A DNA stretch of 64,000 nt from Dehalococcoidia bacterium (GTDB taxonomy: Bacteria; Chloroflexota; Dehalococcoidia; DSTF01; JACRBR01), in contig JADMII010000014.1 in assembly GCA_015478665.1 (NCBI GenBank), positions 1 to 64,000 on the forward strand. Direction: 5' to 3'. This document shows, one piece after another, positions 1-64,000 of the stretch (positions within the stretch are counted from its first letter, which is position 1; every line of letters starts with the position of its first letter). The position numbers and the translations under genes are program-made. Under the pieces are notes generated by a model. That model was not told where the DNA came from and did not search any database. It saw only the letters and a program-made list of their open reading frames with translations.

Positions 1-278
1 AGAGGACAAAATCACAGAACAGTTAGTGAGGACAGAATCTCGGAACACCAACAGCCGGCCGGAACGGGGGTTGACGCACGCGGGCGGAGCGGGAAAGATC
101 GTGGGGCGCCGCCGGGATGCGCGTGGCGACGCGCGGGCGTCTCCGTCACCGGCGCCGGGACGCGCCCGCGGCCCGATGCACACAGGCGGCCGCAGCGGGG
201 CCGTCGTCGCTCGGGCGGCCCCGCAGGTGGATGGGATAGGGGAGGTACGCGCCGTCGCCCGCCGGGCTACGGCCAATC

Positions 279-1937
279 ATGGCAAGGGAACCGCGGGGCC
301 CCTTCGATCCGCTCCTCACCGATGCCGCGAAGCCGCCGGCGCCTGACCGGGCCGCGGCCTACATCATCGGTACGATCGTCGGGCTGGCGGTTCTGCTGCT
401 GGTGCTCGTGCTGCCGCCGATCTCGGTGCTGAGCCGCGGCGGCGGCGCGGCGAGCGCGAACGACGGCGGCGCGCCGGTGAACTCGGACACGTACTCGTCG
501 ACGGTGCGCACCGGGATGCCGAAGCTGCCGGCGGGACTCGTCGCGGAAAGCGGGCTGTTCGACCTCGCGGCGCCGGCGAACAAGCGTGGCGGCTCGCGCC
601 TCACCGTGCCGCTGAAGGACAAGCAGACGGACGAGCGCAGCCTCGCGCTCTACACCTACAGCGGCGGCGCGTGGCAGCGGCTGGCCGACGCGGCGCTGGT
701 CGCCGGCGGCTCGGCGGCGCGCGGCGAAGTGCCATCGTTGCCGGGGAACGTGGCCGTGCTGCGCCGCACGAAGGCGTCGCTGCAGGTCGCCGGCGTCTTG
801 CCGGCCGGCACGACGGTGCAGCAAGCGGCGGCGGCGGCGCTGACGACGCTGCACCCACTGACCTTCATCCCGACAGACACGGGCGACGTCGCGGGCACGC
901 CGCCCGCGGTGCCGCCGGCAAGCTATACCGTCGTCCCGGCGATCGTGGCGCCGAGCGCGGATACGGTGAACGCGATCCTCCGTTCGCCGCAGCTGCGCGC
1001 CCGTCACGCCCAGGCGATCGCCGCGGCCGTGAAGCAGGGGAACTTCGCCGGGATCGACATCGACTACCACAGCGTGGCGCCGGAGCAGAAGGACCAGTTC
1101 ACCGACTTCGTGTCGCAGCTGGCGATGGCGTTGCACGCCGACCAGCGGACGTTGACGCTGACGCTGCCGGCGCCGATGAGCAAGAACGGCAGCATCGATG
1201 CGGGGGCGTACGACTGGGCGAAGCTCGGGCAGCTGGCGGACTCGATCGAGATCGCGACGAACATCGACCAGGAGCTGTACTTCCAGGACACCGAGGCGGC
1301 GCTCAACTACATCACCGGCAAGGTGGATCCGGCGAAGCTGCTGCTGACGATCAGCTCGCTGAGCGTCGAGCGCGGCGGCGACGGCCTGCGGACGATGTCG
1401 CTGAACGACGCGCTGACGCTGGCGAGCCAGGTGTCGACGGACGTAGCGGCCAGCATCGCGCCGTCATCGCCGGTAAAGCTGACGGCGCAGGACCTGGCGC
1501 AGAGCGCCGGCGCCAGCGGCATGCGCTGGGACGACACGGCGCGCGCGGTGACCTTCAGCTACGCCGGGCGCGGCGGCAAGCGGACGGTGTGGATCGCGAA
1601 CCGGTTCAGCGCGGCCTTCCGGCTGCAGCTCGCGCAGCGGTTCAGTCTCGGCGGCGTCGTGATCAGCGATGTGGCGGCGGAGGACGGCGGCGGCGACGTC
1701 TGGCCGGCGGTGAGCGAGCTCGCGGACAGCGGCGCGGTCAGGCTGACGAAGCCGAACGGCGCGCTCTTCACGCCGTCGTGGCAGGCGGCGGACGGCGCGC
1801 TGAGCGCGAAGTCGGGCGAGTCGGTGATCTGGACGGCGCCGGCGAAGGCGGGTACCTACCAGGTGACGCTGATCGTCAGCGACGGCGTTGTGCGCGCGGC
1901 GCAGAAGGTGACGCTCGACGTCGTCGCCCCACGTTGA
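279..1937 (+). CDS. membrane-anchored GH18-like protein, probably catalytically inactive
   Basis: 552 aa. A hydrophobic segment at about residues 28-46 anchors the protein, and the rest should be extracytoplasmic. The middle (about 200-480) has the layout of a glycoside hydrolase 18 TIM barrel: a strand-4 motif FAGIDIDYH at 256-264, then a strand ending in LPAPM and a later LLLTISSL strand. In active GH18 enzymes this motif is DGxDxDxE. Here the first Asp is Ala257 and the catalytic Glu is His264, so chitinase-type hydrolysis is unlikely. A glycan-binding role is inferred. The last ~70 residues look like a beta-sandwich (PKD/Ig-like) domain. ATG start; no convincing ribosome-binding site is visible upstream. 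The first 278 bases of the window hold no other gene I can support. Confidence 0.7.
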   Translation: MAREPRGPFDPLLTDAAKPPAPDRAAAYIIGTIVGLAVLLLVLVLPPISVLSRGGGAASANDGGAPVNSDTYSSTVRTGMPKLPAGLVAESGLFDLAAPANKRGGSRLTVPLKDKQTDERSLALYTYSGGAWQRLADAALVAGGSAARGEVPSLPGNVAVLRRTKASLQVAGVLPAGTTVQQAAAAALTTLHPLTFIPTDTGDVAGTPPAVPPASYTVVPAIVAPSADTVNAILRSPQLRARHAQAIAAAVKQGNFAGIDIDYHSVAPEQKDQFTDFVSQLAMALHADQRTLTLTLPAPMSKNGSIDAGAYDWAKLGQLADSIEIATNIDQELYFQDTEAALNYITGKVDPAKLLLTISSLSVERGGDGLRTMSLNDALTLASQVSTDVAASIAPSSPVKLTAQDLAQSAGASGMRWDDTARAVTFSYAGRGGKRTVWIANRFSAAFRLQLAQRFSLGGVVISDVAAEDGGGDVWPAVSELADSGAVRLTKPNGALFTPSWQAADGALSAKSGESVIWTAPAKAGTYQVTLIVSDGVVRAAQKVTLDVVAPR

Positions 1938-1983
1938 GGCGCGGTCCGCGCGAGATGCCAGCAGACGGATCGCGGGCCGAACT

Positions 1984-2024
1984 TCCTCACCCCCGGCCCC
2001 TCTCCCGCAGGGGGAGAACGGAGC
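1984..2024. repeat. dispersed palindromic repeat, copy 1
   Basis: CCTCACCCCC followed by GGCCCCTCTCCC, a short GCAG loop and GGGGAGA. It belongs to a family scattered through the intergenic regions of this window. It sits in the 321-base gap between the GH18-like gene and rsmD, where I see nothing else. Confidence 0.6.
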
Positions 2025-2258
2025 TTCGCCAAGGCGTGAGGTCGAGCGAAGAACGCCGCTGGGCGCGTGTCGTTCTGACCGACCCGAAGCACCCATTCGG
2101 AACCACGACGGCCCGGCGAACGCCGGCTCGTTACCGCCGGGAAGGGCAGGCTGGCATCGAAACGGGCGCGAGCATGGGCGGACGTGGCTGCCATCCCTGC
2201 TCGTGCACCACGGCAGGCGTATGAAGCCGCGCCTCCCGATGCCCGAAGTGACGCGCCG

Positions 2259-2834
2259 ATGCGCGTGATCGCGGGGTCGGCGCGGGGGCGGAACCTGAAG
2301 GGGCCGCCGCGGCCGCGGTCGTCGGGGCGGCCGGGGACGCGGCCGACGTCCGACCTGATCCGCGGCGTGATCTTCGACATGCTGGCATCGATGGGCGCGA
2401 GCCTGGAGCGGGTGCTCGACCTCTACGCGGGGACAGGGGCGCTCGGGATCGAGGCGCTGAGCCGCGGCGAGGGGCGCGCGGACTTCGTCGAGCAGGACGC
2501 GGAGCTGGCGCGCGTGGTGCGGGCGAACCTGGCGCTGTGCGGCTTCGAGGCGCGGGCGCAACTGCATACGATGCCGGCGGCGCTGGCGACGTCAAGGTTG
2601 CGTGAACCGTATACGCTAGTCCTCGCCGACCCGCCGTATTACGATAGCGACGCGGTGACCACCGTGGAAGCCGTCGCGCGGTCGTCGCTCGTCGCTGCGG
2701 GCGGCGTGCTGGTGTACGAGCACCATCGCCGCGTCGGGGCGCCGGACGAGCTCGGCGCGCTGGCGTTGTATCGACGCCGGCGGCACGGCGATACGGTCGT
2801 CTCAATCTACGAGCAGCAGGAGGGCCGCGCGTGA
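2259..2834 (+). CDS. rsmD: 16S rRNA (guanine(966)-N2)-methyltransferase RsmD
   Basis: 191 aa, the usual RsmD length. It begins MRVIAGSARGRNL, the family's signature N-terminus, which decides this ATG over the upstream in-frame starts. Next come RPTSDLIRGVIFDML, the SAM-binding strand VLDLYAGTGALGIEALSRG (about 49-67) and the catalytic LADPPYY motif (about 125), typical of N2-guanine methyltransferases. It methylates G966 of 16S rRNA during 30S assembly. The stop overlaps the GTG start of coaD by four bases. The rsmD-coaD pair is a widely conserved arrangement. Confidence 0.93.
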   Translation: MRVIAGSARGRNLKGPPRPRSSGRPGTRPTSDLIRGVIFDMLASMGASLERVLDLYAGTGALGIEALSRGEGRADFVEQDAELARVVRANLALCGFEARAQLHTMPAALATSRLREPYTLVLADPPYYDSDAVTTVEAVARSSLVAAGGVLVYEHHRRVGAPDELGALALYRRRRHGDTVVSIYEQQEGRA

Positions 2835-3304
2835 CGCTCGCCATCTTCCCCGGGCGCTTCGACCCGGTGACCAACGGCCATCGTGACATCGCCCGCCGCG
2901 CGGCGAAGCTGTTCGACGGCGTGATCGTCGCCGTGGCGGATCTGCGGCAACCGCTCTTCTCGACCGAGGAGCGCGTGGCGATGTTCGAGGAGGCGGTGAA
3001 GGACTACGGCAACATCAGCGTGAAGGCGTACAGCGGGCTGACGGTGGACTTCGCGAAGGCGGAGGGCGCAAGCGTGCTCGTGCGGTCGATGCGCGCCGTG
3101 ACGGACTTCGAAGCGGAATTCGACATGGCGCTGATGAACAAGAAGATGGCACCGGGCATCGAGTCGATTTATCTGATGGCGAGCCTGGAGCACCTCTTCA
3201 TCAGCGGCACGCGCATTCGCGAGGTTTCGGCGCTGGGGTATGATGTGTCGGACCTCGTGCCGCCGCACGTATCGCAGGCTCTGCGGGCGAAGTTCGCCGG
3301 GTGA
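2831..3304 (+). CDS. coaD: phosphopantetheine adenylyltransferase
   Basis: 157 aa. CoaD transfers AMP from ATP to 4'-phosphopantetheine, the penultimate step of coenzyme A synthesis. The N-terminal nucleotidyltransferase motif reads FPGRFDPVTNGH, with T/NGH catalytic residues; the usual Ser after PG is Arg here. VRSMRAVTDFEAEFDMALMN matches the substrate-binding block, and FISGTRIREVSALG the C-terminal ATP-binding (S/T)SxxIRE block. GTG start inside the rsmD stop (GTGA overlap), so the two are translationally coupled. Confidence 0.95.
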   Translation: MTLAIFPGRFDPVTNGHRDIARRAAKLFDGVIVAVADLRQPLFSTEERVAMFEEAVKDYGNISVKAYSGLTVDFAKAEGASVLVRSMRAVTDFEAEFDMALMNKKMAPGIESIYLMASLEHLFISGTRIREVSALGYDVSDLVPPHVSQALRAKFAG

Positions 3305-3314
3305 TCGGCCGGCT

Positions 3315-3355
3315 GCCCTCACCCCGGCCCCTCTCCACACTGTGGCGCGGGGAGC
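3315..3355. repeat. dispersed palindromic repeat, copy 2
   Basis: CCCTCACCCCGGCCCCTCTCC, then CACTGTGG and GGGGAG, just after coaD. A fragment TTTCCACAGTGTG near 3420 resembles its loop in the other orientation. Confidence 0.55.
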
Positions 3356-3522
3356 CTCGTTGCGGCGACGCGATGTGAGGATGGCGGAGGTGGCGAGGTC
3401 CCGCCGCTCCCGCGCCCGCTTTCCACAGTGTGTCGGGGCGTGACGTGGTCGGCGAGCCCGCGATGGGCGCCGTATGTGATCGACGGGCCGACGCCGACAA
3501 CGGATCGGCACGCAGGCGACGA

Positions 3523-4083
3523 ATGCAGGGAGGTGCAGCCATCGATTCTCTACATCTGATCGACCGGCTCGAAGAGATGGTGGCGGAGGGGCGCCGGATG
3601 CCGATCGGCGCGGGCGTGGTCGTCGACCGGCGACGGCTGCTGGATCTCGTCGACCAGATGCGCGCGGCGCTCCCGAACGAGATCAAGGAAGCGGAAGAGC
3701 TGCTGAAGCGACGCGACGACGTGCTGCTGCGGGCCGACGAGGAAGCGCAGATCAAGCTGCGTCGCTGCCAGGAGCAGATCGATGACCTGCTCTCGCACGA
3801 CGCGCTCGTGCGCGAGGCGCAAGCGCGCGCGGACATGCTCGTGCGCGAAGCGGAGGCGCGCGGCGACCGCATGCTGGAAGATACGGAGACGCGCGCAAAG
3901 GCGCGGATGGCGGAAGCCGAGAAGCTGGCGAACGAGCAGATGGACGAAGCCGACCGCTATGCGACGGAGATGCTGCGGCGGCTCGACGAGCAGCTGCAGC
4001 TGTTCGCGCAGAACGTGCGGACGGCGCTCGATTCGCTCGAGACGCGCCCGGCGGCGACGAGCGGCGTCGGCGCCCGAACGTAG
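3523..4083 (+). CDS. coiled-coil protein, DivIVA/ATP-synthase-b-like
   Basis: About 186 aa from this ATG. A short N-terminal part (IDRLEEMVAEGRRMP) contains the VVDRRRLLDLVDQMRAALP block typical of small coiled-coil proteins found near coaD. A long, charged Ala/Glu/Arg helix follows (about 65-165, heptad-like, no Gly/Pro), with repeated REAEAR units. No membrane segment, so it is a cytoplasmic filament-like or scaffold protein. The function is not known; names such as 'ATPase' or 'F0 subunit b-like' given to this family rest on coiled-coil similarity. The start is uncertain: the best Shine-Dalgarno (GGGAGGT at about 3529-3535) lies downstream of this ATG, six bases before an in-frame ATC. Confidence 0.65.
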   Translation: MQGGAAIDSLHLIDRLEEMVAEGRRMPIGAGVVVDRRRLLDLVDQMRAALPNEIKEAEELLKRRDDVLLRADEEAQIKLRRCQEQIDDLLSHDALVREAQARADMLVREAEARGDRMLEDTETRAKARMAEAEKLANEQMDEADRYATEMLRRLDEQLQLFAQNVRTALDSLETRPAATSGVGART

Positions 4084-4442
4084 CCGCGCTGCCGCCTCCC
4101 GTGCGACGCTGGCCGCCCGAGCGGCACGTCCGTGCCGCGGCCGGTCAACGACGGCGACTCCAGGTTTGCATCGTCTGGCCCGCTGCCACTTCTGTTGAGG
4201 CTGGTTCCGGGTTGGCGCCGTGTTCAGCAGGACGGACCAGGCCGGCTCCGCTTTTGCCCGCGGTGCGTCGTCGACGGCGGCGGCGGCGCCGCCCGCGCAT
4301 GGGGCGCGATCCGTGGGCTTGACATGCGGGCGGACCGCTGCGGCGAGGGGCGCTGCGGCGCGGTGCATGGCCGGGGACGGCCGTGATCGGCGCTGTCTGC
4401 CCCGTCGCGCGCTTTCTGTCGGCGCGCGAATCATGTTACGTT
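4084..4442 (+). promoter_or_regulatory. gene-free stretch ending in a leaderless-type -10 box
   Basis: About 360 bases of GC-rich sequence with no gene I can support. Its last hexamer TACGTT (4437-4442) is a TANNNT-type -10 element exactly six bases before the ATG at 4449. There is no Shine-Dalgarno in between, so the next gene probably starts on a leaderless transcript. Confidence 0.45.
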
Positions 4443-4448
4443 CGGCGC

Positions 4449-5480
4449 ATGGCACTCCCGTTCGTTACCGTCATCGTCCCGGCCCGCAACGAAGAGCGCT
4501 ACATCGAGCGCTGCCTGTACAGCCTGGCGGCGCAGGATTACCCCCGCGCGCGGCTCGAGGTGTTGCTGCTCGACGGCATGAGCACCGATGACACGACGCG
4601 CATCGTCGGCCGCTTCGCCGCGGAATCGACGCTGGACCTGCGGTTGATCGAGAATCCGCGCCGGAAGCCGGCGGCGGCGATGAACACGGCGCTGCGTCAC
4701 GCGCGCGGCGATGTGATCGTGCGGCTCGATGCGCACGCCGCTGCGGCGCCGGACTTCCTCACGCGCAGCATCGCAGCGCTGGAGGCGAGCGGCGCCGACT
4801 GCGTCGGCGGCGTCATCGAGAGCGAGGGCGACACGCCGTTCGGACGCGCGGTGGCGATCGCGATGGCGTCGCGGTTCGGGGTCGGCGGCGCGTCGTTCCG
4901 CACGGGTGGCGAGCCGGGCGCGACGGATACGGTGGCGTTCGGCGCCTACCGCGCCGACGTCTTCGAGCGCATCGGCGGCTTCGCGGAGGACATCGACCGC
5001 GGTGAGGACGACGAGTTCAACTACCGCCTGCTGGACGCGGGCGGGATGATCCTCCTCGACCCGCGCATCCGCGCGATGTACACGGTGCGCGGCGACCTCG
5101 GTGCGCTCTGGCGGCAGTACTTCGGGTACGGGCGCGCGAAGCCGGAGGTGCTGCGGCGGCATCCGGCGCAGGCGCGGGCGCGGCAGCTGGTGCCGGCGGC
5201 GTTCCTCGGGGTGCTGGCGCTGACGGCGCTGTCCGCGCGGAGCGGGCGCTGGCAGCGCTTCGCGGGCATCGCCGGCACGTACGCGGCGGCGGTGGCGGCC
5301 GCGTCGCTGCTGTCGGCGCGGAACGACGAGCCATCGCTGCGCCGGCTGCCGGCGGCCTTCGCCTGCCTGCACCTGGCATACGGGCTGGGCTTCTTCGTCG
5401 GCACGGCCGATGTGCTGCGGCACATGCTGGCGCAGTCGGCGACCGATGCGCTCCGCGCCGGTATGGAATCGCCGACCTAA
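4449..5480 (+). CDS. GT2 family glycosyltransferase, membrane-associated
   Basis: 343 aa. The GT-A fold begins VTVIVPARNEERYIERCLYSL and has the nucleotide-sugar-binding LLLDGMSTDDT and VRLDAHAAA (DxD-like) motifs. The acceptor-side DRGEDDEFNYRLL block corresponds to the ED motif. About three hydrophobic segments follow in the C-terminal third (about 245-340), so the enzyme is tethered to the inner face of the membrane. The layout matches ExoA/succinoglycan-type transferases that elongate surface polysaccharides, but donor and acceptor cannot be read from sequence. The first 22 codons of the longer open frame are unlikely to be translated, because the TACGTT box lies immediately upstream of this ATG. 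Confidence 0.85.
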   Translation: MALPFVTVIVPARNEERYIERCLYSLAAQDYPRARLEVLLLDGMSTDDTTRIVGRFAAESTLDLRLIENPRRKPAAAMNTALRHARGDVIVRLDAHAAAAPDFLTRSIAALEASGADCVGGVIESEGDTPFGRAVAIAMASRFGVGGASFRTGGEPGATDTVAFGAYRADVFERIGGFAEDIDRGEDDEFNYRLLDAGGMILLDPRIRAMYTVRGDLGALWRQYFGYGRAKPEVLRRHPAQARARQLVPAAFLGVLALTALSARSGRWQRFAGIAGTYAAAVAAASLLSARNDEPSLRRLPAAFACLHLAYGLGFFVGTADVLRHMLAQSATDALRAGMESPT

Positions 5481-5725
5481 CGTGGATGTGCGCACGGTAG
5501 GCAGGCTCTCACCCTCCCCCGGCTCTCGCCACGGCGACCGAGACCGCAGGGCGCGCCTACAGCGACGCGCAGGTAGAGCACGCGGACCCAGACCGCGCGA
5601 GCTCGACTGGCGTCGGACCACTTCCCGCGGCCCTGTGTGGAGCTTGAGACGCGGCGCGCTGCCCGCTGCCGGGGCTGCGAACGCGACGGGCGGCTGCCCG
5701 GCCCGCGCCGATCGGCCCTTGGCGA

Positions 5726-6694
5726 TCAGGCGCGCAGGTTGGTGGCGGCGCTGCGGACGATGCCGTCGCTGTCGACCCAGGCGTATGGCATCGCGGGCGT
5801 GTTGAAGGCGACGGCGGCGCCGCCGTGGCGATCCAGCGCGATGAGCCCGCCCGACGCATCCAGGCGCTCGTGCAGGAGCGCGACGAGCTCGTCGCAGGCG
5901 GACTGCACGGGGACGCGGTGGCCGACGAGGTCGCAGACGCGCTTGCTGGCGACGAGCTTCATCAGCGCCTCGCCATCGCCGGTCGCGGCGACCGCCGCTG
6001 TGGCGTTGTCGGCGTAACCGCCGCAGCCGACGAGCGGGCTGTCGCCGACGCGCCCGGGCATCTTCTTCGGGATGCCGCCGGTGGAGACGGCGACGGCGAG
6101 GTTGCCCGCCGCATCGCGCGCGACGGCGCCGACGGTGTCGCGCGCGGCCGGCGGCGCACTACGTGCGGGCGCTCCGACGATGTCGGCGTCGGCCGCCGTG
6201 GCCTCGCCCTCGTCGCTTCCATGCGTATCGGATGGCGGGCGGCGAGCGGCAACATCGCGCGTCTCCGGCGTCGGCCAGGCGCGCGTATCGCAGCGCGGGA
6301 AGCCGATCGCGTCGGCGAAGCGCGCTGCGCCGTCGCCGGCGAGCAGCGTGTGGCGGGTGTCGGTCATCACGCGGCGCGCCAGGGAGACGGGGTTGCAGAC
6401 GTCGCGCACGGCGGCGACGGCGCCGAGGCCGAGCGTGGAGCCGTCCATGATCAGCGCGTCCATCTCGACATCGCCGGCGAGGTTGCGACAGCTGCCGCGT
6501 CCGGCATTGAGCAGCGGCTCGTCTTCGAGAACGCGGACGGCCGCCTCGACCGCGTCGAGCGCGCTGGCGCCGGCGGCGATGCGTGAAGCGCCGGCGCGGG
6601 CCGCTTCCTCGCAGGCGGCGAGCGCGAACGCGAGGGCGGCGGGGTGCGCGCTCCAGCTGCCGGCGCCACCATGCACGATGATGCGCGCGTTCAT
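5726..6694 (-). CDS. isoaspartyl peptidase / plant-type L-asparaginase
   Basis: 322 aa N-terminal nucleophile hydrolase. It starts IIVHGGAGSW, the family hallmark, and has LNAGRGS and the VEMDALIMDG block. The autocleavage/catalytic site is DTVGAVARD, with Thr187 as the expected new N-terminus of the beta subunit, followed by STGG and GDSPLVGCGGYAD, the substrate-binding GxxG region. A hydrophilic low-complexity linker (about 152-184) precedes the cleavage site, as in other members. It would cleave isoaspartyl dipeptides and L-asparagine in the cytoplasm. The canonical Gly before the catalytic Thr is Asp, a tolerated variation. About 240 bases downstream (5481-5725) hold only GC-rich sequence and a weak copy of the palindromic repeat near 5506. 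Confidence 0.9.
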   Translation of the reverse strand: MNARIIVHGGAGSWSAHPAALAFALAACEEAARAGASRIAAGASALDAVEAAVRVLEDEPLLNAGRGSCRNLAGDVEMDALIMDGSTLGLGAVAAVRDVCNPVSLARRVMTDTRHTLLAGDGAARFADAIGFPRCDTRAWPTPETRDVAARRPPSDTHGSDEGEATAADADIVGAPARSAPPAARDTVGAVARDAAGNLAVAVSTGGIPKKMPGRVGDSPLVGCGGYADNATAAVAATGDGEALMKLVASKRVCDLVGHRVPVQSACDELVALLHERLDASGGLIALDRHGGAAVAFNTPAMPYAWVDSDGIVRSAATNLRA

Positions 6695-6738
6695 CGGCGT
6701 TGCCTACGTCGCCGGCATGACGGCCGCGTCGCTGCCGG

Positions 6739-7365
6739 TCATCCGCCGCGCGTCTTTCGTTCGCCCCAGCGATCCCAGTACGTCACCTTCTCCGCCGGCA
6801 CGCGTTGCGGCTCGCCGAAGCGGCCGCGCGGATGGCCGACCGGGATGAGGGCCATCGTGTCGACGTCGGCGGGGATGCCGAGCAGCTCGCGGACGTCCTG
6901 TTCGTGCAACCGGTGCAGCGTGGTCAGCGTCGTGCCGAGGCCGAGGGCGCGGGCGGCGAGCATGAGATTCTGGACGGCAGGGTAGATCGACGCGCCGTGG
7001 CTGACATCGGCGCCGAAGCCGGTGCGGTTTTGCAGCGTCGCGAGGATCAGCGCCGGCACGTCGGCGAGGTGGTTCGCGAGGTAGTCGGCCGAGCGGAACA
7101 TGCGGCCGGCCTGCGCATCCTCGAGCATGGCGTCGCGGCGCGGGCCGTACGCGCGATCCCAGGCTTCCAGGTACCAGGCGCCGATCTTCTCCTTCACTGC
7201 GCGGTCGCGGATGACGACGAAGTTCCAGCCCTGCGTGTTGCCGCCGCTGGGGGCGTGGATGGCGGCGTCGAGGATGGTCCAGAGGTCCTCGTCGGAGACT
7301 GGGTCCGGCTTGAGGCGGCGCATCGCGCGTTGTGTGCGGATGACGTCGAAGAAGTCCATGTGCAT
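6739..7365 (-). CDS. nitroreductase family FMN-dependent oxidoreductase
   Basis: 208 aa. The N-terminus FFDVIRTQRAMRRLKPDPV is the phosphate/FMN-binding RxxxR region of nitroreductases. HAPSGGNTQGWNFVVI is the typical flavin-binding (A/P)PSGGNxQPW motif, and LGLGTTLTTLH is the conserved C-terminal GxxT block. Expected to be a cytoplasmic NAD(P)H:flavin-dependent reductase of quinones, nitroaromatics or enones; the substrate is not readable. A GGGAGG Shine-Dalgarno precedes the ATG. The gene is co-directional with the isoaspartyl peptidase, 44 bases upstream of it. Confidence 0.88.
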   Translation of the reverse strand: MHMDFFDVIRTQRAMRRLKPDPVSDEDLWTILDAAIHAPSGGNTQGWNFVVIRDRAVKEKIGAWYLEAWDRAYGPRRDAMLEDAQAGRMFRSADYLANHLADVPALILATLQNRTGFGADVSHGASIYPAVQNLMLAARALGLGTTLTTLHRLHEQDVRELLGIPADVDTMALIPVGHPRGRFGEPQRVPAEKVTYWDRWGERKTRGG

Positions 7366-7476
7366 CCTCCCGTGCTGCTGCGCTGCGGTACGCCCGGGCG
7401 ATGGCGTGCGCGGGCATTGTCGCGCGGCTTCGCGGCGCGATCCAGCGGTGACGCAGGCGGCGTCCGCGCTCCGGTG

Positions 7477-8736
7477 TTACGGGGCGCCGCCGCGGAGTGC
7501 GGCGACGATGATGCCGGCGCCGACGACGAGCACGCCGGAGCCGGCGACGACGAGCCAGGCCCACCACGAGGCGCCGCCATCGCCGGTGCCGGCGCCGGGC
7601 AGCGTGGCAGCGATCGTCGGCGTGGCGCTGGCCGCCGCGGCGCCGGGCGATGCGCCAGGCGTCGTCTCATCGCCGGCGACGCCGCCGGCGCCGAGAGTGG
7701 CGGTGCTCGTTTCGGTGGGCGGGGCCGTCGGTGTACGGGTGGGCGCGGCGGTCGGTGTGCTCGTTGCGGTGGCGGTGGGCGTGTTCGTCGGTGCGGCGGT
7801 CGCTGTGCTGGTGGGCGCGCCGGTGGGTGTGCTGGTGGCCGCGGCGTTCGGTGTGTTCGTCGGTGCGGTGGTGGCGGACGCGGACGGCAGGCCGATGCCA
7901 CCGACGCCGCCGGCCGACGTCGGCGTACCGGGGACGGGCGCCGGTGCCGGCGATGTGCCGGTCGGCTGTGCGCTGACGCTCGCCGTCGCCGAGGCGCTCG
8001 CTGTGGCGCAGGCGGTCGCGCTCGCCGACGGCGTGGCGGCCGGCCTGGTCGCTGTGCCCGCGATGGTCGCCGAGCCGGAGGGCGCGGGTGAGGGCGACGG
8101 TGTCGGGGACGGTGATGGCGTCGGCGAGGGGGACGGCGTCGCGGTGTCCGTCGGCGTGGTCGTCGCGCTGCCGCTCGCGTTCGTCGTCGTGACGGATGCG
8201 TCCGTCGGCGGCGTTGCACAGGGGGCGGGACCGGCGACGACTTCGCCGCAGGCGACGGGCAGGCTGGCGTCGTAGCGGCCGCCATTCGGGGCGCCCTGGA
8301 TGACGATCGCGGTCTTCGTGAGGTCCGGCGTGCCGCTCAGCTGGTAGATCTCCCGGGACGCCTCGCCGGCGGTGGAAGGGAAGGGGTCGAGCGGGCGGGC
8401 GACGGCTCCGTAGGCGACATGGCCTGCGTCCTCGCTGACGTTGGCTGCGAGCGTCGGACAGACGGCATCGGCGCCGCCCGGCTTCGCGTAGATCGCCTGG
8501 ATGTGCGGCTGTTGCGGCGACAGACCCTAGGCGTCGATGTCGACGGTGAGTTGCGTTCCGTCGAGCGTGAGCGCGACCGTGCCCTGCACGCCGGAGGCGT
8601 TGAGCGGCGTCAGGGTGGCGTGGAACTGCTGGCTCGCCGCCGGTTGCGCCGTGGCCGCCGCGGCGATCGCGATCGCCGCGCCGACGGTGATGACGACGAC
8701 CACGAACCCGAGGACGAACCGCCCGTTGAGCGCCAT
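7477..8736 (-). pseudogene. CHRD-domain surface protein with Thr/Pro stalk, interrupted by one in-frame amber codon
   Basis: Read through one TAG (8529-8527), the frame gives a coherent 419-codon protein. It has an N-terminal hydrophobic signal (FVLGFVVVVITVGAAIAI) and a CHRD-like beta domain (LTPLNASGVQGTVALTLDG, LTVDIDA-stop-GLSPQQPHIQAIY). A second small lobe with Cys pairs follows, then a ~180-residue Ser/Thr/Pro/Ala stalk (TPTATPTNTPT-like) and a final hydrophobic segment (WAWLVVAGSGVLVVGAGIIV) before TAA. The stop falls where CHRD domains have a non-conserved residue before the conserved GL. The downstream part has no start site of its own. It could be a nonsense-mutated gene, a recent allele, a sequencing error or a readthrough site. 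The stalk architecture is common in surface proteins of Chloroflexota. Upstream, 8737-9030 shows no other gene. Confidence 0.75.
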
Positions 8737-9030
8737 GCCAGATCCCCGCGCGTCGCACGCTCGTGCGGCGCCGCTCCCGTCAGGCTAGGCGCGGCGCGAC
8801 GGTGCGCGACATCGCCCGCGCCGCCGATCGCGCCGCATCGACGCGCTTGTCACCGGAAATGCAGCCGTGGGCATGCGCTGCGATGCAGCCGTTAGGGGGA
8901 CGGAGATCGATGCGCGAGTGATCGTGCCGCGGGCAGGTCGAACGAGCGCGGGCGCGGGTGGAAGCGGCATCCTTGACGGCGGCGGCGCGCGGCTTGACGG
9001 GAGACCTCGACGGCCGGCGGGCTGCGGGCG

Positions 9031-9036
9031 TAGGCT
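9031..9036 (+). promoter_or_regulatory. -10 box of leaderless comB
   Basis: TAGGCT, six bases before the comB ATG and without a Shine-Dalgarno in between. This geometry recurs at several other genes in the window. Confidence 0.4.
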
Positions 9037-9042
9037 CGATGC

Positions 9043-9792
9043 ATGCGGATCGCGGTGGCGCTGACGCCGGGGTTGATGCGCGAGCCGGCGGAACACGCCG
9101 TGGCGGTGGTCGACGTGCTACGCGCGTCGACGTCGCTGGTCGCGATGTTCGACCAGGGGTTGCTGCGGGCGATCGTGGCGGGGACGCTGCGCGACGCCCG
9201 GTCGCTGGCCGTCCAGAACTTCTCGCTCTTGTGCGGAGAGGTGGAAGCGCGGCCGCCGCGCGGGTTCGACCATGGGAACTCGCCCGCGGAGTTCGCGTCG
9301 CTGTCGCTCAAGGGGCGCTCGGCCGTGCTGTTCACGACGAATGGCACGCGGGCGCTGCGCAGCGCCCGCGCGGCGCCGCTGGTGGTTGCGGCGGCGCTGG
9401 TGAACCGGCGTGCGGCATCGTGCCGGCTGCTCGCCGAGGCGGCGCGTCGGAAGCTCGATATCGCGGTGGTGTGCGCGGGCAGCGACGGCGGGCAGGCGTT
9501 CAGCCTCGAGGACAGCATCGCCGCCGGGGCGATCGTCGAGGCGGTACACGAGGCGGACGAGACGGTGATGCTCGGCGACTCGGCGTGGGCGGTGTATCAC
9601 CTCTGGCGCTGGTATCGCGGCGACGCGATGCGCGCCTTCCGCGAGTCGGCGCACGGCCGCGCGCTGCTGGCGCTGGGCTTCGGGCAGGATCTGCGCTTCG
9701 CCGCGCGGCTCGATGCATCGCCATGCGTGCCCGTGCTCGAGCGCGACGGCCAGACGCTGCGCGCGCGCCGCGCGCGCGCCGATGCTCGATAG
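9043..9792 (+). CDS. comB: 2-phosphosulfolactate phosphatase family protein
   Basis: 249 aa. ComB hydrolyses 2-phosphosulfolactate to sulfolactate in the coenzyme M route. Diagnostic blocks are present in order: AVVDVLRASTS, the GFDHGNSPAEF motif (usual GxDxGNSP), FTTNGTRAL, and VVCAGSDGGQAFSLEDSIAAGAIV. All family acidic residues that I know for Mg2+ binding appear retained. Many bacteria carry comB without the rest of the CoM pathway, and no comA, comC or comD is nearby, so the physiological substrate is uncertain. The start is supported by the TAGGCT box upstream. Confidence 0.85.
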   Translation: MRIAVALTPGLMREPAEHAVAVVDVLRASTSLVAMFDQGLLRAIVAGTLRDARSLAVQNFSLLCGEVEARPPRGFDHGNSPAEFASLSLKGRSAVLFTTNGTRALRSARAAPLVVAAALVNRRAASCRLLAEAARRKLDIAVVCAGSDGGQAFSLEDSIAAGAIVEAVHEADETVMLGDSAWAVYHLWRWYRGDAMRAFRESAHGRALLALGFGQDLRFAARLDASPCVPVLERDGQTLRARRARADAR

Positions 9793-9888
9793 ACCATTCG
9801 CCGTCACCGGTTCTCATGCCGGTTCTCGGCTCTCGTTCCCTTTTCCTCTTCACCAGCGCCCGGACGCGTTCCCCCGCCGCCAAGCCCG

Positions 9889-9894
9889 TACAAT
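9889..9894 (+). promoter_or_regulatory. -10 box upstream of the GAPDH gene
   Basis: TACAAT flanked by CCCG and GCGGG, about 36 bases before the GAPDH ATG. No clear -35 hexamer is seen 17 bases upstream. Confidence 0.4.
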
Positions 9895-9930
9895 GCGGGT
9901 ACGAGAGCTGCGAGATGAAAGGATGGCATC

Positions 9931-10947
9931 ATGCCCACGCGCATCGGCATCAACGGCTTCGGACGCATCGGCCGCCAGGTCCTGAAGGCGATCAAGGAAC
10001 GGCACCCGGGCGAGGTCGAGGTGGTGGCGATCAACGACCTCGTCGACAACAAGACGAACGCACACCTGCTGAAGTACGACTCGAACTACGGCCGCTACCC
10101 GGGCACGGTCGAGGTCGGCGAGGGCGGGCTGATCGTCGACGGCAAGCCGATCAGCGTCTTCGCCGAGCGCGAGCCGGGGAAGATCCCGTGGGGCAAGGCG
10201 GACGTCGACTTGGTCGTCGAGTCGACAGGCTTCTTCACCGACGCCAACGAGGCACGGGCGCACATCCACGACGGCGTCAAGAAGGTGATCATCTCTGCGC
10301 CGGCGAAGAACGAGGACGTGACGCTGGTGCTGGGAGTGAACGCCGAGAAGTACGACGCAGCGAAGCACCACGTCGTCTCCAACGCCTCCTGCACCACGAA
10401 CGGCCTGGCGCCGACGGTGAAGGTGCTGCTCGACGAGTTCGGCATCGTCAAGGGGCAGATGACGACGATCCACTCCTACACCAACTCACAGCGGCTGCTC
10501 GACATGCAGTCGAAGGACCTGCGCGAGGCGCGGGCGGCGGCGCTGAACATCGTGCCCACGTCGACCGGCGCCGCGCGCGCGCTGAAGCTGGTGATCCCGG
10601 AGATCGAGGGGAAGATGGACGGCGTCTCGTACCGGGTGCCGACGCCGACGGTGTCGATCGTCGAGGTCGTGTGCCTGGTGGAGAAGAAGACGAGCGTCGA
10701 CGAGGTGAACGCAGCGCTGCGGAAGCGGGCGGAGGGCGCGATGAAGGGCATCCTGGCGGTGACCGACGAGCCACTCGTCTCGATGGACCTGAAGGGCGAC
10801 CCGCACTCCTCGACGGTCGACGCGCTGACGACGAACGTCGTCGCCGGCGACCTCGTGAAAGTGGCGTCGTGGTACGACAACGAGTGGGGCTACTCGTGCC
10901 GGACGGCCGACCTCTGCGCCTTCGTCGCAGGGAAGGGCCTCTCGTAG
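9931..10947 (+). CDS. gap: glyceraldehyde-3-phosphate dehydrogenase, type I
   Basis: 338 aa. Glycolytic/gluconeogenic oxidation of glyceraldehyde-3-phosphate to 1,3-bisphosphoglycerate with NAD(P)+. The N-terminal Rossmann motif is [11 protein letters not shown], and the active site is [12 protein letters not shown] with Cys154 as nucleophile. [12 protein letters not shown] carries the catalytic-His region, TSTGAARAL the phosphate site, and [11 protein letters not shown] the C-terminus. An Asp after the second Rossmann strand (VVAINDLVD) suggests preference for NAD. A clear AAGGATGG ribosome-binding site lies before the ATG. The gene is monocistronic; the csoR promoter begins about 70 bases downstream. 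Confidence 0.97.
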
Positions 10948-11017
10948 CGTCGCCGCCGGTCGTCGGTGGTGAACGCGAGTCCGTTTCTCTGGCGGCACCC
11001 CGACGCGCCGCTGCCGC

Positions 11018-11071
11018 TTGACACACCGGCACCGCCGGCGGTACAGTGGGGCGCACCCCCACCCGGGGGGT
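11018..11071 (+). promoter_or_regulatory. csoR promoter with GC-rich CsoR-type operator
   Basis: -35 TTGACA (11018-11023), 18-base spacer, -10 TACAGT (11042-11047). An inverted repeat ACCCCC-acc-c-GGGGGGT (11055-11071) sits at the start of the transcript. CsoR operators are GC-rich pseudo-palindromes of this type overlapping the promoter, so autoregulation and copper induction of csoR-copZ-copA are inferred. Confidence 0.7.
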
Positions 11072-11084
11072 ATGGGAGAAGCAG

Positions 11085-11351
11085 ATGAGAGACGACACGA
11101 AAGCCGACGTCCTCAAGCGCATCAACTTCATCGAGGGGCACCTCGCCGGCATTCGCCGCATGGTCGAGGCCGAGAAGTACTGCGTCGACGTGCTGAAGCA
11201 GACCTACGCCGTGCGCCGCGCCATCGAGAAGATGGAGGCGTTGATGCTCGAAGGCCACCTCCGCACCTGCGTCGTCGAGGGCATCCGCGACGGCCGCGAT
11301 GATGCCGTGGTGTCCGAGCTCAGCGAGCTGTACGAGATGGCGGGGCGGTAG
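11085..11351 (+). CDS. csoR: copper-sensing transcriptional repressor CsoR
   Basis: 88 aa, all-helical DUF156 repressor. RINFIEGHLAGIRRMVE is the family's DNA-contacting first helix. The Cu(I) ligands fit the Cys-His-Cys pattern: Cys in EKYCVDVL, then His and Cys in LEGHLRTCV. Without copper it represses its own operon; Cu(I) binding releases DNA. The ATG at 11085 is preferred over an upstream in-frame start (11046) because GGGAG lies before it and the upstream start falls inside the promoter/operator. Downstream are copZ and copA, so this is a copper-export operon. The 185 bases to copZ contain no other gene. Confidence 0.92.
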   Translation: MRDDTKADVLKRINFIEGHLAGIRRMVEAEKYCVDVLKQTYAVRRAIEKMEALMLEGHLRTCVVEGIRDGRDDAVVSELSELYEMAGR

Positions 11352-11536
11352 GCGCGGGACCTCGATCGTGGTCATTGGCGGCGCGGTCCGGCGGCGGTCG
11401 TGGCGCGGATGGTGCGATCTGACAGTTGGATGTTCGATGTGGAAGATGCTGGAGGCCGTCGCGTTCCGTGCGATGGTCGCCGGCTGCGGGCATCGGGGTA
11501 AGCGAGTCTGGGCGTAGAGCTCAAGGAGGATCGACG

Positions 11537-11746
11537 ATGGCACAGACATTGGTGTTCGATGTGAAGGGGATGACGTGCGACAACTGCGTGCATCACGTGA
11601 CGGAGGCGGCGCAGGCCGTCCCGGGCGTCACATCAGCGAAGGTCGACCTGGCGACGAACACGGCCGAGATCCAGGGCGAGTTCCAGGCCGGGCAGGTGGT
11701 CGCGGCGCTCCAGGAAGAAGGCTACGAGGCGGCGGTCCGGTCGTAA
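11537..11746 (+). CDS. copZ: copper chaperone CopZ (HMA domain)
   Basis: 69 aa, a single ferredoxin-like heavy-metal-associated domain. GMTCDNCVHHV carries the CxxC Cu(I) site, and the C-terminal EEGYEA matches the HMA loop after the last strand. It would carry Cu(I) in the cytoplasm to the N-terminal HMA domain of the adjacent CopA. The strong AAGGAGG eight bases before this ATG decides the start over a longer open frame. Confidence 0.93.
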   Translation: MAQTLVFDVKGMTCDNCVHHVTEAAQAVPGVTSAKVDLATNTAEIQGEFQAGQVVAALQEEGYEAAVRS

Positions 11747-11820
11747 CCTCGGCCCGCTGGCCGGGCGCGGCGGCGATTGCCCTCGAGCTGACGCCCGGCG
11801 GCGACCCGATCGCCTGATCG

Positions 11821-11848
11821 CCCTTCCTCGCGGGAGAGGGACGGGGTG
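11821..11848. repeat. dispersed palindromic repeat, copy 3 (inverted orientation)
   Basis: CCCTTCCTCGCGGGAGAGGG followed by ACGGGGTGA, the reverse-complement orientation of the family. It lies between copZ and copA and would fold in the operon transcript. Confidence 0.5.
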
Positions 11849-11932
11849 ACGCACGGTTACCCCTTCCCCGACCCATGCCGACTGCGGCGGCGAGGAGAGC
11901 CCGCTCGCGAAGCCATGTTCAAGGCAGGTGAG

Positions 11933-14314
11933 ATGACGATGACGACAGCGACGGAGATCCCACAACCGAACAAGAAGGCGGCGGCGCGGACGCAGAGCAT
12001 CACGCTCGACATCACGGGCATGACCTGCGCTTCCTGCGTGCGGCGCGTCGAGCGGGCGCTGAGCAAGGTGGACGGCGTCGAGAGCGCGAACGTCAACTTC
12101 GCCGCAGAGACGGCGCTGGTGACGGCGGAGCGCGGCCTCGCGCCGGAGCAGCTCGTCGCGGCCGTGCAGAAGGCCGGCTACGCGGCGAAAGAATCGACGC
12201 CGGACGGCGACCGCGGCGGCGAGCGCGCGGTGCACGCCCGCCGCACGCTCGGGCTCGTGATCTTCGGCGCCGTGCTGGCGATCCCGACGGTGATCCTGGC
12301 GATGGCGATGGACATCGCCGGACTGACGATCGCCGGCAACGCCCGGCTGCACGGATGGATCGTGCTGGCGCTGGCGACGCCGATCCAGGTCGTGCTGGGC
12401 TGGCGCTACTACCGTGGCAGCTACGCTTCGTTGCGGCACCTCAACCCCAACATGGACGTGCTGATCGCGCTGGGCACATCGGCGGCCTACGGCTTCGGCG
12501 TCTGGGTGGTGGTCGCCCAGCAGCCGTACCAGATGTTCTTCGATGTCTCGGCGGCGGTGCTCGTCTTCATCACGATGGGCAAGTACTTCGAGGAGCGCTC
12601 GAAGGGCGCCGCATCATCGGCGATCCGCGCGCTGCTCGGCCTCTCGGCGAAGTCGGCGCGCGTCCTGCGCAACGGCCAGGAGGTCGAAGTGCCGACGGAC
12701 CAGATCGTCGTCGGCGATGTCTTCATCGTCCGGCCGGGCGAGAAGGTGGCGGTTGACGGCGTCGTGCGCGACGGCCACAGCGCGCTCGACGAAGCGATGA
12801 TCACGGGCGAGTCGCTGCCGGTCGAGAAGCGCGGCGGCGACAGCGTGATCGGCGGCACCGTGAACCAGGACGGCGTCCTCCGCATCGAAGCAACGGCCGT
12901 CGGCGCCGCGACGACGCTCGCCCGCATGGCGAAGATGGTCGAGGAGGCGCAGGGGTCGAAGGCGCCGATCCAAAAGCTGGTGGACCAGGTCGCGGCGGTT
13001 TTCGTGCCGGTCGTCATCGTCATCGCCGTCTCGGTCGCGCTGCTCTGGGGTCTGGTCGGCGGCGACTGGATGCTGGCGCTGACGGCGGCGGTCGCCGTGC
13101 TCGTCATCGCCTGCCCGTGCGCGCTGGGTCTGGCGACGCCGACGGCGATCATGGTCGGCACCGGCATCGGCGCCGAGCGTGGCGTGCTGATCAAGAACGC
13201 CGAGGTGCTGGAGCGCACGCGGACGCTCGACGTCATTGTGCTGGACAAGACCGGCACGCTGACGGAGGGCCGGCCGCAGGTGACCGACGTCGTGCCGACG
13301 GGGCTGATGCCTGAAGCGGCGCTGCTGACGCTGGTCGCGGCGGCCGAGCAGGACAGCGAGCACCCGCTGAGCCGGGCGATCGTCGACGCGGCGGTGGACG
13401 CTGGCTACGAGCTGCCGGCGGCGTCGGACTTCGCGTCGCTGACGGGCCGCGGCATCATCGCCACGGTCGAGGGCCGGGCGGTGGTCGCCGGCAACCGGGC
13501 GCTGGTCGACGAACGGCAGATCGCCGTCGACGACGCCACCGCCGCCGAGCTGGCGCGCCTCGAGACGGCTGGCCGGACGGTGATCCTGGTGGCGGTCGAC
13601 GGCCGCATCGAGGGCGTGGTCGGCATCGCCGACGAAGTGAAGAAGACGGCGGCGCGCGCCGTCTCCGCGCTGCACCAGCTTGGCCTGCGCGTCGTGATGC
13701 TGACCGGCGACAACGAGCGCGCCGCTGCCCGCGTGGCGGAGGCCGTCGGCGTGCGCGAGTGGCAGGCGACGGCGCGGCCGGAGGACAAGCTGGCGCTCGT
13801 ACGGCGGCTGCAGGGCGAAGGCCTGTCGGTGGCGATGGCCGGCGACGGCATCAACGACGCGCCGGCGCTCGCCCAGGCGGACATCGGCATCGCCATGAGC
13901 ACGGGCACGGACGTCGCGATCGAGGCGGGCGACATCACGCTGCTGCACGGCGACATCTCAAAGGTCGCCGAGGCGATCGCGCTCAGCCGCAGCACGCTGG
14001 CGACGATCAAGCAGAACCTGATGTGGGCCTTTGGCTACAACGTCATCGCCATCCCGATCGCCGCGCTCGGGCTGTTGAACCCGATCATCGCCGGCGCGGC
14101 GATGGCCTTCAGCTCCGTCTCGGTGATGACGAACAGTCTGCGGCTGCAGACGAAGGCGCGGGAGATCGCCCAGCGGAGCGGCAACGACTACGGCGCGCCG
14201 GGCAGGAACTTCCTGGCGCAGAACGCCGGGCCGGCGCTGGCGATGGTGTTCGCGGCCGTCGTGCTGCTCGTGCCGCTGATCGTCTTTACCAGCATCGACC
14301 GCGGCTGGTTGTAG
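11933..14314 (+). CDS. copA: Cu(I)-exporting P1B-type ATPase CopA
   Basis: 793 aa from the ATG that follows AAGGCAGGTG. Domain order: an N-terminal HMA domain with GMTCASC (Cys32, Cys35), paired transmembrane helices, actuator domain TGES, the ion-translocating CPC (394-396), the phosphorylated Asp438 in DKTGTLT, the nucleotide-binding domain with [10 protein letters not shown] (the HP motif), the hinge GDGIND (about 637) and two final membrane helices with NxxMxxxS. CPC plus HMA indicates monovalent copper (or silver) export. It is the effector of the csoR-copZ-copA operon. Confidence 0.96.
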
Positions 14315-14322
14315 CACCGATG

Positions 14323-14389
14323 CACGCCGGCCGCCTGCCCCTGCGTATCCGCGGATCTTCGTCCTGGACGCCGGCCGCCTGCCGCTGCC
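14323..14389. repeat. short direct repeat after copA
   Basis: The 20-base unit ACGCCGGCCGCCTGCCsCTG occurs at 14324-14343 and 14369-14388, 45 bases apart, in the space between copA and the convergent ATPase gene. No coding function is seen. Confidence 0.6.
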
Positions 14390-14451
14390 AGGGAGAGGGT
14401 CGGCTCCGTCGTCTGCGACGGGTGGGACACAGGTCCTGATCGACGCGGTTT

Positions 14452-15276
14452 CTACGCCATCCGGCCCGTGGCGCGCGCCCGGAAGGCATCGACGCGCGCC
14501 TGCACATCGGCGATGTCTGTGACGCCGTCCGCGAGCAGGCCTTCGAGGAACTGCTGCCGCGCGGCGAGCGCTTCGAGGAATCCGTCGGTCGTCATCGCGA
14601 GGCGGCGCGCGATGGCGTCGATCTCGGCCGGCGTCGTCAGCACGGCGTAGCTGTCGTCTCCGGGGTTCCAGCGGGCGATGGAGTGCCGGTCGTAGGAGGC
14701 GCCGAGCGGCTCGAGGACGGCGACCTCGCTGACGCGTCGCACGCGCCTGCCGCCGGCTGATCCGACAAACATCGGCACGACGAAGGCGAGATGCCCGATG
14801 TGGCGCGGGTCGACGTCGTTCTCCTCGACGAGCTGGCGGATCACGTCGTCGACCGTGTCGGCGTGCATCGTCGAGGCCAGAGCGTAGCCGTCGGCGAGGA
14901 GCTCGAAGGCGCGCTGGACGTATGGCCCCCAGGAGTAGACCGGGAGGTGGTCGCTGATCTCGTTGATCAGCAGGTAGACCGGCGCGTCGCCGGCTCTCGG
15001 CGGCAGCGCGAAGGTCTCGCCCCAGCCGCGGGTGAAGTAGACGGAAGCATCATCGCGCGCGAACGCGAGCAGCGCCGTAAGGACCGTCGTCTTGCCGGCG
15101 CCCGGCGGGTCGGCCGCGAGGATGATCGAGGCGCCGCGCTCGACGGCGAGCCAGAGGATGGCGGCGACGCGCGGCGGCATCGTGCCGGCGGCGACGATCT
15201 GGGTGATCGAGAGCGCCTGCGGCTGGTTGTATCCGTGCCAGCCCCACCAGCTCTCGGGTTGATTCAGCGCTCTCAC
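14452..15276 (-). CDS. VirB11/type IV pilus-like ATPase, orphan
   Basis: 274 aa. The Walker A motif is ADPPGAGKTT (about 55-64). NEISDHLPVY fits the acidic Walker B/Asp-box area, and STMHADTVDDVI resembles the conserved His-box of secretion ATPases of the VirB11/PilT class. No partner secretion or pilus genes are adjacent, so a type II/IV secretion role is only inferred. Two GTG codons are possible starts. The second (used here) lies exactly six bases after TATCAT (15288-15283), the leaderless geometry seen elsewhere. There is no Shine-Dalgarno for either. Divergent from the alcohol dehydrogenase gene. Confidence 0.7.
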   Translation of the reverse strand: MRALNQPESWWGWHGYNQPQALSITQIVAAGTMPPRVAAILWLAVERGASIILAADPPGAGKTTVLTALLAFARDDASVYFTRGWGETFALPPRAGDAPVYLLINEISDHLPVYSWGPYVQRAFELLADGYALASTMHADTVDDVIRQLVEENDVDPRHIGHLAFVVPMFVGSAGGRRVRRVSEVAVLEPLGASYDRHSIARWNPGDDSYAVLTTPAEIDAIARRLAMTTDGFLEALAARQQFLEGLLADGVTDIADVQARVDAFRARATGRMA

Positions 15277-15387
15277 CCGCACATGATAGCGATGCCGACA
15301 GCGGCGGGCTGGCGGAGCAGCGGGCGTGCGGGCGGCGTTGGAGGTATGCGGCGGGCGGGTGCCGCTGTGATGCGCGACGGAGGCGTG

Positions 15388-16410
15388 ATGAAGGTGATGG
15401 CGCTGGCGGCGCCGGGCGCGTTCGAGCTGAAGACGATGGAGCAGCCGCAGCCGGGGCCGGGCGAGGCGCTCGTGCGCCTGCGCAGCGTCGGCGTCTGCGG
15501 CAGCGACCTGCACTTCTTTCGCGGTGAGTTTCCGCTGCCGCCCGGCCATGTGCTGGGGCACGAGTGCGCCGGCGAAGTGGAGGCGCTGGGCGAGGGAGTG
15601 ACGGGCTTCGCGCCGGGCGACCGCGTCGCGCTGGAATTGTTCGCGGTGTGCCTGACGTGCGCGCAGTGCCGTTCGGGGCAGTACCACCTCTGTCCGTCGC
15701 GGAAGGCGAACGGCCTGAACGTGCCCGGCGGCCTGCGTGAGTACATGGTCGTGCCGTCGTACGCGCTGTATCGCCTGCCGCCCGAGGTGGACTGCGAGCT
15801 CGGCGCCCTGTGCGAGCCGCTCGCGGTCTGCGTGCACGGTCTGCGGCTCGTCGAGCTCCGCTTCGGCGAGCGCGTGGCGGTGCTCGGCGCCGGCACGATC
15901 GGCCTGATGGCGCTCACGGCGGCGCGGGCGATGGGCGCGACCTGGGTCGGCGTGACGGCGCGGCACCCGCATCAGCGGGCGATGGCAGAGGCGCTCGGCG
16001 CCGACGCCGTCTTCGCCGCCGACGTCGACGGCGTGCAGCAGTTGACGCGCGCGGCGGCGGGCGCCGATGTCGTCGTCGAGACGGTCGGCGGCCAGGCGAG
16101 CACGCTGCAGGACGCGCTGACGGTCGTCGGACCGGGCGGCCGGATCAGCGTGCTGGGCGCGTTCACGCAGCCGGTGCAGATCCACCCGATCGTCTTCTTC
16201 CTGAAGGAAGCGCGGATCTTCGGCTCGAACTGCTACGGTCGGCCCGGCCGTCGCTCCGACTACGAGCTGGCGATCGAGATCATGCGTCGGAACGCCGCGG
16301 CGCTGCGTCCGCTGATCACGCATCATTTTCCACTCGACCGGGTGGAGGAGGCGTACCGGACGGCGGACGACAAGCGCTCCGGGGCGATCAAGGTGCACGT
16401 CGCGCTGTAA
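15388..16410 (+). CDS. zinc-dependent medium-chain dehydrogenase (sorbitol/threonine dehydrogenase-like)
   Basis: 340 aa. GVCGSDLHFF gives the catalytic-zinc Cys, GHECAG the His-Glu pair, and LTCAQCRSGQYHLC three of the four structural-zinc cysteines in the typical spacing. VAVLGAGTIGLMAL is the NAD(P)-binding Rossmann motif. It oxidises a secondary alcohol or polyol; which one cannot be read. GGAGG five bases before the ATG fixes the start. The next 270 bases (16411-16681) contain no gene that I can support. Confidence 0.88.
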   Translation: MKVMALAAPGAFELKTMEQPQPGPGEALVRLRSVGVCGSDLHFFRGEFPLPPGHVLGHECAGEVEALGEGVTGFAPGDRVALELFAVCLTCAQCRSGQYHLCPSRKANGLNVPGGLREYMVVPSYALYRLPPEVDCELGALCEPLAVCVHGLRLVELRFGERVAVLGAGTIGLMALTAARAMGATWVGVTARHPHQRAMAEALGADAVFAADVDGVQQLTRAAAGADVVVETVGGQASTLQDALTVVGPGGRISVLGAFTQPVQIHPIVFFLKEARIFGSNCYGRPGRRSDYELAIEIMRRNAAALRPLITHHFPLDRVEEAYRTADDKRSGAIKVHVAL

Positions 16411-16681
16411 CGGCCGCTGAGCCCACTCAGCAGCCCGTCCGGTGATGTCGCACCCGCGCCGGCCGGCGCGCGAAGGGCAGTGCAGGCGCCGGGCGCGTCA
16501 CCGGTATGCGGGAACCCGCGCCGGCGCGTGTGGCCGCCATATCGATGCGCCCAAGAGGACGGCGTGGGTAGGGCGTGCGAGACCGCGGCACCGGCACGAA
16601 GATCGATCGCCTCCAGGCCGGGCGCCGGCGCCGAGGCAGGCGCTTGCGGCGGACAGCGCATGGGCCGGTTTCGTCAGCCGC

Positions 16682-17881
16682 TCAGGGCACGTGCCGGCGC
16701 AACCAGAGGTCGACGACGCCGACGGCGAACGGCGTCGTGAAGGCGATGAGGGCGAGCGTCCGCACATCGGCCGCGGTCGGCGACTCGAGCGCATGATAGG
16801 CGCGGGCGCCGGCGATGGCGCCGAGCAGCATCGCCGGCACGCCGAGCAGGGCGTAGGCGCCGGCACCCCACCACGCGGCGACGAGCAGCGAGAAGATGGC
16901 CCCCGCCGCCGCCCACGACCACCGCTCGCGTCCCGTCAGGCGGCGCGTCCCGAGGTACGCGAGGGCCGCCGGCAGCAGCGGCACCGGCAGCCAGTTGCGC
17001 CGGTCGCCGGCGACGCCGAAGTAATCGGCGGTGCGATGGGCGCCCGATGTCGCGAAGAGCGTCGCCAGGGCGACGACGAGCAGGAAGACCCAACCGCCGC
17101 CGCTGAACCGGTGCGCCAGCGCCAGCGCGAAGCCGGCGGCGAACGCGGCGACCGGCAAGAACGCCGGGTTGGTGCGCGCGAGGTTCCAGTGCTCGGCGAT
17201 GCGGAAGGCGTGCTGTGCGGCGGGATCGCGCGCCAGCACCGGGATCGCCGCGACGCGAGCGATGAGATCCTTCGTGCCGTAGTTGTCGAGCGGCCCGAGC
17301 GGTGTCGTCGCCGTCAGGCTGAGCGCGAGCAGCGCCAGCAGGATGAGCGCCGGACGCGAAAGCGCGATCTGCGGCCGCAGGGCGAGGCGCGCGGCGACGA
17401 GGCCGAGCGTGGCCAGCATGATCCCCCAGCCGAGCATGGCGTGCGGTGTCGACCAGCCCGTCTCGTCGAGCCCGAACGTGGTGTGCCAGACGTCATCGAG
17501 CAGGCCGGCGACGCCGACGAGCAGGTAGCCGCCGCCGGTGAGCGCGAGCGGTGCCGGGACGCCGGGCGAGAAGACGCCGACGCGACGGCCGTGGTCGAAG
17601 CAGGCGCGCAGCGTCGGTGACCAGGCGATGCGCAGGAGGCTCAGGGCGGAGAGCGTGAAGGTAGCGTAGATGAAGAGGTGCGGCGGCGAGTAGAAGTCCT
17701 GGAAGGCATGCGTCGCGTGCCAGGCGCGGTCCCAGCCGATGCCGAGGCCGAAGGCGGCGAGGAAGAGCCAGAACGTCCACCAGAAGGCGCGGGCGGCGCG
17801 CCGAACGTCGCCCGCCTGCGCCGGCCGCTGCGGCGACGTGGGGCGGACGCGGGTAGCGCCGATCGCGGGGTTCATCGCCAT
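16682..17881 (-). CDS. multipass membrane protein with conserved His/Trp/Pro motifs
   Basis: 399 aa with about 10-11 hydrophobic helices. The N-terminal half carries regularly placed histidines at membrane edges: GWDRAWHATH, FYSPPHLFIY, DDVWHTTFG and WSTPHAMLG. Repeated xPPH/TPH and WH pairs look like a metal or heme coordination set, which is inference. I recognise the pattern as belonging to uncharacterised membrane proteins and cannot assign a function. TACGAT about 17 bases before the ATG could be the promoter -10. Confidence 0.7.
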   Translation of the reverse strand: MAMNPAIGATRVRPTSPQRPAQAGDVRRAARAFWWTFWLFLAAFGLGIGWDRAWHATHAFQDFYSPPHLFIYATFTLSALSLLRIAWSPTLRACFDHGRRVGVFSPGVPAPLALTGGGYLLVGVAGLLDDVWHTTFGLDETGWSTPHAMLGWGIMLATLGLVAARLALRPQIALSRPALILLALLALSLTATTPLGPLDNYGTKDLIARVAAIPVLARDPAAQHAFRIAEHWNLARTNPAFLPVAAFAAGFALALAHRFSGGGWVFLLVVALATLFATSGAHRTADYFGVAGDRRNWLPVPLLPAALAYLGTRRLTGRERWSWAAAGAIFSLLVAAWWGAGAYALLGVPAMLLGAIAGARAYHALESPTAADVRTLALIAFTTPFAVGVVDLWLRRHVP

Positions 17882-18292
17882 GGTCGTGTCGCCGCGTCAT
17901 CGTAGGGGCGGCGCTCCACGATCAGTATCGGGCCGCGGCGGCAGCGGCGGTAGGCAGGCGCCAGAGGGAGGAGACATAGGCGGCGGACAGGAAACCCGCC
18001 GTGTGCGAGCGATGCCCGGTACTGGTCGATGTCGCCCGTCCCCCGTCGCGCCATGCGTCAGCGGCTGACGGCTCACGGCGGCGCGGCATGCTGAAGGTGG
18101 CCTGTCTCCAGGCGAGCAGCTTGTTGAGGCCTGGCCCGCGAACCGGAGAAACCTGCCAGTGAACGCGGACCCAGCGGATCCGGCGATCAACGCACGGCGG
18201 TGGACGCAGGCTGAGCCGATACGTTCGTCGCCACGCCTCGTGTTCCCGGGACTGCGGACGGCGATCTGCGGGTTCGCGGCCGGCGGCCGATC
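17882..18292. other. gene-free stretch between membrane protein and sucC
   Basis: About 410 bases. It contains several GC-rich inverted repeats, such as CCAGGC/GCCTGG around 18117-18143, but no open frame, RNA or promoter I can support. It is the 3' flank of sucC, where sucD would be expected and is absent. Confidence 0.4.
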
Positions 18293-19459
18293 TCACGCCG
18301 CGCGCGCCGCCTCCACCGCCTTCGCCGCCGCCTCGCCGAGGTCCGCGGCGCGGATCACCGGCAGCCCGCTCTCGTTGATCAGGCGCTCGCCCTCTTCGAC
18401 GTTCGTGCCGGCGAGCCGCGCGACGACCGGGATCGCCTTCTCCATCTGCCGCTGCGCCTGGATGATCCCCTCGGCGATCACATCGACGCGCGCCATGCCG
18501 CCGAAGATGTTGACGAGGATCGCCCGCACGTTCGGGTCGGCGGCGATGATCGTCAGCGCGTCGACGACCTTCGTCACGTCGTTCGCCGTCGCGATATCGA
18601 GGAAGTTCGCCGGCTCGCCGCCCGCCAGCTTGATGCTGTCCATCGTCGCCATCGCCAACCCGGCGCCGTTCACCAGGCAGCCGATGTTGCCCTCGAGCTT
18701 GATGAAGTTGCTGATGCCCTTCGACTGCGCCTCCACTTCGGACGGGTCTTCCTCATCGCGATCGCGCAGCGCCTCGACCTCCGCATGCCGGAAGAGCGCG
18801 TTGTCGTCGAAGTTCATCTTGGCGTCGAGCGCCAGCACGCGGCCGTCCTTCGTCGTCACGAGCGGGTTGATCTCCGCCAGCGATGCATCCTTCTCGATGA
18901 ACGCCGCGTACAGCGCCGTCATCAGCTTCGCCGCCTGCTTCTGCTCGTCGCCGCTGAGTCCGAGGTCGAAGCAGAGCTCGCGCGCCAGGTGTGGCTGAAG
19001 GCCGGTCACCGGGTCGATGCTCACGCGGTGGATCGCCTCGGGCGTCTTCGCCGCCACCTCCTCGATCTCCATGCCGCCGGCGGCGCTCGCCATCATCACC
19101 GGCCGCGCCGAAGCGCCGTCGATGAGCACGGCGAGGTACAGCTCACGCTCGACCGCCATCTGCTCTTCGATGAGCACGGTCTTGACGCGCTGCCCCTCGG
19201 GCCCGGTCTGATGCGTGACGAGCTGCATGCCGAGGATCTGCGATGCGGCCTGCTCCGCCTCGTCGGGCGAGTTCGCGAGCTTGACGCCGCCGCCCTTGCC
19301 GCGGCCGCCGGCGTGGATCTGCGCCTTCACGACGCACTTCCCGCCCAGCGACGCGGCGATCTCGCGCGCCTCGGCCGCCGTCGTCGCCGTGCGCCCCTGC
19401 GGTACCGGTACCCCGAACGCGGCCAGGATCTGCTTCGCCTGAAACTCGTGGACCTTCAT
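18293..19459 (-). CDS. sucC: succinyl-CoA synthetase (ADP-forming) beta subunit
   Basis: 388 aa, the standard SucC length. It begins MKVHEFQAKQILAAFGVP. The ATP-grasp domain shows VVKAQIHAGGRGKGGGVK and the Mg2+-binding SLAEINPLV block. GCLVNGAGLAMATMD and NIFGGMARVDVIAEGI form the CoA-ligase domain that meets the alpha subunit. It makes ATP (or GTP) plus succinate from succinyl-CoA in the TCA cycle. GGGGAG precedes the ATG. The alpha-subunit gene sucD, normally immediately downstream, is not present on either side. Confidence 0.96.
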   Translation of the reverse strand: MKVHEFQAKQILAAFGVPVPQGRTATTAAEAREIAASLGGKCVVKAQIHAGGRGKGGGVKLANSPDEAEQAASQILGMQLVTHQTGPEGQRVKTVLIEEQMAVERELYLAVLIDGASARPVMMASAAGGMEIEEVAAKTPEAIHRVSIDPVTGLQPHLARELCFDLGLSGDEQKQAAKLMTALYAAFIEKDASLAEINPLVTTKDGRVLALDAKMNFDDNALFRHAEVEALRDRDEEDPSEVEAQSKGISNFIKLEGNIGCLVNGAGLAMATMDSIKLAGGEPANFLDIATANDVTKVVDALTIIAADPNVRAILVNIFGGMARVDVIAEGIIQAQRQMEKAIPVVARLAGTNVEEGERLINESGLPVIRAADLGEAAAKAVEAARAA

Positions 19460-19552
19460 CGCGTGCTCCCCGGTTGAGATCTGCGTACTCGATCGATCGA
19501 CAGCCTACAATCGCCGCTCTCCACGAGACAGCAAGCGCGCCTCCACCCTCGA

Positions 19553-20737
19553 TCACCCCGCCGACGCGATCGCCGCGCGCGCCGCGTCCGCAAGCTCCGT
19601 CGAGCGCGAGCCGCCGAGCAGATCCATCGTCAGCGCGTTCGGGACGAAGCCGAACGCCATCTCGATCTGCGGGTCGGCGAAGCCGATCGAGCCGCCGAAG
19701 CCGGGGTGCCCGAGCGCCGTCGGCCGTGGGCCCTCCGTCGTGATCACGCCGCCGCCGAGCATGTAGCCGAGGCCCCACGGGATCTCGAGGCTGATCACCC
19801 GATCCACGCGCTTCGGCTGCGGCTCGACCATCGCCTGGACGCGCTGCGCGCTCATGATGCGCGTGCCATCGAGCGCGCCGCGCTGCGCGATGCAGGCGTA
19901 CATGCGCGCCAGGTCGCGCGCCGTCATCGTGCCGGTGACGGCCGGGATCTCCGCCCGGTGCGCCGCCGCTGAGTTGACGAACGTCACGCTTTCGCCCATC
20001 CACGCCGGCATCGCCCGCGAGAGCAACGACCCGCTCGAGATCTTCGCGCGCGCGGCCTCCATCTCCGGCGTCAGGACGATGCGCGACGTGACCTTCGCGA
20101 TGCGCGGCTCGGCGTCTGCCGGCGCGCCGATGTAGAGGCCGTCGATGCCGAGCGGCCGGGCGACCTCGTCGCGCAGGAACGCGCCGACGCTCCTGCCGGA
20201 GACGCGCCGCACGAGCTCGCCGACGAGCCAGCCGAAGTTGTACGCGTGGTAGCCGTTCGCCGTGCCCGGCTCCCACAGCGGCTCGAGCTGCTCCATCGCC
20301 TGCACCATGCGCTCCCAGTCGAGCAGGTCCGCGTTCAGGTAGCCATCGGGCTGCTGCGGGATGCCGGACTGGTGCGTCAGCACGTGCCGCACGGTGACGT
20401 GCTCCTTGCCGTGCTGCGCGAACTCCGGCCAGTGCTTCGATACCAGGTCGTCGTAGGCGACGAGCCCGCGGTCGGCGAGCACGTGCAGGCATGTGGCGGT
20501 CAGGCCTTTGGTCGTCGAGTAGCCGACGCACATCGTCTCGCGCTTCCAGGGCGCGCCTGACGCTTCGTCCGCAACTCCGCCCCAGAGGTCGACCACCGGC
20601 CGCCCGCGATGGTACACGGCGACCGCCGCGCCGATGTGCTGTCCGCTCTCGAACTGCCGCGCGAAGACCTCGCGCACCCCTTCGAACCCCGGCTCCACGG
20701 TTCCTTCGACGCTGTCCGTCCGGCTGACGCTGCCCAT
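19553..20737 (-). CDS. beta-lactamase/serine hydrolase family esterase
   Basis: 394 aa, class C beta-lactamase fold. Catalytic Ser-xx-Lys is in GYSTTKGLT (about 91-99), the Tyr-x-Asn pair in YHAYNFGW (about 168-175), and HPGFGG near the C-terminus replaces the KTG box. LTHQSGIP is a typical esterase-type element. No signal peptide, so it is probably a cytoplasmic esterase/peptidase (EstB/LACT-like) rather than a drug-hydrolysing lactamase. AAGGAG precedes the ATG. Divergent from the SDR gene across about 150 bases. Confidence 0.87.
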   Translation of the reverse strand: MGSVSRTDSVEGTVEPGFEGVREVFARQFESGQHIGAAVAVYHRGRPVVDLWGGVADEASGAPWKRETMCVGYSTTKGLTATCLHVLADRGLVAYDDLVSKHWPEFAQHGKEHVTVRHVLTHQSGIPQQPDGYLNADLLDWERMVQAMEQLEPLWEPGTANGYHAYNFGWLVGELVRRVSGRSVGAFLRDEVARPLGIDGLYIGAPADAEPRIAKVTSRIVLTPEMEAARAKISSGSLLSRAMPAWMGESVTFVNSAAAHRAEIPAVTGTMTARDLARMYACIAQRGALDGTRIMSAQRVQAMVEPQPKRVDRVISLEIPWGLGYMLGGGVITTEGPRPTALGHPGFGGSIGFADPQIEMAFGFVPNALTMDLLGGSRSTELADAARAAIASAG

Positions 20738-20884
20738 GACATGCTCCTTCCCGCATCGCTGCTCGTGCCCCAAGTTTCGGGTAGCGGCGCCGCTGGTGAA
20801 AGCGCCGGCCGGTGGCGCGACCGGCGAGCATCGATGATGCTTCTGGAGCGGACGGCGCGGCAGGCAGAGCGAGAGGAGACGAGG

Positions 20885-21652
20885 ATGCGGCTCGAAGGCA
20901 AGACGGCGCTGATCACGGGCGCCGGCAGCGGCATGGGCCGCGTCGCGTCGGTGCTCTTCGCGCAGGAGGGCGCGCGCGTCGTCGCGACGGACATCGGGCG
21001 TGACGGCCTCGACGGGACGGCGGCGCTCGTCGGCGCGGGCGCGGGTCGCAGCATCCTGGCGCTCACCGGCGACGTCACGAACGCGGCCGATGTCGAATCG
21101 TGGGTACGCGCCGGCGTCGAGCGCTACGGGCGGCTTGATGTCCTGTACAACAACGCGGGCATCTTTCCGGATGCCGACCGCAGCGTGCTCGAGATGGACG
21201 AAGAGACGTATCAGCGCACACTCGACGTCAATCTGAAGGGCGTGATGCTCTGCTGCAAGCACGCCATCCCGGAGATAGCGCGGAGCGGCGGCGGCTCGGT
21301 GATTAACGTCGCGTCGTTCGTCGCGCTGGTCGGCTGCACCGTGCCGCAAGACGCCTACACGGCGAGCAAGGGCGCCGTGCTGGCGCTGACGAAGTCGCTG
21401 GCGGTGCAGTTCGGGCCGCAGCGGGTCCGCGTCAACGCGATCTGCCCCGGTCCCGTGTTGACGCCGCTGCTCGTCGACCTCTTTCCGAGCGAGGAGGAGA
21501 AGGACAAGCGCCTGCGCCGCATCCCGCTCGGCCGCTTCGGCCTGCCCGAAGACATCGCCTACGCGGCGCTGTACCTGGCGTCGGACGAGTCGTCGTGGAC
21601 CACCGGGACTGAGTTCGTCGTCGATGGCGGCATCACGGTGAACTACTTCTGA
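20885..21652 (+). CDS. short-chain dehydrogenase/reductase
   Basis: 255 aa classical SDR. The cofactor motif is TGAGSGMG and the structural motif NNAG. The catalytic residues are in the Ser region (VINVASFVALVG) and in YTASK (Tyr-x-x-x-Lys), followed by NAICPGPVLTPL. The C-terminus GTEFVVDGGITVNYF is typical of FabG-like members. Asp after the second beta strand (VATDIG) suggests NAD(H). GAGGAGACGAGG before this ATG fixes the start over the longer open frame. The substrate is unknown. Confidence 0.9.
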   Translation: MRLEGKTALITGAGSGMGRVASVLFAQEGARVVATDIGRDGLDGTAALVGAGAGRSILALTGDVTNAADVESWVRAGVERYGRLDVLYNNAGIFPDADRSVLEMDEETYQRTLDVNLKGVMLCCKHAIPEIARSGGGSVINVASFVALVGCTVPQDAYTASKGAVLALTKSLAVQFGPQRVRVNAICPGPVLTPLLVDLFPSEEEKDKRLRRIPLGRFGLPEDIAYAALYLASDESSWTTGTEFVVDGGITVNYF

Positions 21653-21710
21653 CCCGCGTGCTCGCCCGCGCAGGCGCGGCGTCGCGCCCGCTGCCCGCTC
21701 GCCGCGCGCG

Positions 21711-22673
21711 TCACCCCAGGGCGACGACCGCCGGTGCCGTCGCCGCCTCCGGCAGCGTCACGTCGAACAGCTCCGCCAGCAGGCTGAAGAACGCCTGCAC
21801 GCTGCGCAGGTGCTTGCGGTTCTTCCGGAAGATCAGCGAGATCTGGCGCCCCGGCATCCGCGCGTCGCTGACGGCGACGGGCACGAGCGTGCCGATCTCC
21901 AGCTCGCGGCGCGTCGACACCTTCGGCAGCATGGCGATGCCCAGGCCCTCTTCGACCATCTTCTTCGTCGCCTCGATGGTGTCCAGTTCCATCAGCGTGC
22001 GGGGGACGACGCCGTTCTGGCGGAAGACGCTCTGGATCAGCGCCGTATAGCTCGACCCCTTGTCGAAGAGGATCAGTGACTCCCGGCTCACCTCCTCGAT
22101 CGTCGCCGCGCCGCGGTGCGCGAACCGGTGCTGCGGTGACGCGACGAGCACGAGGTCGTCTTCGTACAGCGGCACGGTGACGATCTCGGCGTGGTGCACC
22201 GTGCGCTCGAGCGCACAATGGACGTCGTCGTTCAGCACCATCTGCAGTACTTGCTCCGAGCGGCCGGTATGCACGCTCACCTCGACGCCCGGATATGTCG
22301 AGCAGTATTTCTTCAGCACGCGCGGCAGGACGTACGTCGAGACGGTGAGCGCCGCGCCGAGCTTCAGCGTGCCGATCTCCAGGTTGCGCATGCTGTCGAT
22401 CGCATCGCGTCCGTCCTGCAGCGCCTTCAGCGCGCGACGGGCGTACGGCAGGAACGATGTCCCCATCTCCGTCAGTCGCACGCCACGGCCGTTGCGCTCG
22501 AACAGCGTCTCGCCGAGGTCGCGCTCGAGCGACTGGATGCGCGCGGTGACCGATGGCTGCGTGAGGAAGAGCGCCTCCGCCGCTTTGCTGAAGCTGCGAT
22601 GATGCGCCACCTGCACGAACGCTTCGATCTGCCCGAGATCCACCTGAACCGCCCGTGAGCCGACCCCCGACAT
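21711..22673 (-). CDS. LysR family transcriptional regulator
   Basis: 320 aa. The N-terminal winged helix-turn-helix reads FVQVAHHRSFSKAAEALFLTQPSVTARIQSLERDLG, interrupted here only for length, the canonical LysR signature. The remainder is a two-lobe effector-binding domain (IGTLKLGAALTVSTYVLP, VEEGLGIAMLPK). It is divergent from the peroxiredoxin gene with 223 bases between, so it could regulate that gene, itself, or the neighbouring SDR; the ligand is unknown. An alternative GTG start lies 12 codons downstream. Confidence 0.88.
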   Translation of the reverse strand: MSGVGSRAVQVDLGQIEAFVQVAHHRSFSKAAEALFLTQPSVTARIQSLERDLGETLFERNGRGVRLTEMGTSFLPYARRALKALQDGRDAIDSMRNLEIGTLKLGAALTVSTYVLPRVLKKYCSTYPGVEVSVHTGRSEQVLQMVLNDDVHCALERTVHHAEIVTVPLYEDDLVLVASPQHRFAHRGAATIEEVSRESLILFDKGSSYTALIQSVFRQNGVVPRTLMELDTIEATKKMVEEGLGIAMLPKVSTRRELEIGTLVPVAVSDARMPGRQISLIFRKNRKHLRSVQAFFSLLAELFDVTLPEAATAPAVVALG

Positions 22674-22843
22674 GCACCGGCCGGCTCGCCCCATCCGCTG
22701 TCCCGGCATCCGATGTACCGCCTCGGCATATCGGCGCCATCTATAGGGGCTGAGTGTGCCACCAAACGCCGTCAATTTCAAGACGCCGCGCGAACCGCCC
22801 GCCGCCGCGGCACGGCCGGTGCACCATGCGGCGCGCAACGCCG

Positions 22844-22849
22844 TACAAT
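22844..22849 (+). promoter_or_regulatory. -10 box upstream of the peroxiredoxin gene
   Basis: TACAAT about 48 bases before the ATG. No good -35 is seen, which would fit activation by a regulator such as the divergent LysR protein. Confidence 0.35.
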
Positions 22850-22896
22850 GACACGAAGCACCGGAGCCGCGAGCACCACACCAGGGAGAGAGGACC

Positions 22897-23349
22897 ATGC
22901 TCAAGGTCGGACAGCAGGCGCCCGACTTCGACCTCGAGGACGAGAGCGGCAACCGCGTGCGGCTCGCCGACTTCCGCGGCGCGTCCGCCGTCGTCCTCAT
23001 GTTCTATCCCGCCGATAACACCCCCGGCTGCACGAAGCAGCTCTGCGCCGCGCGCGACGACTACGACCGCTACCAGGCGGCCGGCATCGCTGTCTTCGGC
23101 GTCAACCCCGGCAGCGCCGGCGCCCACAAGAGGTTCATCGACAGGCACGGCCTGCGCACGCCGCTCCTGCTCGACCGCGGCGGCACGGTGGCACGGGCCT
23201 ACGATGCGCTGATGCCGATCCCGCTGCTCACGGTGATTAACCGCACCGTCGTTGGCATCGACCGCGACGGCGTCATCCGCTTCTACGAGCGCGGCATCCC
23301 CACGACGGGCCAGATCATGGAAGCGTTGGGGGCGAGCCCCGTCGCCTGA
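22897..23349 (+). CDS. bcp: peroxiredoxin, BCP/PrxQ type
   Basis: 150 aa thioredoxin-fold peroxidase. The peroxidatic Cys45 lies in TPGCTKQLC, with a second Cys50 in the CxxxxC spacing of atypical 2-Cys BCP enzymes. FYPADNTPGCT replaces the usual FYPxxxTPGCT. It reduces hydroperoxides with electrons from thioredoxin; trxA-trxB are encoded about 13 kb downstream. GGGAGAGAGG precedes the ATG. Confidence 0.9.
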   Translation: MLKVGQQAPDFDLEDESGNRVRLADFRGASAVVLMFYPADNTPGCTKQLCAARDDYDRYQAAGIAVFGVNPGSAGAHKRFIDRHGLRTPLLLDRGGTVARAYDALMPIPLLTVINRTVVGIDRDGVIRFYERGIPTTGQIMEALGASPVA

Positions 23350-23423
23350 CCGGCCGGACCTCCAGCTCGTCCATCAACGATCGATCATCGTGGCGGTCGC
23401 GCCGCCGGCGCTACCATGCCGCT

Positions 23424-23936
23424 ATGGCGCCTGACCTCGATGCACTCGAATCGCGCGACGAACGCGAGCCGCTGGCTGACGACGAGATCGCGCAGCTGGC
23501 GTCGCTCCTCGACGATGACAGCGCCGGGGCGCCGGCCCAGGGGCGCGCGCTGCTCCTCCTCGCCCGCCGGCATACGGCGGACGCCGAGCACGCGCTCCAC
23601 GCCCTCCTCGAGCGCCCGGCCGATGCCGCGGTCGCGGCGGAGGCGCTGCGTACGCTGTGCCTGCGCTGGCGGCTGGGTGACCGCTACGCCGGCGTCCTGC
23701 GCCACTTCGTCCGCGGCGTGCGCTGGGACGTCGAGCGCGGCGGTGACGTGCGGCGCGCGGCGATCGGCATCGCCGGCGAGCTGCTGGCCGAGCGCACCGA
23801 CACGGAGCTGATGTTCGACTTGATCCGCATCTCCGAGGACGAGCCGGACGAAGCGGCGCGCGCCGCTGCCGTGCGCGCGCTCGCCCGCGCGACGGCGTAC
23901 CGGGGCCGCCCCGTCGACCTGCGGCTCGACCCCTGA
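23424..23936 (+). CDS. small helical protein, HEAT-repeat-like
   Basis: 170 aa, Ala/Leu/Arg/Asp-rich with repeating amphipathic helices (LLARRHTADAEHALHALLE, AAEALRTLCLRW, AAAVRALARA). This resembles short HEAT/Armadillo repeats. No catalytic motif, signal or membrane segment. TACCAT (23412-23417) stands exactly six bases before the ATG without a Shine-Dalgarno, so transcription is probably leaderless. Unknown function, perhaps a protein-interaction scaffold. The following 260 bases to the DUF5317 gene show no gene. Confidence 0.6.
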   Translation: MAPDLDALESRDEREPLADDEIAQLASLLDDDSAGAPAQGRALLLLARRHTADAEHALHALLERPADAAVAAEALRTLCLRWRLGDRYAGVLRHFVRGVRWDVERGGDVRRAAIGIAGELLAERTDTELMFDLIRISEDEPDEAARAAAVRALARATAYRGRPVDLRLDP

Positions 23937-24196
23937 CGCGCGTCGAGGGGCCGCTGGCCGATCCGGCCCCCGTCGACCGTGCGGACGACCGGCGATCGCG
24001 CACCGCTGCCGGGCTGCGACATCGTCCACCGTGCCCCCGTGTGGCCACGCCCACGGTGTGTGCGAATGGGCGGCTCTCACCATGGGCTACGGCGAGAGGT
24101 TGGTGAGAAGGTCGATGCTATCGTCGTCGGACGGCAGCGCACGGCAGGTGTGCCCTCGCTACCGTGCGCTCCGGACTGGTGGCGGGGGGTGGCGCG

Positions 24197-24817
24197 TCAC
24201 TGAGGAGTGGTTGCGCTACCCCGTGCCCCGCTCGCTGGGCGGGGCTGCGGGTCCTGCGGCCGAGCGGGGCGCGCCGGCGTGCGGCCAGCCTCGTGGAGTC
24301 GCGGCCCGCGCGGCGCCCCGCCTTCTGGGTTCCGCCGCCGCCGCCATCCGACCGCCGCTTCGCCGGCGAGCACCAGCAGGCCGACCAGGATCACGACGTC
24401 GCCCGGGCTGGCGACGATCCCGCGTCCCGTCGCGCCGACGACGAGGCTGTCGCCGAGCGCCACCGCGCGGCCGGTGCTGCGCGTCACGAGGACATCCTTC
24501 GAGCCGTTGATCCAGGCGCCGGCGGCGTAGCGCTCCGCCCGCTGCGCCCCGGCCGCCGCGACGACGCTCTGGCGCTCGATCGGCATCAGGCCGCCGTTCG
24601 CCAGCACCACGGCGAGGTTCGCTGCCATGCCGACGAAGATCACCCAGACGCCGGCATGCCGACGGTGCGGCCAGAGCACGACCGGCACCGCCGCGATCGT
24701 CGCCGGCACGACGATGCGCACCGGCAGGCTGGACGGCGACAGCCGGATGACGGCGAACTGCAGCAGGAGCAGCGCGAGCGCACCGAGGGCGCTGGCGGTG
24801 ACGGTATGACGGCCGAT
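24197..24817 (-). CDS. DUF5317-type membrane protein, N-terminus missing
   Basis: About 170-205 aa with three hydrophobic segments. AANLAVVLANGGLMPIERQSV and the later NGSKDVLVTRSTG-LGD-SPGDVVILVG blocks match the DUF5317 family. Family members normally start with an extra helix and a GGRLRNL-like loop; here the frame closes (TAA about 24867-24869) before that region. The hydrophobic segment ASALGALALLLLQFAVIRL lies upstream of the first GTG (24721), so translation must begin earlier. The best Shine-Dalgarno (AAGGAGGGG) faces an ATC codon at 24817. Probably 5'-truncated or using an unusual start. The C-terminal tail is Arg/Pro-rich. Confidence 0.5.
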   Translation of the reverse strand: MGRHTVTASALGALALLLLQFAVIRLSPSSLPVRIVVPATIAAVPVVLWPHRRHAGVWVIFVGMAANLAVVLANGGLMPIERQSVVAAAGAQRAERYAAGAWINGSKDVLVTRSTGRAVALGDSLVVGATGRGIVASPGDVVILVGLLVLAGEAAVGWRRRRNPEGGAPRGPRLHEAGRTPARPARPQDPQPRPASGARGSATTPQ

Positions 24818-25084
24818 CGCCCCTCCTTCGCCCGCCGCCTCCTGCGCGCTGGGGCCTACTTAGGTATCGACCTGACGGCGCCGGAGGGCCACCCTCAACG
24901 TGTCCGGCCCGGCCAGGGCCAGGCAGGTGGCCCCTCCGTGGCAGGGACGCCCGGCGAGGCCGTAGTGCGGCGTTTGGCCACGATGCGCGTCTGCCGGCAG
25001 CCGGCAGGCGCGACCCGCCGGCGCCGCCGGACGTGACAATACCCCGCGCCGGGCGGGGCATTGTCGGGCGGGCCGTCCGGGGAT

Positions 25085-25171
25085 CTACCCCCAGTACCAC
25101 GGCGCCGCGGCCACGAGGACCGTGGCGACGAGGCTGAACGCGACCAGAGCGGTGGGCAGGAAGCGGGACAT
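25085..25171 (-). CDS. 28-residue single-helix membrane peptide
   Basis: Too short for usual gene callers. ATG is preceded by GGAGG with a six-base spacer. The product starts MSRFLPTALVAFSLVATV and ends APWYWG before TAG: one hydrophobic helix flanked by a basic N-terminus and an aromatic C-terminus, like many bacterial small membrane proteins. An in-frame ATG five codons earlier exists, but the Shine-Dalgarno favours this one. Function unknown. The region 24870-25084 downstream shows nothing else. Confidence 0.45.
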   Translation of the reverse strand: MSRFLPTALVAFSLVATVLVAAAPWYWG

Positions 25172-25303
25172 CGAATACCTCCACATGGCTGCGTCTCTGC
25201 TACGGGAGATATCGGCAGGGAACCGGAGAACTTGAGGCGCCAGACGCCCCTACGGATGCACCCGGAGCCGACGACCGTCATCGACGCCACCAGCCTCGCT
25301 CTA

Positions 25304-25332
25304 TTGTTCGTGTCAATAGGCCGTGTTATGAT
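25304..25332 (+). promoter_or_regulatory. promoter of the nuo operon
   Basis: -35 TTGTTC (25304-25309), 17-base spacer, -10 TATGAT (25327-25332), inside an unusually AT-rich stretch about 50 bases before nuoA. Confidence 0.6.
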
Positions 25333-25383
25333 CCGGCCGGTTAGCGCCTAAATTCACAATCCCCCGATGCAGCTGGGACGCCC

Positions 25384-25755
25384 GTGATCGAACAATTTGG
25401 CCGCGCCGGATTTCTGCTGATCTTCGCCATCGCCTTCCCGCTGATCCCGATCGCCGCCTCGGTGGCGCTCGGGGTGTTCCGTATTCGCCCGCGCAAGCCC
25501 GACCCGATCAAGTCGTCGGTCTACGAATGCGGCATGGTTCCGGTCGGGGATGCGCTGGTTCGCTACAACGTGCGCTACTACCTCTTCGCCCTGCTGTTCG
25601 TCGTGTTCGATGTCGAAGCCGTCTTCCTCTACCCGTGGGCCGTCGCCTATCGTGCGCTCGGCGTGTACGCGTTCGTCGAAGCTCTGATCTTCATCGCCAT
25701 CCTGTTCGTCGGATACGTGTACGCCTGGCGCAAGCGCGCCATGGAGTGGATCTAG
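25384..25755 (+). CDS. nuoA: NADH-quinone oxidoreductase subunit A
   Basis: 123 aa, three transmembrane helices. The conserved first loop SSVYECGMVP carries the Cys/Glu signature of NuoA, and FDVEAVFLYPWAV is the family hallmark in helix 2. It forms part of the membrane arm next to NuoH/J/K at the quinone-site interface. GTG start. First gene of the complex I operon. Its stop TAG shares a base with the GTG of nuoC, so nuoB, which normally follows nuoA, is absent. Confidence 0.95.
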   Translation: MIEQFGRAGFLLIFAIAFPLIPIAASVALGVFRIRPRKPDPIKSSVYECGMVPVGDALVRYNVRYYLFALLFVVFDVEAVFLYPWAVAYRALGVYAFVEALIFIAILFVGYVYAWRKRAMEWI

Positions 25756-26306
25756 TGCCGCACGCCGCCACCGTGATGCTCGCCGGCGCCACCGTGGCCG
25801 AGCGGATCCGCGCGGCCGTGCCGGACGCGGTGCGCGAGGTGGCGCCTCAGTGGGTGGTGCTGGAGCCGTCGGCGGCGTTCGAGGCGATGGCGGCCGTCCG
25901 TGACGACGAGTTGCTCGACGGCAAGTATCTCGTCGAGCTGTGCAGCGTCGACCAGATCACGCGCATCGATGTCGTCTATCACATCGCCTCGCTGGCGCAG
26001 AACCACCTGTTCGAGCTGAAGGTGCCGGCGGACCATGAGCATCCGGAGGTGCCGTCCGTGACGCCGCTCTGGGTCGGTGCGACGCTCCAGGAGCGCGAGG
26101 TGTACGACCTGATGGGCGTGCGCTTCCCCGGCCACCCGGAACTGACGCGGCTCTTCCTCTGGGACAGCTTCCCGGGGCACCCGCTGCGCAAGGACTTCCT
26201 GGCGCTTCCCGGCGGCCAGAAGGCGGGCCTCAGCCAGTTCCCGAAGCAGATCGTCGGCGAGACCGGCGGCGAGTTCCGCCCGCGACGCCCGGGCACCGGC
26301 GAGTAG
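25755..26306 (+). CDS. nuoC: NADH-quinone oxidoreductase subunit C
   Basis: 183 aa, the 30-kDa-subunit family. LQEREVYDLMGVRFPGHPELTRLFLWDSFPGHPLRKDF, quoted in parts as REVYDLMG, GHPELTRLF and PLRKDF, is the diagnostic C-terminal block. It is part of the hydrophilic Q module, normally sandwiched with NuoB and NuoD. The start is either the GTG overlapping the nuoA stop (used here) or an ATG seven codons later (25776). Not fused to NuoD. Confidence 0.93.
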   Translation: MPHAATVMLAGATVAERIRAAVPDAVREVAPQWVVLEPSAAFEAMAAVRDDELLDGKYLVELCSVDQITRIDVVYHIASLAQNHLFELKVPADHEHPEVPSVTPLWVGATLQEREVYDLMGVRFPGHPELTRLFLWDSFPGHPLRKDFLALPGGQKAGLSQFPKQIVGETGGEFRPRRPGTGE

Positions 26307-26329
26307 TAGCGCGGCGAGACAGGAATCCC

Positions 26330-27436
26330 GTGCCGATCAAGTCTGAGCCAGTCGAAGTCAACATCGGGCCGCAGCACCCGAGCACGCACGGCGTCTTCCG
26401 CATGGTGGCGATGATCGACGGCGAACGGATCACCGACGTGAAGATGATCGTCGGCTACCTGCACCGCAGCATGGAGAAGCTCGCCGAAGAGCGGACGTAC
26501 ACGCAGAACATCCCCTTCACCGACCGCATGGACTACCTGGCGGCGATGACGAGCAACCTCGGCTACTGCCTCTCGGTGGAGAAGCTGGCCGGCATCGATG
26601 TGCCGGAGCGCGCCCAGGTGCTGCGCGTGATCTTCGCCGAGCTGCAGCGCATCGCCAGCCACTGCATGGCGACCGGCGCCTTCATCAACGACTGCGGCGC
26701 CTGGCAGACGCCCGTCATGTACACCTTCCGCGACCGCGAGAAGGTGCTCGACCTGTTCGAGATGACGTGCGGCGCCCGCATCACGACCAACTACATGCGC
26801 ATCGGCGGCGTCGCCTTCGACGTCCCCGACGAGTTCCTGCCGGCGCTCGACATGCTGATCAACGACGACCTGCCGTTCCGCTTCGAGGAGTACGACCAGC
26901 TCCTCGTCGGCAACGAGATCATCCTCATGCGCGCGCGCGACGTCGGCGTCGTCTCACCGGAGATGGCGATCAACGCCTCGCTCTCCGGGCCGATGCTGCG
27001 CAGCGCCGGCATCGCCTGGGACCTGCGCAAGGCCGACCCCTACTCCGGCTACGACCAGTACACGTTCGAGATCCCCGTCGGCTACAACGGCGACTCCTAC
27101 GACCGCATGGTGATCCGCATCGAGGAGATGAAGCAGAGCCTGCGCATCATCCGCCAGGCGGTGCACATCCTGCCCGGCGGACCGCACAAGACCGAGGTGC
27201 CGCTCGCGATCCGGCCGCCCGCCGGCGAGGCATACAGCCGCGTTGAGTCGCCGAAGGGCGAGGTCGGCTTCTACGTCGTCAGCGACGGCGGCGCGGCGCC
27301 GTACCGCTGGCATGTGCGGGCGCCTTCGCTGATCAACCTCAGCGTGCTGAAGGAGATGACCGTCGGCCAGACGATCGCCGACGCCATCGTCACCCTCGGC
27401 AGCATCGATATCAACGTCGGCGAGGTGGACCGATGA
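26330..27436 (+). CDS. nuoD: NADH-quinone oxidoreductase subunit D
   Basis: 368 aa, the 49-kDa-subunit family related to [NiFe]-hydrogenase large subunits. [12 protein letters not shown] at the N-terminus contributes to the quinone site. [26 protein letters not shown] and the C-terminal [13 protein letters not shown] are family signatures. GTG start after CAGGAA. The Q module would need NuoB for cluster N2, which is not encoded here. The stop overlaps nuoH by four bases. Confidence 0.96.
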
Positions 27437-28806
27437 CGCCGCGCCCGCTGACGCTGATCACGGACAACTGGTACGACATCCGCGACCTCTCGAACCTCTC
27501 CGGGAAGATCGAGGAACTGATCCGCGACGCCAACGGTCCGCACTGGGCGGTCTGGGTGGTCTCGGCGCTGCTCGGGGCGATCGGCATCGTCGCCTTCATC
27601 GGCGGTGTCGCCATCATCAACATCTGGATCGAACGCCGCGTCGTCGGCCGCATGCAGTCGCGGCTGGGGCCGAACCGCCTGGGGCCGTTCGGGCTGCTGC
27701 AGCCGCTGGCCGACGCGATCAAGCTGATGCAGAAGGAAGTGCTGCAGCCGAAGGCCGCCGACGGCCTCGTCTTCTCGATCGCGCCGATCGCCTTCACCGT
27801 GCCAGGGATCGTGATCATGGCGGTGCTGCCGTGGGGGCGGAACATGTCGCTCGCGCGCCTCGACGTCGGCATCCTCTTCATCCTGGCGATGTCGTCGCTG
27901 GGCGCGCTGGCGGTCTTCACCGGCGGCTACGGCTCGAACAACAAGTACGCGCTGTTCGGCGCCATGCGCGTCATCGCCATGCTCGTGACGTACGAGATCC
28001 CGAGCGTGCTCGCGCTGCTCGGCCTCGTGCTCTTTTCCGGCACGATGGACCTCGCGGACATGGTGCTCTTCCAGGAGAAGTTCTGGATCCCGCTCGTGCT
28101 CGTGCAGCCGCTGCCCTTTCTCATCTACTTCATCTCGTCATCGGCGGAGCTCAACCGCACACCCGCCGACCTCGCCGAGGCGGAGTCGGAGATCGCCGGC
28201 GGCTACCACGTCGAGTACTCCGGCATGAAGTTCGGCCTCTTCTACGCCGCCGAGCTGATCAACGCCGTCGCCATCTCGGCGATCATCGCCACCGTCTTCC
28301 TCGGCGGCTGGTGGTTCTACAAGCTCGATGAGCTGGTGCCCGGATGGATGATCTTCATCGGCAAGATCTACGCCGTCTACTTCCTCTTCGTCTGGACGCG
28401 GGGCACGCTGCCGCGCTTCCGCATCGACCAGCTGCTGGCGTTCGCCTGGAAGTGGATGACGCCGATGGCCTTCGCGAACATCATCGTCGTCGCGGCCGAG
28501 GTGCTGATCTGGGACGAGACGGGCGCCAGCGCCGGCCTCGTGCTGCCGCTGTACATCGCCTTCAACATGCTCTTCGCCGGCGTGCTGATCGTCGCCTGGG
28601 TGCGCTTCATGGGCCCGAGGTTCTCCCGCTTCCCCGACCGCCTCCGCTACTTCGACCGCATCGACGTGCCGTCGCTGCCGGCGATGCGCGCGCCGGCGCC
28701 GGCCGCTGCGGCGCCGAAGAGCGGCAGCGGCGCGCCGGCGCGCAGCGCGTCCGAAGGCGGCGGCGACCTCCGCGGCGGTCGCCTCGTCGGGGGGCCGCGG
28801 CCATGA
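27433..28806 (+). CDS. nuoH: NADH-quinone oxidoreductase subunit H
   Basis: 457 aa, about eight helices. [21 protein letters not shown] is the NuoH hallmark near the quinone tunnel (quoted as [15 protein letters not shown]). [20 protein letters not shown] is the conserved charged loop and [16 protein letters not shown] the C-terminal motif. Longer than typical NuoH because of an N-terminal ~35-residue amphipathic extension and a ~45-residue Ala/Ser/Gly-rich C-terminal tail. nuoI, usually next, is missing; nuoJ overlaps the stop (ATGA). Confidence 0.95.
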
Positions 28807-29321
28807 TCACCGATACGGGCATCGTCATCGCCTTCTACGTCATCGGCGCCAGCACCGTCGTTTCGGCGCTGATGGTGGCGGCGGTGCGCAACCTGATCCA
28901 CGCCGTGCTCTTTCTCGTCATCACCTTCACCGGCGTCGCCGGCATCTACATCGTGCTGTCGGCGGACTTCGTCGCGATGGCGCAGGTGCTGATCTACGCC
29001 GGCGCCATCTCCGTCCTGCTCGTCTTCGCCGTCATGCTGACGCCGACGGGCGACCGCAGGAACGCCGAGACGTCGTTCCAGGCGCCGGCGCTGGTGCTGG
29101 CGGGTCTCCTGCTCGCGGTCGTCGTCTTCGTGATCTACGACACCGACTGGCGGATCGCCTCGCGGGGCCAGTTCACCACGACCGCGTCGTCGCTCGGGCG
29201 CGCCTTCTTCTCGCCGTACGTCGTGCCGTTCGAGGTGGCGTCGGTGCTGCTGGTGGCGGCGATGGTCGGGGCGATCATCCTGACGCAGGACGAGGACGAG
29301 GAGGCCGGGCATGCTGCCTGA
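28803..29321 (+). CDS. nuoJ: NADH-quinone oxidoreductase subunit J
   Basis: 172 aa, five helices. [28 protein letters not shown] and [19 protein letters not shown] (shortened here) are the NuoJ signatures, including the pi-bulge helix 3. The C-terminal half is a conserved helix before DEDEEAGH. The ATG lies in the nuoH stop, and nuoK overlaps its end by 11 bases, so translation is coupled. Confidence 0.94.
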
Positions 29322-29646
29322 GGTGCTGCTGGCGACCGTGCCGCTCGAGCACGTCCTGATCCTCGGCGCCATCCTCTTCGCCATCGGCCTCTACTTGGCG
29401 CTGTCGAAGCGCAACGCGATCGGCGTGCTGATGGGCATCGAGTTGATGCTGAACGCGGTCAACGTGACACTGCTCGCGTTCTCGCGCTACGTCGTCTCGC
29501 CGCGGCCGCTCGATGGTCAGGTCTTCGCGATCTTCGTCATCACCGTTGCCGCCGGCGAGGCCGCGGTCGCGCTCGCGCTCGCCGTCGCCATCTACCGCCA
29601 CCGCGAGACGGTGAACATCGACGAGATTGACGTGCTGCGCTGGTGA
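29311..29646 (+). CDS. nuoK: NADH-quinone oxidoreductase subunit K
   Basis: 111 aa, three helices. [26 protein letters not shown] includes the two membrane Glu residues of the proton path (quoted as [12 protein letters not shown]), and [16 protein letters not shown] carries the second. MrpC-like subunit of the proton-pumping arm. Overlaps nuoJ; a small gene follows before nuoL. Confidence 0.95.
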
Positions 29647-29674
29647 GGCGCGGCGGCTACGGGAGGGATCGCAG

Positions 29675-29866
29675 ATGTGGTCGAAGCTGCTCGATGTGAA
29701 GAACGGATACGCCGCCGAGGTGTGGAAGGAGCTCTTCGACGCCGAGGCCGTCTCGAACCTCATCGTGCCGCCGATCGCGGCCGACGCGCCGCTCGCGCAG
29801 CCGCGCGAGATATGGGTGCCGGACAGCAAGACGCACGTCGCGCAGGAGATCATGCGGAAGATTTAG
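29675..29866 (+). CDS. small conserved-looking protein inside the nuo operon
   Basis: 63 aa, soluble, acidic, beginning MWSKLLDVKNGYAAEVWKEL and ending EIWVPDSKTHVAQEIMRKI. GGGAGGG lies before the ATG. The helix-strand pattern (xxVWKELFDAEAVSNLIV, then IWVPDSKTHVAQEIM) resembles the short DUF2007-type 'signal transducing' fold (LLExxGIxxxxV ... LVPxxDxxxAxxLL). That resemblance is weak and is my inference. Position between nuoK and nuoL suggests an accessory or assembly factor. I cannot assign a function. Confidence 0.65.
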   Translation: MWSKLLDVKNGYAAEVWKELFDAEAVSNLIVPPIAADAPLAQPREIWVPDSKTHVAQEIMRKI

Positions 29867-29872
29867 TCGCCG

Positions 29873-30005
29873 GTGGGTGGCAGGTCGCAGGTTCGCGACA
29901 CGAGCTGACGGAATACAACCGGGGACGAAAGCGGAGAGGGATCGAGCCGCAGGTGACAGGTCACAGGTTCTGCGACGCGAGGCCGACGGAATGCAACCGG
30001 GGAAG
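29873..30005. repeat. imperfect 50-base direct repeat between nuoK-side gene and nuoL
   Basis: CAGGTCGCAGGTT...GAC.GAATACAACCGGGGA at 29881-29925 recurs as CAGGTCACAGGTT...GACGGAATGCAACCGGGGA at 29958-30003, with a few substitutions and one indel. Non-coding. Confidence 0.7.
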
Positions 30006-30049
30006 CCGACGTATGTGGGATGAATCAGGCATGCAGCGACAGATGCGTA

Positions 30050-30075
30050 GGGCGCGCGAAGCCCTTCGCGCGCCC
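30050..30075 (+). repeat. perfect 11-bp stem-loop in the nuo operon
   Basis: GGGCGCGCGAA, loop GCCC, TTCGCGCGCCC. The very stable hairpin lies 84 bases before nuoL without a following U-run. It may attenuate transcription, protect the mRNA, or be a REP-like element. Confidence 0.65.
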
Positions 30076-30158
30076 ACCGCCGGTCGCACGGCACTTGTCG
30101 GGCCCAGTCCTGACCGGCGAGCTGCGACGTGCGACCGGCGAGCGAAGGAACGCGGCGC

Positions 30159-32135
<1,977 letters not shown>

Positions 32136-32140
32136 TCAAA

Positions 32141-33634
32141 CTGAACGGCCTGCTCGTCTTCACGGTCTTCTTCCCGGCGGTCGCCGCCGCCGTCATCGGC
32201 CTCACGGTGCCGCGGGAGAACGACGGCCATGCGAAGTGGCTCGCGCTGATCGCGACCGTCGCCGTCTTCGCGACGTCGTGCGTGCTGGTGATCAACTTTG
32301 ACCGGGGCGCCGGCGTCAGCAGCAGTCCCTTCCAGTTCGTCTCGCAGGCAACCTGGATCGATGCCGGCATCGCCGGCTTCGACGTGCAGTTCCACATGGG
32401 CGTCGACGGCCTGGGCATCACGATGGTGATCCTGACGACGTTCCTCTTCGTCGTGGCGACGCTCGTCTCCTTCAGCGTCAAGCTGCGGACGAAGGAGTAC
32501 TTCACCTGGATCCTGATCCTCGAGACGGCGGTGCTCGGCGTCTTCAGCTCGCTCGACCTGATCATGTTCTTCCTCTTCTGGGAGCTCGAGCTGCTGCCGA
32601 TGTACCTGCTGATCTCGGTCTGGGGCACCGGCCGCAAAGAGTACTCGGCGATGAAGTTCCTCCTGTACACGGTCGCCGGCTCCGCCTTCATGCTCGTGGG
32701 CTTCCTCGTGCTCGGCTTCAGCGCCGGCCCCGTGCGCACGTTCGATATGGTGACGCTCTCGCAGTCTTCGATCGGCGGCTCGATCTTGCCGCTGTGGGTC
32801 ATCTTCGGCTTCATCTTCGTCGCCTTCGCCGTGAAGCTGCCGGTCTTCCCGCTGCACACCTGGCTCCCCGACGCCCACACCGACGCGCCGACGGCCGTCT
32901 CCGTGATCCTCGCCGGCGTGCTGCTGAAGATGGGCGGCTACGGCATGCTCCGCATCCTCATCACGCTGATGCCGCGCGAGGCGCACCGTTACGCGGTCTG
33001 GCTGGCGTCGCTGGCCGCGGTCAGCGTCATCTACGGCGCCCTGCTGACGCTGCGGCAGAAGGACCTGAAGCGCCTCGTCGCCTACTCCAGCGTGAGCCAC
33101 ATGGGCTTCGTGCTGCTCGGCATCGCCGCGCTCGGGCAGGTGAGCATGAACGGCGCCGCCCTCCAGATGTTCACGCACGGCCTGATCACCGGCCTGCTCT
33201 TCGTCATGGTGGGCGTCATCTACGAGCGCGCCCACACCCGCAACATCGATGAGCTGTCGGGGCTTGCGCATACGATGCCGCTCACCGCCACGGTGATGAC
33301 GCTCGCCGGCTTTGCGGCGCTCGGGCTGCCGATGCTCGCCGGCTTCGTCGCCGAACTACTCGTCTTCCTCGGCAGCTTCGATACCTACACCGTCCCGACG
33401 ATCGTCTCCGTGTTCGGCATCCTCCTCGGCGCCGGCTACATCCTCTGGACGATCCAGCGCATCTTCTTCGGGCCGCCGACCGTCCGCTGGGCGCACCTGC
33501 CCGATGCGAACGCCTGGTGGGAGCGCGTGCCGATGGCCGCCATGACGCTGGCGATCATCGCCGTCGGCGTGCGGCCGTCGCTCGTCACGAGCGTGCTCGA
33601 TGGCGGCATCATCAACATCGTCAAGGCGCTCTAG
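32141..33634 (+). CDS. nuoM: NADH-quinone oxidoreductase subunit M, apparent CTG start
   Basis: 497 aa antiporter-like subunit. FFLFWELELLPMYLLISVWG, FPLHTWLPDAHTDAPTAVSV and SSVSHMGFVLLGI (each shortened) are NuoM signatures, with the Glu and Lys residues of the proton half-channels kept. The first membrane helix (LLVFTVFFPAVAAAVIGL) starts right after a CTG codon at 32141. GAGAGG of the overlapping nuoL end sits eight bases upstream. No ATG, GTG or TTG is available in this frame near that point. Initiation at CTG is therefore inferred. Confidence 0.9.
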   Translation: MNGLLVFTVFFPAVAAAVIGLTVPRENDGHAKWLALIATVAVFATSCVLVINFDRGAGVSSSPFQFVSQATWIDAGIAGFDVQFHMGVDGLGITMVILTTFLFVVATLVSFSVKLRTKEYFTWILILETAVLGVFSSLDLIMFFLFWELELLPMYLLISVWGTGRKEYSAMKFLLYTVAGSAFMLVGFLVLGFSAGPVRTFDMVTLSQSSIGGSILPLWVIFGFIFVAFAVKLPVFPLHTWLPDAHTDAPTAVSVILAGVLLKMGGYGMLRILITLMPREAHRYAVWLASLAAVSVIYGALLTLRQKDLKRLVAYSSVSHMGFVLLGIAALGQVSMNGAALQMFTHGLITGLLFVMVGVIYERAHTRNIDELSGLAHTMPLTATVMTLAGFAALGLPMLAGFVAELLVFLGSFDTYTVPTIVSVFGILLGAGYILWTIQRIFFGPPTVRWAHLPDANAWWERVPMAAMTLAIIAVGVRPSLVTSVLDGGIINIVKAL

Positions 33635-33649
33635 CGGGGGAGGGGAACG

Positions 33650-35137
33650 GTGCTCGCCAGTCTCGATCGCTTCGGCCCGGAGCTCGCCGTGATGGCCACG
33701 GCCGGCCTCGTGCTGCTCGCCGATCTCGTCGTGCCGCGCCGGCACAAGGCGTGGCTCGCCGGCCTCTCGGTCGCCGGTCTGCTGGCGGCGGCGCTCTGGC
33801 TCGTGATCCTTGTGCTGCGTGGCCGCCAGGCGTCGTTCTTCGACGACTCGATGGCCCTCGACAACTTCAGCATCTTCTTCATCTTCCTCTTCATCGCCGT
33901 CTGCGGCACCGTCATCATCGCCTCGCTCGACTACGCGCCGCGCTTCGGCAGCCACCAGGGCGAATTCTTCGCGCTGATGCTGCTGGCGACGTCGGGCATG
34001 ATGCTGCTCGCCGGCGCCCGCGACCTCGTGACGATCTTCGTGTCGCTCGAGCTGACGTCGATCTCGCAGTTCATCCTCGCCGGCCTCCTGCGCGATGACA
34101 AAGGCAGCGAGGCGGCGCTGAAGTACCTGCTGCTGGGCGCCATCGCCTCCGCCGTCATCCTCTACGGCATGGCGTTCCTCTTCGGCATCGCCGGCACGAC
34201 GCGCCTGGTGACGACGAACGGCGCCCCGAGCATCGCCAGCACGATCGCCGCCGGCGACGCCGGCATCCGCTCGGCGCTGATCCTGAGTATGGTCTTCCTG
34301 GCGGCCGGCTTCGGCTTCAAGATGGCCGTCGTGCCGTTCCAGATGTGGACGCCCGATGTCTACCAGGGCGCTCCGACGCCGGTCGCGGCCTTCCTCTCCG
34401 TCGGCAGCAAGGCCGCCGCCTTCGCCGTCGTCCTCCGCATCTTCTACGAGGGCTTCGGCCCGAACACCTTCGTCGGCAACGACTGGAAGGAGATGTTCGC
34501 CATCCTCGCCGCCGTCTCCATGTGCGTCGGCAACGTGATGGCGCTGCGCCAGACGAACATCCGCCGCATGCTGGGCTACAGCTCCGTCGCACAGGCGGGG
34601 AACTTCCTCGTCGGCCTGGCGGCGATCTCCGCGCTCACGAACGGGCGCACGAGCCTGGGCGCGAGCGGCGTCGTCTTCTTCCTGGCGACCTACGCCTTCA
34701 CCAACCTCGGCGCCTTCATCGCCGTCATGGCGATCTCAAACCGCACGGACTCCGACGAGATCGCGGACTACGCCGGCATGGGACGCCGCGCGCCGATCCC
34801 GGCCGCCGTGCTGCTGTTCTGTCTGCTCTCGCTCACCGGCCTGCCGCCGACGGCCGGCTTCATCGCCAAGGTCTACATCTTCAACGCCGCCGTGCAGGCG
34901 GACCTGGTCTGGCTGGTGATCGTCGCCGTGCTGAATACCGCCGTCTCGGCGTTCTACTACCTGGGCGTCGCGCGCCAGATGTATCTCGAGACGGCGGAGG
35001 GGCTGCCGACGCTCGTGCGGGCGCCTTGGGCGACGCAGGGTATCCTCGTCGTCGCGGCGATGGGCGTCCTGACGTTCGGCGTCTACCCGATCCCCCTGAT
35101 CGAGGCGGCGCAGCGCGCGGTCAACGTCTTCGGCTGA
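33650..35137 (+). CDS. nuoN: NADH-quinone oxidoreductase subunit N
   Basis: 495 aa, the third antiporter-like subunit and last gene of the operon. LVTIFVSLELTSISQFILAG has the TM5 Glu, VPFQMWTPDVYQGAPTPVAAF is the NuoN hallmark (quoted in part), and NIRRMLGYSSVAQAGNFLVGL follows. GTG start after GGGGGAGGGGAACG. The following ~200 bases (35138-35336) separate it from the convergent repressor gene and contain no clear terminator hairpin. Confidence 0.95.
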   Translation: MLASLDRFGPELAVMATAGLVLLADLVVPRRHKAWLAGLSVAGLLAAALWLVILVLRGRQASFFDDSMALDNFSIFFIFLFIAVCGTVIIASLDYAPRFGSHQGEFFALMLLATSGMMLLAGARDLVTIFVSLELTSISQFILAGLLRDDKGSEAALKYLLLGAIASAVILYGMAFLFGIAGTTRLVTTNGAPSIASTIAAGDAGIRSALILSMVFLAAGFGFKMAVVPFQMWTPDVYQGAPTPVAAFLSVGSKAAAFAVVLRIFYEGFGPNTFVGNDWKEMFAILAAVSMCVGNVMALRQTNIRRMLGYSSVAQAGNFLVGLAAISALTNGRTSLGASGVVFFLATYAFTNLGAFIAVMAISNRTDSDEIADYAGMGRRAPIPAAVLLFCLLSLTGLPPTAGFIAKVYIFNAAVQADLVWLVIVAVLNTAVSAFYYLGVARQMYLETAEGLPTLVRAPWATQGILVVAAMGVLTFGVYPIPLIEAAQRAVNVFG

Positions 35138-35336
35138 GCCGCCACGAGCGGCCGTCGACAGTGCCTCGCCGCAGCCGGCGGCGCCGGGTCGTCCGCGACG
35201 CATGGCGAAGCGTCGCGGCGCCCGCTGTTGCCGGCACGTCATCCTTCGCGGCCGCATGCTGTGCTGCGCAGGCGGCGCGTCGGCGTCAGGCGCAGGGCCG
35301 CTGGCCGCCCGCGATCTCGCGGCGCCGCCGCACGCG

Positions 35337-35639
35337 TCACTCGTACGGGATCGCCATCGCCGGCGCCGGCTGGCCGAAGCGCGTCCAGAGCGCCAGCGCG
35401 CGGCGCAGGCTCTCCATGTGCTCGTCGTCACACTGGAAGTCGGCGAGCAGGCAGCGGTCGAGGTGATACTCCATGAGCCGCGCGCCCACCTGGTCGAGCG
35501 CGCTGCGGACGGCCATCGTCTGCGTCAGCATGTCCTCGCATTCGCGGCCTTCTTCGAGCATCTTCTGGACGCCGCGCACCTGGCCTTCGATGCGCCGCAG
35601 CCGCGTGCCGATCTCATCGGCGAGGGTCTTCTCTGGCAT
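35337..35639 (-). CDS. CsoR/CstR-family (DUF156) repressor next to trxA-trxB
   Basis: 100 aa. EIGTRLRRIEGQVRGVQKMLEEG is the DNA-binding helix (shortened). Cys in GRECEDML, then His and Cys in MEYHLDRC, keep the metal/persulfide positions of the family. A paralogue of the 11.1-kb CsoR. It is divergent from thioredoxin and thioredoxin reductase with an operator-like palindrome between, so it may sense copper or reactive sulfur/thiol stress; the sequence alone does not separate CsoR from CstR. The ATG is 18 codons into a longer open frame, the first point where family similarity begins. Confidence 0.82.
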   Translation of the reverse strand: MPEKTLADEIGTRLRRIEGQVRGVQKMLEEGRECEDMLTQTMAVRSALDQVGARLMEYHLDRCLLADFQCDDEHMESLRRALALWTRFGQPAPAMAIPYE

Positions 35640-35732
35640 CGTCGCGCTCTTTCTTCCGGACCGCGCCCGGAACCCTGGGCCTGCCGGGATCATCGCTCGC
35701 CAAGCCGCAGCTCGGGCCGATCAGTGCCCCGC

Positions 35733-35763
35733 TTGACATACCCTGTAGGGGTATACTATCCTG
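35733..35763 (+). promoter_or_regulatory. trxA promoter with CsoR-type palindromic operator
   Basis: TTGACA (35733-35738) is followed immediately by ATACCC-TGTA-GGGGTAT (35738-35754), a near-perfect palindrome. TACTAT/TATCCT candidates for the -10 follow. The operator occupies the spacer between -35 and -10, where binding of the divergently encoded DUF156 repressor would block transcription of trxA-trxB. The exact -10 is uncertain. Confidence 0.65.
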
Positions 35764-35829
35764 TGACCAGGAAGGGTGTCAACCCGGCCCCCCGGGGATG
35801 GCAACGAGCTCAGTGAAGGAGAAGCAGCG

Positions 35830-36153
35830 ATGGCAAAGCCGGCAGAAGTAACAGACGCCAATTTCGAGACCGAAGTGCTCAAGGCCGAGACCCCGGTCCT
35901 CGTCGACTTCTGGGCGCCCTGGTGCGGCCCCTGCCGCATGGTCGCGCCGATCGTCGAGGAGCTGTCCGACGAATACGCCGGCAAGGTGAAGTTCGTCAAG
36001 CTCAACACCGACGACAACACGCGCACCGCCTCGACCTACGGCATCCGCAGCATCCCGACCCTGCTCGTCTTCAAGGGCGGCGAGCCCGTCGGGCAGATCA
36101 TCGGCTTCCGGCCGAAGGGCGACCTGAAGAAGCGCCTCGACGCCGCGCTCTGA
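35830..36153 (+). CDS. trxA: thioredoxin
   Basis: 107 aa. LVDFWAPWCGPCRMVAPI holds the WCGPC redox site, SIPTLLVF the conserved cis-Pro, and GFRPKGDLKKRL the C-terminal helix. Cytoplasmic dithiol reductant for peroxiredoxin, ribonucleotide reductase and others. GAAGGAGAAG before this ATG fixes the start. Co-transcribed with trxB. Confidence 0.96.
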   Translation: MAKPAEVTDANFETEVLKAETPVLVDFWAPWCGPCRMVAPIVEELSDEYAGKVKFVKLNTDDNTRTASTYGIRSIPTLLVFKGGEPVGQIIGFRPKGDLKKRLDAAL

Positions 36154-36162
36154 GCCTCGTCC

Positions 36163-36188
36163 GGGCGGCCGCGCCGGTGCGGCCGCCC
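36163..36188 (+). repeat. 10-bp perfect hairpin between trxA and trxB
   Basis: GGGCGGCCGC, loop GCCGGT, GCGGCCGCCC. There is no U-tract, so it is more likely an mRNA-stabilising or attenuating element than a full terminator. Confidence 0.6.
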
Positions 36189-36226
36189 GCGCCCCGTCCC
36201 GCGCAACGATCGCGTCCTGGAGTGCC

Positions 36227-37222
36227 ATGTCTTCGCCATCCTCGCCTGACTACGACATCATCATCGCCGGCGGCGGTCCCGCCGGCCTCGCCGCCGGCCT
36301 CTACGCCGCCCGCGCCCGCCGCCGCACGCTGCTCATCGAGCGCAAGATCACCGGCGGCCAGATCGCGCTGACGTCCGACGTCGAAAACTACCCGGGCATC
36401 GACCGCATCAACGGCTTCGACCTGGCGCAGGCGATGCACGCGCAGGCCACGAAGTACGGCATGGAGACGGTGTACGCGGACGCGACCGCGATCGATCACG
36501 CCGACGGCACGCACCGGGTGCGCACCGACGACGGCGACTACCGCGCGCGCGCGGTGATCATCACCGGCGGCGCCGATTACAACCGGCTCGGCATCCCCGG
36601 CGAGGAGCGGCTCACCGGGTTCGGCGTCTCCTACTGCGCGACCTGCGATGCCGCCTTCTTCAAGGACCAGACCGTCGCCGTCATCGGTGGTGGCGATGCC
36701 GCGATGGACGAAGGGCTCTTCGTCACGCGCTACGCGGCGAAGGCCTACATGGTGCACCGCCGCGATAGCCTGCGCGCCAGCGCCATCCTCCAGGAGCGCG
36801 CGTTCGCCGACCCGAAGATGGAGTTCGTCTGGGACACCGTCGTCGAAGAGGTGCTCGGCGACCGCGCCGTCCGCGGCATCCGCGTCCGCAACCTGAGCAC
36901 CGGGGAGACGCGCGTGCTCGATGTCGGCGCGATGTTCGTCTTCATCGGCCTGACGCCGAACACCGGCTACCTGCGCGGCACGCTACCGATGGACGCCGGC
37001 GGCCACATCTACGTCAACGAGTGGATGGAGACGGAGATCCCCGGCCTGTTCGCCGCCGGCGACGTGCGCGCCAATTCCGCCCGCCAGCTGGTCACCGCCG
37101 CCGGAGACGGGGCGACGGCCGCCATCCGCGCCGACCACTACATCTCCGATACGTTCGGTGGCCCGCCGGGCACCGGCGAATGGGAGGCCGAACAGACGCC
37201 GGGTCCAGCGGCCGGCGCCTGA
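36227..37222 (+). CDS. trxB: thioredoxin-disulfide reductase
   Basis: 331 aa. The FAD motif is IIIAGGGPAGLAAGLYAAR and the substrate-side motif KITGGQIALTSDVENYPG. The redox-active CATC lies in VSYCATCDAAFFKD, the NADPH motif is VAVIGGGDAAMDEG with HRRDSLRA, and the C-terminal FAD motif is GLFAAGDVRANSARQLVTAAGDG (parts). It reduces TrxA with NADPH. TGGAG lies before the ATG. The 281 bases that follow (37223-37503) contain no gene I can support. Confidence 0.95.
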   Translation: MSSPSSPDYDIIIAGGGPAGLAAGLYAARARRRTLLIERKITGGQIALTSDVENYPGIDRINGFDLAQAMHAQATKYGMETVYADATAIDHADGTHRVRTDDGDYRARAVIITGGADYNRLGIPGEERLTGFGVSYCATCDAAFFKDQTVAVIGGGDAAMDEGLFVTRYAAKAYMVHRRDSLRASAILQERAFADPKMEFVWDTVVEEVLGDRAVRGIRVRNLSTGETRVLDVGAMFVFIGLTPNTGYLRGTLPMDAGGHIYVNEWMETEIPGLFAAGDVRANSARQLVTAAGDGATAAIRADHYISDTFGGPPGTGEWEAEQTPGPAAGA

Positions 37223-37503
37223 GCCGGGTACGGGGACGAGATCCTCCCGACAGCGGGCAAGGGATCGCCGGCCTGCATGCGGCCCCGAACCACGACTCCG
37301 CCGCCTCGCGCGCTACCCGGACGGCTCTCGTGAACACGGACCCACAGGCTGGCGGGCTGCGTCCGCGTCGCTGGCTTCCTACGGGAATCCCCGCGTCTTC
37401 GCGGCTCTGCGCCCGCGATCCGCGTGCAGCGTCCGATGTTCCTGCCGCTGTCGCGTCGCGGCACGGCGCTTCCCTGCCGATACTCAAGCGAGGGGGTGCG
37501 CCC

Positions 37504-38493
37504 ATGCCTGTGCCGACGCTGCCTTCGGAGGACGAAGGCCGCCTGCTCTATCTCGCCGAACAGCTCGCATCGCTGCACGCCTCCGTCGACATGGCCTGGC
37601 TCGCCGCGCGCCTCGAGTTCCTCGGCGAAAAGGCGCTCGGCGCGGCGCTGACCGTCCTCGCGCTCGTCGATGAGGCGGGGACGTACCGCCCCCTCCCGCC
37701 GTCCCCGCAAGCGCCCGCGCGCGCCCGTGCGCTCCGCGACGAGCTGAAGGTCGCCGCGATCAGCGGCGATGATGCGTCGGCCATCCTCACGCTCGGCGAG
37801 CAGGAGTCGCGGCCGGTCGTGCTCGCGGCCCGCGACGTCTTCGGCGTCGCGCCCGGAGATGGATCTGGCGCTGACGTCATCGTCGCGCCGGTGGTTTACA
37901 ACCGGGAGTCGATCGGCGTCGCCCTCTTCCTCGTCGAGCCGACGGCCCTGAACCAGCAGATCGCCGCCACGCTCTGCGAGCACGCCGGCGTCGCCATCTA
38001 CCAGCTGCGGCAGCGCGAGGAGGCGCGGCGGTTGCACTCCATCGACCCCATCCTCTGGATCCCGGACGAGACCTTCCTCATCGCCCAGCTGAAGCGCGAG
38101 CTGAGCCGCGCCCGCCGCTACGACCGCACGCTCGGCGTCGCCGCCCTGCGCTTCGAGAGCGAACGCGGCGTGCGCCGGCAGTTCGGCGACTTCTTCACCG
38201 ACCACCTCATGCGACGCATCGGCAGCCACATGCTGGCGCAGGTGCGCGATTCCGATGTGCTCGGCGCCCTCGGCGGCCGCTACGCCGTCATCCACAACGA
38301 GACATCGTTGAGCGGCACGCGGCTTTCCGGTGAGCGCCTGCGCGACGCCGCCGTGCAGATGGTCGTCCAGCGCTTCCCCGAGGTGGCGGAGCCGCGCATC
38401 TCGCTCGCCGTCGCGGCCTACCCGGACAGCGCCGACAACCTGGAAGACCTCCTGCTGCGCCTCCTCGACGACGCCGTCGCTGCCGCCGCCTAG
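37504..38493 (+). CDS. GAF domain protein with degenerate GGDEF domain
   Basis: 329 aa. A GAF-like sensor domain (about 10-175; IVAPVVYNRESIGVALFLVE and CEHAGVAIYQLR) is followed by a diguanylate-cyclase-like domain. It begins DPILWIPDETFLIAQLKRELSRARRY (in parts) and ends LEDLLLRLLDDAV. The signature loop reads RDSDVLGALGGRYAVIH, so GGDEF has become GGRYA and the catalytic Asp/Glu are gone. It is therefore probably a receptor or interaction module rather than a c-di-GMP synthase. GAGGGGG precedes the ATG. The gap to the sigma gene (38494-38781) shows nothing else. Confidence 0.75.
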   Translation: MPVPTLPSEDEGRLLYLAEQLASLHASVDMAWLAARLEFLGEKALGAALTVLALVDEAGTYRPLPPSPQAPARARALRDELKVAAISGDDASAILTLGEQESRPVVLAARDVFGVAPGDGSGADVIVAPVVYNRESIGVALFLVEPTALNQQIAATLCEHAGVAIYQLRQREEARRLHSIDPILWIPDETFLIAQLKRELSRARRYDRTLGVAALRFESERGVRRQFGDFFTDHLMRRIGSHMLAQVRDSDVLGALGGRYAVIHNETSLSGTRLSGERLRDAAVQMVVQRFPEVAEPRISLAVAAYPDSADNLEDLLLRLLDDAVAAAA

Positions 38494-38781
38494 AGGCGCC
38501 CGCACGGACCTCGTGCGCTTTCCGGCGCCGCGAGGCCGGCAGCCATCGGGCCCGCGACGGCTGCTCCCGGACCTGAATGCGCCGCCGCGAGATGCCGCCG
38601 CCAGCCGCCCGGCTTCGCCTGGCCATCGCCGAGGGCGTCGGCCCGCCTCGCCATCCTCGAGGCGCCGCGCGGCCGCCGTCCGGTATCCTGCCGCCGCTGC
38701 CGACACTCATACAGAGGTTGACGGCAGAGGCGAGCCGCAACGGACGGGCGTATCCTTTTGCTCTCACGATCAGATAAGCCC

Positions 38782-39375
38782 ATGGCAGCACCGGCCGGTA
38801 TGGAGAGCCGTACCGGTACGGACGACGCCGAGGCGGCGCTCATCGAACGGGCGCGGGAGCTGGACGACGCGGCATGGGCAGCGATCTACGAGCGGCATGC
38901 GGAGCAGGTGTACGCCTACATCTACTATCGCCTCGGCGACCAGCACATCGCCGAGGACCTCGCGGCCGACGTCTTCGTCAAGGCAGTCGCGGGCATCAAG
39001 GGCTATCGCTATCGCGGCACGCCGCTGCTCGCCTGGCTCTACCGCATCGCGCACAACGTCACCGTCGACCACCGGAAGTCGGCGCAGACGCGCATGCAGC
39101 GGACCTCGACGGACGCGCTCGAGCGCGTCGAAGAGCCGCGCGACGAATTGGGACAGCGCGACCAGCGGCAGGACATGCTGGCGGCGATCCGTCGCCTCAC
39201 GCCGGACCAGCAGCAGGTCGTGATCCTCAGGTTCTACACCGGCATGAGTAACGCCGAAGTCGCTCAGGTCATCGGCAAGCCGGAGGGCGCCGTGAAGGCG
39301 CTGCAGACGCGCGCCCTGCGCTCGTTGCGTCGCGGCCTCGAAGCCCGCGACCCGGAGAGGAGGGCGCGCGCATGA
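38782..39375 (+). CDS. ECF-type RNA polymerase sigma factor
   Basis: 197 aa. Region 2: AEDLAADVFVKAVAGIKGYRY and LLAWLYRIAHNVTVDHRK (parts), the -10-recognition helices. Region 4: LTPDQQQVVILRFYTGMSNAEVAQVIGKPEGAVKALQTRALRSL (parts), the -35-binding helix-turn-helix. The linker lacks region 3, so it is an ECF member. Start placed at ATG 38782; a second ATG six codons later is also possible. It overlaps the next gene by four bases (ATGA), the usual sigma/anti-sigma arrangement. Confidence 0.92.
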   Translation: MAAPAGMESRTGTDDAEAALIERARELDDAAWAAIYERHAEQVYAYIYYRLGDQHIAEDLAADVFVKAVAGIKGYRYRGTPLLAWLYRIAHNVTVDHRKSAQTRMQRTSTDALERVEEPRDELGQRDQRQDMLAAIRRLTPDQQQVVILRFYTGMSNAEVAQVIGKPEGAVKALQTRALRSLRRGLEARDPERRARA

Positions 39376-40427
39376 GCGGACGCTCATCCTTCGACGACGC
39401 GCTCGATGTCGCGCTCGACTCGCTGCTCGCGGGCGGCGCCGCGCCGTCGGTCAGCGCGACGCATCAGGAGCACGCCGGCGAGCTCGCGCATCTGCTGGTG
39501 GTCGCCGCCGGCGTGCGCGACGCTGCCGCCGCAGCCCCCGCGCCTTCGATGCGGCTTGCCGGGCACGCGCGCGCCGTGCGCCTCGCCGTCCGCGACGCGC
39601 AGGCGGGCGCGCGCCGGCGCCGCGCATGGTGGCGCCGGCCGATGACGTTCGCGTCGCTCTCGCTGCCGGCCGGCATCGTCGCGCTCGCGGCCATCGGCGC
39701 CGCGGGCGCAGCGGCGGGCGGCGCCGTCGCCGTCTCCCAGACCGGCGTTGCGTCCCGCGTCGAACGCATCGTCACGCTCGGCCGCGTCGGCGGCTCCGAC
39801 GCTCCGCCGCCCGTCGCGACGCCCGCCGGAGGTTCGGACCGCAGTGGCGGCGCGGCAGGCGGCCCGACGGCAGTGCGCGACAGCAACGGCGGCGGTGTTG
39901 CATCGCAAGGCACGCCGGAGAACCCGAACGCGCCGGTCACGATCACCGTCTCCGGCGTCATCCGCGAGATCAACGGTGGCACCTTCACGCTGGAGACCGA
40001 GTCCGCCACCTGGAAGGTCAATCACGACGGCACGACGGTGATCACCGACACCATCGCCGAAGGCGCCTTCGCGACCGTTACCGGCACCGCGACCGCCGAC
40101 AGGAACCTGCATGCGGCGCGCATCGATGTCGCCGGCGGAGGATCGCCGCCAGCCGGCGCCACCGGCGTCGTGCCGGGCGCCGCCGCGACTCCATCGCCGG
40201 CGGACGGCCGCCCGGGCGGAAACCCCGGGCACACGCCGGGGACGGGCAACGATACCGGCACGCCCCGCGCCGGCGGCGTCGACGGCACGTCGAAGCCGGG
40301 CAACGGCAACGGCACGCCGCCGAAGACGCCGGCCGACGGCAACGGCAACTCGCGCTCCAATGCGCCGCCGGGCAACGGCAACGGTCTCGGGAACGGTAAC
40401 GGTGGGGGCCGCAGCCAGACGCCTTGA
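39372..40427 (+). CDS. putative anti-sigma factor with DUF5666-like domain and GNGN-rich tail
   Basis: 351 aa. The N-terminal ~90 residues are cytoplasmic and helical (FDDALDVALDSLLAGGAA ... HAGELAHLLVVAAGVRD), as in sigma-binding domains. There is one transmembrane segment at about 98-121 (SLSLPAGIVALAAIGAAG). Outside lies a small beta-barrel-like domain (about 190-255; VTITVSGVIREINGGTFTLE, matching DUF5666) and a disordered Pro/Thr/Gly tail rich in GNGNG units. Translational coupling to the sigma gene supports a sigma/anti-sigma pair that senses something at the envelope. The signal is unknown. No zinc HxxxCxxC motif is seen. Confidence 0.75.
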   Translation: MSGRSSFDDALDVALDSLLAGGAAPSVSATHQEHAGELAHLLVVAAGVRDAAAAAPAPSMRLAGHARAVRLAVRDAQAGARRRRAWWRRPMTFASLSLPAGIVALAAIGAAGAAAGGAVAVSQTGVASRVERIVTLGRVGGSDAPPPVATPAGGSDRSGGAAGGPTAVRDSNGGGVASQGTPENPNAPVTITVSGVIREINGGTFTLETESATWKVNHDGTTVITDTIAEGAFATVTGTATADRNLHAARIDVAGGGSPPAGATGVVPGAAATPSPADGRPGGNPGHTPGTGNDTGTPRAGGVDGTSKPGNGNGTPPKTPADGNGNSRSNAPPGNGNGLGNGNGGGRSQTP

Positions 40428-40568
40428 GGCGTCTCTCTTTGCGTTTCGCCCGTCGCCGGATGCGCCTCGAAGCGCGACTGATGTCGCGCGCGGCGCACCA
40501 GGTTGAGCGGCGCCCGGCCGCTGCCTGGCCACGCATCGCTGCCCGCCGGGTTCGATGACAGGGGCTCG

Positions 40569-41804
40569 CTACGCCAGTGCGTCCTTATGCGCGCGGCCGG
40601 CCTGCATGATCAGCGCCAGCCGCGCCGGGTCGCGCAGGACGGCGATGTCCGCCAGCGGGTCGCCATCGACGATCAGCAAGTCCGCGAGCTTGCCGCGCTC
40701 CAGCGTCCCGATCTCGTGCTGCAGGTGCAGGCACTCGCTCGCCGTCTTCGTCGACGCCACGATCGCCTGCATCGGCGTCAGGCCGGCGGCCACCATCTGC
40801 TCCAGCTCTTCGGCGTTCGAGCCGTGATGGCCGACGCCGCTGTCCGTCCCCATTGCGATGCGGACGCCGGCCGCCGCCGCGCGCGCGAAGTTCGCGCGAT
40901 GCGCCTCCATCACGTCCTTCGTCTTGCGCACCGCCTGCGGCAGGACGCTGCCCGGCGAACGCTCGGCGTGGCGCAGCACCCACATCGGCGCGACGAGCGT
41001 CGGCACCAGGAAGTTGCGGCGCCGCTTCATCTCTTCGATCAACGCGTCGTCGAGGTAAATGCCGTGTTCGATCGACTCGACGCCCGCCTCGACGGCGTTG
41101 CGGATGCCATCGGCGCCCTGTGCGTGCGCCATGCAGGTCTTGCCGGCGGCGCGCGCTTCGTAGACCATCACGCGGATCTCCTCGGGCGTGAAGGCCGTGT
41201 GCGCCGGCTCGTCGCTCGGCGAGAGGACGCCGCCGGTCGATGCCAGCTTGATGAAGTCCGCGCCGGCGCGCAGCAGCGCGCGTACCGCCCTCCGCACTTC
41301 GTCCGGGCCATCGACGACGTGCTCCGGCCACTCCGGCCCGGCGCGCACGCCGGTGACCGCGCCGGATGGCATCGTCGAGTCGCCGTGTCCGCCGGTCTGC
41401 GAGAGCATGGCGATGGCGATGCGCATCCTGGGCCCGGGGATCAGCCCGCGCTCGATGGCCATCTTGAACCCGGCGGGCGAGCCGCCGGCGTCGCGCACGG
41501 TCGTGATGCCCGCGTCGAGCGTGCGCAGGGCGTTGCGCGCGCCGTAGAACAGGGCGAGGCTGGGCGGCGTCAGCAGCCGCTCCTGCAGCGGCCCGACGCG
41601 GCCATAGAGGTGGACGTGGCAGTCGATCATCCCCGGCATCAGCGTCCGGCCGCCAGCATCGCGCACGACGGCATCGCGCGGCGGCGCCACATTCGCACCG
41701 ACATCGACGATGCGGCCGGCGTCATCGATCACGACGCCGGCGCCGTGCAGCGGGTCGGCGCCCGTGCCATCGATCAGCGTCGCGCCGACGATCGCCGTGG
41801 TCAC
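40569..41804 (-). CDS. amidohydrolase (imidazolonepropionase/prolidase-like)
   Basis: 411 aa metal-dependent hydrolase. PGMIDCHVHLYGRVG has the HxH zinc site, VRDAGGSP and IKLASTGGVLSP the metal-bridging Lys strand. AHAQGADGIRNAVEAGVESIEHG carries the next two His ligands (parts), and GTDSGVGHHGSN the catalytic Asp. Last gene of a five-gene operon. Its GTG start overlaps the stop of the CDP-alcohol phosphatidyltransferase (GTGA). The substrate cannot be read. Confidence 0.88.
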   Translation of the reverse strand: MTTAIVGATLIDGTGADPLHGAGVVIDDAGRIVDVGANVAPPRDAVVRDAGGRTLMPGMIDCHVHLYGRVGPLQERLLTPPSLALFYGARNALRTLDAGITTVRDAGGSPAGFKMAIERGLIPGPRMRIAIAMLSQTGGHGDSTMPSGAVTGVRAGPEWPEHVVDGPDEVRRAVRALLRAGADFIKLASTGGVLSPSDEPAHTAFTPEEIRVMVYEARAAGKTCMAHAQGADGIRNAVEAGVESIEHGIYLDDALIEEMKRRRNFLVPTLVAPMWVLRHAERSPGSVLPQAVRKTKDVMEAHRANFARAAAAGVRIAMGTDSGVGHHGSNAEELEQMVAAGLTPMQAIVASTKTASECLHLQHEIGTLERGKLADLLIVDGDPLADIAVLRDPARLALIMQAGRAHKDALA

Positions 41805-42409
41805 GGCGCTGACCCTTCGGCGCGGAGCTTCTGCCAGACGACGAACACGCGCTGCACCGCTGTCAGGTTTGCCAGCACGGCAAGCACCCACAACGCGACC
41901 GGCACGGCGCCGTTCGACACGATCAGCGCGATGCCCAGCACCAGCACGCGCTCGGCGCGCGTGAAGAGGCCCTCGCGCAGCACGAGCCCGTCGGCCTCCG
42001 CACGCGCGCGCACGTAGCTGACGAGGATCGAACCGACGACGGCGGCGTAGATCAGCAGGATCTGCTGCGTGTGGCCGCCGATCTGCGTGTAGTGGAAGAG
42101 CAGCCCGGCGAGCACGGCCGCTTCGGAGAGGCGGTCGAGGACGGAGTCGAAGACGCCGCCGAACTTCGTCACGCTGTCCGTCTTGCGGGCGAGTGCGCCA
42201 TCGAGCAGGTCGAGCCCGCTGGCGATCAGCATGATGATCCCGGCGGCGAGGAAGTGTCCGCCGGCGGCGAGACTGCCGGCGAGCACGTTCCCGGCGAACC
42301 CCAGGACGGAGATCATGTTCGGCGTGACGCCGGCCGCCGCCAGCGGCGCGACGATCGGGTCGCTGATGCGCGTCGAGAGCTTGTGCGGGACCAGGGTGAA
42401 CGACGGCAT
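41801..42409 (-). CDS. CDP-alcohol phosphatidyltransferase (phosphatidylinositol-phosphate-synthase-like)
   Basis: 202 aa, six helices. The family motif DG-x2-AR-x8-G-x3-D-x3-D is complete: DLLDGALARKTDSVTKFGG followed by VFDSVLDR. The N-terminal KLSTRISDPIVAPLAAAGVTPN resembles actinobacterial PgsA1-type enzymes that make phosphatidylinositol phosphate. It condenses a CDP-diacylglycerol with an alcohol acceptor in the membrane. Start: ATG after AGGAG, or a GTG at 42490 that shares a base with the mec stop and would give 229 aa. Confidence 0.88.
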   Translation of the reverse strand: MPSFTLVPHKLSTRISDPIVAPLAAAGVTPNMISVLGFAGNVLAGSLAAGGHFLAAGIIMLIASGLDLLDGALARKTDSVTKFGGVFDSVLDRLSEAAVLAGLLFHYTQIGGHTQQILLIYAAVVGSILVSYVRARAEADGLVLREGLFTRAERVLVLGIALIVSNGAVPVALWVLAVLANLTAVQRVFVVWQKLRAEGSAP

Positions 42410-42489
42410 CGTCCGAAGCTCCTGCGCCGACGCCTGCAGCGGACGCGACGGCGGCGCTCGCGCCGGCGCGGCGACAGGCGCCGCGGCCA

Positions 42490-42891
42490 CTACCTCACCT
42501 CGATCGGCTCCTCTGTCACCTCGCCGCCGATGATGCGAAAGGCGCGCACGACGGGGTCGGCGTCCATCAGCGAGACGAGGACGTAGTACGCGTCCGGCCA
42601 GCCCGCGGCGAGCCGCACATCCGTCGGCGACGGATAGGCTTCCGTGTGCGTGTGCGAGTGGTAGATCGCCAGGAACTCCCAGCCGCGGTCGTCGGCGTCG
42701 TTGTGGATGCGCAGGAGGTCGCGCGGCTCGACGCTGTAGCGATACGGGCTCGCCTCCGCGTTGACCGCGCGGTACAGCTTGCGGGCGTCGCCGTCGCTGC
42801 CGGCGATGATGCCGCAGCACTCGTTCGGCGCGTCCTCCTTCGCGTGCGCGATCATCTCGTCGATGTAGCCGCGCTCCAGCCGCAGCACCAT
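42490..42891 (-). CDS. mec: Mec-type JAMM (M67) peptidase
   Basis: 133 aa. The JAMM zinc motif H-x-H-x7-S-x2-D is intact in YHSHTHTEAYPSPTDVRLA, with the upstream catalytic Glu in PNECCGIIAG. DAYYVLVSLMD and EVTEEPIEV at the C-terminus closely resemble mycobacterial Mec, which removes cysteine from the sulfur-carrier CysO. No cysO or cysM is present nearby, so the natural substrate here is uncertain. Its ATG overlaps the stop of the Cys-rich gene (TGATG). Confidence 0.85.
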   Translation of the reverse strand: MVLRLERGYIDEMIAHAKEDAPNECCGIIAGSDGDARKLYRAVNAEASPYRYSVEPRDLLRIHNDADDRGWEFLAIYHSHTHTEAYPSPTDVRLAAGWPDAYYVLVSLMDADPVVRAFRIIGGEVTEEPIEVR

Positions 42892-43532
42892 CAGTCCCCC
42901 GTCGGCATCAGCACGCCCATGGCGCTGCGCGGCAGCTCCACGGTCATCATCGGCAGGCCGAGCGTCCGGTAGGCCTCCGCCAGCGCCGTGGCCGCACACG
43001 CCGCGCAGAGGTGCTCGATCTCGCCATCGAGCTGGCGGAACACGGGGCGGTTCTCCGGCAGAAGCTGGTCGACGAAGTCCGGCGTCAGCCAGGCGACGTG
43101 GCTCTGCTCGCCGCAGCGCGCGCAGGCGTCGCCGATGGTCAGCATCAGCCAGGAGATCGCTTCGATGTCCTCGCGGACGAATTGGTAGGCCGGCATCTCG
43201 TCCAGGCGATAGTAGTAGTGCGCGGTGTACTCGCCGAACGGCTCGACGACGGCCGCCACGCCCTCGAGCGTGGCATAGGCGCTCTTCAGCCCCTGCTCGA
43301 GGCAGTTGTAGCCGAAGAGCGTCGGCTCGCCGGCGTCCTCGTAGGCGCCGCGGCACGTCGGGTCGAGCCCGACGCGGCCATCTTCGCCCTGACACACATC
43401 GCACAGCTGCCCGGCGGCGAAGAGCTCGTTCGCCTCTTCGTCGTCCTCGTCGTCGCTGACGATGTTCAGCCCGTCGTCGTCCTCGTCGCGCAACTGCGCG
43501 CGCTCGTCGTCACCCGCTCGCCGGAAGACCAT
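42891..43532 (-). CDS. Cys-rich zinc-ribbon-like protein of unknown function
   Basis: 213 aa, soluble. A very acidic N-terminus (DEDDDGLNIVSDDEDDEE) precedes CDVCQGEDGRVGLDPTCRG. The centre (AYATLEGVAAVVEPFGEYTAHYYYRLDE, parts) and CARCGEQSHVAWLTP and HLCAACAATA supply three further Cys pairs, enough for two zinc sites. I do not recognise the family. Translational overlap with mec suggests a shared role, perhaps as substrate adaptor; that is inference. Confidence 0.7.
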   Translation of the reverse strand: MVFRRAGDDERAQLRDEDDDGLNIVSDDEDDEEANELFAAGQLCDVCQGEDGRVGLDPTCRGAYEDAGEPTLFGYNCLEQGLKSAYATLEGVAAVVEPFGEYTAHYYYRLDEMPAYQFVREDIEAISWLMLTIGDACARCGEQSHVAWLTPDFVDQLLPENRPVFRQLDGEIEHLCAACAATALAEAYRTLGLPMMTVELPRSAMGVLMPTGD

Positions 43533-43895
43533 CTACCACGTCCTCACATCGCCATCGTCGAAGCAGCTGCCGGGCGCGAGCTGCATGCGCAGGAAGTTCT
43601 CGCGCAGCCCGGGCGCCAGCGCATGCGCCGCCCAGTGCTCGCGCTCGGCGTCCGGCAGGTTCTGCGTCAGCGCCTCGAACGACGCATGCACCGTGGCATC
43701 GCCCTCGGCGATGCCGAAATCCAGCGACCAGCCGCCGTCCTGCTTCACCCGGCCGGCGCTGTCCGTGCGGATCACCGACCAGCCGGCGCGTCCGCGGTAG
43801 CGTTCGAGCACGGACGCATCGAAGAGCAACTGAAGCAGCGCCGGGTCCCGGCCGACGAGCGTCCGCTGCGCGATGCGACGCGCGTAGTCAGGCAT
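43533..43895 (-). CDS. small protein of unknown function, first gene of the mec operon
   Basis: 120 aa, soluble mixed alpha/beta. It has a WSVIRTDSAGRVKQDGGWSLDFGIAEGD beta-hairpin-like centre (parts) and ends in GSCFDDGDVRTW. Directly abuts the Cys-rich gene (TAG then ATG). TACCCT (43907-43902) stands exactly six bases before its ATG without a Shine-Dalgarno, so this is probably the leaderless head of the operon. I do not recognise the family. Confidence 0.65.
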   Translation of the reverse strand: MPDYARRIAQRTLVGRDPALLQLLFDASVLERYRGRAGWSVIRTDSAGRVKQDGGWSLDFGIAEGDATVHASFEALTQNLPDAEREHWAAHALAPGLRENFLRMQLAPGSCFDDGDVRTW

Positions 43896-43943
43896 GGGTG
43901 CAGGGTAGCAGTATCGGCGGAGAGCGGAACCCTCCCGCCCCGG

Positions 43944-43988
43944 CCCTCAGCCGCGGCCCCTCTCCGCTGTGTGGAGAGGGGAGCTGAC
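43944..43988. repeat. dispersed palindromic repeat, copy 4
   Basis: CCCTCAGCCGCGG, then a perfect nine-base stem CCCCTCTCC / GGAGAGGGG with loop GCTGTGT, then AGCTGAC. Best-preserved hairpin of the family. Confidence 0.7.
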
Positions 43989-44035
43989 AACGAGGGCGGT
44001 GTGCGGCGACGGTCGACGGCTGTGGGGGCGACCGG

Positions 44036-44073
44036 CCCTCACCCGACCCCTCTCCCGCGAGGGGAGGAGAGGG
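44036..44073. repeat. dispersed palindromic repeat, copy 5
   Basis: CCCTCACCCGACCCCTCTCCC followed by GCGAGGGGAGGAGAGGG. About 50 bases from copy 4, in the same orientation, upstream of the mec operon. Confidence 0.65.
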
Positions 44074-44177
44074 CGACGGCGGCTATCCGCTGGGCGCGGG
44101 ACTCGCCCGTCGCCAGTCCCGCGTGCCCGGTGCCCAGCGCCCAGTCTCCCGCCACGAGACACCCGCCAACGAGAACG

Positions 44178-45002
44178 CTACTTCTCGATCGGCACGTCGA
44201 CAAGGCTGCCGTACTCGGTCCAGGAGCCGTCGTAGTTGCGGACATTCTCGTAGCCGAGCAGGTGCCTCAGCGCGAACCACGTGTGCGACGAGCGCTCGCC
44301 AATGCGGCAGTAGGCGATCGTGTCGCGGTCCGGCGTGACGCCCTTGTCGCCGTAGAGCTTCTGCAGCTCCTCCTTCGGCTTGAAGGTGCCGTCTTCGGCG
44401 ACCGCCTGCGACCACGGCACATTCACCGCTCCGGGGATGTGCCCCTTGCGCTGTGCCGTCTCCGCCAGCCCGGGCGGCGCCATGATCTCGCCGCTGTACT
44501 CCTGCGGCCCGCGCACGTCGACGAGCGCCTCCTTGCCGGACTTCACCGCCTGCAGCACCTCGTCGCGCTTCGCCCGCAGCTTCGTTTCGGGCTCCTTCGC
44601 CGCATACGTCTTCCTCGCCGGCGAAGGCGTGTCCCTCGTCATGGGTCGCTGCTCGGCCTCCCACTTCTTGCGGCCGCCGTCCATCAGCATGAGTTCCTTG
44701 TGGCCGTACATCTCGAGCAGCCAGAACGCATACGCGGCGAACCAGTTGTTGTTGTCGCCGTAGAGCACGATGGTGTCATCGTTGCCGATGCCGGCGTTCC
44801 CGAGCAGCGATTCCAGGTCCTCCTTCGTGATGATGTCGCGGCGCACCTGGTCCTGGAGCTGGCTCGTCCAGTTGAACGCCACCGCGCCGGGCGCGTGGCC
44901 CTCGTCGTAGGCGGCCGTGTCGACGTCGACCTCGACGAGCTTGACCTTCGGGTTGTCCAGGTTGTCCGCCACCCACTGGGTGCTGACGAGCGCGTCTGCC
45001 AT
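44178..45002 (-). CDS. thiosulfate/3-mercaptopyruvate sulfurtransferase (tandem rhodanese)
   Basis: 274 aa with two rhodanese domains. The N-terminal domain is structural (VEVDVDTAAYDEGHAPGAV). The C-terminal domain has DVRGPQEYSGE, GHIPGAVNVPW and the active-site Cys in YCRIGERSSHTW, where the CRxGxR loop favours thiosulfate. It transfers a sulfane sulfur to cyanide or thiol acceptors. AGGAGG precedes the ATG. TACAAT about 55 bases upstream (45062-45057) is a likely -10. The sulfur theme agrees with the downstream mec-type gene, which is only an inference. Confidence 0.92.
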   Translation of the reverse strand: MADALVSTQWVADNLDNPKVKLVEVDVDTAAYDEGHAPGAVAFNWTSQLQDQVRRDIITKEDLESLLGNAGIGNDDTIVLYGDNNNWFAAYAFWLLEMYGHKELMLMDGGRKKWEAEQRPMTRDTPSPARKTYAAKEPETKLRAKRDEVLQAVKSGKEALVDVRGPQEYSGEIMAPPGLAETAQRKGHIPGAVNVPWSQAVAEDGTFKPKEELQKLYGDKGVTPDRDTIAYCRIGERSSHTWFALRHLLGYENVRNYDGSWTEYGSLVDVPIEK

Positions 45003-45246
45003 TCGATCCCTCCTGCAGTTGGCGCCGCGTCCCTCGCGGCCGATGATCGGGATCACATTGTAGGCACGCGTCGCGAGCACCGTCGAGGCAGGTCGACGCG
45101 CTGTCGATGGGCGCTGATTCCGGGGCTGCATGAGCCAGCGGATCACCTTCGAAGAGCACGCGGGACGGCGCTCCGGGAGGCGGCATCGCGGCGAAGCCGG
45201 CTTCGCGCCGCGACGCGGGCGCGCGCCGGGCCAGCGCATCGCAAAA

Positions 45247-45276
45247 TTGACAGGCCCGCGTGGCCGGACATACGAT
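45247..45276 (+). promoter_or_regulatory. promoter of the trehalose operon
   Basis: -35 TTGACA (45247-45252), 18-base spacer, -10 TACGAT (45271-45276), 42 bases before the first ATG. The 316-base divergent gap to the sulfurtransferase contains this promoter and no other gene. Confidence 0.65.
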
Positions 45277-45318
45277 CCGGGGATGGGCGTGACGTCGCCT
45301 GCGCCCAGGAGGACTCCC

Positions 45319-46557
45319 ATGTACGGCACCCTCGCCCTGCCCCAGCGCGCCCTCGACGACCTCGCCGAGGCGGCGGGCGACCGCGCCATCGAGGAGCTGC
45401 GGGCGCTGGCGCGCCCGCTCGAAGGCCTGCGCGTCCTCAACCTCAGCGTCACCGGCTTCGGCACCGGCACCGCCGAGCTCCTGAACTCCGCCGTGCCCCT
45501 GCTCAGCGACCTCGGCCTCGACTGCCACTGGCAGGTCGTCCGCGGCTCCGAGGACACCGCGCATGTGACGCGTGCCATGTACCAGGCGCTCGGCGGCGTC
45601 TACGTGCCGTGGACGCACGATATGACGGAGAAGTGGGAGCGCTACGCCTCCATGAACGCCGAGTTGCTCACGGAGCAGTTCGACGTCATCGTCGTCCACG
45701 ATCCGCAACCGGCGGCGATCCGCTCCTTCGTGCCGCAAGCCGAGGCGGCGCGCTGGCTCTTCCACTCCCACCTCGACCTCTCGTCGGCGCAGGAAGACGT
45801 ATGGCTGCTGCTCCGGCCGCACGTCGAGAAGTACGACGCCGTCGTCTTCGAGGCGGAGTCGTTCGCCCGCCAGGACCTCTCCGTGCCGATGCGGATCATC
45901 CCGCCGGCGATCGACCCCAGCAGCCCGCGCGACATGCCGCTGCCCGACGAGGTGATCAACACCGTCACCGAGCGCTACGGCATCGACCACGCGCGCCCCG
46001 TGTTGTGCCAGGCGTCGCCCTGCGAGCCGGCGAGCAAGCTCACCGAAGCCATCGACGTCTGGGAGCGCGTCCGCGAGCGGCACCCGGGCCTGCAGCTGGT
46101 GATCGTGCTGATGACCGACCCGCAGGACCCGCCGGCACGCGCCTGCTACGAAGAACTGGCGCGCCGCACGAACGACGAGCCGGATGTCTTCGTCCTCAGC
46201 ATGGGCAACGAGCTGGGCAACGTCGAGCTCAACGTCTTCCAGCGCGTCGCCGATGTCAACATGCAACGCGGCCTGCGCAAGGGCTTCGGCATGTGGATCT
46301 CGGATGCGTTGTGGAAGCGCCGCGCCTGCGTCGTCGCGCCGAACGGCGGCCTGACGGAGCAGGTGATCGACGGCGAGACCGGCCTCGTCGCCGAGAGCAC
46401 CGACGAGTTCGCCGCCGCCATCAGCCGCCTGCTCGATGCGCCGGAGACCGCCGCCCGCTTCGGCGCCCGCGGCCGCGAGCGCGTCGCCCGCCAGTTCCTC
46501 ATCACGCGGTACCTGCGCGACTCACTCGAGATCCTGACGACGCTGCACAGGGAGTAA
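45319..46557 (+). CDS. GT4 glycosyltransferase paralogue of TreT, EX7E motif lost
   Basis: 412 aa, GT-B fold, collinear with the next gene (LRVLNLSVTGFGTGTAELL versus ARVLNVNATAFGGGVAEIL; HDPQPAAIRSF versus HDPQPAAIPTF). In retaining GT4 enzymes the EX7E motif binds donor and acceptor. The neighbour has E325 and E333, while here the sites are Lys321 and Asp329 (RKGFGMWISDALWK). The N-terminal GGG loop is also altered (GTG). Catalysis is therefore doubtful; a regulatory or heteromeric partner role for TreT is inferred. CAGGAGG precedes the ATG. Ends three bases before the next gene. Confidence 0.85.
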   Translation: MYGTLALPQRALDDLAEAAGDRAIEELRALARPLEGLRVLNLSVTGFGTGTAELLNSAVPLLSDLGLDCHWQVVRGSEDTAHVTRAMYQALGGVYVPWTHDMTEKWERYASMNAELLTEQFDVIVVHDPQPAAIRSFVPQAEAARWLFHSHLDLSSAQEDVWLLLRPHVEKYDAVVFEAESFARQDLSVPMRIIPPAIDPSSPRDMPLPDEVINTVTERYGIDHARPVLCQASPCEPASKLTEAIDVWERVRERHPGLQLVIVLMTDPQDPPARACYEELARRTNDEPDVFVLSMGNELGNVELNVFQRVADVNMQRGLRKGFGMWISDALWKRRACVVAPNGGLTEQVIDGETGLVAESTDEFAAAISRLLDAPETAARFGARGRERVARQFLITRYLRDSLEILTTLHRE

Positions 46558-46560
46558 ACG

Positions 46561-47853
46561 GTGCTCGGTTCTGTCCCCACGACCCCGAAACTGCTCGAAG
46601 ACTACCGGCCGATCATCGGGGACGAACGGACCGATGAGATCCGCGAGCTCGCCGCGAACCTGCGCGGCGCCCGCGTCCTCAACGTCAACGCCACCGCGTT
46701 CGGCGGCGGCGTCGCCGAGATCCTCGGCACGCTCGTGCCGCTGATGAACGACGCCGGCCTGTATGCCGACTGGCAGGTGATCCGCGGCGCCGATGACTTC
46801 TTCAACATCACGAAGGCGATGCACAACAGCCTGCAGGGCATGTACTACGACTGGACGCCGGAGAAGCGCGAGATCTGGCTCAACTACAACCGCCTCAACG
46901 CCGACCTCTTCGACGAGTCCTACGACTTCGTCATCATCCACGACCCGCAGCCCGCCGCCATCCCGACCTTCCTCGAAGAGCGCCTCGGCCGCCGCGACGG
47001 CAAGTGGCTCTGGCGCTGCCACATCGACCTCACCGAGGCGCAGGTGCAGATCTGGGACTTCCTGCGCCCGCACGTCGCCCGCTACGACGCGGCCATCTTC
47101 ACCCTGCCCGCGTATGTGAACGACGACCTCCAGGGCCCGCAGATCTTCTGCGTCCCGCCGGCCATCGACCCCCTCAGCCCGAAGAACGTCGACCTCCCGC
47201 GCGAGACCGTCGACGGCATCCTCGCCCGCTACTCCGTCGATCCGCGGCGGCCGATGATCACCCAGATCTCGCGCTTCGACCCGTGGAAGGACCCGCTCGG
47301 CGTCATCGATGTCTACCGCATGGTGAAGGCGGAGGTTCCGGACCTGCAGCTCGTCATGGTCGCATCGATGGCCAGCGACGATCCCGAGGGCTGGGACTGG
47401 TACGAGCGCACGGTCCGCCGCGCCGGCGAGGACTTCGACATCCACATCCTCTCGAACCTCAACGGCGTCGGCAATCTCGAGGTCAACGCCTTCCAGCGCG
47501 CCGCCGACGTCGTCGTGCAGAAGTCCCTGCGCGAGGGCTTCGGGCTCGTGGTGTCGGAGGCGTTGTGGAAGGGGCGGCCGGTCGTCGCCGGCAACGTCGG
47601 CGGCATCCCGCTGCAGATCGTCAACGACAAGATCGGCTTCCTCGTCAACTCGAACGAGGAGTGCGCCGACCGCCTGCTCTACCTCCTGCGCAACCGCGAC
47701 GAGGCGGAGCGCATGGGGTCGACGGGCATCGAGTTCGTGCGCGACAATTTTCTCACGACGCGCTATCTTCGGGACTATCTGCGCATATTCTGTCAGCTGT
47801 CCGGCAAGACCAGCGAAGGACGGGGCCTTCCCGCCGGCCGCGCCCGGCGGTAG
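46561..47853 (+). CDS. treT: trehalose glycosyltransferring synthase (TreT-type GT4)
   Basis: 430 aa. N-terminal NVNATAFGGGVAEILGTLVPL, WQVIRGADDFFNITKAMHN and LQGMYYDW are typical TreT-family blocks. HDPQPAAIP follows, then the C-terminal donor lobe with SRFDPWKDPLGVI (nucleotide-binding Arg/Lys) and the intact EX7E EGFGLVVSE (E325, E333). TreT makes trehalose directly from an NDP-glucose and glucose. The adjoining glgC would provide ADP-glucose. GTG start. The GT4 assignment is secure; the trehalose specificity comes from similarity and context. Confidence 0.85.
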   Translation: MLGSVPTTPKLLEDYRPIIGDERTDEIRELAANLRGARVLNVNATAFGGGVAEILGTLVPLMNDAGLYADWQVIRGADDFFNITKAMHNSLQGMYYDWTPEKREIWLNYNRLNADLFDESYDFVIIHDPQPAAIPTFLEERLGRRDGKWLWRCHIDLTEAQVQIWDFLRPHVARYDAAIFTLPAYVNDDLQGPQIFCVPPAIDPLSPKNVDLPRETVDGILARYSVDPRRPMITQISRFDPWKDPLGVIDVYRMVKAEVPDLQLVMVASMASDDPEGWDWYERTVRRAGEDFDIHILSNLNGVGNLEVNAFQRAADVVVQKSLREGFGLVVSEALWKGRPVVAGNVGGIPLQIVNDKIGFLVNSNEECADRLLYLLRNRDEAERMGSTGIEFVRDNFLTTRYLRDYLRIFCQLSGKTSEGRGLPAGRARR

Positions 47854-47867
47854 ATCGAGGACCGAAG

Positions 47868-49154
47868 ATGAAACGCGTCGTCGCGCTGATCCTCGCCGGC
47901 GGCCAGGGCGACAGGCTCAGCGTCCTCAGCGAGGAACGCGCGAAGCCCGCCGTCATCTTCGGCGGCCGCTACCGGATCATCGACTTCGCCCTCAGCAACT
48001 GTGTCAACTCCGACGTTACCCGCGTCGGTGTCATGACGCAGTACCGCCCGCGCTCGCTCAACGACCACATCGGCATCGGCCGGCCGTGGGACCTCGACCG
48101 CTCCGGCGGCGGCGTCACGCTGCTCCAGCCGTACCTCGGCCGCGAGAGCTCGGACTGGTATCGCGGCACCGCCGACGCCGTCTTTCAGAACATCTACTTC
48201 CTCGAGGAAACGAAGGCCGAGCTCGTGCTGATCCTCGCCGGCGACCACATCTACAAGATGAACTACGAGGAGCTGATCCTGCAGCACCTGGCGAGAGAGG
48301 CCGATGTCACCGTGCCGCTCTACCAGGTGCCGATGGACGAGGCGCACCGCTACGGCGTCCTCACCACCGAGGACGACGGCCGCATCGTCGAGTGGGACGA
48401 GAAGCCGGACCACCCGAAGTCCAACCTGATCTCGATGGGCATCTACGTCTTCAGCCGCCAGGTGCTGATCGACCAGCTCTTCGCCGACTCGCAGCACGAC
48501 ACGACGCACGACTTCGGCCGTGATATCGTGCCGGCGATGGTCGACGACCCGGCGATGCGCGTCTTCGGCCACCGCTTCGACGGCTACTGGCGCGACGTCG
48601 GCACCATCCAGTCCTACTTCGATGCCAACATGGATCTCCTCGAAGACCTGCCCGCGCTCAACCTCTACGACCCGGAATCACGCATCCGCACGCGCATCAC
48701 CGGCTACCCGCCGGCGAAGATCGGCCGGCGCGCGTACATCTCACGCTCACTGCTCGAACTCGGCTGCATCATCAACGGCCACGTCGAGCACTCGGTGCTC
48801 TCGCCCGGCGTCTACGTCGAAGAGGGCGCCGTGGTGCGCGACTCCGTCGTCTCCGACAACTGCCGCATCGAGCAGGGGGCGATCATCGAGCGGTCGATCC
48901 TCGACAAGGAAGTGTTCGTCGGCAAGAACGCGTACGTCGGCTACGGCGACGACTGGTCACCGAACAGCGAGCGGCCGGACATCGTCAACGGCGGCATCAC
49001 GATCGTCGGCAAGCGCGCGACGCTGCCCGCGTACACGCGCATCGGCCGCAACTGCGTCATCGGCCCCAACGTCAGGCCGGGCGCCGACGAGGCGTACATT
49101 GCCAGCGGCACCACCCTGCGCGAGAAGGAGAAGCGCTTTCCGTACCGCGTCTGA
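47868..49154 (+). CDS. glgC: glucose-1-phosphate adenylyltransferase
   Basis: 428 aa. LILAGGQGDRLSVLSEERAKPAV is the nucleotide-binding start (parts), then FGGRYRIIDFALSNC, SDWYRGTADAVFQN, the catalytic LILAGDHIYKMNY and WRDVGTIQSYFDANMDLL. A left-handed beta-helix follows (about 290-420, VxEGAVVRDSVV-like hexads). It makes ADP-glucose from ATP and glucose-1-phosphate. It is third in the operon after the two GT4 genes, so trehalose rather than glycogen is the likely product; no glgA or glgB is adjacent. ATCGAGGA lies before the ATG. Confidence 0.94.
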   Translation: MKRVVALILAGGQGDRLSVLSEERAKPAVIFGGRYRIIDFALSNCVNSDVTRVGVMTQYRPRSLNDHIGIGRPWDLDRSGGGVTLLQPYLGRESSDWYRGTADAVFQNIYFLEETKAELVLILAGDHIYKMNYEELILQHLAREADVTVPLYQVPMDEAHRYGVLTTEDDGRIVEWDEKPDHPKSNLISMGIYVFSRQVLIDQLFADSQHDTTHDFGRDIVPAMVDDPAMRVFGHRFDGYWRDVGTIQSYFDANMDLLEDLPALNLYDPESRIRTRITGYPPAKIGRRAYISRSLLELGCIINGHVEHSVLSPGVYVEEGAVVRDSVVSDNCRIEQGAIIERSILDKEVFVGKNAYVGYGDDWSPNSERPDIVNGGITIVGKRATLPAYTRIGRNCVIGPNVRPGADEAYIASGTTLREKEKRFPYRV

Positions 49155-49155
49155 G

Positions 49156-49280
49156 GCGCCCGAACGCAACGGGCAATCCGCCCAGGAAGGACGCCAGCTG
49201 CGCCTTCCTGGTCTGCGCGTGCTGGATCTGCGCGAGATGGCTGCGGGCGGCAAAATAGATCCGCCGTGGCGTTCGGGCGC
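49156..49280. ncRNA. highly structured intergenic region after glgC (candidate RNA or complex terminator)
   Basis: A perfect 12-base outer inverted repeat (GCGCCCGAACGC 49156-49167; GCGTTCGGGCGC 49269-49280) encloses a second strong hairpin: CCAGGAAGG(A)CGC / GCG-CCTTCCTGG at 49182-49211 with loop CAGCT. A third (GGCGG/CCGCC) lies near 49246-49266. No open frame. Nested stems of this strength suggest a structured RNA, transcript 3' end or a mobile repeat. Confidence 0.45.
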
Positions 49281-49377
49281 AGGAGGCGGCATCGCGGCGC
49301 GGGGGGCGGCCGAAGCGGCAGGCGCCGCCGGAAGAGCGCACATCGGCGCCCGAGGATCATGATGCGATCCTGCAACA

Positions 49378-49454
49378 TGGTCCCAGGGGGTGGATTCGAA
49401 CCACCGATACACGGTTTTACAGACCGTTGCCTTAGGCCGCTTGGCTACCCTGGG
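49378..49454 (-). tRNA. tRNA-Tyr (GTA), CCA encoded, archaeal-like architecture
   Basis: Complete cloverleaf: acceptor CCCAGGG/CCCTGGG with C1:G72, U8-A9, D arm GCC...GGC, anticodon stem ACGGT/ACCGT with loop CTGTAAA (anticodon GTA), a five-base variable loop GTATC, T arm GGTGG-TTCGAAT-CCACC, discriminator A73 and encoded CCA. Bacterial tRNA-Tyr normally has G1:C72 and a long variable arm. TATACA (49469-49464), nine bases upstream of the 5' end, is a plausible -10. Confidence 0.93.
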
Positions 49455-49662
49455 GATACTCCATGTATAGCATGCCCGGGCGTCTTGGTCGCGAGGGGCG
49501 ACCGCCGCCGGAGCGCCTTGCCGGCGAGGGCGAACCACGCGTCACGTTGCGGTGCGGTCGCGCCAGTTCACGACGAATCGTCGAACCCGCAGCGGCTCCG
49601 GCATCCTCGCGGCGGCGCAGCGGCGCGCCGGTCATTGGCTGAACCGCGAGCGGACCTCCGGC

Positions 49663-50385
49663 CTACGCCGCGCGGCGACGCTCGTCGCCGTCGTCGCCGG
49701 CCGCCGCCCCCGGTTGCGGCGCCAAGCCCGGCACCGGCGCGCGGCGCCCGAGATGCGACGAGGCCGGCTCGACGGCCCGCGCGCGGATCCAGACCCGACG
49801 GCCGAAGTCGTAGCGGCTGATCACGCGCGCCGGGTTGCCCGCGGCGACGCAGAAGTCCGGCACATCGTGCGTGACGACGGCGCCGGCGCCGACGACGGCG
49901 TGCCGGCCGATGCGCACGTTCGGCAGCACGACGGCGTTGATGCCGATGAACGCGTCATCGGCGACGATCAAGTAGCCGCGCGTCATCGCCTGCTCGATGA
50001 CCGGCAGCGACGGGTCGCCGTAGCCGTGGATCGCATCGCCGATGTGGACGTTGCTCGAGATCAGCACGCGCGCGCCGATGACGATCGAGCCGGCGCAGCT
50101 GACGATGAAGTTCTGACCGATGCTCGTGTCGTCGGCGATGCGCAGGACGCCGTCGTAGCGCTCGCCGCGGCGCTCGCCCAGCACCGAGAGGAAGGCGTAC
50201 GGCCCGATGACCGTGCGCGAGCCGACGCTGATGCGCTGCGCGCCGATGATGCGGTACGGCGGCACGATCAGCGCGTCGTCGCCGAACGCGCGAAAGCCGT
50301 GCGCGACGCCTTGCAGGCGCGATGCCACGCGCAGGGCGGCGCCGGCCGCGCCGCGTGGCAGCCGCGGCGATGCCCCCCTACGCAC
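49663..50385 (-). CDS. acyltransferase with left-handed beta-helix (LbetaH)
   Basis: 240 aa. Hexapeptide repeats run through the central and C-terminal part (RISVGSRTVIGPYAFL, SIVIGARVLISSNVHIGD, VVLPNVRIGRHAVVGAGAVV), ending in the family phrase DVPDFCVAAGNPARVI. Typical for O-acetyl- or N-acyltransferases acting on sugars. GTG start inside the 3' end of the methyltransferase gene, preceded by GGAGG. It is the last gene of a minus-strand polysaccharide cluster. The ~45-residue C-terminal tail is low-complexity. Confidence 0.82.
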   Translation of the reverse strand: MRRGASPRLPRGAAGAALRVASRLQGVAHGFRAFGDDALIVPPYRIIGAQRISVGSRTVIGPYAFLSVLGERRGERYDGVLRIADDTSIGQNFIVSCAGSIVIGARVLISSNVHIGDAIHGYGDPSLPVIEQAMTRGYLIVADDAFIGINAVVLPNVRIGRHAVVGAGAVVTHDVPDFCVAAGNPARVISRYDFGRRVWIRARAVEPASSHLGRRAPVPGLAPQPGAAAGDDGDERRRAA

Positions 50386-51040
50386 CGTCGCCTCCGTTGA
50401 CGGCGACCGCCCGCCAGAGGAACGGCAGCGTGCGTGAGAGCAGCGCGCCGACCGGCCGCTGCCACCAGCGCAGCGGCGGCGTGGAGCCTGCGACCACGAT
50501 GCGGGCGAAGCCGGCGTCTTCGAGCAGGCGCTCGAGGCCAATCCGGCTGAAAGCGCGGACGTGCGTGTAGTCGTCGTAGAAGTTGGCCGGGAAGGGATAC
50601 AACTGCGACCACTGCGTCGGCACGTAGGCGAGCAGCACGCCGCCCGGCCGCAGCACCCGCCGCACCTCCGTCACCAGGTCGAGCGGCCGCTGCACGTGCT
50701 CGAGCACCTCCTTCAGGCGGACGCAGTCGAGCGCGCCGCGCGCCAGCGGCAGCTCTTCGCCGGCCGCCTGCAGCACGTCGATCCCGCGTGCGGCGGCGAC
50801 GGCCGCCGCCGCACCGAACCGTTCGACGCCGACGGCATCGATGCCGCGCGCGCGGCACGCCCGGACGAAGCCGCCGTTGCCGCAGCCGACATCGAATACC
50901 GGCGCGCGACGGCGCACGCGCGCGATGGCGCGCACGTCGCCCTCGACGAGCGACGGCGGCTCGCGCAGGCGCTGCCAGTAGCGCCGGCGCGCCTCGGAGG
51001 GCTGGGCCGCGATGCTGCATGCGTCGCCCCGGACGTCCAT
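50378..51040 (-). CDS. class I SAM-dependent methyltransferase
   Basis: 220 aa. Motif I VFDVGCGNGGFVRAC (about 45-59), motif II region GVERFG, motif post-I ELPLARGALDCVRLKEVLEHV (parts) and LRPGGVLLAYVPT. Methyltransf_11/UbiE-like fold, with the NFYDDYTHVRAFS element seen in sugar or lipid methyltransferases of surface-glycan clusters. AAGGAG fixes the ATG. Overlaps the acyltransferase start by eight bases. Confidence 0.87.
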   Translation of the reverse strand: MDVRGDACSIAAQPSEARRRYWQRLREPPSLVEGDVRAIARVRRRAPVFDVGCGNGGFVRACRARGIDAVGVERFGAAAAVAAARGIDVLQAAGEELPLARGALDCVRLKEVLEHVQRPLDLVTEVRRVLRPGGVLLAYVPTQWSQLYPFPANFYDDYTHVRAFSRIGLERLLEDAGFARIVVAGSTPPLRWWQRPVGALLSRTLPFLWRAVAVNGGDGA

Positions 51041-51098
51041 CCCCGCTCCTTTCGTCGCCGGCACAGAGAATCGCCGCGACCGCGTGTCATGCGCGAGC

Positions 51099-52157
51099 CT
51101 ACCAGCGGAGGCAGCGCCGCAGTATCAGGAAGTACCCTCGGAAGCAGCGGTTCGCCAGCCGCGTCAGCCGCGCCGGTTGCCCGGGCAGCTGATCCGGCAG
51201 CGCCGGCGTCATCGCCGCGAGCAGGGCGCCGTCGCCGACGCGGCGCAGCGCCTGCACCCGCTGCCGCCGACGCAGCATCGCCGGCAGCGCGCGGACGATG
51301 GCCGCGTACGAGCGCGCCTTCGCCGTGCACATCGCACGCCCGCTGCGCAGCGCGTAGGCCCAGACGCCGGCTTCGGCGAGGAGCAGCGCCGGCGCGAGTA
51401 GCGCCAGCGTGCGCCAGCGGAAAATGTTGACCAGCATGAAAAAGCGGTTGCGCTCCAGGTAGTAGAACTTCCACGGCGAGACATCGAGCGCGTAGTCGTG
51501 CACGACGCGCGACCGCGGCGTCATGACGACGGAGTAGCCCGCGAGGCGCGCGCGCATCGAAAGCTCCGTGTCCTCCATGTACATGAAGAAGCGCTCGTCC
51601 AGCCCGCCGATCGCCTCGAGCACGTCGCGGCGAGCGACGAACGCTGCTCCCGACACGGCCGCGACGGGCGTGGTCGCGACGTGGCGCTGCTGCTCCTCGC
51701 CGAGCGCGCGACAGAACGCGATGCCGGAGAGGTGCACGGAGAGCCCGCAGGCGTTGACCCGCGTCTGGTCCGAGGCGAGCAGCACCTTCGACGTCGCGAG
51801 CGCGGCGCCGGGATCCGCTTCCAACGCGCGGACGAGCGCGCGCAGCCAGCCGGCTTCCGGGCGCGCGTCCGGGTTCAGCACCGCGATGTAGGTGCTGCGC
51901 GACTGCGCGAAGCCGAGATTGTTGCCCGCTGCGTAACCGCCGTTGCATCCGCTGCGCACGACGGCGACATCGGGGAAGTGCGCCTCGACCTCGTCGGCGC
52001 TGGCATCGTCGGACGCGTTGTCGACGACGACGATGCGGTACGCCGGGTAGTCCTGCGCCGCGAGCGCCGGCAGCGTCTGGCTCAGGTGCGGCCATGAGTT
52101 CCACGAGACGACGGAGACATCGACGGCGTCGTCGCCGGCGGGAATGCGGATCACCAT
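51099..52157 (-). CDS. GT2 glycosyltransferase (rhamnosyltransferase-like)
   Basis: 352 aa. VSVVSWNSWPHLSQTLPALAAQ begins the GT-A fold, IVVVDNASDD the donor strand, and YIAVLNPDARPEAGWL carries the DxD-like NPD. MYMEDTELSMRARLAGY holds the ED motif. Like WbbL-type rhamnosyltransferases. Hydrophobic segments at about 250-280 tether it to the membrane. Its ATG overlaps the end of the GT87 gene by seven bases. Confidence 0.88.
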   Translation of the reverse strand: MVIRIPAGDDAVDVSVVSWNSWPHLSQTLPALAAQDYPAYRIVVVDNASDDASADEVEAHFPDVAVVRSGCNGGYAAGNNLGFAQSRSTYIAVLNPDARPEAGWLRALVRALEADPGAALATSKVLLASDQTRVNACGLSVHLSGIAFCRALGEEQQRHVATTPVAAVSGAAFVARRDVLEAIGGLDERFFMYMEDTELSMRARLAGYSVVMTPRSRVVHDYALDVSPWKFYYLERNRFFMLVNIFRWRTLALLAPALLLAEAGVWAYALRSGRAMCTAKARSYAAIVRALPAMLRRRQRVQALRRVGDGALLAAMTPALPDQLPGQPARLTRLANRCFRGYFLILRRCLRW

Positions 52158-53521
52158 CGGCTCGCCTCCCCGCGCACGCGCGCCGCTCCACCGCCCTCGA
52201 CCGCGCGGTGAGCCGCGTCAGCGCCTCGCCGCTCCACCCCGGTGGGCAGTGCGCTCGCTGGATCTGGCGGGATCGCCCACGCGCCGGGCGCAACGACAGA
52301 CTGCCTCTCCACCGCAGCGGGCACGGGCCGGGGGAGCGGTATCTCGCGCGAGGACGCGGCGTCCGGCGGACGCTGCGAGTCCCTTCCGCAGATCGCCAGG
52401 ACGGCGACCGCCAGCAGCAGCGCCGGCGTCAGCCAGAACGGGCCGCCGGTCGATGCGGCGCCGAGCACGTCGCGGGCGGGATAGTTCGTGTTCGTCTGCG
52501 AGACGAGCGCGGCGATGTAGAGCGACGCGATCATCAGCCCCGCCGTGCGCGGCGCCAGTCCGCAACGCAGCAGCAAGGCGAAGGAGGCGGCGATCAGGGA
52601 GGCGTCGTAGAACTGCGCGTACGGCGTGACGAGGATCATCGCCAGCGGCACGACGGCCGCCGCCTTCGCCGCATCGAGCCGCGCGAAGGCGACGCCGGCG
52701 ACCGCCGCCGAGAGCAGCAGGAGGTCCGCCGTCAGCAGCCGGTTCGGCTCCACCCCGACCGAGAGCAGGAAGCCCGGCCACGAGTACATCCACGCCTGCT
52801 GCACCGGCAGAAGCTTCTGTGTGCTGTTCGGTCCCCAGTCCAGGTACAGCCTGGCGAACTCGCCAACGCCGCCGGGGCCGATGAAGACGAAGCCGATGCC
52901 GACGCCGGCGGCCGCCGTCGCCAGCAGCACGGCGAGCAGCCGGAACTGGCGCCGGCAGACGAAGAAGAGGAACGGCGACACCGCGTACTGCGGCTTGATC
53001 GACATCGCCGCGAGCAGCACCGCGCCGCGCCGCGGATGTCGCTGCACGAGGAGCAGTCCGCAGAGCGCCGCCAGCGTCAGGATCGGCGTTACGTGCCCGA
53101 AGCGGATCGCCCAGTGCAGCTGCGGCAGCGACACCACCGCCAGCGCCGCCGCGGCCCGCGCCTCCGGCGACCGCAGCGGACGCTGCGCCAGCCAGGCGAT
53201 GCCGAGCGCCGACGCGACGTTCAGGCCGAACAGGATCCGGTAGCCGTTGTTGATGCCGGCCAGCGAGATCGGGAAGAGCAGCGGCGTCAGGACCGGGCTG
53301 TAGAGCCCCATCACGCGCAGATCCCGCGCCCGGACGTAGAGGTTCCCCCAGTCGCCCGGCACGGCACTGACGAAGCGACGTGCCGTATCCGGCGCCCAGG
53401 CGGCGAGCACCGCCAGCTCGATGCCGATCGCCGCGAGCAGCGCGCAACGCAGGGCGACGGGCGCGGCCGCGCGCCAGAGCGTCGGCAGGGCGTCACGTGC
53501 GCGGAGCTCGGTGGCGATCAT
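52151..53521 (-). CDS. GT87-type (DUF2029) integral membrane glycosyltransferase
   Basis: 456 aa, about ten helices. PGDWGNLYVRARDLRVMGLYSPV is the lumenal loop after TM1 with the catalytic-type Asp, followed by AMSIKPQYAVSPFLFF and TPYAQFYDASLI, typical of DUF2029 polyprenol-dependent mannosyl/arabinosyltransferases. It uses a lipid-linked sugar outside the cytoplasmic membrane. AAGGAC precedes this ATG; an upstream ATG at 53587 is possible. The last ~75 residues are hydrophilic, Pro/Arg/Ala-rich, and partly encoded by an intergenic-type repeat (52303-52343). Confidence 0.82.
   Translation of the reverse strand: MIATELRARDALPTLWRAAAPVALRCALLAAIGIELAVLAAWAPDTARRFVSAVPGDWGNLYVRARDLRVMGLYSPVLTPLLFPISLAGINNGYRILFGLNVASALGIAWLAQRPLRSPEARAAAALAVVSLPQLHWAIRFGHVTPILTLAALCGLLLVQRHPRRGAVLLAAMSIKPQYAVSPFLFFVCRRQFRLLAVLLATAAAGVGIGFVFIGPGGVGEFARLYLDWGPNSTQKLLPVQQAWMYSWPGFLLSVGVEPNRLLTADLLLLSAAVAGVAFARLDAAKAAAVVPLAMILVTPYAQFYDASLIAASFALLLRCGLAPRTAGLMIASLYIAALVSQTNTNYPARDVLGAASTGGPFWLTPALLLAVAVLAICGRDSQRPPDAASSREIPLPRPVPAAVERQSVVAPGAWAIPPDPASALPTGVERRGADAAHRAVEGGGAARVRGEASRW
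52303..52343. repeat. palindromic-repeat copy inside the GT87 coding sequence
   Basis: CCTCTCCACCGCAG followed by CGGG and GGGCCGGGGGAGCGGTA matches copy 6 (60452-60490) at most positions. It encodes the residues EIPLPRPVPAAVERQ in the disordered tail, so the C-terminus seems to have been extended by the repeat. Confidence 0.55.
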
Positions 53522-53783
53522 GCTCGTCCTTCGTGCGCCTGCGATGCGGCGCAGGGGAGCATCGGCTGGCGCGGCCGCTCGGGTCATCGGGGGAACGCCG
53601 TAGGGTGCCGGGGTAGTGGGCGGTGGGAGGCCGGATGTTGGATGGCGGCGGCCGGGGAGCGGAGGCAGTGGCAGGTGAGATGAGAGACGTGAGGGGGTCC
53701 GGGCGGAAGTGTGGAAGTCGGAGCTCAGAGAGCGGGGCTTCGGAGGGATCGCGTCGCTCGCGCCCTCACGCACACGGCCGGAT

Positions 53784-54338
53784 CTACTTCGGGGCGAGCG
53801 ACGTCGGGATGGGCGTGAAGTCGAAGGTCACGCGGCTGCCGCTGCCCTGTGGTGCGACGGAGAGCGCCGCGAAGTGCGTCACCTGACCATCGGCGCTGAG
53901 GCGGGCGAGGTGCGTGGTGAAGGCGCCGGTGAGCGGCGTGTTCTGGGCGAGCTGCCACTTCGGGCTGCCCGCGAGGTGCTGCAGCACCTGCGTGCCCACC
54001 GCATCCGGCGGCGCGGTGGAGTTCCAGACGACGCGATACGCCAGCTGCGGGCCGCGTCCGGCATCGACGAGCTGCAGGTCGAACGGGAGGGGCGCGTCGA
54101 AGGGAATGGCGCGCAGGACGGCCTGCCGGCTGTACGGCGCCGGGTCGTGCGACGGGAACGGCGTGCTACCGGCGTACCACGCCGCGCCGAGGAACGCTGC
54201 CGCCACGATGGCGACCGACGCCGCGGCTCGCGCCCACACTGGAAGCTGGAGGCGGGAGGCTGGAAGCTCAGGCGGGCGTCGCTCAGTAGAGCCGCGAGAT
54301 TCGTGGGCCAGGGACGGCGCCCGAACGATGACCTGCAT
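53784..54338 (-). CDS. single-pass membrane protein of unknown function
   Basis: 184 aa. A cytoplasmic N-terminus of about 45 residues, one helix (AAASVAIVAAAFLGAAWYAG) and an exported beta-rich domain of about 120 residues (LQLVDAGRGPQLAYRVVWN, LARLSADGQVTHFAALSVAP, VTFDFTPIPTSL) with no cysteine. Codons for LPASRLQLPVW lie in a GCTGGAGGC-type repeat. ATG at 54338 assumed; another at 54374 is in frame. No recognised family. Overlaps nothing, and is divergent from the flippase gene. Confidence 0.6.
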   Translation of the reverse strand: MQVIVRAPSLAHESRGSTERRPPELPASRLQLPVWARAAASVAIVAAAFLGAAWYAGSTPFPSHDPAPYSRQAVLRAIPFDAPLPFDLQLVDAGRGPQLAYRVVWNSTAPPDAVGTQVLQHLAGSPKWQLAQNTPLTGAFTTHLARLSADGQVTHFAALSVAPQGSGSRVTFDFTPIPTSLAPK

Positions 54339-54504
54339 GCGTTCTCTGTCGGCGCGTCGGCGCGTGGTCGGCATCGGGTGATCATCTACGCCGACTGGGA
54401 TCCGGTGCGGGCCATCGAGCCTCCAGCCCCCGGCATCCGGCCCCGGCCGGCGGCCGCCAGCCCGCGCGCCGGCATGGGCAGCCGCGCGGCGAGCGAGCGT
54501 CCGG

Positions 54505-54543
54505 TAAGCTGGGGCGATGAGCGCTCCCGCGGCGGTGCCGTGA
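54505..54543 (+). promoter_or_regulatory. leaderless-type start and eight-codon leader peptide coupled to the flippase gene
   Basis: TAAGCT (54505-54510), six bases, then ATG opening MSAPAAVP and TGA. The TGA overlaps the GTG start of the flippase (GTGA). This would let ribosomes enter the leaderless transcript at the ATG and reinitiate at the flippase GTG. Inference from geometry only. Confidence 0.4.
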
Positions 54544-55565
54544 CCTCCTCGAGTCTGCGTCAGAAGTTCGTCATCTCGCTGCTGCTCGGCGTGCTGGTGT
54601 TCGGCGGCCTCGCCGCCTACGGCGACTTCCCGCAGCTCATCGCCCACTTCGAAGAGTTCCGTTGGGAGCTGCTGCCGCTGATCCTGCTCGTCACATCGGG
54701 CAACTACATCTTGCGCTTCTTCAAGTGGCAGTACTACCTCAGGCAGATCGGCGTCGTCGGGCTGAGCGCCGTCGACAGCTTCCTCATCTACTTCTCCGGC
54801 CTCGGCATGACGGTGACGCCCGGCAAGGCCGGCGAGTGGCTGAAGGTTCACCTGCTCAACGAGATGCACGGCACGTCGGTGACCAAGTCGACGCCGATCC
54901 TGATCGCCGAGCGCCTCACCGACGCGCTGGGGTTGCTGATCATCGCCGCGGCGGGCGTCGTCGTCTTCGGACGCAACCCGCTGATCATCGGCACCGTCGT
55001 GACGTTCGCCGGCGGCGGCGTCCTGGTCGTCTGGGTGCTGCGCCGGCGGCGGCTCTCGCACTGGCTGCTCGGCCTGCTGGCGCGGGTGCCGGTCGTGCGC
55101 CGGCTTGAGCCGCACTTCGAGGAGTTCTACGAGGGGACGTACACGGTGATGCAGCCGCGCGGCATCCTGCTGATGACGGCGCTCAGCGTCGCGTCCTGGT
55201 TCTTCGAAGTCGCAGCGTTCTACCTGACGCTGATCGGCGTCGGCACCGCTGGCTCGTTCGACACGCTGTTCAAGGCGGCGTTCATCCTGCCGATCGCGAC
55301 GCTCGTGGCTGCGCTGCTGCCGACGCCGGGCGGCCTGGGCGTGGCGGAAGCCGGCATCACGTCGCTGTCGCTGCGGCTGTTCAAGGAGATGACGAAGAGC
55401 ACGGCGGCCGTGGCGACGCTGATCGTGCGGCTGGCGACGCTCTGGTTCGGCGTCGGGCTGGGGCTGCTGATGTTCGCCGTGCTGACCCGGCGCCTGGCGC
55501 GCCGCGGCATCCGGCTCGACGATACGCCGCAGCCGGCGGCGGTCGTCGATTCCGGCGCCGGCTGA
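54540..55565 (+). CDS. flippase-like integral membrane protein (UPF0104/LPG-synthase TM domain)
   Basis: 341 aa, about eight helices. SGLGMTVTPGKAGEWLKVHLL, LIAERLTDALGLLIIA and LLPTPGGLGVAEAGI are the three diagnostic blocks of the YbhN/AglD/LPG-synthetase N-terminal family. Members translocate lipids or lipid-linked sugars. The polysaccharide cluster on the opposite strand fits such a role, but the substrate is unknown. GTG start, coupled to the short upstream peptide; it lacks its own Shine-Dalgarno. Confidence 0.85.
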   Translation: MTSSSLRQKFVISLLLGVLVFGGLAAYGDFPQLIAHFEEFRWELLPLILLVTSGNYILRFFKWQYYLRQIGVVGLSAVDSFLIYFSGLGMTVTPGKAGEWLKVHLLNEMHGTSVTKSTPILIAERLTDALGLLIIAAAGVVVFGRNPLIIGTVVTFAGGGVLVVWVLRRRRLSHWLLGLLARVPVVRRLEPHFEEFYEGTYTVMQPRGILLMTALSVASWFFEVAAFYLTLIGVGTAGSFDTLFKAAFILPIATLVAALLPTPGGLGVAEAGITSLSLRLFKEMTKSTAAVATLIVRLATLWFGVGLGLLMFAVLTRRLARRGIRLDDTPQPAAVVDSGAG

Positions 55566-55694
55566 GGCGATCCGCGCGCGGCCCGCCGTCGGCCCGCACG
55601 CGAGACGACCGGCGGCCAGACAGGCGACGAACACAAAGCGCCCGCGATCTGCGGGCGCGTCGTGTGCTATTCGATTGTGCTGTGCCGGCTCGTC

Positions 55695-56072
55695 TTAGCG
55701 GCGGCCGCCGCTCGGCGACTGGGCGCGGAAGCAGTCGCGACAGTAGACCGGGCGATCGCCGCGTGGCTGAAACGGCACCTCGGTGTCGCGGCCGCACGAT
55801 GCGCAGACGGCCGGGAACATCTGGCGCGGGCCCGACGAGTAGCCCCCGCCGCCGCCGTAGCCGCCGCCCCCGCCGCCGCCATAGCCGCCGCCACCACCGC
55901 CGCCGTAGCCGCCGCCATCGCCGCGCGACGCCTTGCGGGCGCGGCGGCAGTCGGGGCAGCGCTTCGGCTCGTTGGTGAAGCCGCGGCTGGCGTGGAATTC
56001 CTGGTCGTCTGCGGTGAAGGTGAACTCCCCTCCGCAGTCGACACAACTCAATAGTCTGTCGGTGTACGGCAC
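55695..56072 (-). CDS. double zinc-ribbon protein with Gly/Tyr-rich linker
   Basis: 125 aa. The N-terminal ribbon has SCVDCGGEFTFTADDQEFHASRGF and RCPDCRRARK (parts), a central linker of GGGYGGGGG repeats, and a C-terminal ribbon CASCGRDTEVPFQP...VYCRDC. Four CxxC pairs suggest two zinc sites. Proteins of this layout are often called 'zinc-ribbon domain' and may bind nucleic acid; the low-complexity GGGYGG linker could drive assembly. GTG start after AGGAGG. Expression appears controlled by the palindromic operator upstream. Confidence 0.82.
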   Translation of the reverse strand: MPYTDRLLSCVDCGGEFTFTADDQEFHASRGFTNEPKRCPDCRRARKASRGDGGGYGGGGGGGYGGGGGGGYGGGGGYSSGPRQMFPAVCASCGRDTEVPFQPRGDRPVYCRDCFRAQSPSGGRR

Positions 56073-56155
56073 CTGACGACCCTCCTGTGAGAACGTTTCC
56101 TTGTCGTCAGGCGTAGCGAAGGCCGTGGACGATCGCGGCGGACTTGGACTGGAAA

Positions 56156-56201
56156 CTACTGTTAGACGTCTAACAGTAGCAGAGTCGGCGGCCGCTTTCA
56201 A
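56156..56201 (-). promoter_or_regulatory. promoter overlapped by a perfect 24-bp palindrome
   Basis: On the minus strand: -35 TTGAAA (56201-56196), a 17-base spacer, -10 TACTGT (56178-56173). A perfect palindrome with half-site CTACTGTTAGAC (56156-56179) spans the -10 and presumed start site. The length and position fit an operator for a dimeric TetR- or GntR-type repressor. No such regulator is encoded nearby. Transcript leads into the zinc-ribbon gene. Confidence 0.75.
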
Positions 56202-56223
56202 CCGGTCGTGATAGGGAATATTT

Positions 56224-57165
56224 TCAGCCGCCGCACGGCCCGACGACCTCGGCGTTGATGCGCTCGTACACCTCGCGCTTCCACGGCCCCTGGCTCGTCA
56301 TGATCATCTGCGACACGCCGGCCTCCGCGTATCGCTCGACGATGCTTCGCACGTGCGCCCCCGAGCCGATCGGCAACTGGCGCTTCGCCTCCTCGGCCGA
56401 CATGCCGAGACCGGCGCCGAACATCGCTGCCACGCGGTCGATCAGCTTCTCGTTGTCGCTCACGACGATCGTCCCGAACGTCGTGATGGCGATCTCCGCC
56501 GGGTCGCGGCCGACCTCGCGGCAGTGCCGCGCCAGCACGTCGATCTTCCGTCGCACGATGTCCGGCGTGCCGGAGACGTTCATCACGTCGCCGTACATCG
56601 CCAGCGTGCGTAGCGTGCGCTTCTCGCCCCCGCCTCCCACCATCATCGGCGGATGCGGCCGCTGCACGCCTTTCGGCAGGAAGACGGCGTCGCGCAGACG
56701 ATAGTAGCGGCCGTCGAAGCTCACCGGCGCGTCGCTGTCGAAGAGCAGGCGGATGACGCGGAGGGCCTCTTCGAGCCGGTCCTCACGCTCCCGCGGTCCC
56801 GGGAAGGGGATGCCGTACATCTCGTGCTCGCCGGCGTGCCAGGCGGCGCCGATGCCGAAATCGAGCCGGCCGCCGCTGAGCTGGTCGACCGTCGCCGCCA
56901 TCTTCGCCAGCACCGCGGGCTGCCGATAGGTGACGCCGGTAACGAGGCAGCCGACGCGGATGCGCGACGTGCGCGCGGCCAGCGCCGCGAGGGCGCTCCA
57001 GCCCTCGAAGCAGTTGGCGTTGGGATCCTGGCCCGCGCCCGGCGGCAGGAAGTGGTCGAAGGTCCAGGCGCTGTGGAACCGCGTATCGCGGTCGAGGAAG
57101 GTCCACATGTCCTCGATCTCGCGCCACTCGACGTTGTTGAGGCTGGTCTGCAATCCGAAACGCAT
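56224..57165 (-). CDS. LLM-class (F420- or FMN-dependent) oxidoreductase
   Basis: 313 aa luciferase-like TIM barrel. FGLQTSLNNVEWREIEDMW, AWTFDHFLPPG (the DH cofactor motif), TSRIRVGCLVTGVTYRQPAVLAKMAATVDQLSGGRLDFGIGAAW (parts) and PPMMVGGGGEKRTL are typical of F420-dependent members. The hydride donor is probably reduced F420; the substrate is unknown. GAGAAGG precedes the ATG. The short repeat at 57184-57215 lies just upstream. Confidence 0.88.
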   Translation of the reverse strand: MRFGLQTSLNNVEWREIEDMWTFLDRDTRFHSAWTFDHFLPPGAGQDPNANCFEGWSALAALAARTSRIRVGCLVTGVTYRQPAVLAKMAATVDQLSGGRLDFGIGAAWHAGEHEMYGIPFPGPREREDRLEEALRVIRLLFDSDAPVSFDGRYYRLRDAVFLPKGVQRPHPPMMVGGGGEKRTLRTLAMYGDVMNVSGTPDIVRRKIDVLARHCREVGRDPAEIAITTFGTIVVSDNEKLIDRVAAMFGAGLGMSAEEAKRQLPIGSGAHVRSIVERYAEAGVSQMIMTSQGPWKREVYERINAEVVGPCGG

Positions 57166-57183
57166 CGCGGGGCCTTCTCGTTG

Positions 57184-57215
57184 CCGGTGACCGGTGACCG
57201 GTGACTGGTGACCGG
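57184..57215. repeat. tandem 7-base repeat
   Basis: CCGGTGA three times, then CTGGTGA and CCGGG. It lies directly upstream of the LLM oxidoreductase start. Similar CTGGTT/ACTGG words occur at 60387-60410. Confidence 0.7.
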
Positions 57216-57353
57216 GAGATGTTCGCGCGAACGATGGCCTGAGGCAAATCGCCCTCCGTCCTCCGAGCGCCGCCGCCAGCGTCCCGCACCCCTACCTGCG
57301 CGTGGCGCCCGGGCGGCCAGGTCGGAGCCGAGCAGCCCCGTGCCCCCGCACCC

Positions 57354-58424
57354 CTACCTGCGCGTGGCGCTCATCGCCTGCGCGACGAAGAACTGCCAGA
57401 TCTGGTCGGTCGCGTTGATCTCCTGCGTCGTCGGGCCGAGCGCGGCGATGTCGACGGGCGCGCCCGGCCAGGTGTGACCGCCGCCTTCGACGACGAACAG
57501 CACGACGGCGATGTCGTCGCGGCACTCGCTGTAGGCGACGCTGCGCACGTGGTTCGCGAACCGCGCGCGCGCCGGCTCGGAGGCGCAGCCGTCCGCCCTC
57601 GCCCACGCCGCCGCTGCATCCTCGATCGCCGGCGCCGGCAGGCCGCTGTTGGCGACGGTGCCGCCGGCGAACGGCACGAGCGGGTCGGCGGTGCCGTGGA
57701 ACTCGAGCACCGGCATCGCCTTCGCCATCGGACATCCCGGCGGATACCAGAGCGCGGCGACGATGCCGATGGCGGCGATGCGGTCCTGCAGCGAACAGGC
57801 GAGGCGGACGGACATCGCGGCGCCGCTGGAGATGCCGGTCGCGTAGACCCGCGCCGGGTCGACGCAGAGCGCGGCCTCGGTCGCGTCGAGCGCACGGCGG
57901 ATGAAGCCGACGTCGTCGGCGCCGTCTGGGAGCGGGATGAAGTTCCATGCCTGCGGCGTCCCGAGCGCGTCCGGCGTGATGGTGATGAAGTTCTCCTGCG
58001 CGGCCTTGCGCTGGAAGCCGGAGTAGAAGGCCTGCTGGGCGGCGTTCGAGCCGGCCCCGTGCAGGTTGATGACGACGGGCAGCGCCTGCCTGCCGTCGTA
58101 GCCGGGCGGCACATAGAGGACGTAGTGGCGGCCATCGGGCGTGCGCACGTCGCTGCTGCCGGCGGCGTAGGGCTTCGCCGGCGCACAGGGGGCGGCCGTG
58201 GGCACGGCGGCAACCGCCGAAGTCCCCGCCGCCGGCGACGAAGCGCCGGCGGGCGACGACGCCGTCGGCCTCGCCGCCTGCGCGCTGCCGGTCGCCGTGC
58301 GCGCCGCCGTCCGCTGCGCGCCGGTCGACGTGCCGCGCGCGCAGCCCGCCAACACGGCCGCCGCCACCACGAGCAGCGCGGCGAGGCTGTACCGGCGCAT
58401 CATCGACCGGTTCGCGGCGCACAT
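57354..58424 (-). CDS. secreted lipoprotein esterase of the PHB depolymerase/LpqC family
   Basis: 356 aa. The signal peptide ends in lipobox VLAGC (after RRYSLAALLVVAAA), so it is a lipid-anchored extracellular protein. A ~60-residue Ala/Thr/Ser linker follows. The alpha/beta hydrolase has the oxyanion INLHGAGSNAAQQ, nucleophile Ser in ATGISSGAAMS, Asp in FHGTADPLVPF and His in EGGGHTWPG. It cleaves polyester or feruloyl/acetyl-type esters. TATGAT (58436-58431), six bases before this ATG, selects it over the neighbouring in-frame starts. Confidence 0.88.
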   Translation of the reverse strand: MCAANRSMMRRYSLAALLVVAAAVLAGCARGTSTGAQRTAARTATGSAQAARPTASSPAGASSPAAGTSAVAAVPTAAPCAPAKPYAAGSSDVRTPDGRHYVLYVPPGYDGRQALPVVINLHGAGSNAAQQAFYSGFQRKAAQENFITITPDALGTPQAWNFIPLPDGADDVGFIRRALDATEAALCVDPARVYATGISSGAAMSVRLACSLQDRIAAIGIVAALWYPPGCPMAKAMPVLEFHGTADPLVPFAGGTVANSGLPAPAIEDAAAAWARADGCASEPARARFANHVRSVAYSECRDDIAVVLFVVEGGGHTWPGAPVDIAALGPTTQEINATDQIWQFFVAQAMSATRR

Positions 58425-58528
58425 CGCCCCATCATAGCGCCGCCCCATCCCGGGATGACGACAGCCCTCCGATCTCCGGTCTCCAACCGCACGCCTTCAG
58501 CCGCGCGCCTCCAGCCGCGCCGATGCGC

Positions 58529-58534
58529 CATAAT
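58529..58534 (+). promoter_or_regulatory. -10 box of a leaderless gene
   Basis: CATAAT, six bases before the GTG at 58541, with no Shine-Dalgarno between. Confidence 0.35.
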
Positions 58535-58540
58535 GGACGC

Positions 58541-59212
58541 GTGGTACGTCTGCCGTTGCTCGCTGCGTCCGACTGGGGGATCGCCATCGCGATCTTCCTC
58601 CTCCTCGCCCTCTTCGTGATCGTCGGCTTGGCGATCATCCAGGGCACGCGCGCCCAGCTGTACTGGCGCCGCCGCGTCGAGGACGGGGACGTCGAGGCGA
58701 TCAAGGCGCTCGTCGGCGACGAGCTGAACCGCTGGAAGACCGCCCGCATGCCCAGGGGCACGCAGCCCGCCGTCTGGCACGGCGTGCAGGGCGCCGAGCT
58801 GCTCGATGCCGCCCCCGACCGCGTCCGGCTCAGCGCGTCGGCCGAGGGCCAGTACGCGCTCGTCGGCAGCGAGCGACGCGAGGTCAGCAGCTCGCTCAAG
58901 GAGGGGATGAAGCTCACGGCGAAGCTCGCCGACTTGGTGCTGTACGACATCCCGAACGTGCGCCTGCCCTACGTCCAGGTCGACGTCTATACCACCTACC
59001 ATGACGGCGATGGCTCCGCCCAGCGTTGCATCCTCTCGACCATCGCGTCGCGGGAGGTGGCCGACGTCCTCGACTGGGACGATATGGATGCGGAGGAGAT
59101 CGTGCGGGCGTTCGGCGGCCGCTTCTCGCTCGATGACCGCGGCCGGCCACAGCCCATCGATCCCAACGCCGTCGGCCCGAGCGGCGTCCCCGCCGCCTTC
59201 TACGAGGACTAG
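58541..59212 (+). CDS. single-pass membrane protein of unknown function upstream of aroC
   Basis: 223 aa. One helix near the N-terminus (about 9-34; WGIAIAIFLLLALFVIVGLAII), then a cytoplasmic domain: helical ARRVEDGDVEAIKALVGDEL-like start, AVWHGVQGAELLDAAPDRVRLSAS and YVQVDVYTTYHDGDG. A C-terminal DMDAEEIVRAFGGRFSLDDRG follows. Not a recognised family. Its stop (TAG) abuts the aroC ATG directly, so it is probably the first gene of the shikimate operon. GTG start chosen because of the CATAAT box; an ATG six codons earlier is also in frame. Confidence 0.65.
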   Translation: MVRLPLLAASDWGIAIAIFLLLALFVIVGLAIIQGTRAQLYWRRRVEDGDVEAIKALVGDELNRWKTARMPRGTQPAVWHGVQGAELLDAAPDRVRLSASAEGQYALVGSERREVSSSLKEGMKLTAKLADLVLYDIPNVRLPYVQVDVYTTYHDGDGSAQRCILSTIASREVADVLDWDDMDAEEIVRAFGGRFSLDDRGRPQPIDPNAVGPSGVPAAFYED

Positions 59213-60382
59213 ATGCTGCGCTTCCTGACGTCGGGCGAATCCCACGGCAAGGGCCTCGTGATGGTCATCGAAGGCATGCCTGCCGACCTGCCGCTCACCG
59301 AGGAGTACATCGCCATCGACCTGCGGCGGCGCCAGGGCGGCTACGGCCGCGGCCGCCGGCAGAAGATCGAGCAGGACCGCGCCGAGATCATCGCCGGCGT
59401 GCGCCACGGGAGGACGCTCGGCAGCCCCATCGCGCTCTCCGTGCAGAACCGCGACTGGGTGAACTGGACGGAGGTCATGGCTGTCGACGCCATCGACGCC
59501 CAGGTCGAGCGGGTGACGCGGCTGCGGCCCGGGCACGCCGACCTCGCCGGCACGGTGAAGTACGACTTCGACGACGTGCGGCCAGTCCTCGAACGGGCGA
59601 GCGCGCGCGAGACGGCGGCGCGCGTGGCCGTCGGCGCCGTCTGCAAGCGCCTGCTCGAAGAGCTGGGCGTCAGCTTCCGCAGTCATACGGTGCAGATCGG
59701 CACGGTCGATGCCGTCGTGCCAGACGACGTCGACTGGGCGGCGGTCGAGGAGTCGCCCGTGCGCTGCGCCGATGCGGCGAGCGGCCAGCGCATGGTCGAG
59801 GCGATCGACGCGGCGCGCAACGCCGGCGATACGCTTGGCGGCGTCGTCGAGGGGCGGGCGCAGTGCGTGCCGATCGGGCTCGGCAGCCACGTCCACTGGG
59901 ACCGCAAGATCGATGGCCGGCTGGCGCAGGCGCTGATGAGCATCCACAGCGTGAAGGGCGTCGAGATCGGCTCCGGCTTCGGGGCGACGCGCCTGACCGG
60001 CTCGCGCGTCCACGACGTCATTCTGCCGCGGGAGCAGTGGACGGACCGGCCGTGGGCGCGCGCGACGAACAACGCCGGCGGCACCGAAGGCGGCATCACC
60101 GACGGCCAGGACGTCATCGTGCGCGTCGGCCTGAAGCCGATTGCCACGCTGCCGCGCTCGCTGCCCTCGGCGGACCTCGCGACCGGCGAGGAGATCGCCG
60201 CGCACTACGAGCGCAGCGACGTCTGCGTCGTGCCGGCGGCCGGCGTCATCGTCGAGGCGATGATGGCGATCGTGCTGGCGGCTGCGGCGCTGGAGAAGTT
60301 CGGCGGCGACAATATCCGGGAGACCGTCCGCAACTTCCGCGCCTTCGAGGCGACGACCGGCCCGCGCGCGATGCGGGAATAG
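59213..60382 (+). CDS. aroC: chorismate synthase
   Basis: 389 aa. Last step of the shikimate pathway: EPSP to chorismate with reduced FMN. FLTSGESHGKGL is the N-terminal signature, then RRRQGGYGRGRRQKIE, RASARETAARVAVGA (FMN-binding) and SGFGATRLTGSRVHD. NNAGGTEGGITDGQDV is the second PROSITE-type block. First of aroC-aroK-aroB. Confidence 0.96.
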   Translation: MLRFLTSGESHGKGLVMVIEGMPADLPLTEEYIAIDLRRRQGGYGRGRRQKIEQDRAEIIAGVRHGRTLGSPIALSVQNRDWVNWTEVMAVDAIDAQVERVTRLRPGHADLAGTVKYDFDDVRPVLERASARETAARVAVGAVCKRLLEELGVSFRSHTVQIGTVDAVVPDDVDWAAVEESPVRCADAASGQRMVEAIDAARNAGDTLGGVVEGRAQCVPIGLGSHVHWDRKIDGRLAQALMSIHSVKGVEIGSGFGATRLTGSRVHDVILPREQWTDRPWARATNNAGGTEGGITDGQDVIVRVGLKPIATLPRSLPSADLATGEEIAAHYERSDVCVVPAAGVIVEAMMAIVLAAAALEKFGGDNIRETVRNFRAFEATTGPRAMRE

Positions 60383-60445
60383 GGGGCTGGTTGCTGGTTA
60401 CTGGAGAGTGGTCGCTCAGGAATACGTGGCGAGTGCGTTGATCTG

Positions 60446-60490
60446 AGCTCCCCTCTCCACCGCAGTGGGGAGGGGCCGGGGGAGGGGTAG
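60446..60490. repeat. dispersed palindromic repeat, copy 6, overlapping the aroK ribosome-binding site
   Basis: CCCCTCTCC (60450-60458), loop ACCGCAGT, GGGGAGGGG (60467-60475), then CCGGGGGAGGGGTAG. Inverted orientation relative to copies 1, 2, 4 and 5. Its GGAGGGG end serves as the Shine-Dalgarno of aroK. Confidence 0.65.
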
Positions 60491-60494
60491 AGAG

Positions 60495-61040
60495 ATGATG
60501 GATGACCAGATCTGGCTCACGGGGTTCATGGCGACGGGAAAGTCCCGCATCGCACGGCCGCTCGCCGCGGCGCTCGATTGGCGCGTCGTCGATCTCGATG
60601 CGCTGATCGAAGCGGACGCCGGTGAACCGCTGCGGGCGATCTTCGAGCACGGCGGCGAAGCGGCGTTCCGCGCCATCGAGGCGCACGCCGTCGAGCAGAC
60701 GGCGCAGGAGGACCGCATCGTCGTCGCGACAGGCGGCGGCAGCGTGCTCTCGGCGGCGAACCGCGAGGCGATGCATCGCCGCGGCTTCGTCGTCTGCCTC
60801 GACGCCCAGCCGGGCACGATCCTCCGGCGGATCGAGGCCTCGGGCGCGCGCCTCTCCGGGCGGCCGCTGCTCGCCGGGGGCGACCCGCTGGCGCGGATCG
60901 TCGAGCTCAAGGCGGCGCGCGAACCGCTGTATCGCCAGGCGGACTTCATCCTCAGCACGGACGAGCTCTCGCCGGATCAGTGCACGCATCAGATCCTGAC
61001 CGCGTTCCGGGAGCGCACGGAGGTCGTGCGCACGCCGTGA
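60495..61040 (+). CDS. aroK: shikimate kinase
   Basis: 181 aa P-loop kinase. WLTGFMATGKSRIARPLA is the Walker A region (G-x4-GKS), VVDLDALIEADAG the shikimate-binding Asp, FEHGGEAAFRAIEAHAV the second binding block and ATGGGSVL the GGG Walker B-type loop. ARLSGRPLL is the lid. Phosphorylates shikimate with ATP. The ATG at 60495 is favoured by the GGAGGGG supplied by the repeat. The stop overlaps the aroB GTG. Confidence 0.93.
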   Translation: MMDDQIWLTGFMATGKSRIARPLAAALDWRVVDLDALIEADAGEPLRAIFEHGGEAAFRAIEAHAVEQTAQEDRIVVATGGGSVLSAANREAMHRRGFVVCLDAQPGTILRRIEASGARLSGRPLLAGGDPLARIVELKAAREPLYRQADFILSTDELSPDQCTHQILTAFRERTEVVRTP

Positions 61041-62122
61041 TCAGCGTCGAGGCGCGCTCCGGCCGCTACGAGGTGCACTGCCGCTGGGGCGCACTCGACG
61101 AGCTCGGCGGGCTGCTGCGCGGCGCCGGCATCGTCTCCGCCGACGCCGTCGTCGTCACGGACGACGTCGTCGGGCCGCTGTGCGCCGCACGCGCCGTGTC
61201 TGCGCTCGCGAGAGCCGGCTTCGAGGCGCGCGTCCACACCGTCGCCGCCGGCGAGTCGAGCAAGGGTCTGCGGACCGTCGAGGCGGCGTACGACCGCCTG
61301 TTGTCTTGGCGCGCCGAACGCACGACGCCCCTCATCGCGCTGGGCGGCGGCGTCGTCGGCGACCTCGCGGGCTTCGTCGCGGCGACGTATCTGCGCGGCG
61401 TGCCGTTCGTGCAGGCGCCGACGTCGCTGCTGGCGATGGTCGATGCCTCGATCGGCGGCAAGGTCGGCATCGACCACGCGCGCGGGAAGAACCTCATCGG
61501 CGCGTTTTACCCGCCGGCGCTCGTCGTCCAGGACACGAGCCTGGTCGCGTCGCTGCCGCCGCGGGCGCTGCGCGAGGGGTTCGCGGAGGTGATCAAGCAC
61601 GGGCTGATCCTGGACCCGCCGATGCTCGACGTGCTCGAACGCGACGCCGGCCGCCTGCTCGCCGTCGACCCGGAACGGACGACCGAGATCGTGGCCCGCA
61701 ACGCCGCGCTCAAGGCGCACGTCGTCTCCGCCGACGAGCGCGAGGGTGGCCGGCGCATCATCCTCAACTACGGGCACACGATCGGCCATGCGATCGAGGC
61801 CGTGACCGGCTACGGCGCCATCCGCCACGGCGAAGCGATCAGCGCCGGCATGATGGCGGCCGCGGCGATCGGCGAGCGCATCGGCGTCACGCCGCCGTCG
61901 GTGGCCGAGCGGCAGCGGTCGCTCTTCGAGCGCTATGGCCTGCCGCTGCGCCATCCAGGCCTCGACGCGGACGCCGTGTGCGAGGCGATCGCCTTCGACA
62001 AGAAGGTGTCCGGGAAGCGTGTGCGCTGGATCCTCCTCGAAGCGCCGGGCCATCCCGTCGTCCGCGATGACGTGCCGCCGGAGCTCGTGCGCGATGTCGT
62101 GCGCGCGGTCGTCGCGGCGTAG
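61037..62122 (+). CDS. aroB: 3-dehydroquinate synthase
   Basis: 361 aa. Converts DAHP to 3-dehydroquinate with NAD+ and a divalent metal. LIALGGGVVGDLAGFVAATYLRGV and QAPTSLLAMVDASIGGKVGID are the nucleotide and substrate blocks (parts). Metal ligands lie in REGFAEVIKHG and LNYGHTIGHAIE (Glu, His, His). GTG start overlapping aroK by four bases. aroA and aroE are not in the window. Confidence 0.95.
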   Translation: MISVEARSGRYEVHCRWGALDELGGLLRGAGIVSADAVVVTDDVVGPLCAARAVSALARAGFEARVHTVAAGESSKGLRTVEAAYDRLLSWRAERTTPLIALGGGVVGDLAGFVAATYLRGVPFVQAPTSLLAMVDASIGGKVGIDHARGKNLIGAFYPPALVVQDTSLVASLPPRALREGFAEVIKHGLILDPPMLDVLERDAGRLLAVDPERTTEIVARNAALKAHVVSADEREGGRRIILNYGHTIGHAIEAVTGYGAIRHGEAISAGMMAAAAIGERIGVTPPSVAERQRSLFERYGLPLRHPGLDADAVCEAIAFDKKVSGKRVRWILLEAPGHPVVRDDVPPELVRDVVRAVVAA

Positions 62123-62240
62123 CCGGCGCCGCTTTGGCACGCGCGCCGGCACGGCGGAACGGGCACTCGAGGGTCGGGGCAAGAACGGAGGCGGCGTGCA
62201 TACCGGTAGCGCTCGCTGGCAACAACCCGGCGCCCACCGC

Positions 62241-62312
62241 TTGACACCCCGTTACTCGATCTATACTTCCCGAACAGATGTACTTGACAACGAGGACGGA
62301 CTGTCCTAGGAT
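62241..62312 (+). promoter_or_regulatory. recA tandem promoters with SOS-box-like operator
   Basis: P1: TTGACA (62241-62246) and TATACT (62262-62267), a short 15-base spacer. P2: TTGACA (62284-62289), 17 bases, TAGGAT (62307-62312). Between and overlapping the P2 -35 is CGAACAGATGTACTTG (62271-62286), close to the CGAAC-n4-GTTCG LexA box of Gram-positive-type SOS systems. LexA control of recA is inferred. Confidence 0.6.
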
Positions 62313-62358
62313 AGCCGCGCATTAGCTTATGTGTTCTAAGTACGGCAGGAGGCTTGGT

Positions 62359-63430
<1,072 letters not shown>

Positions 63431-63447
<17 letters not shown>

Positions 63448-63465
63448 AGGCTTGAGGCTGGAGGG
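63431..63465. repeat. imperfect tandem TTGAGGC repeat at the recA 3' end
   Basis: TTGAGGC, TGAGGC, TTGAAGGC, TTGAGGC, TGGAGG in a row, straddling the recA stop codon. Related GCTGGAGGC/GGCTGGAAGC words occur at 54239-54277 and, inverted, at 58476-58516. Confidence 0.55.
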
Positions 63466-63526
63466 GCGCGGACGAGCGGCGTACGAACGAACAGAGAGAT
63501 CGTCGCGAGACGGGCGTGAGGGCCGG

Positions 63527-64000
63527 ATGATCATCACGACGATCGAGCCGACGTCGCGGCGGCGCGGGCGCGTCGACGTCTGGCTCGACGGGGTGAGCCG
63601 CATCGAGCTGGCCCGTGACTTGGTCGCGGGAGTGATGCGCGCCGGCGATGAGGTCGATGGCGCGACTGTCGCCGCGCTCGTCGAGCGGGACGCCCGGCAG
63701 CAGGCGATGCGGCTCGCCGCGTCGATGCTCGCTCGCCGCGCGCGCAGCGAGCACGAGGTGCGCCGGCGGCTGATGCAGCGGCGGTTCGAGCCGGATCTGG
63801 TCGACGAGACGATCGCACGGCTGCGTCAGGCAGGGCTGCTCGACGACGGGGCGTTTGCGCGCTCGTGGTGCGAGGCACGCCTCGAGTCGAGTCCTCGTGG
63901 CGGGCGGCTGCTGGGAGAGGAGTTGCGGGCGCGCGGCGTCACGGGCGAGGTCGCGGCGAGCGCCGTCGCGTCGGTGTCGGACGACGACGCGGCGTACCGG
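63527..64000 (+). CDS. recX: regulatory protein RecX (3' end cut by the window)
   Basis: 158 codons, open at the window end. Three-helix repeats of the RecX family are visible: AARLAASMLARRARSEHEVRRRLMQRRF (parts), then LVDETIARLRQAGLLDDGAFARSWCEARL. RecX binds the RecA filament groove and limits its activity. The recA-recX order is standard. GAGGG lies before the ATG. Confidence 0.88.
   Translation, partial: MIITTIEPTSRRRGRVDVWLDGVSRIELARDLVAGVMRAGDEVDGATVAALVERDARQQAMRLAASMLARRARSEHEVRRRLMQRRFEPDLVDETIARLRQAGLLDDGAFARSWCEARLESSPRGGRLLGEELRARGVTGEVAASAVASVSDDDAAYR

Follow-up and report, generated by a model that had tools for sequence, protein, structure and literature searches.

Apparent swap of the tyrosine tRNA/synthetase pair for one of archaeal identity in a bacterial lineage outside the CPR, with predicted charging specificity

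Introduction

How did a bacterium of the Chloroflexota come to hold a tRNA-Tyr with the identity bases of Archaea and Eukarya, and which enzyme would charge it? The question is raised by a gene found in the window, the stretch of 64,000 nucleotides of Dehalococcoidia DNA analysed here. Tyrosine identity is among the few aminoacylation rules on which Bacteria and Archaea/Eukarya are cleanly divided, and this difference was long believed to bar the exchange of TyrRSs across domains. In CPR bacteria, archaeal-type TyrRSs occur along with C1-G72 tRNA-Tyr, which in many of them have kept the long arm (Mukai et al. 2017, PMC5370408). Reports linking Chloroflexota (Chloroflexi) or Dormibacterota with an archaeal-type Tyr pair were not found in a search in which subscription journals were sparsely covered.

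Results

The single tRNA recognized by ARAGORN in the 64-kb window is a class I tRNA-Tyr(gta), located at 49378-49454 on the minus strand. The complete gene, 5' to 3', is CCCAGGGTAGCCAAGCGGCCTAAGGCAACGGTCTGTAAAACCGTGTATCGGTGGTTCGAATCCACCCCCTGGGACCA, and is made by the segments CCCAGGG TA GCC AAGCGGCCTAA GGC A ACGGT CTGTAAA ACCGT GTATC GGTGG TTCGAAT CCACC CCCTGGG A CCA. It scores 64.2 bits with the Rfam tRNA model RF00005, all 71 positions being covered. The preliminary description of this DNA had reported an intact cloverleaf with a Tyr anticodon, and both statements hold: all stems are paired, CCA is encoded, and the anticodon loop CTGTAAA reads GTA (49418-49420). The same description had pointed to three traits unusual in Bacteria, and each of them can be read in the sequence. 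C1, in the 5' acceptor strand CCCAGGG (49448-49454), pairs with G72 in the 3' strand CCCTGGG, which is followed by the discriminator A73 (49381-49388); the variable loop, GTATC (49406-49410), is five nucleotides long, and lies where long-arm relatives and bacterial tRNA-Tyr in general carry the long arm. C1:G72, A73 and a short variable loop are the marks of archaeal/eukaryotic tRNA-Tyr, and neither the long variable arm nor the G1:C72 pair of bacterial class II tRNA-Tyr is present in the window gene. In the fold predicted for the single strand (-30.7 kcal/mol, z -2.3) the acceptor and T arms reappear, and the anticodon arm nearly does. A scan for consensus signals at the gene, of a kind which is weak in GC-rich genomes, revealed no sigma-70-like promoter and no terminator. 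The gene is identical in G426 and G427, and near-identical in the remaining members of family f1, to which the window belongs. Every one of the 8 genomes of f1 carries this gene with its identity bases unchanged, so that its features are not due to chance.

The source assembly is a draft of 2.67 Mb in 66 contigs, 98.9% complete. The Rfam model finds 40 tRNA matches in it, and the only one typed as Tyr by ARAGORN is the window gene; no second or class II tRNA-Tyr, which the preliminary description had named as counting against it, is present among the 40. Only two proteins of the genome fall in the Tyr/Trp synthetase family PF00579, a bacterial TrpRS and P0001, a protein of 385 aa encoded at C53:17031-18104, which is the only TyrRS. 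P0001 is of archaeal type: it scores 408.1 bits with NF006330 (archaeal TyrRS; cut-off 220) and 100.2 with TIGR00234 (bacterial TyrRS), below the cut-off of 113.8, a threshold exceeded by no TyrRS of this genome. Its best match in PDB is the TyrRS of Pyrococcus horikoshii (E 5e-123), an entry which we take to be 2cyc. The class I signature motifs IHLG (HIGH-like) and KMSKS are present. PF00579 is the sole Pfam match, and the S4 domain, present in the bacterial-type TyrRS of G298, a genome of a sister family, is absent. The two genes are not adjacent in family f1. An unusual TyrRS matching the tRNA had been predicted from the latter alone, and P0001 bears the prediction out; at the sequence level, the view that this tRNA-Tyr carries the archaeal/eukaryotic identity set, matched by an archaeal-type TyrRS, is thus supported.

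The trait is unevenly distributed. Among 400 sampled genomes placed in the phylum by the grouping of the search tool, nearly all the genomes compared in this work being drafts or MAGs, the cut-off for archaeal TyrRS is exceeded in 13, plus one in which the gene is split, and the 13 fall in three families, f1, f33 and f87. In the class containing f33 the cut-off is exceeded in 23 of 110 genomes, all belonging to f33; the two exceptions in this family are G045 and G231, in which the TyrRS is bacterial and the tRNA-Tyr long-armed. An archaeal-type TyrRS is found also in a group of Anaerolineae MAGs, and the close relatives of P0001 come from MAGs of Chloroflexota and Dormibacterota. Within the order of the window (18 genomes), 8/8 members of f1 combine an archaeal enzyme with the short-arm C1:G72 tRNA, whereas in 10/10 genomes of three sister families a bacterial enzyme is coupled with a long-arm G1:C72 tRNA. 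The association extends to the two phyla. All the 31 archaeal-enzyme genomes of Chloroflexota and Dormibacterota in which a tRNA-Tyr was found have a short arm, C1:G72 and A73, and all the 17 lacking the archaeal enzyme have the long-arm G1:C72 type, so that the types of TyrRS and tRNA agree in 48 of 48 genomes, with no exceptions; in the 17, the bacterial enzyme was recognized directly by TIGR00234 in five (G298, G429, G434, G045 and G231), and by a low NF006330 score in the others. No tRNA-Tyr was found in two archaeal-enzyme genomes which are incomplete or fragmented (G371 and G414). A bacterial TyrRS was found in none of the 14 archaeal-enzyme relatives searched, four members of f1 included. 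The archaeal-type pair is therefore not routine in the phylum, as the preliminary description had allowed it might be; it is uncommon, real and well supported.

Some variants were noticed along the survey. In two Dormibacterota drafts the archaeal-type TyrRS is split over two frames (L113, in G223:C19, and G458:C285), by frameshift or assembly error. Two short-arm C1:G72 tRNA-Tyr of family f87 (L148 and L149) have the common class I D arm AGCTCAGTTGGTTTAGAGC, in place of the GCCAAG...AAGGC type of the other groups. In two separate lineages (L251 in G284, L252 in G406) the anticodon loop is CTGTAAC rather than CTGTAAA, a change at position 38.

The comparison with the sister families also reveals what became of the native gene. 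In 10/10 of their genomes tRNA-Thr(TGT) and tRNA-Thr(GGT) flank the gene for tRNA-Tyr. In the f1 genomes from which the cluster was recovered, the one of the window included, the two tRNA-Thr genes are adjacent, 66-81 nt apart, and tRNA-Tyr is missing (7/7). The native tRNA-Tyr has been lost from its conserved slot in f1. In the genome of the window the empty slot and the TyrRS gene reside 8 kb apart on the same contig, C53. The short-arm gene is found in f1 at unrelated places, outside the Thr cluster. In the window it is flanked upstream by a glgC-like nucleotidyltransferase gene (47868-49154, plus strand; Pfam NTP_transferase), and on the other side by an ORF similar to hexapeptide-repeat acyltransferases (49663-50541, minus strand; Pfam Hexapep), neither of which belongs to the system. 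A glgC gene was not found beside tRNA-Tyr in other members of f1, and synteny at the new location is not conserved. The glgC-like gene is preceded by two consecutive ORFs (45130-46557 and 46561-47853), both resembling trehalose-synthase-type GT4 glycosyltransferases; a TreT domain was confirmed in the second.

Discussion

Most likely, a transferred tRNA/TyrRS pair displaced the native one, and the long arm was not lost in place. We hold it very probable, judging from the genes compared, that the window gene is a working tRNA-Tyr charged by the archaeal-type TyrRS, that the pair was acquired laterally by the ancestor of f1, and that the native pair was lost thereafter. The short-arm tRNA-Tyr precedes tyrS on the same strand, at a distance of ~100-220 nt, in several Dormibacterota and in one Anaerolineae genome. 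In the TyrRS tree a single clade (94/90) holds all the archaeal-type enzymes of Chloroflexota and Dormibacterota; f1 sits next to Dormibacterota (90/78), and the enzymes of the CPR phylum WWE3, and then those of DPANN archaea, lie outside the clade. Lateral transfer of the pair is favoured by the adjacency of the two genes, the TyrRS clade and the patchy distribution, taken together. The process may be outlined as follows. The ancestor of f1 would have received the pair probably as a tRNA-tyrS cassette like those of Dormibacterota; entry as one cassette is inferred, the two genes being non-adjacent in f1. The incoming pair could have worked alongside the native one, as the two would not cross-charge, and native tRNA-Tyr and native TyrRS would have been lost afterwards. 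At present the window gene would be the tRNA reading both Tyr codons, and P0001, encoded elsewhere in the genome, would charge it. P0001, which lacks S4, the domain that holds the long arm in the bacterial system, would be expected to rely on C1:G72, A73 and the anticodon in its place; recognition of C1:G72 is predicted from the family to which it belongs.

Where the body of the RNA comes from is a separate matter: it may derive from an archaeal tRNA-Tyr, from a remoulded class I tRNA, or from a much older tRNA-Tyr which was shortened. The preliminary description had likened the D arm to that of bacterial tRNA-Tyr, and had proposed a hybrid deprived of its long arm. The likeness does not stand. 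The D arm TAGCCAAGCGGCCTAAGGCA (49429-49445), which has a 3-bp stem GCC/GGC and an unpaired A.A above it, has an edit cost of 1.5-3.5 to class I tRNA-Cys (from Woesearchaeota and from the same genome) and tRNA-Gln (from Dormibacterota), and of 9-10 to native long-arm tRNA-Tyr from genomes of the window's order, and the argument for a lost arm drawn from it therefore fails. That a tRNA of Cys or Gln type was remoulded by changes in anticodon and acceptor is a tentative option, rather doubtful, though compatible with transfer, as it concerns the origin of the RNA body only. The D arm is nearly identical to those of the resident tRNA-Cys(GCA), of Woesearchaeota tRNA-Cys and of Dormibacterota tRNA-Gln, a single base separates Cys GCA from Tyr GTA, and tRNA-Cys is the closest resident tRNA across the body (43/59). 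Yet Arg and Trp tRNAs (42 each) are hardly more distant, the 3-bp D stem is found also in a tRNA-Tyr from Nanoarchaeia, and a gene of 77 nt has little phylogenetic power.

Conversion in place, in which the native class II tRNA-Tyr flipped its 1:72 pair and dropped the long arm after the arrival of an archaeal TyrRS, appears unlikely. It could account for the resemblance of the acceptor and anticodon arms to those of the tRNA of sister family f2 (GCCAGGG..., ACGGTCTGTAAAATCGT), but families f92 and f93, sisters as well, have a different acceptor stem, GGAGGGG. Changes of this type have plausibly occurred in CPR Parcubacteria, with the arm kept. In L084 (4005-6190) the order is Thr(TGT)-Tyr-tyrS-Thr(GGT), in L087 (4789-6106) Tyr-tyrS-Thr(GGT), and in both the tyrS is of archaeal type and the tRNA-Tyr is C1:G72 with a long arm; these have the appearance of in-place conversions, and differ from the replacement in f1, where the native slot is empty, the new gene resides at another site, and its D arm is unlike the native one. 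Moreover, near-identical short-arm genes are found in Dormibacterota and in f87, whose neighbours keep bacterial-type pairs, which implies that the RNA was shared laterally. The notion that the short-arm gene is a decoy, a pseudogene or a contaminant, a standard pair being hidden in the unassembled part of a 66-contig draft from whose list some tRNAs are missing, is highly improbable, given the same result in 8/8 separately assembled members of f1, the presence of both TyrRS and empty slot on C53, the absence of a bacterial TyrRS in the four f1 members tested, and the intact cloverleaf.

Replacement by a transferred pair finds a likely intermediate in WWE3. One contig of 864 kb (L082, G416 contig C1) hosts two full Tyr pairs, at positions 277417, 279039, 724805 and 833530: in one pair a bacterial TyrRS is accompanied by a G1:C72 long-arm tRNA, located in the Thr cluster; in the other the TyrRS is of archaeal type, and its C1:G72 tRNA, long-armed as well, lies ~1.5 kb upstream. 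As in the CPR (PMC5370408), f1 are bacteria with archaeal/eukaryotic Tyr identity and an archaeal-type TyrRS, related to DPANN and CPR sequences. In contrast to the CPR, where many tRNAs are altered bacterial tRNA-Tyr retaining the long arm, all those identified in Chloroflexota and Dormibacterota are devoid of it, and in f1 the native slot has lost its gene, in a family outside the CPR phyla to which that study was confined. One short-arm C1:G72 tRNA-Tyr, with acceptor CCAGTGG, was noticed within the CPR, in Shapirobacteria (L254, G441). With the archaeal pairs of P. horikoshii and M. jannaschii the f1 pair shares an NF006330-type enzyme devoid of S4, C1:G72, A73 and a short variable loop, but differs from them in the 3-bp D stem of tRNA-Cys/Gln type, the encoded CCA, the lack of an intron and the GC-rich bacterial host. 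With the standard bacterial pair (TIGR00234, class II tRNA), which is the one of the sister families in the same order, it has in common anticodon GTA and A73, but not G1:C72, the long variable arm and an S4-bearing TyrRS.

A closely matching short-arm tRNA donor was not found in DPANN or in the CPR: searches for DPANN tRNA-Tyr with an intron-tolerant pattern gave no match in 14 genomes, and ARAGORN, set to allow introns, detected none in the large part of a Diapherotrites genome to which it was applied. We incline, if only slightly, to the broader view that tRNA-Tyr and tyrS of archaeal identity, as a self-contained cassette, have been passed laterally among four or more separate lineages of Chloroflexota and Dormibacterota, ousting the native pair completely in each, outside the CPR. 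As a side observation, the 3' half of the short-arm tRNA-Tyr recurs exactly over 50 nt at 4640-4690 in L320 (G344:C25), ~300 nt from a tyrosine-recombinase gene (3402-4331), in an attachment-site arrangement; this contig also carries tyrS, at a distance of ~9.6 kb.

The genes described, with charging specificity predicted, indicate a completed swap to a tyrosine tRNA/synthetase pair of archaeal identity in a bacterial lineage outside the CPR, the only group in which, as far as we found, such a swap had been previously reported. Since f1 has made the exchange and its sister families have not, the swap of an identity set may be studied by a before-and-after comparison. Pairs of the f1 type, archaeal-type, presumably orthogonal, and already fitted to bacterial translation, may be of interest for genetic-code expansion. 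If the spread of the cassette is true, a natural orthogonal pair would have repeatedly replaced a core component of the genetic code outside the CPR.
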